From Mogibacterium sp. (GTDB lineage: Bacteria; Bacillota; Clostridia; Peptostreptococcales; Anaerovoracaceae), in NCBI GenBank assembly GCA_017505405.1, contig JAFVPI010000094.1:1-33044 (forward strand): DNA of 33,044 nt. The letters run 5' to 3'. Below, piece after piece: positions 1 through 33,044 of the stretch (positions within the stretch are counted from its first letter, which is position 1; each line of letters starts with the position of its first letter). Made by a program: the position numbers and the translations under genes. Under the pieces are notes generated by a model, which did not search any database, was not told the origin of the DNA, and saw only the letters and a list, made by a program, of their open reading frames with translations.

Positions 1-455
1 TGGTGGTAGATCTTCTCTGCCGTGAGCAGATTCACATCATTTCGGAGTCTTGCAGCTTCGGCTGTCTGTGCTGCTTTCCTGGAAGAATCCGTTACATCAA
101 AGCCCAGATCATTTATCGTGCTCTCGACAGCTATATCACAGGCCAGGTCCCACAGCTCAGGAGCTTCCAGGCTGCCTGTGAACATATGGCTGTAAATGCA
201 GTGGAGCACCATATGGAGATAGTCCCGCGCCGGTTTCTCACTCTCGTATTTGTAGCTTCTGACAACATGCTTCGGTCCGTATAATATGCGGGTCCCGTCA
301 GTTGAAAAGGTCCTGTCTTCTGCAGGAACCAGATCAAGCCTGCCGATCGCGATGTCGAGAAAGCGGAGCCTGACTATAAGAAGACTGCGGGCAAGCATAA
401 GTATGTCCCGTGCAGCTTTATTGATCAGTTGTTCATTGTCATTCTTTTCAGTCAT
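1..455 (-). CDS. DUF2201/VWA-like putative metallopeptidase, N-terminal part (cut by window edge)
   Basis: An open minus-strand frame starts with ATG at 455 and runs off the left edge, giving the first 151 residues. Its ATG overlaps the TGA stop of the upstream leucine-rich-repeat gene (ATGA arrangement), so the two are probably translated together. Residues 81-90 read HMVLHCIYSH, an H-x3-H-x4-H arrangement like the putative metallopeptidase motif of the DUF2201 N-terminal domain, and an acidic DIAVEST segment follows at 107-113. In that family a VWA-like domain follows, and genes often lie beside a MoxR-type AAA ATPase; both would be outside this window. Family assignment rests on motif and layout. 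Activity is not demonstrable here. Confidence 0.6.
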   Translation of the reverse strand, partial: MTEKNDNEQLINKAARDILMLARSLLIVRLRFLDIAIGRLDLVPAEDRTFSTDGTRILYGPKHVVRSYKYESEKPARDYLHMVLHCIYSHMFTGSLEAPELWDLACDIAVESTINDLGFDVTDSSRKAAQTAEAARLRNDVNLLTAEKIYH

Positions 456-1744
456 AGTTCATCTATCATGAAGTCGCTGTAACGCATGGCTTCTGCCTGC
501 TGTTCCAGCAAAACGGCGGTGCACTCGGATGCTGAGACCGATATGGAATAATCTATCAGTTCCGTTATATTCACGTCTCCGGCCAGATCATTTTTGAAAA
601 GAAACACGAGATTATCTACGTCTCCCGTCCATATGGCCCATCTTGCTATGCGTTTCGAATGCCTGCGGATATAGTCAGAGTATTCCATGCGTGTCGGTTC
701 TGCCAGTTCATAGGGATGCATCAGACGGCTGATCGCAAGCCTGTCTTTGCCCTTCATATTCCATCTCATTTCGTCAACAAACACAGTATCAAGCACGGAA
801 TAATCAAAAGTATCGTCCGGTCTGAAAGCATTGATCAATGCGCTTCGCATGGCAGGATACAGATCTGAAAAAAGAGGAAGAAAGCCGGTCTCCATACCGG
901 TTTCATTATCCAGTACAGAAACATCTATGGAGCTTTCCCACAGATAAAAATGTTCATCGTAGTCTTCGGTCGCACTCCTTCTGCCTACCCGGAAGTAGTT
1001 TCTGAACTCATACAGTGCAGACCTGTGTATTTTTATGCTCTTTCTAATGTCAGCAGGTCCGAAGCAATTCGATCCTATGTGTCTTACGCTTTTCGGAACT
1101 ATGATACCCGGACGCACGCTGCTGAAAGCATCGTCTCCGATCTCTTCCAGAGTATCCGGCAGGACCGCAAATTCCAGTTCATCGCATTTATGAAATGCCT
1201 TCGCGCCTATTATTTTTACATCGCCGAATCTGATATAAGGAATAGTCCGGCATCCTTCGAAGGCTCCTTCCCCTACCGCTGATGCGCCGCTTATATCTGC
1301 ATAGGCAAGTGATGTGCAATAGCTCAGCAGATGGGAAGGGATCTCTTCGAGCCAGTGAAGGTCTGCCCGCTGTATGGCGGTATGAGAAAATGCTCCTGCT
1401 CCTATGCTTTCCAGCGAACGGGGTATCTCAGGTATGTCGAGCATGGCACAGAACGAGAATGCCTTGTCTCCGATCTCTTTGACTGCGCCAAAAGTGACGC
1501 TGTGAAGACTGCGGCAGAATTCGAATGCTCCTTTTTCTATCACAGCAACATTGCTCATGATAACAGTTTCAAGACCTGTGCATTCCTGAAAGGCGAATGC
1601 GCCTATCCGCCTGACATTTCTGAGGTCTATATGCTTCAGGTTCTTGTTTTTCGCAAACGCGCCTTCGGCAATCTCTGTCATGTCCTCAGGCAACACATAA
1701 TACTCATCAGAACCTGTGTATTTTCCGAATACCTTGTGCTCCAT
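452..1744 (-). CDS. BspA-type leucine-rich-repeat (LRR_5) protein
   Basis: The protein has about 430 residues. The N-terminal half is a ladder of roughly 22-23-residue repeats with the pattern I-x2-GAF-x2-C-x-L-x2-V (for example AFQECTGLETVIM, AFEFCRSLHSVTF, AFHKCDELEFAVL), the hallmark of BspA/LRR_5 repeats. The C-terminal 180 residues are helical and unrecognised. There is no signal peptide, so it is likely cytoplasmic, and such repeats usually bind proteins. I chose ATG 1744 because an AGGA lies 9 bases upstream. In-frame ATGs at 1771 and 1822 would add 9 or 26 residues but lack good ribosome binding sites. Its stop overlaps the start of the DUF2201 gene, so the two may act together. Confidence 0.8.
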   Translation of the reverse strand: MEHKVFGKYTGSDEYYVLPEDMTEIAEGAFAKNKNLKHIDLRNVRRIGAFAFQECTGLETVIMSNVAVIEKGAFEFCRSLHSVTFGAVKEIGDKAFSFCAMLDIPEIPRSLESIGAGAFSHTAIQRADLHWLEEIPSHLLSYCTSLAYADISGASAVGEGAFEGCRTIPYIRFGDVKIIGAKAFHKCDELEFAVLPDTLEEIGDDAFSSVRPGIIVPKSVRHIGSNCFGPADIRKSIKIHRSALYEFRNYFRVGRRSATEDYDEHFYLWESSIDVSVLDNETGMETGFLPLFSDLYPAMRSALINAFRPDDTFDYSVLDTVFVDEMRWNMKGKDRLAISRLMHPYELAEPTRMEYSDYIRRHSKRIARWAIWTGDVDNLVFLFKNDLAGDVNITELIDYSISVSASECTAVLLEQQAEAMRYSDFMIDEL

Positions 1745-1833
1745 ACCTGTCAATCCTGATCTGTCTGTCATTTCCGCGCGGCTTCCACTCTGTTGCGCCG
1801 CACCCTGCCGGTTCCTATTCATTATAATATCAC

Positions 1834-1850
1834 ACCAGACTGTGTCTGGT
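1834..1850. promoter_or_regulatory. Perfect inverted repeat in a divergent intergenic region
   Basis: ACCAGAC-TGT-GTCTGGT, two perfect 7-base arms with a 3-base centre, lies between the divergent LRR gene and EcsC gene. A TATAAT-like sequence readable on both strands sits at 1821-1830. Position and symmetry fit an operator for a dimeric regulator, but no cognate regulator is in view. Confidence 0.4.
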
Positions 1851-1889
1851 ATGCTATCATTATGTCAGTTGAAACCGGCGGAGGACAAG

Positions 1890-2678
1890 ATGGCAAAAAC
1901 GGTAATGCAGAAAGAAATAGAACGGCTGAGGAGAGCTGAAAGGTGGTTTCTCAGAAAGCAGCTTGACAGGGAGCCGACAAAGCTTGACCTTTTCCTTGAA
2001 GACAAGGTCCCGGCAAAGCTGGAAGCCACTCTTGACAAGGCATTTGCCAAGGCTTTCCATCTTATCTTTTCCAAGGGGTCCTCAATAATCAGCAAGACAT
2101 TTTCGACCGAAAAACTGATCGAGGAGTTTGAGGCTGATAATGCAGATCTTATAGTGCTGGGAGGCGGCAGGCAGATGCGCAAGTTCAAGCGCCGAGCTAC
2201 AGCTACCGGGACCGCTCACACCATTGTTTCCGCTGTAACAGGTGCCGCGCTGGGATTTGTCGGCGGCACGATCCCCGACATCGCCCTGTTTATTACCCTG
2301 CTCCTCAGAAACATTTATAAAATATCGATGAAGTACGGCTACGCATTTGATACTGAAGAAGAGCAGAAATTCATACTCAGTGTGATAGCTGCCGCAGTAC
2401 AGGACGGCGACGACATGATACGCGCAAACAAGGAAGTCAATAAGCTTATCAGAGAAGGCCTTTCCAGTGATACCGATACTGTCGACGAGAAAATAAATGA
2501 AGCAGCCGTGGCTCTCGCGCACGCGCTGCTTCTGATGAAATTTCTGCAGAAGATCCCCGTCGTCGGTGTCGTAGGCGGAGCTTCAGATTTTATTTACATG
2601 GAACGCATCAGCGATTACGCAGTGCTGAAATATCAGCGCCGTTTTCTGGTGGATCAGCTGAAAAGCGGCCTGCACTGA
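1890..2678 (+). CDS. EcsC family protein
   Basis: This 262-residue protein begins at ATG 1890, 4 bases after a strong GGAGGA site (1880-1885). An in-frame ATG at 1851 is less likely. The helical basic N-terminus is followed by a hydrophobic, glycine-rich segment (SAVTGAALGFVGGTIPDIAL, about residues 107-126) and the DTEEEQKFILSVIAAA region, matching the EcsC family. EcsC is encoded with the EcsAB ABC transporter in Bacillus, but most members, like this one, stand alone and their role is unknown. It is one of few plus-strand genes here and converges on the PHP gene, with 2 bases between stop codons. Confidence 0.8.
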   Translation: MAKTVMQKEIERLRRAERWFLRKQLDREPTKLDLFLEDKVPAKLEATLDKAFAKAFHLIFSKGSSIISKTFSTEKLIEEFEADNADLIVLGGGRQMRKFKRRATATGTAHTIVSAVTGAALGFVGGTIPDIALFITLLLRNIYKISMKYGYAFDTEEEQKFILSVIAAAVQDGDDMIRANKEVNKLIREGLSSDTDTVDEKINEAAVALAHALLLMKFLQKIPVVGVVGGASDFIYMERISDYAVLKYQRRFLVDQLKSGLH

Positions 2679-2680
2679 AA

Positions 2681-3415
2681 CTATCTCCGGATAGTTATTT
2701 CTCCATTCATGTCCACCAGGCACACATGCAGGCTGCCGTTCCTGACAGCGCTGATATAATCCTCAACGCTGTTTATTTCAGTATCGCTGCACATGCCTGC
2801 GATCTCTGTTCTGTATCCTTTTTCCTTTAGTTTTTCAAAGATATTGCTTCCCCAGTGATTATCCGACCCGGCCGTTTTAAGGAATCCGTATTTTGCAGCA
2901 TACAGATCTGCCATCTCATTTGACTCCCACGTCTGATTTGAATTTATCACTTCAACTCCGTGAACGGATCTTGGGAAAAGGCGTATATGATCTATATAAT
3001 GCGCTTCCCTGTAAGGATGAGCCTGTATGACAAAAGCGCCGGCCTCCATAAGGTATGGAAGTTCTTCAGTCTTTTTCATCTCAAGTATCTCCGGATGAGC
3101 CTTGTACCACTCTTTCTCCAGGCCGTAAATAAGGAAGTCCGTACCCTTATATGAAAGTTCCACACCCTGAAACACCTTTATTCCGATATCCGAACCGATC
3201 TTAGCAGCTTCCTCATAGTCAGAGAAATAATAGTCGATCTGATCACAGTAAGGCAGTACCCTCGCTTCAGGATTTATGTTGCCGTCCAGAAAGTGATTGG
3301 TTATGAATATCCCGTCATAGCCAAGCTGCTTATAAAAGCATACAGTGTTTTCAACAGAAGCCTTGCCGCACTTGCTTACAGGTGAAGTATGGCAATGGGT
3401 CTCATATTTATACAT
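2681..3415 (-). CDS. PHP-domain metal-dependent phosphoesterase
   Basis: The 244-residue protein carries the PHP metal-binding motifs in order: THCHTS near the N-terminus, ITNHF at about 39-43, GVE at about 84-86, QAHP at about 130-133 and a C-terminal GSDNHW. These His/Asp residues hold a multinuclear metal site that hydrolyses phosphate esters. Standalone members act on small phosphates, nucleotides or oligonucleotides, and the substrate cannot be read from the sequence. The start ATG has AAAGGTG 5 bases upstream. A second, different PHP protein lies at 27753-28520. Confidence 0.85.
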   Translation of the reverse strand: MYKYETHCHTSPVSKCGKASVENTVCFYKQLGYDGIFITNHFLDGNINPEARVLPYCDQIDYYFSDYEEAAKIGSDIGIKVFQGVELSYKGTDFLIYGLEKEWYKAHPEILEMKKTEELPYLMEAGAFVIQAHPYREAHYIDHIRLFPRSVHGVEVINSNQTWESNEMADLYAAKYGFLKTAGSDNHWGSNIFEKLKEKGYRTEIAGMCSDTEINSVEDYISAVRNGSLHVCLVDMNGEITIRR

Positions 3416-3442
3416 TTACGCACCTTTTTCCTTTATGTCCTT

Positions 3443-4489
3443 CTATTTTGAAGGCCTTTTATTGCGGCCCCAGAATATATTGTAGATATCCGGCTTCCAT
3501 ACAGGTTCTATATCTTTTACTGCTTCTGCCGCCGTTATCTCAACATCGCCGTTGTCAATATCTATAAGCTGATATCTGTCGTTGCCCATTCCGAGCTCTT
3601 TCATATAGCTCAGCTGACGCAATCCATGGCGTGTCTCAACTCTTTCGATCATGGCCTTGCCGCCGCCGTCGGGCAGATTGTATATGAGATCTATACAGGC
3701 ATTGTCCACCGCCAGTATGTCGAGCGATGCAAGTATGCCTACATCTGGAGTCACGACAGGTTCTACCTCAACGCCCTCGCGGTCGCAAGAGACAGACATG
3801 TTTCTCATCGTGTTGATGAAGCATATATGAGATCCGAAATGGTCGACCACGGACTTGGTGCTCTCAGAGATCCTCTCCATGAGTTCCTCTTCTGCTATAC
3901 CCCACGTGTCATCAGTGCCTGCCGGAGTATGTATCTCTTTTTTGCCTACACGTCCGTCAGCGCAGCCTATTCCTATATTTTTATTGCTCCCTCCGAAGCC
4001 TCCCATTGTATGCCCTTTGAAATGTGTCAGTACAAGGAGCGAATCATAGTTAAGAAGGTTTTTTCCGATATGCATCTCTGTGAACCACTTGCCTCCGTTT
4101 ACCGGCAGCGCAGCGACTCCATCTGCATCTGTAATATCGACCGGGCAGAATGTCCATCCGTTGATCTCAAGGGTCTTTCTATGCTGTTCAGTTGTATACC
4201 TGTCACCTTCGTAGTATGTATTGGTCTCAACTATAACAGCATCCGGAAGGCGTTCCGACAGCAGCTCCTTTACCCATGGTCTTGGCAGAATGTTAGGTCC
4301 TTCTGCCTCCCCGGTGTGTAGCTTTACAGCTACCCTGCCTTCCAGAGCGGAAGCTACCTTGTCATATATCTTTTTAAGCCCTTCCTCACTGAGATCTCTG
4401 GTGAAGAATACGACTGATCTTTCTCCGCTTCTCTCGTCATATGGAATGTATTTGTTTCCGTCTTTTCCCGGTACCATTCTTTTGATCAT
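3443..4489 (-). CDS. DUF362 domain-containing protein
   Basis: The sequence matches the DUF362 family: a VAVKLHTGE segment near residues 50-58, GGFGGSNKNIGIGCADGRVGK in the middle, and a conserved C-terminal DNACIDLIYN stretch. Many DUF362 proteins end in a ferredoxin-like CxxCxxC domain; this one has only scattered cysteines, so it is the cluster-free form. Function is unknown. ATG 4489 is preferred, with AAAGGAGA 7-9 bases upstream. A GTG at 4531 would add 14 residues and overlap the stop of the radical SAM gene. The two are probably co-transcribed. Confidence 0.8.
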   Translation of the reverse strand: MIKRMVPGKDGNKYIPYDERSGERSVVFFTRDLSEEGLKKIYDKVASALEGRVAVKLHTGEAEGPNILPRPWVKELLSERLPDAVIVETNTYYEGDRYTTEQHRKTLEINGWTFCPVDITDADGVAALPVNGGKWFTEMHIGKNLLNYDSLLVLTHFKGHTMGGFGGSNKNIGIGCADGRVGKKEIHTPAGTDDTWGIAEEELMERISESTKSVVDHFGSHICFINTMRNMSVSCDREGVEVEPVVTPDVGILASLDILAVDNACIDLIYNLPDGGGKAMIERVETRHGLRQLSYMKELGMGNDRYQLIDIDNGDVEITAAEAVKDIEPVWKPDIYNIFWGRNKRPSK

Positions 4490-4527
4490 GTTATTCTCTC
4501 CTTTCCGTATCTGTTCCGATCGTTTTT

Positions 4528-5406
4528 TCACAAGTCAAAAATGCTTATCTGAGTTTGTTTCTCCGGCAGCCCGCGCATATATCTGAAACAGTCCTCAGGC
4601 GTGTACATAATACCGTTTTCCTTGCAGATCCTTCTGACTAAAGCCATAAGGTCCTTTGCATGCGGGCTCGGCAGTTCATATGCGTTTCCATAACTACGTA
4701 TATACTGCTGCTTCATTCCGGGGAAGTACCTGTCCAGTGCAGCATAATAGTATTCTCTGTCTCCTTCACGCAGCGTCAGGCCCATGCCGAAATCGATGAT
4801 GCCTTTGACACCGGTCCTGACACATTCGCTCACAATGGATGTGATGTTCTCTTCCGTATCATTGATGTAGGGCAGTACAGGAGTCAGCCAGACAACCGTC
4901 GGGATGTTTCTCTCCTGCATCATCTCAAGCACTTCGATCCTGCGTTTTGTATTGCATACATTTGGCTCCACTATGCGGCACAGGTCATCATCGTATGTGG
5001 TAAGCGTGATCTGCACAACGCACTTTGCCGTCCGGTTTATTTCATCAAGCAGGTCTAAATCCTGAAGAATACGGTCAGATTTCGTCTGGATCGCCGCGCC
5101 GAATCCGTATTTATGTATTATTTCGAGGCATTTTCTTGTCAGGCGCAGTTCTTCTTCACAGTGCATGTAAGGATCCGACATTGCTCCGGTTCCGATCATG
5201 CATTTTTTTCTCTTGGATCTCAGAGCCTTCTCAAGCAGCTCCGGCGCGTTCTGTTTTACCTCAATATCTTCAAAGGCATGCGTGAACTGATAACATTTGC
5301 TCCGGCTGTCACAGTAAATACAGCCGTGAGAACATCCACGGTATATATTCATCCCATAATAGCCGCCGCTTCCGGTCAGTATTCCTTTTGCCTCAACAAA
5401 ATGCAT
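4528..5406 (-). CDS. Radical SAM protein, SPL-like (COG1533 type)
   Basis: The 292-residue protein has the radical SAM cluster motif C25-x3-C29-x2-C32 within YRGCSHGCIYCDSR, followed by a GTGAMSDPYMHCEEEL segment typical of the SplB-like family of spore-photoproduct-lyase relatives. The 4Fe-4S cluster would cleave SAM to a 5'-deoxyadenosyl radical. Family members outside true spore lyases have unassigned substrates. A G-run (GGGGGG) about 9 bases upstream of the ATG serves as ribosome binding site. It lies directly upstream of the DUF362 gene, suggesting a two-gene unit, but the sequence does not show what they act on. Confidence 0.85.
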   Translation of the reverse strand: MHFVEAKGILTGSGGYYGMNIYRGCSHGCIYCDSRSKCYQFTHAFEDIEVKQNAPELLEKALRSKRKKCMIGTGAMSDPYMHCEEELRLTRKCLEIIHKYGFGAAIQTKSDRILQDLDLLDEINRTAKCVVQITLTTYDDDLCRIVEPNVCNTKRRIEVLEMMQERNIPTVVWLTPVLPYINDTEENITSIVSECVRTGVKGIIDFGMGLTLREGDREYYYAALDRYFPGMKQQYIRSYGNAYELPSPHAKDLMALVRRICKENGIMYTPEDCFRYMRGLPEKQTQISIFDL

Positions 5407-5510
5407 GCTTTCAGTCCCCCCTCAGGCCGCAGCTCTTTTACTAATAATACCACTTATGCTCTGAACATTAATACCAATTGTTATACGAAAACTACTGGAT
5501 TCCGTGGCAT

Positions 5511-5537
5511 AAAAACAGCGGGAAGATATCCTCCCGC
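5511..5537 (-). terminator. Rho-independent terminator for the small hypothetical gene
   Basis: On the minus strand GCGGGA pairs with TCCCGC (arms at 5532-5537 and 5518-5523), followed by TTTTT (5515-5511). It lies 38 bases after the stop at 5576. The rest of 5407-5575 holds no gene. Confidence 0.8.
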
Positions 5538-5575
5538 CGTGTATATGCGCTGCTTTCAGCACAGGTATCTCATCG

Positions 5576-6007
5576 TTACTCAGCAGCTACCTCTGTATCC
5601 AGCACTGGCAGTGTGAATTTATCAAACTTCGGCATGGCCAGGCTGTCGATCTTCCATATGTCGCCCTCTTTGATCATCGACAGTTCGATGGATCCGGTCA
5701 TTTTGTCCTGATAATCAAAGCAGATTATTGCTTTTGAAGTCTCACTGCCTTTCATCACTTCACCGATAGTCCAGTCGCATTCTGAAAGCTTATCAAGCAG
5801 AACACTTACCGCATTGCCTCCCAGTAAAGTCGATGTGATAAGCGAGACCTCCGGCCTGTTGGCAACCGATTCCATTCCATTTACGGTTTTGAGAGCGTTT
5901 GATGTGAGGTGTTTCTTCAGTCCGTCCAGCCCATAAGCACCCATATCGGCAAAAGTATTGTTTAGTGCATATTCCGGACTCCAGCGTTCAAAGATAGAAA
6001 AAGCCAT
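5576..6007 (-). CDS. Small hypothetical protein, possibly DUF4878/NTF2-like
   Basis: The 143-residue soluble protein has no signal peptide or membrane helix. The pattern of helices, then strands, with IGEVMKGSETSKAIICF followed by MIKEGDIWKIDSLAMPKF, resembles DUF4878/NTF2-like small domains, where a conserved GxWKI-type strand is common. This is a weak, fold-level guess. ATG 6007 is 13 bases from AAGGAG, long but workable; a GTG at 6019 sits too close to the same site. It ends in a clear terminator at 5511-5537 and so forms a single-gene unit. Confidence 0.55.
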   Translation of the reverse strand: MAFSIFERWSPEYALNNTFADMGAYGLDGLKKHLTSNALKTVNGMESVANRPEVSLITSTLLGGNAVSVLLDKLSECDWTIGEVMKGSETSKAIICFDYQDKMTGSIELSMIKEGDIWKIDSLAMPKFDKFTLPVLDTEVAAE

Positions 6008-6074
6008 AATTCTAGTCACACTCCTTACTAATTATAAAAATTACATAGCATGGTATTCCCTTATGTAAACAAAT

Positions 6075-6300
6075 TTATTGATAATTGGTTGACAATGCAA
6101 GAGCGGTATCGATCGTCTGAGTTCTCTCTGCTATATCAATGAATCCTTCTTCATGCAGCCAGACCACCGTATCCCTGATCGATTCAGAAAAAGGTCTGCA
6201 CCGGAAGCCAAGTTTTCTTTCCGCCTTTGAACAATCAAAGTCATTATTACGGTTCAGCATATAGATATTGAATTCCGAAAGCAGAGGTTCCTTTCCTGTA
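6075..6300 (-). pseudogene. 3' remnant of an NAD-dependent epimerase/dehydratase (extended SDR)
   Basis: About 75 codons read as the C-terminus of an extended SDR: GKEPLLSEFNIYMLNRNN, then DFDCSKAERKLGFRCRPF, then SESIRDTVVWLHEEGF. The arrangement of KAERKLGF, RPFxESIRDT and W is the standard C-terminal signature of NAD-dependent epimerase/dehydratases. The NAD-binding Rossmann half (GxxGxxG) and catalytic YxxxK are absent. Homology ends near 6300, where an unrelated plus-strand remnant begins. A 61-codon frame starting at ATG 6260 survives but lacks a ribosome binding site. Confidence 0.7.
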
Positions 6301-6311
6301 AATTTGCAGGC

Positions 6312-6407
6312 ATGGCAATCAGTATTGAAAGCACGTTGAAAGAGATCATGGACCGCCCTGAAGCTGTTCCTAAGATGGCAGAAGAACTTGCAGCACTCGG
6401 GCTGTAA
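6312..6407 (+). pseudogene. Short 3' remnant of an unidentified plus-strand gene
   Basis: A 31-codon frame ends in the helical tail STLKEIMDRPEAVPKMAEEL and stops just before a perfectly placed plus-strand terminator (6446-6475). No ribosome binding site precedes its ATG. The phrase resembles helical C-terminal tails of larger enzymes, but I cannot name the parent. It lies head to head with the SDR remnant, consistent with one deletion removing the 5' parts of both genes. It could instead be a chance frame. Confidence 0.4.
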
Positions 6408-6445
6408 TCAGAGCTTCAAACCAGACGGGACCCTGAAAGCAAGCA

Positions 6446-6475
6446 CCCCCGGGTGCAATACCCGAGGGTCTTTTT
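6446..6475 (+). terminator. Rho-independent terminator on the plus strand
   Basis: CCCCCGGGT (6446-6454) pairs with ACCCGAGGG (6460-6468) around a 5-base loop with one mismatch, followed by TTTTT at 6471-6475. The T-run is on the plus-strand side only. There is no intact plus-strand gene upstream, so it belongs to the remnant ending at 6407. Confidence 0.75.
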
Positions 6476-6495
6476 CTCAGCCGTTTTTTCATTTT

Positions 6496-7014
6496 TTATT
6501 TTCTGGCTGCACGTATCAGTGCTCCTATAACTCTTCTTGTCTTTCTGTGTCTGATGCCATCCTTGGCGATATCAGCCACTTCAAGAGCTGCTCTTTGTAC
6601 TTTAGGATCGCTTGCTATCTTTATTGCTCTTTCCCTGATCTGAGGGGCTTTCCCTTTTATGACAGCAACACTTTTAGCGACGGTTTCTTTTCCTTTGCCC
6701 GGCGCTTTTTTCTCCCGTTTTTCTTTTGGGATCTTTTGCGATTTGACGGTTTCCTTCTTCTCTTTCTTTTTCTTCTCTTTCGGAGGTTTCTGCGCTCCGG
6801 AGCTGTCCTTTGACTGCTTAGGTCTGCATTCTTCGCAGTATCTGCGCCGGTCTTCAGTATCTTCTATTTCTTTAAAGCATTTCGCGCATACATATACCAG
6901 CTGAGATCCGCACAGGGTGCAGAAACGGTCAGCAGGCTTATATTTATAATGCTCATTATGCCTTGCGCAGCCGGGATCAGGACATCCCTTGATCCTTTTG
7001 TCTTTATTGCTCAT
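6496..7014 (-). CDS. Zinc-ribbon protein with a basic, lysine-rich linker
   Basis: The 172-residue protein has an N-terminal cysteine array: C11/C16 (CPDPGC), C32/C35 (CTLC), C43/C46 (CAKC) and C60/C63 (CEEC), enough to bind about two zinc ions. A strongly basic linker (residues about 65-110, many KEKK and KGK runs) and a helical basic C-terminus follow. Such composition suits nucleic-acid or polyanion binding, but I do not recognise a family. A GGGGAGG site precedes the ATG, 15 bases after the stop of the broken metallophosphoesterase gene, so both were likely in one operon. Confidence 0.65.
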   Translation of the reverse strand: MSNKDKRIKGCPDPGCARHNEHYKYKPADRFCTLCGSQLVYVCAKCFKEIEDTEDRRRYCEECRPKQSKDSSGAQKPPKEKKKKEKKETVKSQKIPKEKREKKAPGKGKETVAKSVAVIKGKAPQIRERAIKIASDPKVQRAALEVADIAKDGIRHRKTRRVIGALIRAARK

Positions 7015-7029
7015 GGAGCACCTCCCCTG

Positions 7030-7852
7030 TCATCTTCTTGATCTCGTGAAGCTCAATGCTCTTGCTGCGAGCATGGCTGCCAGTGCCGCCGCAGATCCAA
7101 TAAGCAGCATCAGATAAAATGCGTAACCTGAATCACCTGTCTTCGGTCCGTCGGAGTTTTTCGATTTGCCGCTGCCGGCGGCTTTATTGAGAGCATCGAT
7201 CACGAGATCAGCATTAGCCGTGTGGCGGACCATCCTCCCGCTGTCGAAAGCATGCAGCGGAAAATGCGTCAGGATTATGATAGGTTTGTCATTACCTGTG
7301 TTATTGAGGAAATCTGTCAGTGATTCTATCTGCGATTCAGGATAGTTGTCCTTGCGATCATCCCAGTTGTCTGTACTCAGGCAGTAAATTATGTAATTAC
7401 TGCTCTCCGCGCCTACAGCGCCTACCTTATAGATTCCCCGTACAGCATTCTCCGTTTCGCTGAACAGCCCATTATAGAATTCGTGGTTGCCGGTGGTATA
7501 AACTCCCTCTATTGATTCATCGCTGACCACATTCATTACAGACTTTGTGTAAGCCCAGAACTCGTTCTCCTTAGCGCGAGCGGAACCCATGTCACCGCAG
7601 AAGCTCATGACATCTACATCGCCGTATTTGCCCTCCATCTTGTCAAGCCATGCATCAAGTCTGTTTGCCGCGATGTTATCCTCATTATTGTGGATATCTG
7701 ACGTAAATGCCAGTACTGTCTTATCTGCGTTTTCATCCCCGGACAGACCATATACTGAGCCTCCGGAACAAAAAAACCGCCAGATTAAAGAGCACTAAAA
7801 CCCCGGCGAGTACAACTATTATTCGTTTCAATGATTTACAATACTCCGCCAT
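7030..7852 (-). pseudogene. Surface metallophosphoesterase, frameshifted in a T7 run
   Basis: The gene reads in two frames. ATG 7852 (AAAGGG 6-7 bases upstream) opens a signal/membrane segment (IIVVLAGVLVLFNLAVF). Its frame stops at 7733. The downstream frame, open from about 7794 to 7030, has no start of its own but encodes the calcineurin-like domain: FTSDIHNNED, FCGDMGS, TTGNHEF and LTHFPLHAF. It ends in PKTGD, a hydrophobic helix and a basic tail (RSRR), resembling a sortase sorting signal with the leading Leu replaced by Gly. Removing one T from the seven-T run (7770-7776, A7 on the plus strand) joins the frames exactly. It could be a pseudogene, a phase-variable gene or a sequencing error. 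Confidence 0.75.
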
Positions 7853-8017
7853 AACTTACCCTTTTTCATCTTCGACTATTTACGCAGTTTTATGGTTTAC
7901 AGTATATATTATATATAAAAAATGACCTATAATTGTTATACATTTCAAAACAGATCCCCCGTCAGAAAGTATTTTGATCTGGCTCCGGGTGCAGTCCGGA
8001 ACAATATAATAATAAAC

Positions 8018-8660
8018 ATGAAAAAAGAAACAGCGAAGCATACTGCAGTTGAAAAAACATTATACACAGACCTGCGTGGAGCAGTGTTATCGTTCTGGCG
8101 ATAGCAGCTGCCGTTTTGCTGTTTACTGTTTTCCGGATCTATTCAGAGGATATGCTTAGTGGTGATACGAGTATATTCTCTGTATATGGCGGGGAGCAGG
8201 TGGAATTTGAAAAAGCGTCAGTCAGAGAGATCCTGAACGAAAGCATGGAAAAGGACGATGCGGCGGATGGTGCGTACGAAGGCAGCCAGGAGCTGTCATG
8301 GATGTATCCATGAGCATATCGTCTTCTCTCTAAGAAGTTCATGCAGCAGATCCTTCTCTCACAAGGCGCGATCTTTTCAGATCAGGCATGAACATCGGCC
8401 GTGATATGGCGGGCACTATGACAAACACACTTATACTCGCCTTTCTGGGAAGTGAATTCACTCTTATAATATTTCTGTATTCACGCGGCCTCACATTCTA
8501 TCACCTGTTCTCAACAGCATTTATTGCGCTGGAAACGATCAGCGGACTCTCATCCAGCATAGGAATGATCATGACGATACCGCTTACCGCCCATATATCC
8601 TCAGCTATGATCTCAAAAAAACGTCCGGTGCCTCAGAAGGGCGATCCGGACAGAATGTAA
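8018..8660 (+). pseudogene. YibE/F family membrane protein, decayed
   Basis: Pieces of one YibE/F gene lie in order but are unreadable as one protein. ATG 8018 begins MKKETAKHTAVEKTLYTD; after a frameshift near 8085-8092 the first membrane helix follows (VIVLAIAAAVLLFTVF), then VYGGEQVEFEKASVREIL. At 8289-8295 (GGAGCTG) the text jumps to the family's C-terminal part, AVMDVSMSISSSL, meets an in-frame TAA at 8331, and continues EVHAADPSLTRRDLFRSG and MNIGRDMAGTMTNTLILAF to the stop at 8658. Intact members are about 380 residues; only about 215 codons remain, so the central membrane domain is deleted. The 165 bases upstream hold no gene. Confidence 0.8.
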
Positions 8661-8736
8661 TGATGATCAGCACTCCTTTTTTCCAAGTGTTCTTCATTAA
8701 AACCTTGTCATTTCCGGTCCGATATGTTAAGAGTTA

Positions 8737-8800
8737 ACAATATATATTGTGTTCTGTTTAAGTTCACATCAAAGATTGATAATAATATTGCTAATAATAT
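8737..8800. promoter_or_regulatory. AT-rich leader with palindrome and tandem repeat upstream of the oxoamine synthase
   Basis: A perfect 14-base palindrome, ACAATATATATTGT (8737-8750), is followed by two TAATAATAT copies at 8780-8788 and 8792-8800, a 12-base period. They sit 12-75 bases before the start codon at 8812, in a good place for promoter and operator elements, but I cannot pick a clear -35/-10 pair. Confidence 0.3.
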
Positions 8801-8811
8801 CGGAGAATTCC

Positions 8812-10005
8812 ATGGACATTTTTGCCAAATGCTATGATACATCGATGGTAGACGAGATCCGCGAAAAGGGTATATACCCGTATTTTCACGCGCTGGAATC
8901 CAGACAGGCTACCGAAGTCATAATGGAAAGCAAACGCCGCATCATGCTCGGCTCCAATAACTATCTCGGGCTGACATCACATCCCGAAGTTATAGAAGCC
9001 GGGGTCAGAGCTTATGAGGAATACGGCTCCGGATGTTCCGGTTCGCGTTTTCTGAACGGCACATTAAATCTGCACCTTCAGCTTGAGGCAGAGCTGGCTG
9101 AATTCCTGCGAAAAGAGGCGGTAATGACCTTTTCTACCGGATTCCAGTCCAATCTCGGCATCATAAGTTCAATAGCGGGCCGCAGTGATTACATCATCAT
9201 GGACAGGGAAAACCATGCAAGTCTGTACGACGCATGCCGCCTCTCTTTCGGAAAGATGCTCCGCTTCCGCCACAGTGACATGGAAGACCTTGAGCGTAAA
9301 CTCAATAAAATCCCGGAGAGCGCAGGCTGCCTGATAGTTACTGACGGCGTCTTCTCAATGGGCGGAGATATCGCGAACCTGCCGGAGATATGCAGGCTTG
9401 CAAAGAAATACAATGCGAGGGTCATGGTCGATGACGCTCACGGTCTTGGTGTGATCGGCGAAGGAGGCCGCGGAACAGCCAGTTATTACGGCCTGGAAGA
9501 TGACGTGGATATCTATATGGGAACTTTCTCAAAATCACTGGCTTCTCTGGGCGGATACATGGCGGCGTCCAGCCGGGTCGTAGACTACGTGAAACATTCC
9601 TCGAGACCGTTTATCTTTTCCGCCTCGATCACCCCTGCCAGCTGCGCTTCTGCTCTGACCGCATTGAGGATCCTGAAAGAGCACCCTGAACTTCCGGAGA
9701 CACTGCAGAGCAGAGCCCTTTTCATGCGCAAAAAACTGCATGAGTCCAATATCCGGATGAAGGAATCAAACGGAGACAGGATCCCTATTATTCCGATCTA
9801 CACTTATAAGCCGCTTACAACGCTGAGCATCGCCAAGGAACTATATGACCGCGGTGTCTACGTAAATCCGTCCTTGCCGCCTGCTACAGCACCAAATGAA
9901 TGCCTTTTGCGGACAAGCCTGATGGCAACGCACACAGAGGAGCAGATAGAAGAAGCAGTCGCCGTTATCGCGAAAGTTCTTCATAAACATCAAATTGGGA
10001 TCTGA
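8812..10005 (+). CDS. Alpha-oxoamine synthase, serine palmitoyltransferase-like PLP enzyme
   Basis: The 397-residue fold-type I PLP enzyme has the alpha-oxoamine synthase landmarks: GSGCSGSRFLNGTLNLH (72-88), stacking H135 in NHASLYDACR, DDAHGLGVIG with D208/H210, and the PLP lysine K241 in TFSKSLASLGGY. This family condenses an amino acid with an acyl thioester and loses CO2. The GCSGSRFLNGT phrase resembles bacterial serine palmitoyltransferases more than 2-amino-3-ketobutyrate ligase or BioF as I recall them. No biotin, threonine-degradation or acyl-carrier genes are nearby. ATG 8812 follows GGAGA by 5 bases. Its 3' end overlaps the convergent next gene by 41 bases. The actual substrate is unproven. 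Confidence 0.8.
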   Translation: MDIFAKCYDTSMVDEIREKGIYPYFHALESRQATEVIMESKRRIMLGSNNYLGLTSHPEVIEAGVRAYEEYGSGCSGSRFLNGTLNLHLQLEAELAEFLRKEAVMTFSTGFQSNLGIISSIAGRSDYIIMDRENHASLYDACRLSFGKMLRFRHSDMEDLERKLNKIPESAGCLIVTDGVFSMGGDIANLPEICRLAKKYNARVMVDDAHGLGVIGEGGRGTASYYGLEDDVDIYMGTFSKSLASLGGYMAASSRVVDYVKHSSRPFIFSASITPASCASALTALRILKEHPELPETLQSRALFMRKKLHESNIRMKESNGDRIPIIPIYTYKPLTTLSIAKELYDRGVYVNPSLPPATAPNECLLRTSLMATHTEEQIEEAVAVIAKVLHKHQIGI

Positions 10006-10537
10006 GGATCATGTCAAGCTCATTGTCAGGATTCTCATTCAGATATGTCCGGATTTCTTCATATATCATTTCCTCTGTAACTTCTTCCAGACTGCTGATA
10101 TACTTCTGCCCTTCTTCATCATCAATATAAGTTGTTGAATTGGCGATGCCTATCTCCTCCATTATGGATATCAGCTTATTGCCCGTCTCCTCATCAAGAG
10201 CCTTCCAGTCCACAAGAAGCTGAGTGAAATCATAAGCATTGAGAGGCTTGTCAGGCTTGGTGTATGGAGCGCACTCATAATCTATGACCGTCTCAACGTA
10301 GTCTTCATATGTTCTTGGCAGATCATTTTCAAGATGATGCGGCTGCATCTTCACATGCATCTCCTGCGCAGCCTTCTGATCCATAAAAAGATACATTATC
10401 ATTTTGTCCATGTCATGGACAGCCGCGCGCCTCAGCATCTCTTCTTTCAGGGCTGGCTCATGGATATATTTGCGCACGCAGTATTCAAAGGCCTTTCTGT
10501 GCCTGTATGTATAAATACACCATTTCAGATTTTTCAT
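9965..10537 (-). CDS. DUF5662-like protein with HD-type histidines
   Basis: The 190-residue acidic protein begins with a helical segment and then AAVHDMDKMIMYLF (from about 38) and MQPHHLEND (64-72), the HDxxK and PHH pair found in DUF5662 proteins, which may form an HD-like metal site. The rest is helical and acidic. No activity is established for the family. AAGGA lies about 7 bases before the ATG. The last 41 bases overlap the 3' end of the plus-strand oxoamine synthase, so both termini are encoded on opposite strands there. Confidence 0.55.
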   Translation of the reverse strand: MKNLKWCIYTYRHRKAFEYCVRKYIHEPALKEEMLRRAAVHDMDKMIMYLFMDQKAAQEMHVKMQPHHLENDLPRTYEDYVETVIDYECAPYTKPDKPLNAYDFTQLLVDWKALDEETGNKLISIMEEIGIANSTTYIDDEEGQKYISSLEEVTEEMIYEEIRTYLNENPDNELDMILRSQFDVYEELSR

Positions 10538-10589
10538 CCGTATTCCTTCTTTATCCGAGATACACGACTCTCATTCCCGCAATGTCTTA

Positions 10590-11930
10590 TTATGGATCTA
10601 TGTCTGCAAAAGTATATGGGTTGAATCCGTTTGCGGCCATAACGAACCACGCAGCCGGTGCTATATGCGGATCCGATGAATATTCCCATGGTGAACCGTC
10701 GAACAACTCCATGCCTGTCGAAAGATGGTCCGTAGTAGCCGCAGGGAAAAGTCCGTTCTTCAGCTGGATCGACTCCAGAGCCGACATAGCCTCTTCGTAG
10801 TGTTTCTCATCTCCGCGCAGCCTGTACATGAGGGCCGAATACGCTGTGCCTTCCGCCCACCAGCCGCCGTTCCTGTTTTCGAGGCAGAACGGGTATCCTC
10901 CGTCTTCAGTTTTCATTTCACTGACGATCTTCAGCGCATCGGAATACCGGTCGAACGAGTCTCCCATGGCAAGAGCGCACCACACCTGAGCATCCAGTGC
11001 GACTACCGATTTGTTCGGTGTGATCCCGTCGTCCAGGGTTCCCGTCATGAATAGCTTCTTTTCACTGTCATACATCGATTCGACGAATCTTTTCGCGCTT
11101 AGCGCGGCGTCATAGTATTTCGCTTCACCCGTGTCGCCGTACAGCTGAGAGAATGCAGCGTATGCGTCGATGTTGTGCTCTATTGATTTGTAAGTAAACG
11201 GATATACCACCGGAGGATCAGCTTCCTCCCAGCCGTCAAATCCTGCAGTGAATCCGTCTCCTCCCGACTTATCTGAACAGTTATCCAGCACCCAGTCCAT
11301 CATTGCCTTTGCAGCCTCGAGATACCTGTCGCCTCCGTATCTGTTTCTGTATTGCAGCAAAGCGAGAGCAGCATATGAAGTGTTGCCGACATTGCTTCCA
11401 ACCTGGTACCTGTCCTCAAGCCATTCTGCCCTGGCTTTGTCATACCAGCCTGGCATTTTGGCGCCGTCCCACTGTCCCCTGACTGCGTTTATGTTGCCGC
11501 CGGCGTAAGCATTGCGCACTCTCCTGACCCCCGAGCGGTCATTTTCGAGCGCGTACACGAAGGTATCCGCGAGCTGCTGAGCCTCTTCCTGTCTGCCATC
11601 CGATATGAATGCCATCAGGGCGAGCGCGTTATCGTATGCAAATGCCGCGTTCTGAATATAAATGTTGTCCGTGTCATAAGAAAGGATCATTACATGCGAG
11701 TCTTCGGATACCCTGTCAGCATTCATTCTAAGCGCAAGTGCATCTGCCGCAGCGTCTTTAGCCTCATGAAACATCATCTGCTTATCGACATCCCCGCCTT
11801 CCGGGTCCGCCGTTTCAGAAACATCAATGGTATCATCTGCGCCTGTGCCGGAATCCGAGCATGCCGAAAAGGCCGGGCATACAACCAGACACAAAAGCAA
11901 TATTAAGCAAACCAGTCTTCTTCTCGTCAT
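10590..11930 (-). CDS. Lipoprotein with (alpha/alpha) toroid, glycosidase-like fold
   Basis: The 446-residue precursor has a lipoprotein signal: basic MTRRR, hydrophobic LVCLILLLCLVVC, then the lipobox AFSAC with Cys24 as probable lipid anchor, followed by a Gly/Asp/Thr-rich spacer. The mature part is a run of paired helices with aromatic, Gly-rich loops (YQVGSNVGNTSYAALALL, SIEHNIDAYAAFSQLYG, GGWWAEGTAYSALMYRL), as in six-hairpin glycosidases and related toroid enzymes. I cannot assign a GH family or catalytic acids. It is probably membrane-anchored outside the cell and acts on glycans or binds them. AAAGGGAA precedes the ATG. Confidence 0.65.
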   Translation of the reverse strand: MTRRRLVCLILLLCLVVCPAFSACSDSGTGADDTIDVSETADPEGGDVDKQMMFHEAKDAAADALALRMNADRVSEDSHVMILSYDTDNIYIQNAAFAYDNALALMAFISDGRQEEAQQLADTFVYALENDRSGVRRVRNAYAGGNINAVRGQWDGAKMPGWYDKARAEWLEDRYQVGSNVGNTSYAALALLQYRNRYGGDRYLEAAKAMMDWVLDNCSDKSGGDGFTAGFDGWEEADPPVVYPFTYKSIEHNIDAYAAFSQLYGDTGEAKYYDAALSAKRFVESMYDSEKKLFMTGTLDDGITPNKSVVALDAQVWCALAMGDSFDRYSDALKIVSEMKTEDGGYPFCLENRNGGWWAEGTAYSALMYRLRGDEKHYEEAMSALESIQLKNGLFPAATTDHLSTGMELFDGSPWEYSSDPHIAPAAWFVMAANGFNPYTFADIDP

Positions 11931-12074
11931 TGAATTCCCTTTACCTTCTCCGGGATGATGCTCCTGGCCGGTCTGAAAAGGAAGCTTTTATAGACAGATT
12001 TTATCATAGTATACAGTCAATGTAAGTCCGCAGATTTTTCTAATGACTCATCATTATATTGCCCCGCTTCACAT

Positions 12075-12109
12075 AAAAAAGCCCCGGCGCATCCGTTTAA
12101 ATGCGCCGG
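12075..12109 (-). terminator. Strong hairpin terminator
   Basis: CCGGCGCAT (12084-12092) pairs perfectly with ATGCGCCGG (12101-12109) around an 8-base loop. On the minus strand it is followed by a T6 run (12080-12075); a T5 run at 12116-12120 could let it serve the plus strand too. It closes the unit containing the TIM-barrel gene and the two remnants to its right. The remainder of 11931-12152 holds no gene. Confidence 0.85.
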
Positions 12110-12152
12110 AGCCTATTTTTCTTTGAGCGTTTTGACTTTTGCTTTTGTCTGA

Positions 12153-12392
12153 TCAGCTGGCTGCAGATACCTTTGAGTCTACGTGCATTCCCATGCCTGC
12201 TGTATGTGCTGATACCTCAGAAGCAAGGTACAGAACAGCATTTGCGACTTCTTCAGGCTTAGCATAGCGCTTGTCCATAGCATATGTGCCTGCGAGCATT
12301 GCCATGGCTTCCTCGTGTGTCATTGAGTCTCCGAAGAAGTCCTTTTCGATCCTCAGCATCATCGGTGTATCTACCGGGCCCGGGCATACATA
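12153..12392 (-). pseudogene. 3' remnant of a classical short-chain dehydrogenase
   Basis: About 80 codons read as the C-terminal third of a classical SDR: VCPGPVDTPMM, the PG motif after the active site, then KRYAKPEEVANAVLYLASE and a final HTAGMGMHVDSKVSAAS. The GxxxGxG cofactor loop and YxxxK catalytic pair are missing. Upstream, the sequence changes to the GNAT remnant within a few codons of 12390, in a different frame. A 69-codon frame starting at ATG 12362 survives without its fold core and is unlikely to work as an enzyme. Confidence 0.75.
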
Positions 12393-12645
12393 CGCACTGC
12401 ATAATTCGCTTTCTGCACGGACAGAGATATCCTTTTGCAGCTTTTTTCACTAAGCAGAGTAATCAGTTCCTGAAGGAGACTGGTCCCTATACCCTGTCCG
12501 CGATGATCTTTCAGCACAGACATCGCAAGTGAAGGCGTTTCATCATCGATATGACCGTAATCATCCATTATACGTGTCCATGCTGCGCCAACAACAAGAC
12601 CTTCAGCAAGTCATATTCATCTGGTCTTATTTCTCTGAAGATCAT
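12391..12645 (-). pseudogene. GNAT acetyltransferase, internally deleted and truncated
   Basis: ATG 12645, 13 bases after the stop of the TIM-barrel gene, begins MIFREIRPDEYDLLK, a normal GNAT N-terminus, but the frame ends after about 25 codons. A second frame supplies VGAAWTRIMDDYGHIDDETP and the acetyl-CoA loop DHRGQGIGTSL, then SLSVQKANYAVRMYA, and breaks off where the SDR remnant begins. The stretch between (about 40-50 codons in relatives) is deleted and the frames do not match (77 bases apart). The C-terminal frame stops at 12371, inside SDR sequence. Confidence 0.75.
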
Positions 12646-12658
12646 ATTGTCAGTCCGG

Positions 12659-13483
12659 TCATAACAATGCTTTAAGGTAAGACACTCCGGCACCCGCCCA
12701 TTCATCTTCGATCCTAAGAGTTTCTTCCAGAGTGTCACATGGTTCCATCCATGATTCAAGGATAATATTGAAGTCTCTGTTTGACTTAATTCTGCATTCC
12801 TCATAACATCTGCAGATATCCAGTCTGCCCGTTCCCATACTTGCTCCTGTGATTTTGAGGCCACTTCCGCCGTTGTATCTTTTGATCACATAGTCCTTCA
12901 TGTGCAGGCAGACACAATAAGGGGCCATATATTTCAGGACCTCATCGATATGTTCCTCATGCGATAAAGAATTCACAGTGTCAACGGTCAGTCCTACCTG
13001 TGGGTGATCTATCGTTTCAACCATTTGCGCATATTCACGCGCACTGAATCTGTCGTGGTTTTCTATGCCGAGAACTACTCCGGCTTCCTCAAGCTGCGGG
13101 ATCACTGATGCTGATATCCGGCAGAAGTCATGCAGGTCCGGTGCAAAACCGATCCCGTCTGTAATAACGCGCAGAACGCGTCCTCCTATTATATGTGTAA
13201 TGCGTATATATTCAGATAATCTTTCTGATGTCGCCTTACGCATCCCGGCTTCAAGCTCAATGCCGCGCTCCTCTGCATGGATACGAATCTGTACAAGTTC
13301 CTCATCGGAATACACTTCAAGAGGCATGTTGTCCCCGAACTGAACAACGTCCGCTCCGAATGCGACCGCTTTATCGATGAGGTCATGCGGAGTCATAATG
13401 TGCTGCGGTTTAGTGAATGGTCTGGAACCGCAGGCAAAACTATAAGCGAAAGAACTGATACCAATTTTATGTGTAACGGCCAT
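12659..13483 (-). CDS. Sugar phosphate isomerase/epimerase-like TIM-barrel protein
   Basis: The 274-residue protein fits the AP-endonuclease-2/xylose-isomerase-like barrel. Visible metal-site candidates are GIENHD (about 150-155), LTVDTVNS, the CLHMKDY segment with its histidine, and ILESW near the C-terminus. Members isomerise or epimerise sugars, ketoses and inositol derivatives; the substrate is not evident. ATG 13483 is preferred, 7 bases after AAGGAG; a GTG two codons upstream is too close to that site. It lies 18 bases downstream of the sirtuin gene, so the two probably share a transcript. Confidence 0.8.
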   Translation of the reverse strand: MAVTHKIGISSFAYSFACGSRPFTKPQHIMTPHDLIDKAVAFGADVVQFGDNMPLEVYSDEELVQIRIHAEERGIELEAGMRKATSERLSEYIRITHIIGGRVLRVITDGIGFAPDLHDFCRISASVIPQLEEAGVVLGIENHDRFSAREYAQMVETIDHPQVGLTVDTVNSLSHEEHIDEVLKYMAPYCVCLHMKDYVIKRYNGGSGLKITGASMGTGRLDICRCYEECRIKSNRDFNIILESWMEPCDTLEETLRIEDEWAGAGVSYLKALL

Positions 13484-13501
13484 TAACACGCTCCTTACTG
13501 A

Positions 13502-14590
13502 TCATTGTTTTTCAGCTGTTGTCTGTGAAGATTTCAGGATCTCAGCCAATTCCTCAAGCACCTCACCCGTATCTCCGTTTATGCAGATCGACTGGCCGGC
13601 GATCTGCTTAGGTGCATAGGCCTCATTGTAATTCAGGCATGCGTAGACCGCGTCAGGATTATCATAAGTCATTGTCCAGAACGGAAATTTGATTATAACA
13701 GGGGTGTTGCTGCCCACTCCGAGTTCAAGATAGAGCACATGGCCGCCTTCGTTTTTCCTCAGGAATTGCGCATAGTTTGCAGACGCCTCATGCCAGCCTT
13801 CGTCTTCAACAAAGCTGTCGTCTGCCCTCAGATTAGTCGTAACATTGCTCCCGTCATCGGGGCACTTTGGGATCAGCTCAGATGGTATCCTCATCTGCAG
13901 TCTGTGGTCTTCAGGCACGCGGAACACTCCGTTTTCATCCTTAATGAAGCCCTGGGCTTCCATCGCTTTCATTACCCACTCTTCATTGTCATAGGTCTTC
14001 TGATTTGATGCCCTCACGCTCTGGAACAGGCCATAGTCTCCCTGCGTATAGAACAGCCTCGACTTATCGAAGCCGGCTCTCTGGAACTGGTGGTCCACAT
14101 TTGTAGTGATCACGAAATAGTCTTTGTCCCTTACGAGATCAAGCAGCTCCTTGTATACCGGCTTTGGCGCGTCAATATAACGATTTATATATATATGGCG
14201 TGCCCACCATGCCCAGAATGTTTCCGTATCAGGGAACGGATAGAATCCGCCGGAATACATATCCGTTATCCCGAACTTGCGGGCAAAGTCAAAAAAGTAT
14301 CTGTCGAAACGTTCCCCGCTGTACGTAAAACCTGCAGATGTTGAAAGGCCGGCGCCGGCGCCGATGATGATCGCATCTGCTGTCTGTATTTCTTCACAGA
14401 GCCGGGCGATATCTGCAGCTTTGTCACCGCTGCCATAGTAAACGCCACCGTGAAATCTGCTTATACCTTCTATGCCTTTACCTATACTCTCAAGATATCC
14501 ATTTGGCCTTGAGCCTTTGAAGCCGGAAGCAGCACAGCAAAGGTCCTCTTTTTCAGGATGATCTTTTGAAACTCTTCTATCTTCCATCAT
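13502..14590 (-). CDS. Sir2-family protein, class M (SirTM-like) ADP-ribosylating type
   Basis: The 362-residue protein has the sirtuin NAD-binding motif GAGAGLSTSAGF (77-88), TTNVDHQF with N164 and D166, and QGDYG at 183-187 where canonical sirtuins have the catalytic His. Gln at this position with the GERF...DMYSGGF stretch is typical of class M sirtuins, described as ADP-ribosyltransferases acting on a lipoylated GcvH-like protein encoded with a macrodomain hydrolase. Neither partner is in this window. The zinc-site region reads PKCPDDG, so at least one expected Cys is replaced. A 60-residue N-terminal extension is unexplained. The ribosome binding site is weak (AAGG). Confidence 0.75.
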   Translation of the reverse strand: MMEDRRVSKDHPEKEDLCCAASGFKGSRPNGYLESIGKGIEGISRFHGGVYYGSGDKAADIARLCEEIQTADAIIIGAGAGLSTSAGFTYSGERFDRYFFDFARKFGITDMYSGGFYPFPDTETFWAWWARHIYINRYIDAPKPVYKELLDLVRDKDYFVITTNVDHQFQRAGFDKSRLFYTQGDYGLFQSVRASNQKTYDNEEWVMKAMEAQGFIKDENGVFRVPEDHRLQMRIPSELIPKCPDDGSNVTTNLRADDSFVEDEGWHEASANYAQFLRKNEGGHVLYLELGVGSNTPVIIKFPFWTMTYDNPDAVYACLNYNEAYAPKQIAGQSICINGDTGEVLEELAEILKSSQTTAEKQ

Positions 14591-14637
14591 GATAATCGCC
14601 TTTTTTGCTCATCTCCAATTTCTATGTATATAAAAAT

Positions 14638-14691
14638 ATCAAATATTTGGGTAAGAAAAAAGACGCGGATGCCTTTGCATCAACGTCTTTT
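14638..14691 (-). terminator. Terminator within a dispersed repeat (copy 1)
   Basis: AAAAGACG (14658-14665) and CGTCTTTT (14684-14691) form the outer stem with an inner ATGC/GCAT, and on the minus strand a T6 run follows, closing the MBL/reductase gene that ends at 14719. Bases 14638-14669 match 24165-24196 at 28 of 32 positions. Confidence 0.75.
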
Positions 14692-14718
14692 GTGTCTTTG
14701 ACATGGATAATCCATCAT

Positions 14719-16560
14719 CTAATTCCCGTATTTTCTATGCAGTTCGTCCCATGACGGCATCATGCCTCGCAATCTGTTCCAGACTTCAAGCTTTTCCTCA
14801 GGATAATCCTTCAGAAGGTCCTCATAGAAAGCATCGATCTGTTCCATTTCCGATACGGCATTCCGGCAATGCTCACATGCGATAAGATCTCCTATCCTGG
14901 ACTTGGACATGATGAGATAAAGCAGCTTCATCAGCCTCCCCCTTGCCCCGTTTTCGTAGAACTTATCATCCCCTTCAGGATAGATTGTGATCCCTTTTGC
15001 TTTCAGCGCTTCGAATGCTTCATGCGACGCATCCACCATCATCCTGCGCTGTTCTTTTGTGGAGCTGCGAAGATCGCCGTCACATATGTATGAAAGGTAC
15101 CCGATCGGCAGTATAGCTGCAGGGTGGCAGATGAGATAAGCTTCCATATCGTCCTGCCAGTTCAGCTTATATGAAGTGCCTTCAAACAATTTCTCCGTCC
15201 GGTCCTTCAGCTCCGGATCGGTCTTGCCATGCAGCCGGCCAATGTCCATGTAGCTTCCGCCGAAACGTTCGCACACATAATGATCTGTTTCCTTTTTGCC
15301 TCCCGACACCTGGAATCCAAACAAGATCTTTTCGATTCCGGGAGCTTTTCTCAGATCCTCTTCGATCTCTGCCGGCGCAAGGTCGTTGCCTACCAGTACA
15401 AGAAGCTTTGTATTAAGCTGCCTGATCTGCGGAAGAGCCTGCCGTATCTTATGGAAAGGCATCACCACAAAAGCTGCATCAAAGGAGCGCCCCGATACAT
15501 CCGTTACAGCCTCAACTGTATCTTTAGTTGTTATTCGCTGAAGATGGTGTTTTATGACAAGTCCGTTCTGACTCAGCGACTTCGCTCTTTCTTCTCTTGC
15601 AAGGATCGTAACTTCATTTCCTGCCTGGATCAGTACATGCGCCAGATAAGCTCCGATTACGCCTGCACCAAAGAGCAGCACCTTGCGCTTCTCTGCATCA
15701 TTCACGGAAACCAGCGGATTAGTTCTTGCACCTTCTTCCGTATCGTCGCTCTCATCGTACCCGTCGTATGGTGCTGAAGGGTCATGAGGCTTCTGCTTCC
15801 TCAGGCTATTGCAGACCTGATTTCGATGAGCGAAAGCAAAGTCCATATCCTGCGACCATCCTGTATGTCCCGTGATGATCTTAGGTGACAGGCCGCGTTC
15901 TCTCAGGATCTTTTCCAGTTTCTCCAGTGACTGCTTCGCCAGATCATTGTCCTCCGCAAGAGAATTGATGAAGCTGTATCCCCCATCAGGGCCAAACCAG
16001 ATCGTGTCACCGGTAAACAGATAAGCGTCATCGATCAGATAAACCATGTGTCCCCAGGTGTGTCCCGGTACCATGATCGCTTCTACTCGGATGTCCCCGA
16101 TCTGAAAGACCTCCCCGTCCTGCAGTAGCACCTTCTTATTATCTGTCTCCACCATCGGAAGCCTGTAAGTCCCGAATACAACTTTGCGGCGGACCTCTCC
16201 GGTCATATATCTGTTCTCGACTTCACTCAGGTAAATTGTTGCATGCCTGAAAAGCCCATCTGAGTCGCGTTCCACAGCCCCGACATGGTCTGTATCCTGA
16301 TGAGTAATGAGGATGTGCTGAACAGAAGCCGGATCGATTTCCAGCCAGCGCATCTTTTCTGCGAGCCTGTCATAGTTGTATCCGGCATCGATCATGATCG
16401 TAGTCCCGTTTTTGGTGTAAAAGAAAATGTTGGCGATCCATTCGCGGATACACGCCGTATGCTCATCTATCCACCCGGTATTAAGCGGCTTGAATATTTC
16501 CTTGCCACGGTATCCCAGGCTCATTACCTTCTTTTGAAACTGTGATGCTTTTTTTGACAT
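14719..16560 (-). CDS. Fusion of MBL-fold hydrolase and ketopantoate-reductase-like domain
   Basis: The 613-residue protein joins two enzymes. Residues 1-250 are a metallo-beta-lactamase-fold hydrolase: THQDTDHVGA (H87, D89, D91, H92, with Asp where the second His of HxHxDH is usual), PGHTWGH (H167), TGDTIWFG (D185) and TGHTGW (H232). An acidic linker (260-280) leads to a ketopantoate-reductase/ApbA-like Rossmann domain with GAGVIG at 298-303 and a helical C-terminal domain. Each half is of normal length. I do not recall this architecture as common. AGGAGG lies 5 bases before the ATG. The substrate is unknown; the fusion suggests linked hydrolysis and NAD(P)H-dependent redox steps. Confidence 0.8.
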   Translation of the reverse strand: MSKKASQFQKKVMSLGYRGKEIFKPLNTGWIDEHTACIREWIANIFFYTKNGTTIMIDAGYNYDRLAEKMRWLEIDPASVQHILITHQDTDHVGAVERDSDGLFRHATIYLSEVENRYMTGEVRRKVVFGTYRLPMVETDNKKVLLQDGEVFQIGDIRVEAIMVPGHTWGHMVYLIDDAYLFTGDTIWFGPDGGYSFINSLAEDNDLAKQSLEKLEKILRERGLSPKIITGHTGWSQDMDFAFAHRNQVCNSLRKQKPHDPSAPYDGYDESDDTEEGARTNPLVSVNDAEKRKVLLFGAGVIGAYLAHVLIQAGNEVTILAREERAKSLSQNGLVIKHHLQRITTKDTVEAVTDVSGRSFDAAFVVMPFHKIRQALPQIRQLNTKLLVLVGNDLAPAEIEEDLRKAPGIEKILFGFQVSGGKKETDHYVCERFGGSYMDIGRLHGKTDPELKDRTEKLFEGTSYKLNWQDDMEAYLICHPAAILPIGYLSYICDGDLRSSTKEQRRMMVDASHEAFEALKAKGITIYPEGDDKFYENGARGRLMKLLYLIMSKSRIGDLIACEHCRNAVSEMEQIDAFYEDLLKDYPEEKLEVWNRLRGMMPSWDELHRKYGN

Positions 16561-16574
16561 ATTTTCCTCCTAAT

Positions 16575-17618
16575 TCAGGCTCCGGTTTTTCGGCCGATAC
16601 ACACATAAGTAAATGGCGTGATCAGTCTCGAACAAATATGATCAAACCCGGCCTTCCGCAACATCTCTTCCATTTCTGCTCTGGAGTAAACTGCATGGTC
16701 TCCGGTTGGCAATTTTGTAAACCACCAGTTCATAAATCTCCGAAGAAGCTTCGGCCCGGTCAGCTCATTGATCAGGACCGTTCCGTTATTCTCCAGAATA
16801 CGGTACATCTCAGCCAGGGATTTCTCCGGATGCGGGTGATGATGTATGCTCATATGACAGCTGACCGCATCAAAGGTACCGGCTGCAAACGGCATGTTTT
16901 CAGCGTCTCCCTCCACGATATCCGCCTCCGGTATCCGCTGTCTGCTTTGCGCCACCATCTCACTGGAGAGATCCATTCCTGACAGTTTTATGCCTGGAAC
17001 AGCTTTATGGATCATAGCCAGAAAAGCACCGTTCCCGCAGCCGATATCGATCAGGTTTTTCACGTTTCGTCTCATCAGGATCTTTGATGTGATCCGATAG
17101 TCATAACTCCAGTACCCATTCCGATTTATAATGGTATTGGAATGTCTGTTGAAATAGGATCTGGATTTCTGTTTGTCATCCATTCCCGTATCCTCCAGCA
17201 GCCTGAGCCATTTCCTCTGCCTTTGTGCATAGAACAGATTTGCCCACATCCACACAAATACCGTCTTCCGGCCGGCGTGGATCTCAACCCTGTCTGTATA
17301 CTGCGTATGGTCATCATCCAGACTCACCAGTTTAATATCGTGATTCCAGACCGGGACATGCTCATTACCTTCCCGGCTGCTGATTCCCGTCTGATCGAAC
17401 CGGATGATCCGGATCGTATGAGTGCCATAGGGAATGATGCCAAAGAGCCGGAAGCGATAGGATGATTCTCCCTCTTCTTCCCATACAGCCGCAGTATCCC
17501 CGATCGGTTCAAATGTGGCAAACGGCCTGGCGATATATTGCAGCGTCTCCAGCTTTTGCAGTTTTTCAAATATGGTCTTTCTCGAAGCCGGAAAGACCGA
17601 TGTTTTCTGTACGATCAT
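16575..17618 (-). CDS. SRPBCC-like domain fused to SAM-dependent methyltransferase
   Basis: The 347-residue protein has an N-terminal domain of about 145 residues (MIVQKTSVFPASRKTIFEKL, then strands ending YTDRVEIHAG) with the shape of SRPBCC/polyketide-cyclase-like ligand-binding proteins. The second domain is a class I methyltransferase: motif I LIDIGCGNG (189-197), GMDLSSEM, GDAENMPF and CHMSIHHHPHPE. The N-terminal domain may hold a hydrophobic substrate. ATG 17618 has AAAGGGAG 5 bases upstream; the alternative ATG at 17633 lies within that site. It ends 14 bases before the MBL/reductase gene, so they are likely co-transcribed. Confidence 0.75.
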   Translation of the reverse strand: MIVQKTSVFPASRKTIFEKLQKLETLQYIARPFATFEPIGDTAAVWEEEGESSYRFRLFGIIPYGTHTIRIIRFDQTGISSREGNEHVPVWNHDIKLVSLDDDHTQYTDRVEIHAGRKTVFVWMWANLFYAQRQRKWLRLLEDTGMDDKQKSRSYFNRHSNTIINRNGYWSYDYRITSKILMRRNVKNLIDIGCGNGAFLAMIHKAVPGIKLSGMDLSSEMVAQSRQRIPEADIVEGDAENMPFAAGTFDAVSCHMSIHHHPHPEKSLAEMYRILENNGTVLINELTGPKLLRRFMNWWFTKLPTGDHAVYSRAEMEEMLRKAGFDHICSRLITPFTYVCIGRKTGA

Positions 17619-17652
17619 GGTGCTCCCTTTCATGTTGTCTTAATGTCCTGCT

Positions 17653-17907
17653 TTAAACAGCCGTGACATCTGTATATCCGGCATCCTTTAGCTCGAGACA
17701 CATTGCCATGACAGCATAGACGAAAGAAACATTTGTCGATGGATAGATATTATGAGTTTCAAACTCCTTGGAGTTGTACATCTCCCTAAGCCTCGTCTCA
17801 TACGACATCATTCGTTGATCAACGTTCTCTATCCCTTCGCCCAATAAAACATTTCTGTAATACTTGGAATATGATTTAAGATTCTTTTTTAATTCTTTAT
17901 TGTTCAT
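17653..17907 (-). CDS. Small hypothetical protein, possibly a truncated ATC-hydrolase relative
   Basis: The 84-residue frame starts at ATG 17907 after AGGG. It is helical (KELKKNLKSYSKYYRNVL) with NIYPSTNVSFVYAVMAMCLE near the end, and finishes abruptly at DVTAV. The YP...VYAVxAMCLELK pattern reminds me of the N-terminal half of some ATC-hydrolase-like proteins, and the next gene upstream belongs to that family, so this could be a truncated neighbour. That is a weak inference; it could equally be an intact orphan. Confidence 0.4.
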   Translation of the reverse strand: MNNKELKKNLKSYSKYYRNVLLGEGIENVDQRMMSYETRLREMYNSKEFETHNIYPSTNVSFVYAVMAMCLELKDAGYTDVTAV

Positions 17908-18007
17908 ATTTCCCTAGTCTGTCTTTTATTTATTTCCATATTGTATAGTCTCTCTCGAAGAGTTCTTCACTGATCTTCACATCTTCACTTCCTTAACTCA
18001 TTGGAAA

Positions 18008-18640
18008 CTATCTTTTTCGCTTATACCCGCAGTCGCAGTATGGACCGCCAGACGCTAAAGTATATTCTCTTACAAACTCTGATGCGCCTCCAGCTTCTTC
18101 CATAGCATAGTCCAGGCGACACATTGCAGGCACAAGATCAAACAGACCGTATTCTTTCATGAGAGTGCAGATTCCGCACCTGGTGAATCTGGCCTCGTAG
18201 CCGCTCCCGTCTTTGTATTCGTAGAATTCCATGTTCCAGGAATACGGATTCCTGTCAGCGGCGTTCAAGGCAGCAGTTTGTTTCATGCCTTTTATATCTG
18301 CAGCTGTGAATTTGTTCTTTCCCATGAATCTGAAGAATGCCTTTGCCGGTTTGATCATCATTGACTTCTCATAATAATCAGCAAGCATTTCCACTGACGG
18401 ACGATCCGGCATATTCAAGGTGAACGCGATGAGCATCGCGCAGCTAACGATATTCATCTTGAAACGGTCTTCCTTCTCAAACTCAGGAAGCTTATCTATG
18501 ATGCTTTTGTATTTCCATTTAGCCTTTTTGGCTACTTCATCAGCCGTTTCCTGATCACATCCCATGATAGATACGAGTTTATCCCTGAATGATTTTTCAT
18601 ATAGATACCACATGCCCATCGGCATTCCCGAATAATTCAT
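18008..18640 (-). CDS. L-2-amino-thiazoline-4-carboxylic acid hydrolase family protein
   Basis: The 210-residue protein ends in the family's signature block: CGICTLMKEYGLFDLVPAMC, then LDYAMEEAGGASEFVREYTL and GGPYCDCGYKRK, with the conserved Cys, Asp and CDCGY motif. Named members open the thiazoline ring of ATC on the way to cysteine, but the family is broad and many copies in Clostridia sit beside methyltransferase or transport genes with no known substrate. AAGGAG lies 5 bases before the ATG. It lies 78 bases downstream of a methyltransferase gene in the same direction. The 100 bases downstream show no gene. Confidence 0.75.
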   Translation of the reverse strand: MNYSGMPMGMWYLYEKSFRDKLVSIMGCDQETADEVAKKAKWKYKSIIDKLPEFEKEDRFKMNIVSCAMLIAFTLNMPDRPSVEMLADYYEKSMMIKPAKAFFRFMGKNKFTAADIKGMKQTAALNAADRNPYSWNMEFYEYKDGSGYEARFTRCGICTLMKEYGLFDLVPAMCRLDYAMEEAGGASEFVREYTLASGGPYCDCGYKRKR

Positions 18641-18718
18641 TTTGTCTCCTTAACAGTAGCGATCATCGTAACTTTATCATCGAATTCGGATCAAAATCTG
18701 CTCTGTACTCAATCTTGT

Positions 18719-19564
18719 CTACTTCCTGCAGCAGAAGCAGCCTATCCCCTCTACCACAGTTATTTTCACTTCACTATACATGTTTTCAAGACGTTTTCTC
18801 AGGCTCTCTTCTGTTTCGTATGGCGGCGTGAAGAAACCTTTGGGCTGATACAGATTTTTAATGAACCAATCCGTTCTGCTGCATCCTCCTTTGATATAGA
18901 AGCATCCGCAGAATACGCCGCCGTCCTTGAGCACTCTGAATGTCTCTGCATATGCAGCTTCTTTATCAGGAAAAGCATGAAAGCCATTGAGTGAGAGAAC
19001 TATGTCAAAGCTATTGTCTTCAAACGGAAGGTTTCCTACGTCTCCCTGAACGAAAGTAACGTTATGTATTCCGGCAGTCTCAGCTTTCTCCTTTGCGGCC
19101 GCCATCATGTCTGCTGAGTAATCAAGGCATGTAATGTCTGCATCCGGAAGTTCCTTGTATACAGGCATGCTAAGGACTCCGGTCCCTACCGGCACCTCCA
19201 GTATCCTTCCGCTGTAGTTTTCAGGGATCCCCGAGAAAGCTGTCTCAATGTATCGCAGATTCTTTTCCGCGTCCATATTCCATATAACGCGGCATATGAC
19301 TTTGCCCGGAATTGTGGAATATGTCATCATGCCATCATAGAAGCTTGCATGTCCTCCGGTGACTTTATACGCGCTTCTGATCCGTTCCTTTCTTGAGGGT
19401 TCAGCAGTACCTGCGCTCCCATCCGGTTCCCGGATCAGATCATACATGAATGACTTTTCTCCATTTTCAGTCTTTTTACCTCTGGTGCACTCCGCGTATA
19501 CTATCGCGATGCGAGCCGACATCTCCTTGCTGAAGGTAACACGCCATCCGTTCCTCTTCTCCAT
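18719..19564 (-). CDS. Class I SAM-dependent methyltransferase
   Basis: The 281-residue protein has motif I ILEVPVGTGVL (121-131, with EVPVGTG in place of the usual DxGxG), CLDYSADMM, GDVGNLPFEDNSFDIV and LRVLKDGG-like FRVLKDGGVF. Starting at ATG 19564 it adds about 39 residues before the domain. ATG 19447 (MYDLIREPDG), with GGAGAA 9 bases upstream, is a credible alternative. ATG 19564 begins one base after the stop of the double methyltransferase, suggesting coupled translation. A cysteine pair near the C-terminus (GCFCCRK) is notable. The methyl acceptor is unknown. Confidence 0.8.
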   Translation of the reverse strand: MEKRNGWRVTFSKEMSARIAIVYAECTRGKKTENGEKSFMYDLIREPDGSAGTAEPSRKERIRSAYKVTGGHASFYDGMMTYSTIPGKVICRVIWNMDAEKNLRYIETAFSGIPENYSGRILEVPVGTGVLSMPVYKELPDADITCLDYSADMMAAAKEKAETAGIHNVTFVQGDVGNLPFEDNSFDIVLSLNGFHAFPDKEAAYAETFRVLKDGGVFCGCFYIKGGCSRTDWFIKNLYQPKGFFTPPYETEESLRKRLENMYSEVKITVVEGIGCFCCRK

Positions 19565-19565
19565 T

Positions 19566-21011
19566 CTATTTAACGCCTCTAAGTATTGTGGATCCTCTGA
19601 GCATCATCTTAGTCGCTTCCAGCTTTGACATGAACAGCCCATCATCTGTATGGATCAGTTCAACTTCCCGGTACCCCTCGTCACGTAGCTCCTGCGCAAA
19701 GCGTTCCATGTCTCCGTACCTCATTTTTGACATCAGATCATGTATCGCGAAGGTGCCGCCTTTCTTAAGGACCCTAAGTGTCTCTCTGAGCAGTTTCTGC
19801 TTATCCACTCCGGATATGTTGTGATATACATAATTGCTCGTAACTGCATCAAATGTCTCGTCCGGAAAATCAAGATGCACCGCATCGCCTTTTTCAAAGG
19901 AAACATTTGAAACACCTTCTGCCTCAGCATTACGCTCACACAAAACTTTGCTGAATGACGCATATTCTGCACCCCAGCGGTCTATGCCAACCATAGTCGC
20001 CTGAGAATTTCTCTTGGCACAGGCGATCGTAAGGGCCCCACTGCCGCAGCCAACATCGAGTCCTACTCCTCCTTCAGGAATAGTGACATATTCCGCGGTT
20101 CCTTCAACGATAACCTTTGACAGCTTGCGCTCTCCGTCATATGAAAAATTGCGGTTAGCCATTATGCACCATTCTGTCATTTTGGCGCATCCAACAAAGC
20201 CTAGTCCGAGCGCTGCCTGTATCGCTGTTTTAACCTTGCCGCTCTCATATCTGAGCAATGCTGCCGCACCGATATTAGCCACAGCGAGCGCTGCTGTCCC
20301 GGCGCACATTCCTGTGATCATCCCCTGAGGGACCCAGTTCTTATAGTCAGGTTTTAGAGTTTTAGTTATCTCTGTCTTCGCCGCTTCTCCTTTTTCCGCT
20401 ATCACTGTGATCCATGGCTTGCTGTCATGATGATATGTCGTGACACGGTCGAAGCCGGCTGTCTTAAGGGCACTCTCGATCTCTTCAGGTGTGTAGATCT
20501 TCATCCCTTCGATGATCTTCTCATATTGCTTCGAAGGGCCATCCGCACCGTCTGATTCATTGACTATCATAAAGGTGCCATCAGGTCCTAGTATCCTCGC
20601 GACCTCACTGAAGCACTTTTCCAGACCCGGCCAGAAATAAACAGTCTCAAATGCTGTAGCAAGATCAAAGCTGCCATCAGAAAAATCTGTTGCAGAAACA
20701 TCTCCCTGCACGATCTTGCATCTGCCGCTGCTGATCAGGCTGCTGTTGAGCACCCTGGCCCTCTCCACCGAAAGATCTGAATAATCAAGGCCTGTCACCA
20801 TAGCTCCCGCATATCTTTCAGCTAGTGCCTTTACATTTCTTCCTCCGCCGCATCCCAGGTCGATGACATTGACAGGATCCTTGACTCTTAGGTAGTCTGT
20901 TCCCCATTTCGCCATTGCCGCATGTCCGGTATTCATCCCTGTTATCATCAAATTGCCAAGAACTCCCTCAGGCTTCCTTGTCTGGTTCATGTACTTTTTT
21001 ATGAGTCCCAT
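19566..21011 (-). CDS. Tandem methyltransferase: two class I MTase domains joined by two membrane helices
   Basis: The 481-residue protein contains two complete methyltransferases. Domain 1 (about 1-210): NQTRKPEG, MNTGHAAMAKWG, motif I DLGCGGG (51-57) and FETVYFWPGLEKCF. A linker (about 231-280) carries two hydrophobic helices (TAALAVANIGAAALL and TAIQAALGLGFVGC). Domain 2 (about 285-481): NRNFSYDGERKLSK, motif I DVGCGSG (319-325), SNYVYHNISG and RVLKKGGTFAIHD. From family knowledge, each half resembles a separate Firmicutes methyltransferase family, the second normally having its own N-terminal helices, so this looks like a fusion of two genes. It is probably anchored to the membrane with both domains in the cytoplasm. 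Confidence 0.85.
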   Translation of the reverse strand: MGLIKKYMNQTRKPEGVLGNLMITGMNTGHAAMAKWGTDYLRVKDPVNVIDLGCGGGRNVKALAERYAGAMVTGLDYSDLSVERARVLNSSLISSGRCKIVQGDVSATDFSDGSFDLATAFETVYFWPGLEKCFSEVARILGPDGTFMIVNESDGADGPSKQYEKIIEGMKIYTPEEIESALKTAGFDRVTTYHHDSKPWITVIAEKGEAAKTEITKTLKPDYKNWVPQGMITGMCAGTAALAVANIGAAALLRYESGKVKTAIQAALGLGFVGCAKMTEWCIMANRNFSYDGERKLSKVIVEGTAEYVTIPEGGVGLDVGCGSGALTIACAKRNSQATMVGIDRWGAEYASFSKVLCERNAEAEGVSNVSFEKGDAVHLDFPDETFDAVTSNYVYHNISGVDKQKLLRETLRVLKKGGTFAIHDLMSKMRYGDMERFAQELRDEGYREVELIHTDDGLFMSKLEATKMMLRGSTILRGVK

Positions 21012-21021
21012 ACATTCCTCC

Positions 21022-21585
21022 TTACTTTTCCAGTCCAGACATCTTTGCTGTCAGATTGGAAATGATCACCGATGCTATGATCCCGATGGTTACAACTACA
21101 GGCAGAGCCCAGGCAGGACTGACTGCCATCAGGGTGTCGCCATATCCTGCACGCATCTCCTCTATTGCAGCCTCATACGTAAAATCGCGGTTGAACCAGA
21201 TCTGACCGTAATAACCAAATGATGAGAAACTCATGATCGCAGTGCTGATCACATCGCCTTTCCAGCTGTATTTCGATACAGCACGCACGATCTCCGCAGC
21301 AATAGCGATGCCGATGACAGGGATCACATGCCATGCTGCGGCATCTTTGATTACCACAAGCAGAATAAGCATGCCGAGCGCGAGGCATACAGCCACACCC
21401 GGTGCTTTTACCCTTGCAAACGCACGTATGATGATTCCCGAAAGCAGTATCCCTGCAGTTATCTGATAGCATACGAACAGGACAGGATGTATCGCTCCCG
21501 TCACACATACTATTGCAGTCCCTGCAGCATACAGCACTGCATAAAGGATCATCCATTTCGCATTACTTTTGTTCCAATTGTTCAT
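21022..21585 (-). CDS. Integral membrane protein, MptD/Trep_Strep-like (putative ECF S component)
   Basis: The 187-residue protein has five or six hydrophobic segments. The RAFARVKAPGVAV loop, the WHVIPVIGIAIAAEIVRA helix and a YGQIWFNRD stretch before the last helix resemble the MptD/Trep_Strep family, annotated as possible substrate-binding (S) components of ECF transporters. No EcfA or EcfT genes are nearby, so a shared module elsewhere would be needed. I chose ATG 21585, 10 bases after GGAGG; in-frame ATGs at 21594 and 21633 are possible. It is the first gene after the promoter at 21648-21676 and precedes the tandem methyltransferase by 10 bases. Confidence 0.55.
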   Translation of the reverse strand: MNNWNKSNAKWMILYAVLYAAGTAIVCVTGAIHPVLFVCYQITAGILLSGIIIRAFARVKAPGVAVCLALGMLILLVVIKDAAAWHVIPVIGIAIAAEIVRAVSKYSWKGDVISTAIMSFSSFGYYGQIWFNRDFTYEAAIEEMRAGYGDTLMAVSPAWALPVVVTIGIIASVIISNLTAKMSGLEK

Positions 21586-21647
21586 GATAAGCATTCCTCC
21601 ATTATTCACATTCAGTAGATCTGTGATGCTCATCCCTCTTTCTATAT

Positions 21648-21676
21648 ATGTTAGACTCAACTAACTCATTTGTCAA
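21648..21676 (-). promoter_or_regulatory. Sigma-A promoter for the MptD-like/methyltransferase operon
   Basis: On the minus strand, TTGACA (21676-21671) and TAACAT (21653-21648) are separated by exactly 17 bases. Transcription would start near 21641 and run into the MptD-like gene, the tandem methyltransferase and probably on to the genes further left. Confidence 0.8.
21650..21665. promoter_or_regulatory. Candidate repressor operator GTTAG-N6-CTAAC, copy 1
   Basis: GTTAG and CTAAC flank six bases (ACTCAA) inside the promoter spacer and overlap the -10. The half sites are identical to copy 2 while the centre differs, as expected for a dimer-bound operator. A bound protein here would block RNA polymerase. 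No regulator gene is in the window. Confidence 0.65.
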
Positions 21677-21683
21677 AAGAATT

Positions 21684-21701
21684 GCTCCCTTTCCGAGGAG
21701 C
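21684..21701 (-). terminator. Hairpin ending the upstream unit, just before promoter copy 1
   Basis: GCTCC (21684-21688) pairs with GGAGC (21697-21701); on the minus strand TTCTTTT follows. It likely ends transcripts from the LCM methyltransferase/membrane gene pair, immediately before the next promoter. Its T-run overlaps the -35 region. Confidence 0.55.
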
Positions 21702-21707
21702 ACTTTT

Positions 21708-21734
21708 GGGGTATCGATGTCATCGATTTACCCC
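21708..21734. repeat. Inverted repeat at the 3' end of the small membrane gene
   Basis: GGGGTA...TACCCC encloses TCGATG...CATCGA with a 2-base bulge, and the core ATCGATG-T-CATCGAT (21713-21727) is perfectly symmetrical. It overlaps the stop codon of the membrane gene. It may stabilise the transcript end or assist the terminator at 21684-21701. Confidence 0.5.
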
Positions 21735-22132
21735 TTGATCTTATATCCTCTGAACAACAGTCCGGCAAACACTGCGCACAGCGTCGCACCACCACCCATG
21801 AATAACTTTTTACTCTTACCTGATTTTGTCATGGCTGATGCGGCAATGCCTGTAATGCCGCCGAGAGTCAGGGCACCAAAACCTCTGTACAGTCGAGCTT
21901 TAGGAAGCTCACGGTCAAGCCCTTCTATCCTCTCACTGATCAGTTCTGCAACACCTGTGATCATAAGAGCTGCCGGAGCTGCTGAGACTGCAGCGCTCCC
22001 ATATTCTCTGTCCCTGATCATTTTTGCCAGCATTGCAAGATAAGTCATCCACCCTATATTCCCCGGGACATCGTATGCCATCCATCTGGCATCAGATATT
22101 TCGGTTTTGTAAATAGATTTCTCAAGTCTCAT
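21728..22132 (-). CDS. Small membrane protein of unknown function
   Basis: The 134-residue protein begins with a charged segment (MRLEKSIYKTEISDARWMAY) and has hydrophobic stretches around NIGWMTYLAMLAKM, GSAAVSAAPAALMITGVAEL, RGFGALTLGGITGIAASAM and KLFMGGGATLCAVFAGLLF, so three to four membrane segments and a basic C-terminal tail. I do not recognise a family. It lies 75 bases downstream of the LCM-type methyltransferase and probably shares the transcript from the promoter at 23046-23074. The ribosome binding site (GAGAG) is modest. Confidence 0.65.
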   Translation of the reverse strand: MRLEKSIYKTEISDARWMAYDVPGNIGWMTYLAMLAKMIRDREYGSAAVSAAPAALMITGVAELISERIEGLDRELPKARLYRGFGALTLGGITGIAASAMTKSGKSKKLFMGGGATLCAVFAGLLFRGYKIKG

Positions 22133-22207
22133 AATTTACTCTCTTTCCATTTACAGAATCACTACCATGATTGCTGCCAGCGCATCTGTATATCCAATTT
22201 AGTTGTG

Positions 22208-22987
22208 TCACCACTTGTATATCGCGAGTCTGTTATTGAGATTCCTGCCTATGATCGCAAACAGCTTACCGCGGATAGTATGTTTTTTCATTTCCTCGTT
22301 GTAGCTGGTCTCTGATATCATCGTCATTCGCGGCTCAAGTTCAAGATACTCTTCTCCGGATTTTGTGCCCCACCCGAATGATGCATTTGTATACTTGACT
22401 GCATCATGATGTTTAGAGTTCTTTGCCATGAACGGCGCATGCAGTTCTGCAAGCAGATAACCATGTGTGAAGGAATCACAGAGCATATTTAGACAAGTCT
22501 TCACCTGCTCTTTGGAGAAGTATTCCAGGACACCTTCCATGACTATGATGTACATATCTGATTCAGGTATATTCTTCGTCCATGAGCCATCCAGAGCATC
22601 GCCATCCATCATGATGCATCGCTCTCTGTCCTCGAAGACTTTTCTCCTGACCGCGATCTGATCAGCAAGATCAACGTCATACCATCTTATCTTTCCGTTA
22701 TCTACCTGCGGGAACTTGTCGTCAAACCCACATCCGAGATTGATGCACACAGCATCAGGATATTGCGCGATAAGCTTTTTCAGTGCTTCCCTGTACATGA
22801 TAGTTCTTGCAACCACTCCTTCGTGGGACATGAACGGGTCATATTTACTTACATCGACACCAAGTGTATCTATTATTTTCTTCGCCATCGGATCACTGAT
22901 CCTGGCATCAGGTCTTGATGTTTCGCTTGCACGTATGGCAAGAGTGATAAGTGCAGTCTCCTGAACATCTCCGAATTTAAGGTCCAT
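22208..22987 (-). CDS. Leucine carboxyl methyltransferase (LCM/PPM) family methyltransferase
   Basis: The 259-residue protein opens with the family pattern VQETALITLAIRASETSRPD and has ISDPMAKKIID, motif I NLGCGFDDKF (83-92), WYDVDLADQI, and MEGVLEYFSKEQVK. These fit PF04072-type methyltransferases, which in eukaryotes and fungi methylate protein or peptide carboxylates and in bacteria often modify small molecules or polyketides. The acceptor is unknown. ATG 22987 has GGAGG 6 bases upstream. The frame is open to 23125, but that region is the promoter leader, so the shorter start is right. It is the first gene after the second copy of the duplicated promoter. Confidence 0.85.
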   Translation of the reverse strand: MDLKFGDVQETALITLAIRASETSRPDARISDPMAKKIIDTLGVDVSKYDPFMSHEGVVARTIMYREALKKLIAQYPDAVCINLGCGFDDKFPQVDNGKIRWYDVDLADQIAVRRKVFEDRERCIMMDGDALDGSWTKNIPESDMYIIVMEGVLEYFSKEQVKTCLNMLCDSFTHGYLLAELHAPFMAKNSKHHDAVKYTNASFGWGTKSGEEYLELEPRMTMISETSYNEEMKKHTIRGKLFAIIGRNLNNRLAIYKW

Positions 22988-23045
22988 ATTTTTCCTCCAT
23001 TGTTTATTTTCATTGAGTCTGTGATGCTCATCCCTCTTTCTATAT

Positions 23046-23074
23046 ATGTTAGTCTTCTCTAACTCATTTGTCAA
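23046..23074 (-). promoter_or_regulatory. Sigma-A promoter for the LCM methyltransferase unit
   Basis: TTGACA (23074-23069) and TAACAT (23051-23046) on the minus strand are 17 bases apart, identical to the promoter at 21648-21676. Transcription would begin near 23039 and read the LCM methyltransferase and the small membrane gene. Confidence 0.8.
23048..23063. promoter_or_regulatory. Candidate repressor operator GTTAG-N6-CTAAC, copy 2
   Basis: GTTAG-TCTTCT-CTAAC lies in the promoter spacer at the same place as copy 1. Complete divergence of the central six bases beside perfect half sites argues for selection on the half sites. Confidence 0.65.
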
Positions 23075-23081
23075 AAGAAAT

Positions 23082-23097
23082 GCTCCCTTTCGGGAGC
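23082..23097 (-). terminator. Hairpin preceding promoter copy 2
   Basis: GCTCCC (23082-23087) and GGGAGC (23092-23097) form a tight 6-base stem with a 4-base loop; ATTTCTTTT follows on the minus strand. It may end transcripts of the Bro-N gene, whose stop is at 23251. The stretch 23098-23250 shows no gene. Confidence 0.6.
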
Positions 23098-23250
23098 GAT
23101 TCCTAAAGTCATCTTTCTTATTCATTATATTTTCTCAGTATACATACCCCTTCTGTATGCGTCGTCCTGGATAGAAAAAACTTTTCGGACCGGGCAGAGG
23201 TATATGGAAAGAATACAGTTTCATGAGGCATTTTTAATTGCATTGTATAA

Positions 23251-24129
23251 TTATTCAGTATCTTCCATGTCTGGATTTGCTACCGCCTCAATGAGATCAG
23301 TTACTACACTATTGAGCTGAACCGCATTCTGTGAAGTTATCACAGGTCTGCCTGTACGGTCTTCGATCTCTTTTCTGGCATTACCTGCCACCGTCCCTCC
23401 TGCATTTGCGACATGCAAATTTTCCTCAAGACCTTCCGGGTTTTCAACTTTAGTCAACTCTGTGGTTGTGGCTTCCGCAAGCATATTAAGAGCCAGCTCA
23501 AGCGTGCTCATATTATCTCTGAGGTTTTCTTTCCTGAGTCCCTTCAGATTCTTATACTGTCTGGTGCTCATTCCAGACCAGGCTCTTGTAACTTCATCAG
23601 TCAGGATCGCAAACTCTCTGCCCTTTTCTATACCATGTGATTTCCACTGGTCGGTCAGTTCTTTCCTTGCCCTGATAGTCTGAAGTCTCTGATTGATCCA
23701 GTCTTCAGGATATCCCAGTCTAGCATAGGTCTCCAATGCTCGCTCAATGGACAACTCCGGATCAATAGTTTCTTCTATGCGTTCGCGTCCAACCTGTGCA
23801 AGCCAAAGCTTGAACGGCTCCGCTTTCTTCGATGGAATCGATTGAACAAGCCTTAAAAGCTGCTCAGTAGTTGCAACATCAGTCATACGCCGCTTGCCAT
23901 CTGTAGCTTTCAATCTCAACTGCTTACAATTTGTAAGCAGTTGATCAGCACCCTCATCTTTTAATCTTTTCTTCAGAACTGCCCAATATGTGCTCGCATG
24001 TCTTGAGTCCGGTTGCTCAGTCAGAGCCGCAATAACATCAACAATTGAAAAATACCATTCTTCATGTTCCTCATCCCATGCCGTTCTGATCGGCTGGTCT
24101 TCGAATAGTTTGATTTTGTCCTGATCCAT
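23251..24129 (-). CDS. Bro-N domain protein, DinD/phage-antirepressor-like
   Basis: The 292-residue protein has an N-terminal Bro-N domain: IRTAWDEEHEEWYFSIVDVI, then DSRHASTYWAVLKKRL, the LRLKATDGKRRMTDVATTEQ turn and FKLWLAQVGRERIEE. The C-terminal part (LTDQWKSHGIEKGREFAILT onward) resembles DinD. Bro-N proteins bind DNA and are common in phages, while stand-alone chromosomal copies are frequent in Clostridia with no settled role. No other phage genes lie nearby. ATG 24129 is preferred (GGAGA about 10 bases upstream) over ATG 24144. The DinD name refers to a damage-induced E. coli gene, but no clear LexA box is visible here. Confidence 0.8.
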   Translation of the reverse strand: MDQDKIKLFEDQPIRTAWDEEHEEWYFSIVDVIAALTEQPDSRHASTYWAVLKKRLKDEGADQLLTNCKQLRLKATDGKRRMTDVATTEQLLRLVQSIPSKKAEPFKLWLAQVGRERIEETIDPELSIERALETYARLGYPEDWINQRLQTIRARKELTDQWKSHGIEKGREFAILTDEVTRAWSGMSTRQYKNLKGLRKENLRDNMSTLELALNMLAEATTTELTKVENPEGLEENLHVANAGGTVAGNARKEIEDRTGRPVITSQNAVQLNSVVTDLIEAVANPDMEDTE

Positions 24130-24164
24130 AATACTCGTCTCCATTATCTTTACATACTAAGATT

Positions 24165-24210
24165 ATCAAATATTCGTACAAGAAAAAAGACGCGGAAGCT
24201 TCCACGTCTT
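24165..24210 (-). terminator. Terminator within a dispersed repeat (copy 2)
   Basis: AAGACG (24187-24192) and CGTCTT (24205-24210) flank the perfect GGAAGCTTCC inner stem (24194-24203), with a T6 run on the minus strand at 24188-24183. It probably ends the long operon whose last gene stops at 24365. The 5' side matches copy 1 at 14638-14669. Confidence 0.75.
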
Positions 24211-24290
24211 GCTTTTCTTTGGGCTGATTATATATCATTATTTCGTTTTTTCAACCACATTACTGTGAAGATTTCATCTGCCGATATGAT

Positions 24291-24337
24291 TTGTATTCTC
24301 CATTGTCGACAATGTCGGTATCAAGCTAAGAATACAA
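24291..24337. repeat. Nested inverted repeat upstream of the Bro-N gene
   Basis: TTGTATTCT (24291-24299) and AGAATACAA (24329-24337) are perfect 9-base arms enclosing CATTGTCGACAATG (24301-24314), a perfect 14-base palindrome. It lies between the RlmD-like gene (stop 24365) and the Bro-N gene. It could be an operator, a cruciform-forming site or part of a transcript end. No T-run follows directly. Confidence 0.55.
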
Positions 24338-24364
24338 TTTGAGAAATCCCACAAATTTCAATGC

Positions 24365-25810
24365 TTACAGCCTCTTCATGAGAGCTGTCACCTCACAATG
24401 TGATGTCCACGGGAACTGGTCCACTGGGGTGGCTTCTATGAATTCATATCCATTTGAAGTAAGGTATCTGATATCACGGGCGAGCGTGCCGGGATCGCAT
24501 GATACATACACTATGCGATCGGGTGCAGCCTGCACCACTGCGGCGAGCAGAGGCTCGGCGCAGCCGGCACGCGGCGGATCAAGCACCGCCACGTCTGCGT
24601 GCTCCAGTCTGATCTCAGGCTCCCGTTCTACTCTCTCATTTACCTCATTCCATTTATAGAGTTTTGCCAGCCCCATCATGCCGGGGAGTTCTTCCTCAGC
24701 TTTGCCGCAAATATATCTTGTGTTTATCACTCCGTTTATAACAGAGTTCCTGTTGGCATCAAGGATCGCCGGTCTGACCGATTCTATCCCGATGACCCGG
24801 GTCTTTTCGAAAGCCTCGATATCCTTATTTCTAAGGTCCTCAAGCAGCCACAGCCCTATGGTACCCGCACCGCAGTAGAGATCAAGTACAGTCTCTCCGC
24901 CTCTGAGGTCCGCATATTCCGCAGCTTTGTCGTAAAGACGCTCCATCTGCTCCGGGTTCACCTGATAGAATGACTGCGGGCTTATCTCAAACGTAAGGCT
25001 GCGGCCATCATCCGTTATCACCTCTTCATTGATCGTCGGCTTGCCTGCGATTATATGACACTTACCCTTATGGATGACCGCAACTGACTCCAGACTGTAT
25101 GCCTGTGTGTCTGCAGGATCCCCCTCTTCGTCAAGGCTCAGACTGTATACTGCATCGTCAAACATTTCCACAAGTTTTTCGATCTGCGGTATCTCTTTGC
25201 TTTCTGCCTCAAGCACCGCCATGACCTCGCCTGTCCCGAATGCTGTCTTTACTGTCAGCTGAGTTATGCCCCTTATGCCGGTCTCTTTAAGAAACACCCG
25301 CAATGCATCTGCACATACCATTGCCGCATCGGACTGGAGCAGGCAGTCTTCAATGTCCATCACATAATGCGTCTTTCCCTTCAGGAATCCGACTTCTCCA
25401 TGAGGGCCGACAGCGAAAACCGCCTTGTTTCTGTAGTACTTCAGCGTGCAGGCTCCAATGATAGCATTTACCTTCGGATCATCCAGCCCGCCTAATCTCT
25501 TAAGCTTTGCCCTTACCTGCTCTTCCTTGAGTTTCTTCTGAGCTTCATAGGACAGCTCCTGCATCGTGCATCCGCCGCAGCTGCCTGCATAAGGACATTC
25601 CGCATGGATCCTGTCAGGCGAAGCTGCAGTGATCTCTGTCAATACGGCCTCTGCTGAAGACTTCTTCGCCTTGGCCACCCTGGCCTTTACTTTATCTCCC
25701 GGAACTGCGCCGCCGCTCACAAAAACGGCACAGCCCTCATATCTTCCGAAGGCCCTGCCGTCATCGAGCATATCTTCTATTTTGAGTTCGATTATCTGAT
25801 TCTTTTCCAT
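24365..25810 (-). CDS. rlmD: 23S rRNA (uracil-5-)-methyltransferase, RlmD/TrmA family
   Basis: The 481-residue protein has an N-terminal TRAM domain (about 1-62), a 4Fe-4S site C72-x5-C78-x2-C81 (ECPYAGSCGGC) with C156 as likely fourth ligand, and a C-terminal methyltransferase with LDLYCGAGTIGLWL, DPPRAGC and the catalytic SCDPGTLARD cysteine. The family makes 5-methyluridine in rRNA (U747/U1939 in E. coli numbering) or tRNA, and the exact uridine cannot be read from sequence. A C in SCDP forms the covalent RNA adduct in known members. The gene follows whiA by 19 bases and closes the operon. Confidence 0.88.
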   Translation of the reverse strand: MEKNQIIELKIEDMLDDGRAFGRYEGCAVFVSGGAVPGDKVKARVAKAKKSSAEAVLTEITAASPDRIHAECPYAGSCGGCTMQELSYEAQKKLKEEQVRAKLKRLGGLDDPKVNAIIGACTLKYYRNKAVFAVGPHGEVGFLKGKTHYVMDIEDCLLQSDAAMVCADALRVFLKETGIRGITQLTVKTAFGTGEVMAVLEAESKEIPQIEKLVEMFDDAVYSLSLDEEGDPADTQAYSLESVAVIHKGKCHIIAGKPTINEEVITDDGRSLTFEISPQSFYQVNPEQMERLYDKAAEYADLRGGETVLDLYCGAGTIGLWLLEDLRNKDIEAFEKTRVIGIESVRPAILDANRNSVINGVINTRYICGKAEEELPGMMGLAKLYKWNEVNERVEREPEIRLEHADVAVLDPPRAGCAEPLLAAVVQAAPDRIVYVSCDPGTLARDIRYLTSNGYEFIEATPVDQFPWTSHCEVTALMKRL

Positions 25811-25829
25811 ATGTCTTCACCATTCCGTG

Positions 25830-26861
25830 TCAGTGAGAAGCATCTCCGCCATCGCTTTCGGCGAGCGCGCGCAGCTTCGCGAAGCGCTTGCTGATCGCCG
25901 CCTTTCCTACCGGCGGCGTCAGCGACTCACCGATCTCGGTGAGGCTCGCCTCGGGTTTGTACAGTCTGAGGTATGCCGCTTCCTTTAACTGCGGCGGCAG
26001 ATGTCTGAGCCCTTTGCTCCAGAAATCCGACAGAGGATCCGTCAGTTCATCAGCATCAGGCAGCCTGCCTGTCTCCGCGGAAGCTATCTTTACAAGCCAC
26101 TCCCTTTGCTCCTCAGCCGCCAGCAAGGTCCTGTCCACATTTGCATTGTCGCAGTTGATGATGCGCATTATCTCGCCGTGCATGCTCTTGTTGACCCGTA
26201 TGCTCTCGAAATCAAGAACAGCGCTTCCGGCTCCCATAATGCCCAGCATATCGCTGATGTACGCAGCCTTCTTCATATACACAATGTAATTATCACCTCG
26301 CCTTGCGACAGATGCCGCCAGATCATCAAATGATCCGATCAGCTTCTTCAGATCCATGGCGCTCTGCTCCTTGTCGAGCACAAACTCCAGATGATAGCCC
26401 TTGCGCGGATCCGACATCGTTCCGCAGCTAAGGAACATTCCTCTCATATATGACCGCTTGCAGCATTTGGATTTTACGACCGGCGGATAAATGCCGTCGC
26501 TGAAATAGTCATCACCCTCACGTATGAGAAGCATTCCCGTCTCACGGAGTATCTGCATCGATTTCTCATCGGGGCTGATGTTTATGTAATATGTATTCTT
26601 TCCTTTTTTGCCCTGACTGCCCGGCCTGTGTGAGCCTCCGATCGCGAGGTCGGCCTTGTTGCGGAAATAGGTCTCGATCAGCACCTTGAAGTGCCTCGCA
26701 ACAGCAGCGCTTTCCGTAGATGCCACAATAGCAAAACTGCCGCCGGTGATCCTTATCGACCCTGATGCTCTCAGGAATCCCGCGATCTCAGCCAGCATGC
26801 AGCATTTTTTGGCGGGCTCTATCCTCGCCAGCTCACTCTTTACATCCGAAGAAAATGACAC
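25830..26861 (-). CDS. whiA: DNA-binding protein WhiA
   Basis: The 343-residue protein has a LAGLIDADG-homing-endonuclease-like N-terminal domain (SFSSDVKSELARIEP, CCMLAEIAGFLRASGS, SKCCKRSYMRGMFLSCGT) and a C-terminal helix-turn-helix (AAYLRLYKPEASLTEIGESL, then PPVGKAAISKRFAKL). WhiA controls sporulation in Streptomyces and affects cell division and chromosome segregation in Bacillus; endonuclease activity is lost in the family. The start is GTG at 26861, 6 bases after AGGGG and 8 bases after the rapZ stop. The yvcK gene that normally separates rapZ and whiA is missing. Confidence 0.95.
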   Translation of the reverse strand: MSFSSDVKSELARIEPAKKCCMLAEIAGFLRASGSIRITGGSFAIVASTESAAVARHFKVLIETYFRNKADLAIGGSHRPGSQGKKGKNTYYINISPDEKSMQILRETGMLLIREGDDYFSDGIYPPVVKSKCCKRSYMRGMFLSCGTMSDPRKGYHLEFVLDKEQSAMDLKKLIGSFDDLAASVARRGDNYIVYMKKAAYISDMLGIMGAGSAVLDFESIRVNKSMHGEIMRIINCDNANVDRTLLAAEEQREWLVKIASAETGRLPDADELTDPLSDFWSKGLRHLPPQLKEAAYLRLYKPEASLTEIGESLTPPVGKAAISKRFAKLRALAESDGGDASH

Positions 26862-26869
26862 TGCGTCCC

Positions 26870-27742
26870 CTATCCTTTTTTATTCTGAAGAGCCAGGTCT
26901 CTGTGATGGATCCTTACCCTCATGCCGTCCTTCTCAAATTCTTCGGCAACAGCGTTCGCGATCGCCACAGATCTGTGATGACCGCCCGTGCAGCCGAAAG
27001 CTATGTTCAGATGATACTTTCCTTCTTTTATGTAGCCCTTTACCATCGATGCCAGCAGTGAATGTACTGATTCTACAAATTCGCCTGCCAGTTCGCTTTT
27101 GAAAATGTAATCCCTGACTTTCTTGTTATTCCCCGACAGTTTCTTCAGGCTTGCAACGTAAAAAGGATTCGGCAGGAATCTGACATCAAACATTACATCA
27201 GACTCTGTCGGTATTCCGTATTTGAACCCGAATGAGCTGATGTTCACCGTGAAGGTCGAGGATACCGCTCCGCCGAAGAACATGCGGTCGAGCTCTTCAA
27301 CCAGCTCAGGCAGCTTGAGGTTGCTGGTATCAAGCACCAGATCTGCGATCTGTCGTATCCCTCTCAGCTTTTCTCTCTCGTCTTCTATGACACTTGCGCT
27401 GGCCTGCCCGCCTGTCAGAGGATGGTTCCGTCTTACTTCGTTGTATCTTCTTACGATCTCGGATACAGCCGCCTCCATATAAAGCACCGTAAGCTCTATA
27501 TCGCTCCTGCTCCTCAGATCATCTATGACATCTATGAGTTCACCGAAGAAATTCCTGCTTCTCAGGTCTGCCACGAACACCGCCTTGGCTATATTGTTCT
27601 CTGCAGCGGAAGCCATCTCAAGAAAGTTGTATATGAGTGCCGGAGGCATATTATCGATACAGTAATACCCCTGGTCCTCAAACCAGTTTGCTGCTCTGCT
27701 TCGTCCCGCACCTGACATTCCCGTAATGATCACAACTTCCAT
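26870..27742 (-). CDS. rapZ: RNase adapter protein RapZ / nucleotide-binding protein YvcJ
   Basis: The 290-residue protein has a Walker A loop GMSGAGRS (8-15) with Arg where many homologs have Lys, the YYCIDNMPP segment, DLRSRNFF and a C-terminal domain with FGCTGGHHRSVAIA. In E. coli RapZ steers RNase E to GlmZ and thereby sets glucosamine-6-phosphate synthesis; Firmicutes YvcJ hydrolyses GTP/ATP and affects competence. Location beside murB fits a link to cell-wall precursor supply. AAGG is 8 bases before the ATG. Residue-level GTPase activity cannot be judged, though Arg at this position also occurs in other natural members as I recall. Confidence 0.93.
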   Translation of the reverse strand: MEVVIITGMSGAGRSRAANWFEDQGYYCIDNMPPALIYNFLEMASAAENNIAKAVFVADLRSRNFFGELIDVIDDLRSRSDIELTVLYMEAAVSEIVRRYNEVRRNHPLTGGQASASVIEDEREKLRGIRQIADLVLDTSNLKLPELVEELDRMFFGGAVSSTFTVNISSFGFKYGIPTESDVMFDVRFLPNPFYVASLKKLSGNNKKVRDYIFKSELAGEFVESVHSLLASMVKGYIKEGKYHLNIAFGCTGGHHRSVAIANAVAEEFEKDGMRVRIHHRDLALQNKKG

Positions 27743-27752
27743 TTTTACTACC

Positions 27753-28520
27753 TTATTTCTTCTGTATGTTTACGATCCTTTCCGGATCGATGCCTGCCTC
27801 CATGGCGAGCGCAAGGCTCTCCGCAAATCGCCCTACGTATTTTGGCCTGTGCGCATCGCTGTTGATGACGAATTTCACGTCATATTCCTTATATATCCTG
27901 AGGTCATCCGCGTCCGGATGTTTGTGTCTGGCATTGATCTCCACCAGTGTCCCTGTCTCTTCACACGCCTTCGCCACTGCATGCTCATCTATGAAAGCCT
28001 TGTCGCCGGGATGCGTCAGCGTCCTTATGTCATTGCTTTTGAGAGCTTTGATGATGCGCTCGGTATTCTGACGTCTGAGTCTCTCCTGCAGCTTCTTCGG
28101 CCACGGGAGCCTGAATGCCAGGAAATTGTGGATCATATGGCACTTCGGCACATAATGATAGCCGGCATTTACGAAGTCGAACTTTTCGAAATCCTCAGGT
28201 GAAACATCAAGGCCGTTCTCTGTATCGACTATGTCAGCTTCCACTCCGAGGTAGATCCTGAGCTTAGGGAAAGAAGCCAGAGCCAGCGCAATGTCCCTTC
28301 TCATCTGAGGGAGTTTGCGGAGATCGAGGCCGTAAAAATCAAATGGCCCGTGATCTGTTATTGCAAGCGAGTCAAGTCCTCTTTTCGCGGCCGAGCGGGC
28401 ATTGTCTATTATGCGGCCCTTCCCATGAAAATACGGACCCACTTTCGAATAGATCGTATGCGTGTGATGATCGAATATCAGTCTGTATTCTTTTTTTATA
28501 TCCTCAATACTCATTTTCAT
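27753..28520 (-). CDS. PHP-domain phosphatase, YcdX-like
   Basis: The 255-residue protein carries the PHP motifs DHHTHTIYS (17-25), ITDHGPFDF, GVEADIVD, NAGYHY, LTHPGD and INSDAH, consistent with a trinuclear metal site. It resembles YcdX-type phosphatases. Its position between murB and rapZ is conserved in many Clostridia, which suggests a role tied to cell-wall or carbon metabolism, though none is proven. The start is near the murB stop (4 bases between genes), without a clear ribosome binding site, so it is probably translated by coupling. ATG 28514 is an alternative. Confidence 0.85.
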   Translation of the reverse strand: MKMSIEDIKKEYRLIFDHHTHTIYSKVGPYFHGKGRIIDNARSAAKRGLDSLAITDHGPFDFYGLDLRKLPQMRRDIALALASFPKLRIYLGVEADIVDTENGLDVSPEDFEKFDFVNAGYHYVPKCHMIHNFLAFRLPWPKKLQERLRRQNTERIIKALKSNDIRTLTHPGDKAFIDEHAVAKACEETGTLVEINARHKHPDADDLRIYKEYDVKFVINSDAHRPKYVGRFAESLALAMEAGIDPERIVNIQKK

Positions 28521-28524
28521 AATT

Positions 28525-29460
28525 CTACAGGCTGCAGTTGATCAGCCTCACCTCAGGCTCAAGCAGTATGCCCGAGTCTGATAAAACTGTTTCTCTTACA
28601 TGTCTCATTACAGCAAGCACGTCTTCGCAGCTGGCGCCGCCTATGTTTATAACAAAGCCGGAATGCTTCTCCGACACCTGAGCTCCGCCTGCTGTATAGC
28701 CTTTGAGTCCGGACTGCTCTATAAGTGCCGCGGCATATCCGCCGACAGGTCTCTTGAATGTGCTTCCTGCGCTCGGATAGTTGACCGGCTGCTTGGAATT
28801 TCTTTTGAACTGGAGTTCAGCCACTCTCGCTGCTATCTCATCCGGATCGTCCTCTTTCAGCTCCATCTCTGCGGAAAGAATGAGTATTCCGGCATCCTCT
28901 GCCACGCTGTGCCTGTATGAGAACTGCATCTCCTCATTGCTCAGCGTGCGAAGATTTTTCCCGTCAGCGTCCATCACACGGACTGCTCTGACGACATCCC
29001 TGATCTCGCCGCCGTATGCGCCTGCGTTCATAAACACTGCTCCGCCTATGCTTCCGGGTATGCCGCTCGCAAACTCAAATCCGCTGAGTCCGTTTTCGGT
29101 CAGGAATGCCGAGACTCTCGACATGAGCATTGCCGCCCCGGCTCTTACTATGCAGGGATCATCCGCATCCCGTGTAATGGTTTCGAAATCCCCTCCGAGT
29201 TTTATCATGATGCCCGGATAGCCTTCATCCGAAACGAGAAGATTTGATCCGTTTCCGATCATCATGTGCTCCGCTCCGGCATCAGTAACAGCCGCCATAA
29301 CAGCAGCAAGCTCTTTCTCATCGTTTACCGTAACAAAAGCTGCGGCCGGTCCGCCTATGCGAAATGAAGTGTGCCTGCTCATAGGCTCATCCCTGAGCAC
29401 TCGTTCTTCAGGCACATAACTGCATATTCTTTCTATTGTTTTTAATATGATTTCCTGCAT
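28525..29460 (-). CDS. murB: UDP-N-acetylmuramate dehydrogenase MurB
   Basis: The 311-residue FAD enzyme reduces UDP-GlcNAc-enolpyruvate with NADPH to UDP-MurNAc in peptidoglycan synthesis. Landmarks are HTSFRIGGPAAAFV near the N-terminus, GNGSNLLVSDEG, GIPGSIGGAVFMNAGAYGGE (FAD-binding), FSYRHS, the type II NYPSAGSTFKRP and the C-terminal LEPEVRLI with the conserved Glu. It starts 6 bases after the AI-2E permease gene, with a weak ribosome binding site, in the cell-wall operon. Confidence 0.95.
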   Translation of the reverse strand: MQEIILKTIERICSYVPEERVLRDEPMSRHTSFRIGGPAAAFVTVNDEKELAAVMAAVTDAGAEHMMIGNGSNLLVSDEGYPGIMIKLGGDFETITRDADDPCIVRAGAAMLMSRVSAFLTENGLSGFEFASGIPGSIGGAVFMNAGAYGGEIRDVVRAVRVMDADGKNLRTLSNEEMQFSYRHSVAEDAGILILSAEMELKEDDPDEIAARVAELQFKRNSKQPVNYPSAGSTFKRPVGGYAAALIEQSGLKGYTAGGAQVSEKHSGFVINIGGASCEDVLAVMRHVRETVLSDSGILLEPEVRLINCSL

Positions 29461-29466
29461 TTTGTT

Positions 29467-30936
29467 TTATTCGAGCAGATCCTGCTCCTTGCCTTTGACT
29501 TCAGCAAGCTTATCGGTATCTCTGTCCAGATTGCTCACGTGGTCGTTGTGGTCATATGCAAATTTGTTATGAGAAAGATCTTTCGTTCCCTTCCTGAGTC
29601 TTGAATATAAAGACTGCTGTTTTTTCTTGCTCGGTTCGAGTTCGACCTCGTCATCCTCGAGTCCATACGGCTCAAGGCTGTAATAATATGAAGTGTGAGT
29701 GTTCTTTTCCTTGCGCTTCAGGCTGTTTGTCATCAGTTTGTCGGCATATCTGTAGAATACCGCAAACACAGGTACACCGAGAGCCATTCCCGGGAATCCG
29801 AACAGTCCCCCTCCTATCAGCACCGAGATCAGCACCCAGAAGCTCCCGATCCCAATGGCATTGCCTACGATTTTCGGGCCGATCAGATTTCCGTCGAGCT
29901 GCTGTATCACGATGATAATAATTACAAAATAAAGCGCATCTATCGGGTTCTCAAGAAGCAGTATGAATACCGACGGGATGGCTCCGATGAACGGGCCGAA
30001 GAACGGTATGACGTTGGTCACACCTACTATCAGGCTCAGCATCAGGGCGAACGGCATATCGCATATCTTGAGTACAATGTACGTCAGGACTCCGATTATG
30101 AACGAGTCAATTATGCGGCCTACGATGAACCCGATAAATGTCTCATTTACAATATTTGCGAATTCATAGAGAGTCGCCTTGCGCTTCTGGCTGCATGTAG
30201 CATTGACTATCTTGCGCGTGATCGCGAAGAGTCTCTCTTTGTAGTTGAGCAGGTATACCATTATCAGAAGTCCGATAAAGGCATTTGCCACGTACTTGAC
30301 CGCCATGATGACACCGTTGGATACCATCGATGCAATGCTTGCAGCATTGCCGCTCAGGATATGCTCCTGTATCCACTGCATCACCTCGCTGTTCTCAGCA
30401 TTTGCGAGGTTGTCTACCCAGACCGCTATAAACGGGAAGTGACTCAGATGGACATGGCACCAATTGGAGAAAGAAGTCAGCCTTTCCGGCATGGTATTGA
30501 CCAGATTGAACGCGCTGGCAACTACCTGCGGCACTACGAAGTATATAAACAGACCCGCCAGTCCGACTACCACGATCACACATACTAATGTCGCGACAGC
30601 TCTTGCAGCGCCGAGCAAGTTTCGTTTCTCTTCCTTGCTCACGGCAAGCTTATCGTCTTCATAGACGGGCATGATGCCGGCCGGAGCGTCCTTTTGCATT
30701 GCTCCTGTCAGCAGGCGCTGATAGCTCCACTTTACGCAGGCGTTATACACAGGACAAAGAATGAACGCAAGAATACCGCCTATGTATATAGGCGCCAGAG
30801 TACTATTTATGTTTTCAAAGCCGATCGATATGCGGTTTTTGGTGATCCAGTTGTTGAATATGATCAACAGGCCTCCGCACACCAGTATCAGGACTGCGGC
30901 TTTCGCATATGGACTCTGTCTGAATTTCCTGAACAT
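29467..30936 (-). CDS. AI-2E family transporter (PF01594 permease)
   Basis: The 489-residue membrane protein has about eight hydrophobic segments, from AAVLILVCGGLLIIFNNWI to FPGMALGVPVFAVFYRYADK, with the GVTNVIPFFGPFIGAIPS loop and the DGNLIGPKIVGNAIGIGSFW motif of the AI-2E/YtvI/PerM family. Substrates vary and include autoinducer-2 export (TqsA) and Na+/H+ exchange; nothing here selects one. The C-terminus adds about 75 charged cytoplasmic residues (ending KLAEVKGKEQDLLE), longer than usual. GGAGGGG lies 4-6 bases before the ATG. Confidence 0.88.
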   Translation of the reverse strand: MFRKFRQSPYAKAAVLILVCGGLLIIFNNWITKNRISIGFENINSTLAPIYIGGILAFILCPVYNACVKWSYQRLLTGAMQKDAPAGIMPVYEDDKLAVSKEEKRNLLGAARAVATLVCVIVVVGLAGLFIYFVVPQVVASAFNLVNTMPERLTSFSNWCHVHLSHFPFIAVWVDNLANAENSEVMQWIQEHILSGNAASIASMVSNGVIMAVKYVANAFIGLLIMVYLLNYKERLFAITRKIVNATCSQKRKATLYEFANIVNETFIGFIVGRIIDSFIIGVLTYIVLKICDMPFALMLSLIVGVTNVIPFFGPFIGAIPSVFILLLENPIDALYFVIIIIVIQQLDGNLIGPKIVGNAIGIGSFWVLISVLIGGGLFGFPGMALGVPVFAVFYRYADKLMTNSLKRKEKNTHTSYYYSLEPYGLEDDEVELEPSKKKQQSLYSRLRKGTKDLSHNKFAYDHNDHVSNLDRDTDKLAEVKGKEQDLLE

Positions 30937-30993
30937 TGTGCCCCTCCGGCTTGTTACTGCGATTGTTTCTTTTTATTTTACCACTAATTATCT

Positions 30994-32415
30994 CTATTCT
31001 GCAGGGATAATCACATATGCCGTCTTATTTCTTCTCCCCCAGCTGGTGCATGCGCCTCTTGAGTTCATGTACAGATCTACCACATTGCCCTTGACTGCGC
31101 CGCCCGTATCGCATGCATACGCATATCCGTAGTCTTCTACCCACAGTTCGGATCTCAGGCTGACAAAGCCCGGGTCAACTGCGCAGGTACCGAAGTGCAC
31201 GCCCATTCCAAGTGCGCCGCGTGCTCCGGCCTTTGCAGTGTACGCGGTAGTATTGGCTGTAAACGTCCTTTCGACTATGTACTCTCCCGAATTGCCTGTG
31301 CCGGATGTCCCAAGCCTCAGCTCGCTGTCGTGCGGTTCGGTGATCCACTCCTTCAGATCTCGTTCAGTTCCTTTTTTTCTGCCGTTTACATATTTGGTGG
31401 TATATGTGAATATGCCTTCTCCGTCGTTCCCTTCAGATGTTTCCTGAACACCTGATGCGAGTGACGGATCAAGTATGACCCTGCTTACAGCTTCAACGGT
31501 CTCTTTCTTTTCTTTCACATCATAGTGGATCTCATTGACCACTATCGACGTGTCATCTGCGACTTTTTTATCCAGTGACGGCTTTATCTCATCATCGTCG
31601 TCAAAGCTTATTCCGTTGAGCTCCAGATTATCCTCAACAGTACCCGGAACGAGCCAGAGTTTCTGTTCTTTACCGGCGATCTTTGCTTCAGTCTCCGTGG
31701 CCTGCCTGATACCGACCGTCATGTTGCTCTTTACAGGCATCTCAGGAACAGTATCCATCAGATCATGTTCGCCTGTGTCTCCTTTTTCAGTCAGCTCGCT
31801 CTTAAGTTCAGCTGCAGTCCTGGCTGTAGTCGCGTACTCTATGTGCTGCGTGCCTCCGTATGTCACATAATCAATGTTTACAGTCTTAGGCACCAGATAA
31901 TCCCATGCCTGATACCCGGCAAACAAAACCAGCATGATCACAGCAGCCGTCAGAGTCCGTCTGTGCCTGTCTCCCCATAGCATCTTTCCCGCTGCTGATT
32001 CAGGAACGTAATACGGCTTCGGATATTTTGAGTGAGATACCTTAGCCTTAGGGAGCGGTCCGTACTCTTTTTTTACTTTTCTTTTTTCAGGCTCCTTTAC
32101 CGTTTCAGGATCAGGTGCCTGGCCGGGTTCTGATCCCGCATCCGCCTCTGATCCAGAAGCCGGTCCAGACTCCGGTTCGTCCGGTTCAGTATCAGCCCAC
32201 GCAAAGCTTACCTTCGCAAGCTCCTCCTCTTCTTCAGCCCTGAGCTTTTCTGCCTCTACTTCAAAATCAAACTCCGGGGCGATCCTCGCAGCCTCTTCTT
32301 CAAGCCTGGCATATTCAGCTTCGATCAGTTCCTTTATCTTTTCTCTGACCTGCTCGCGCTCAAGCTGTATGGTCTCTTTTTTTATTTCCGCTTCTGTCTT
32401 TATGTTGTTCTCCAC
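30994..32415 (-). CDS. G5/3D-domain cell-wall protein (YabE/Rpf-like)
   Basis: The 473-residue protein starts with a charged coiled-coil and acidic cytoplasmic region (1-115), a single membrane helix (about 154-173), DUF348-like ubiquitin-fold repeats, a G5 domain (EIHYDVKEKKETVEAVSRVI onward) and a C-terminal 3D domain with DPGFVSLRSELWVEDYGYAY and CDTGGAVKGNVVDLYM, giving the three conserved Asp residues. The fold matches YabE/YocH-type peptidoglycan lytic or resuscitation-promoting proteins with MltA-like double-psi barrels. The long acidic N-terminus is unusual. The apparent start is GTG with an overlapping GGGA site, so the true start is uncertain. Confidence 0.85.
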   Translation of the reverse strand: MENNIKTEAEIKKETIQLEREQVREKIKELIEAEYARLEEEAARIAPEFDFEVEAEKLRAEEEEELAKVSFAWADTEPDEPESGPASGSEADAGSEPGQAPDPETVKEPEKRKVKKEYGPLPKAKVSHSKYPKPYYVPESAAGKMLWGDRHRRTLTAAVIMLVLFAGYQAWDYLVPKTVNIDYVTYGGTQHIEYATTARTAAELKSELTEKGDTGEHDLMDTVPEMPVKSNMTVGIRQATETEAKIAGKEQKLWLVPGTVEDNLELNGISFDDDDEIKPSLDKKVADDTSIVVNEIHYDVKEKKETVEAVSRVILDPSLASGVQETSEGNDGEGIFTYTTKYVNGRKKGTERDLKEWITEPHDSELRLGTSGTGNSGEYIVERTFTANTTAYTAKAGARGALGMGVHFGTCAVDPGFVSLRSELWVEDYGYAYACDTGGAVKGNVVDLYMNSRGACTSWGRRNKTAYVIIPAE

Positions 32416-32450
32416 TCCCGCTTTTTAAAGCATACCCAGTCGATCATACT

Positions 32451-33044
32451 CTAAGGGCGGATGATACCTTTTATCTTCACGCTGTCGATCTTATATGCAT
32501 TGCGGACAACAGCCCCCGGTTTTTTGCATCCTATAGCAGCCGTCGGGCCGGCATTGCCTTCTATTGTGATTATGTAATCACCGGAAATGCCTTCGACCAG
32601 GCCGACATGCCTGTTTCTTCCGAAAACTATGACATCTCCGCCTTTCGCCTTGCTTTTGCTGACCCACTTTTTGTGTTTATCAGCATATCTTGAGTAGCTT
32701 GGCACATATCCGAGAGGTCCGAACTTTTTTGCGACCGATATCTTTTTATAAAGTCCGGCTTTCTTATAACACCATGCAACAAATGCTCCGCACCAAGGCG
32801 TGCGGTCTGTATCAATGAATCTGGTCTTGTAGTACCATACCCAGTATGTCTTTCCTGTCATGATGCCGACCTGGGCCTTCGCTATTTCGACCACGGAACT
32901 GCCGTTTCCGTCAGGGATCTCCAGCTGTACTGCGCATCCGTTTTCATCAGCTCCGTATGGTATGTTCTTTACGGAAAAGCCCTGGTCTGCATAAATCATT
33001 CCGCCTTTCTGCACATAATAGCGGTTGTCATTCCAGGTCACAAA
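32451..33044 (-). CDS. CHAP-domain cell-wall amidase, 5' end cut by window
   Basis: The frame is open to the window end, so at least 197 residues of a longer protein are seen. It begins WNDNRYYVQKGGMIYADQGF, which looks like an aromatic cell-wall-binding repeat, then a CHAP/NlpC-type domain: ITRTPWCGAFVAWCYKKAG-like DTDRTPWCGAFVAWC with the catalytic Cys, GGDVIVFGRNRHVGLVEG with the catalytic His, and ITIEGNAG. These enzymes cut peptidoglycan amide bonds. It lies 35 bases upstream of the 3D-domain gene in the same direction, so the pair probably form a wall-remodelling unit. Confidence 0.8.
   Translation of the reverse strand, partial: FVTWNDNRYYVQKGGMIYADQGFSVKNIPYGADENGCAVQLEIPDGNGSSVVEIAKAQVGIMTGKTYWVWYYKTRFIDTDRTPWCGAFVAWCYKKAGLYKKISVAKKFGPLGYVPSYSRYADKHKKWVSKSKAKGGDVIVFGRNRHVGLVEGISGDYIITIEGNAGPTAAIGCKKPGAVVRNAYKIDSVKIKGIIRP

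Follow-up and report, generated by a model that had tools for sequence, protein, structure and literature searches.

MtsR is a member of the DtxR family, and mptD of Mycobacterium avium ssp. paratuberculosis is presumably the gene after which the MptD family was named. A one-dimer consensus, TTAGGNNNNCCTAA, has been proposed for IdeR (PMC8464063); the IdeR boxes of repressed genes overlap the −10 or the start, the primary metal site of this protein includes the ligands Met10 and Cys102, and the part of the same source dealing with low-GC Gram-positive bacteria assigns the control of iron there mostly to Fur (PMC10317159). The siaA-H genes of Streptococcus pyogenes, treated in the section on the MtsR regulon beside heme uptake, comprise the ABC genes siaD and siaE and the ECF components S, T, and A (siaFGH; PMC6593403). 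In M. avium ssp. paratuberculosis, the metal-regulated genes mptABC and mptDEF place IrtAB-like ABC genes beside a second predicted transporter (PMC4298942, PMC4132290).

The DNA compared here with these systems, hereafter the window, is a stretch of 33,044 nucleotides from Mogibacterium sp. (assembly GCA_017505405.1, contig JAFVPI010000094.1), in which two promoters each contain the palindrome GTTAG-N6-CTAAC. The TTAG-N6-CTAA half-sites have the same spacing in these palindromes as in the 19-bp box of actinobacterial IdeR/DtxR, TTAGGTTAGSCTAACCTAA, and both kinds of box are alike in their overlap with the −10 and in their iron targets, as far as the relevant sections of the two sources describe them (PMC8464063, PMC10317159). 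The window sites, read from the sequence, are single 16-mers and lack the overlapped second pair of the two-dimer IdeR 19-mer; the clostridial boxes are of the single-dimer type and at feo often stand two or three together, 19-21 bp apart, whereas the 19-mer accommodates two overlapped dimers; the clostridial boxes conserve their outer G and C but not their inner G and C. The window is like siaA-H, as presented in that regulon section, in pairing an ECF S component with the context of a metal regulator, but its MptD stands with methyltransferases, and no T or A component follows it. The mptABC genes are, in the passages of the mycobacterial reports on their regulation, zinc- and FurB-regulated and not induced by iron starvation, whereas the box in the window points to DtxR and iron. 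The regulator domains, the one-dimer spacing, and the feo targets fit a system that would work like an IdeR/DtxR regulon, with metal ligands that are mixed. No paper title found in a literature search dealt with a clostridial DtxR box, with the letters of this box, or with DUF3793 and iron.

Twin promoter cassettes and their genes

Of the direct repeats in the window, the longest one listed pairs 21594-21693 with 22992-23091 (100 nt, 87% identical, spacing 1398). On the minus strand, from which the genes of both units are read leftward, copy A (21594..21693) and copy B (22992..23091) present the same parts in the same order: the 3′ arm of a terminator-like hairpin, a T-rich tail running into TTGACA, five bases, GTTAG-N6-CTAAC, AT, a leader common to both copies, and a GGAGGA ribosome site before the start codon. 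The preliminary description had recognized the two promoter copies, which do exist, and had given their identical runs, in 21620-21701 and its partner, as 35 and 20 bases; the first figure holds and the second run is 21 bases. It had also confined the differences to the six-base centre of the palindrome, which proved too narrow: four of the six centre bases differ between the copies, and so do position 21682 and five bases within 21694-21701, which lie in the 5′ arm and loop of the hairpin. Each copy has a hairpin that pairs with its own partner arm, both resembling intrinsic terminators on the minus strand; the one at the end of the LCM unit (21683..21702; −10.5 kcal/mol, z −3.2) has a T-rich tail leading into the −35, and the other lies upstream of promoter B (23082..23097; −12.7 kcal/mol, z −5.0).

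The promoters are of the sigma-70 type, TTGACA-17-TAACAT, at 21648..21676 (promoter A) and 23046..23074 (promoter B) on the minus strand, with 10 of 12 matches each in a promoter scan, in which promoter-like sites in the stretch showed no excess over shuffles (5 versus 4.7). Operator A, GTTAGTTGAGTCTAAC (21650..21665, minus strand), lies within the spacer and overlaps the −10, and operator B, GTTAGAGAAGACTAAC (23048..23063, minus strand), is likewise an exact GTTAG-N6-CTAAC; the original report of conserved half-sites with a free centre inside a promoter is supported. One half-site begins five bases past the −35 and the other overlaps the −10, CTAAC sharing TAAC with TAACAT; a dimeric repressor would be expected to sit on the two half-sites. 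The centre of the operator is free in the window because it lies in the promoter spacer; at the feoAB genes of the same genome the operator itself contains the −10, TATAAC, and feo boxes allow less variation at their centre. A weight matrix trained on feo sites from 29 other genomes gives operator B 19.1 bits and operator A 17.1 bits, the two highest scores of the window, against 13.9 for the best site in thirty simulated windows; these scores are partly circular for the half-sites because the training sites were picked by the same motif; the position of the box upstream of feoB is free of this circularity.

The whole element occurs in two copies in the genome, which disposes of a scattered repeat, the objection raised in the preliminary description. 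The leader matched no Rfam family at the gathering threshold (window positions 16000-25000). A possible leader peptide with its start in GAGGGATGAGC was dropped on inspection by eye, as it has no properly spaced ribosome site and its frame is shared with MptD and not with LCM.

Promoter A would drive the gene for MptD and, by position, three further genes, those of the tandem methyltransferase, another methyltransferase, and a protein resembling ATC hydrolases, all on the minus strand. The MptD gene encodes a putative ECF transporter S component of the MptD/Trep_Strep family (21022..21585; 187 aa, start picked by the GGAGGA site); its 212-aa frame scores 76.4 bits with Pfam PF09605, above the cut-off of 28.7, and 26.2 bits with NCBIfam TIGR02185, below the cut-off of 76.45; the earlier label MptD-like appears apt in the sense of the S-component family (Pfam Trep_Strep). 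The tandem SAM methyltransferase follows (19566..21011, 481 aa), then a SAM methyltransferase of 281 aa on the same strand (18719..19564), probably in the same unit, and a protein matching the ATC_hydrolase family (PF14196; 18008..18640). Farther along the minus strand lie the gene of an 84-aa protein without a family (17653..17907), which has one homologue near the boxed cluster of genome G014, and two genes that may also belong to unit A: a SAM methyltransferase whose N-terminal half has no assigned family (16575..17633) and a protein joining a metallo-beta-lactamase fold to a ketopantoate-reductase-like part (14719..16560), homologues of which are present in boxed clusters of G013, G014, and G035. 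Promoter B would drive, again by position on the minus strand, an LCM-family methyltransferase (22208..22987; 259 aa, start picked by the ribosome site; the 305-aa frame reaches 33.9 bits with PF04072, above cut-off) and, as second gene, a 134-aa protein without a family (21728..22132). A PDB search returned a weak match for the LCM protein (E 0.0034) and none for the window MptD up to E 0.1.

Distribution of the box and the genes it precedes

In the window alone the two sites are not striking, as 11 of 100 shuffles reach two matches when one mismatch is allowed. The genome contains six exact GTTAG-N6-CTAAC sites and none of the reversed control; in 35 other genomes of the genus, exact sites outnumber the control 104 to 29, whereas in 24 order-level genomes the counts are close, at 54 and 47, which places the excess mainly in the genus. 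The search of the genomes for the site near promoters, proposed with the original description, places 31 of 33 exact sites between genes in 29 loci, one per genome, of which 17% is non-coding. Chance as the origin of the box is ruled out by the controls with genome, genus, permuted half-sites, and promoter layout.

Besides the two in the window, the genome has four exact boxes, which precede feoA-feoB, a TetR-ABC-ABC operon, a MacB-like ABC operon, and guaBA (IMP dehydrogenase and GMP synthase); the guaBA box is flanked on its far side by a MATE gene. The TetR and one ABC protein were profile-scanned and the others named by sequence. The names guaBA and MacB do not mark iron genes. A ZIP-like gene, again named by sequence, ends beside the box of the TetR operon. 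The recurrence of the box at feoAB and elsewhere supports the proposal that both units are co-regulated in one regulon.

The feoB gene was used as an anchor picked independently of the motif; it has a match in 45 of 47 genomes of the genus, and in the best 30 of these 45 a box with at most one mismatch stands upstream of feoB in every locus (10 exact). Most loci have two or three boxes spaced by about 19-21 bp, and the further boxes often have one or two mismatches. In the control over whole feoB loci, 29 permuted half-sites with one mismatch allowed occurred in 2.7 of the 30 loci on average and in 8 at most. When all 4096 tetramer dyads were tallied over the 650 bases preceding feoB, GTTA-N8-TAAC came first (23/30) and TTAG-N6-CTAA second (19/30, tied with one unrelated dyad), and both describe the box of the window.

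The full layout, TTGACA-N5-GTTAG-N6-CTAAC-AT, was found at 20 places in 10 of the 47 genus genomes, with none in the control, and in at least 118 stretches of 84,980 named genomes scanned without the reversed control. Eighty of these stretches were inspected by title, and many belong to Lachnospiraceae, Oscillospiraceae, Erysipelotrichaceae, and other clostridia. A few matches lie in unrelated phyla and may be due to chance. Neighbour counts among the 118 listed stretches are lower bounds because some stretches end before 3 kb: within that distance downstream, feoA or feoB occurs in at least 58, a TetR gene of the ABC-pair kind in at least 9, DUF3793 in at least 5, an LCM methyltransferase and a YbtPQ-like ABC gene in at least 4 each, and no seed family in 37; on the other side, dtxR occurs in at least 17, feo in none, and TetR in one.

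These counts bear on the suggestion of the preliminary description that the palindrome is read by a TetR/MarR-type repressor. The TetR gene carrying the same site, which it had proposed to look for, does exist (L008:3471-4118, exact box upstream) and may be autoregulated, and such genes recur downstream of the layout in the at least nine stretches counted above; this gene, however, heads an ABC operon that is just one of several targets, no family lies downstream of the layout as often as feo, the gene across the promoter is dtxR far more often than TetR, and TTAG-N6-CTAA is a published geometry of the DtxR family. A TetR protein is therefore the weaker candidate and, in our estimation, a very unlikely reader of the box, and the evidence favours a metalloregulator of the DtxR/IdeR type.

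The genes of the window carry the box in relatives as well. Of the 47 genus genomes, 14 gave LCM homologues, that of the window included; among the 17 other loci, 7 have the exact box, one more has it with one mismatch, and 9 have none (10 lack the exact box). The window MptD has no detectable homologue in the 46 other genomes of the genus. At the order level, 20 of 198 genomes have MptD matches, its own included, and 6 of 25 loci besides its own contain the exact box (permuted mean 0.03), which stands directly upstream of the mptD start in five (G088 twice, G112, G156, and G217), so MptD-type genes carry the box in other genera too. In four of these five loci (L198-L201), mptD is followed by an ABC gene resembling an ECF ATPase, by a gene for a protein of about 320-360 aa (of the AraC type in L201, the one scanned), and by an ABC pair; L199 and L201 also have a T-component-like gene, and the MptD of L201 scores above the NCBIfam cut-off (139.3 versus 76.45).

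In G013, G014, and G035 the cassette, with its leader, directly heads a tandem methyltransferase gene of the same cluster as that of the window, and in G007 it heads the LCM gene. Looser versions stand before the tandem methyltransferase gene of G021 and, in G014 and G035, before a pair of hydrolase and LCM genes. All of these were found through the motif, except that of G007, which was found by protein; in all, the half-sites are fixed and the centres differ, apart from one common to G013 and G014. The simplest history would be that, in the lineage of the window, MptD was inserted behind a cassette that already stood before the tandem methyltransferase gene. These cassettes also weigh on the idea that the palindrome merely accompanies a recent, neutral duplication of a promoter and serves no regulator, with which the two copies of the whole element in the genome and a pair of window matches within the reach of chance would agree; against it, the LCM cassette of G007 keeps its half-sites while its centre differs, the four promoters before the tandem methyltransferases of G013, G014, G035, and G021 also vary in the centre, and the box recurs upstream of feoB, which leaves a duplication without a regulator hardly credible. 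In G013, G014, G021, and G035, related clusters bring these families together with boxes; those of G014, G021, and G035 between them also contain a P-type ATPase, DUF3793, a ZIP transporter, and ABC genes, which fits metal handling.

A DtxR-type candidate regulator and its likely metal

The genome encodes one two-domain DtxR protein (L011:1267-1665, minus strand; 132 aa), with PF01325 at 52.8 bits and PF02742 at 60.3 bits, both above cut-off, and no third, SH3-like domain. It is one of three matches to the DtxR N-terminal model in the genome. The other two look GntR- and BirA-like from their sequences. Fur was considered as the regulator and rejected, since PF01475 has no match in this genome (G000, 95% complete), while the same search was positive in 13 of 14 control genomes.

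In G129, of another genus of the same family, a DtxR homologue with 64% identity is divergent from feoAB with two boxes between them; G068, of the same genus, and G072, of the same family, likewise have boxes between feoAB and a more distant dtxR, and the dtxR of G061 comes after feoB. No box adjoins the dtxR of the genome itself, none was found at the 30 listed dtxR loci of the genus even with one mismatch (G061 and G068 are outside those 30), and the exact box is absent from 21 of 29 order-level loci.

The metal is likely iron, and manganese is the main rival. Manganese is possible for this protein because it has Asp9, an MntR-type residue (PMC10317159), at the position of Met10 of IdeR, and because the NCBIfam models that score it highest are those of MntR, at 103.1 bits and thus under the cut-off of 153; moreover, the ZIP-like gene ends beside the box of the TetR operon. 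The protein has the two-domain length of MntR, and its best matches in the PDB set are MntR sequences, which we take to be those of Bacillus subtilis and E. coli. It differs from MntR, however, in Cys100, which replaces a glutamate ligand and corresponds to Cys102 of IdeR, and in the commonest target of the box, feo; DtxR homologues beside feo have Met and Cys, both IdeR ligands, feoB is the most constant neighbour (all 30 listed loci of the genus; feo in at least 58 of the 118 listed layouts), and no Fur was found in the genome to run iron. A manganese sensor of the MntR type, with a manganese or mixed-metal regulon, is accordingly considered unlikely.

Proposed switch and implications for the regulated genes

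The promoter layout, the genome-wide and cross-species association of the box with feoAB and dtxR, the lack of a detectable Fur, and the single two-domain DtxR are the observations behind the preferred model, in which the 16-bp palindrome would be the operator of an iron-responsive DtxR-family repressor in this clostridial lineage; the model adds binding, repression, iron as the metal, and the transcript starts as predictions. Under sufficient Fe(II), a metal-loaded DtxR dimer would occupy GTTAG-N6-CTAAC, cover the spacer and part of the −10, and keep RNA polymerase off both promoters; under iron scarcity the dimer would be released and both units would be expressed, from putative starts near 21641 and 23039, together with feoAB, the TetR-ABC-ABC operon, and the other targets. 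Judged from the sequences compared, it is highly probable that metal-loaded DtxR shuts both promoters and that iron scarcity opens them.

What the regulated proteins do is a more speculative matter. The methyltransferases, the LCM protein, the ATC-hydrolase-like protein, the metallo-beta-lactamase/ketopantoate-reductase fusion, and MptD may form a small-molecule pathway that DtxR controls besides Feo and that makes, or modifies during uptake, a methylated metallophore or a tetrapyrrole-type iron carrier, with MptD and an ABC pair, that of the TetR-ABC-ABC transporter elsewhere in the genome, acting in import; this assignment is tentative, and we regard it as rather doubtful.

In terms of the biology of the organism, an anonymous palindrome becomes a probable iron switch, with an operator definition that can now be scanned in other clostridia, and a DtxR-type protein is argued to fill the usual part of Fur, at least in this genome. 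Since the switch matches the box of the iron-uptake genes of the same genome, both gene sets are probably on under iron scarcity, and this offers a first clue to the physiology of MptD-family transporters and of the methyltransferase cluster, the activities of which may best be looked for under iron limitation.

Box-bearing genes beyond iron uptake

The exact GTTAG-N6-CTAAC box, a putative DtxR-family operator, lies near the start of an IMP dehydrogenase gene in the Mogibacterium sp. genome itself (locus L009:615-630) and near such starts in several other loci from genomes of the genus (L019, L022, L028, L032, L138, and L139), GMP synthase accompanying the boxed genes where seen; IMP dehydrogenase is a surprising target for the proposed iron regulon. 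Four genomes retain the box before a MacB-like ABC operon (L007:5001, L130:5595, L136:3996, and L137:4839), and in two of them a small MarR-like gene, identified by eye, lies upstream. In L132:2837-7472, boxes immediately precede the genes of a protein matching a Shr-like heme-binding domain and of a protein with three FMN-binding stretches, which are possible heme or electron-transfer targets.

Gene architecture and a further repeat

In G035, another genome with a boxed methyltransferase cluster, an open frame of 822 aa (L125:12353-14821) has the LCM methyltransferase as its C-terminal portion, and the mptD operon of the order-level locus L201 contains an AraC-type regulator (L201:4893-5861) between an ECF-ATPase-like gene and an ABC pair. 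The window also carries a 42-nt direct repeat (14631-14672 and 24158-24199; 83% identity), both copies intergenic with flanking genes on the same strand, which is perhaps a terminator-like sequence.

Box number at feo promoters

Regions upstream of feoB in the genus (L045-L074) frequently contain two or three boxes spaced about 19-21 bp, whereas a single box is present in each of the two promoters in the window and in each mptD promoter shown; the multiple boxes at feo perhaps allow a graded response.
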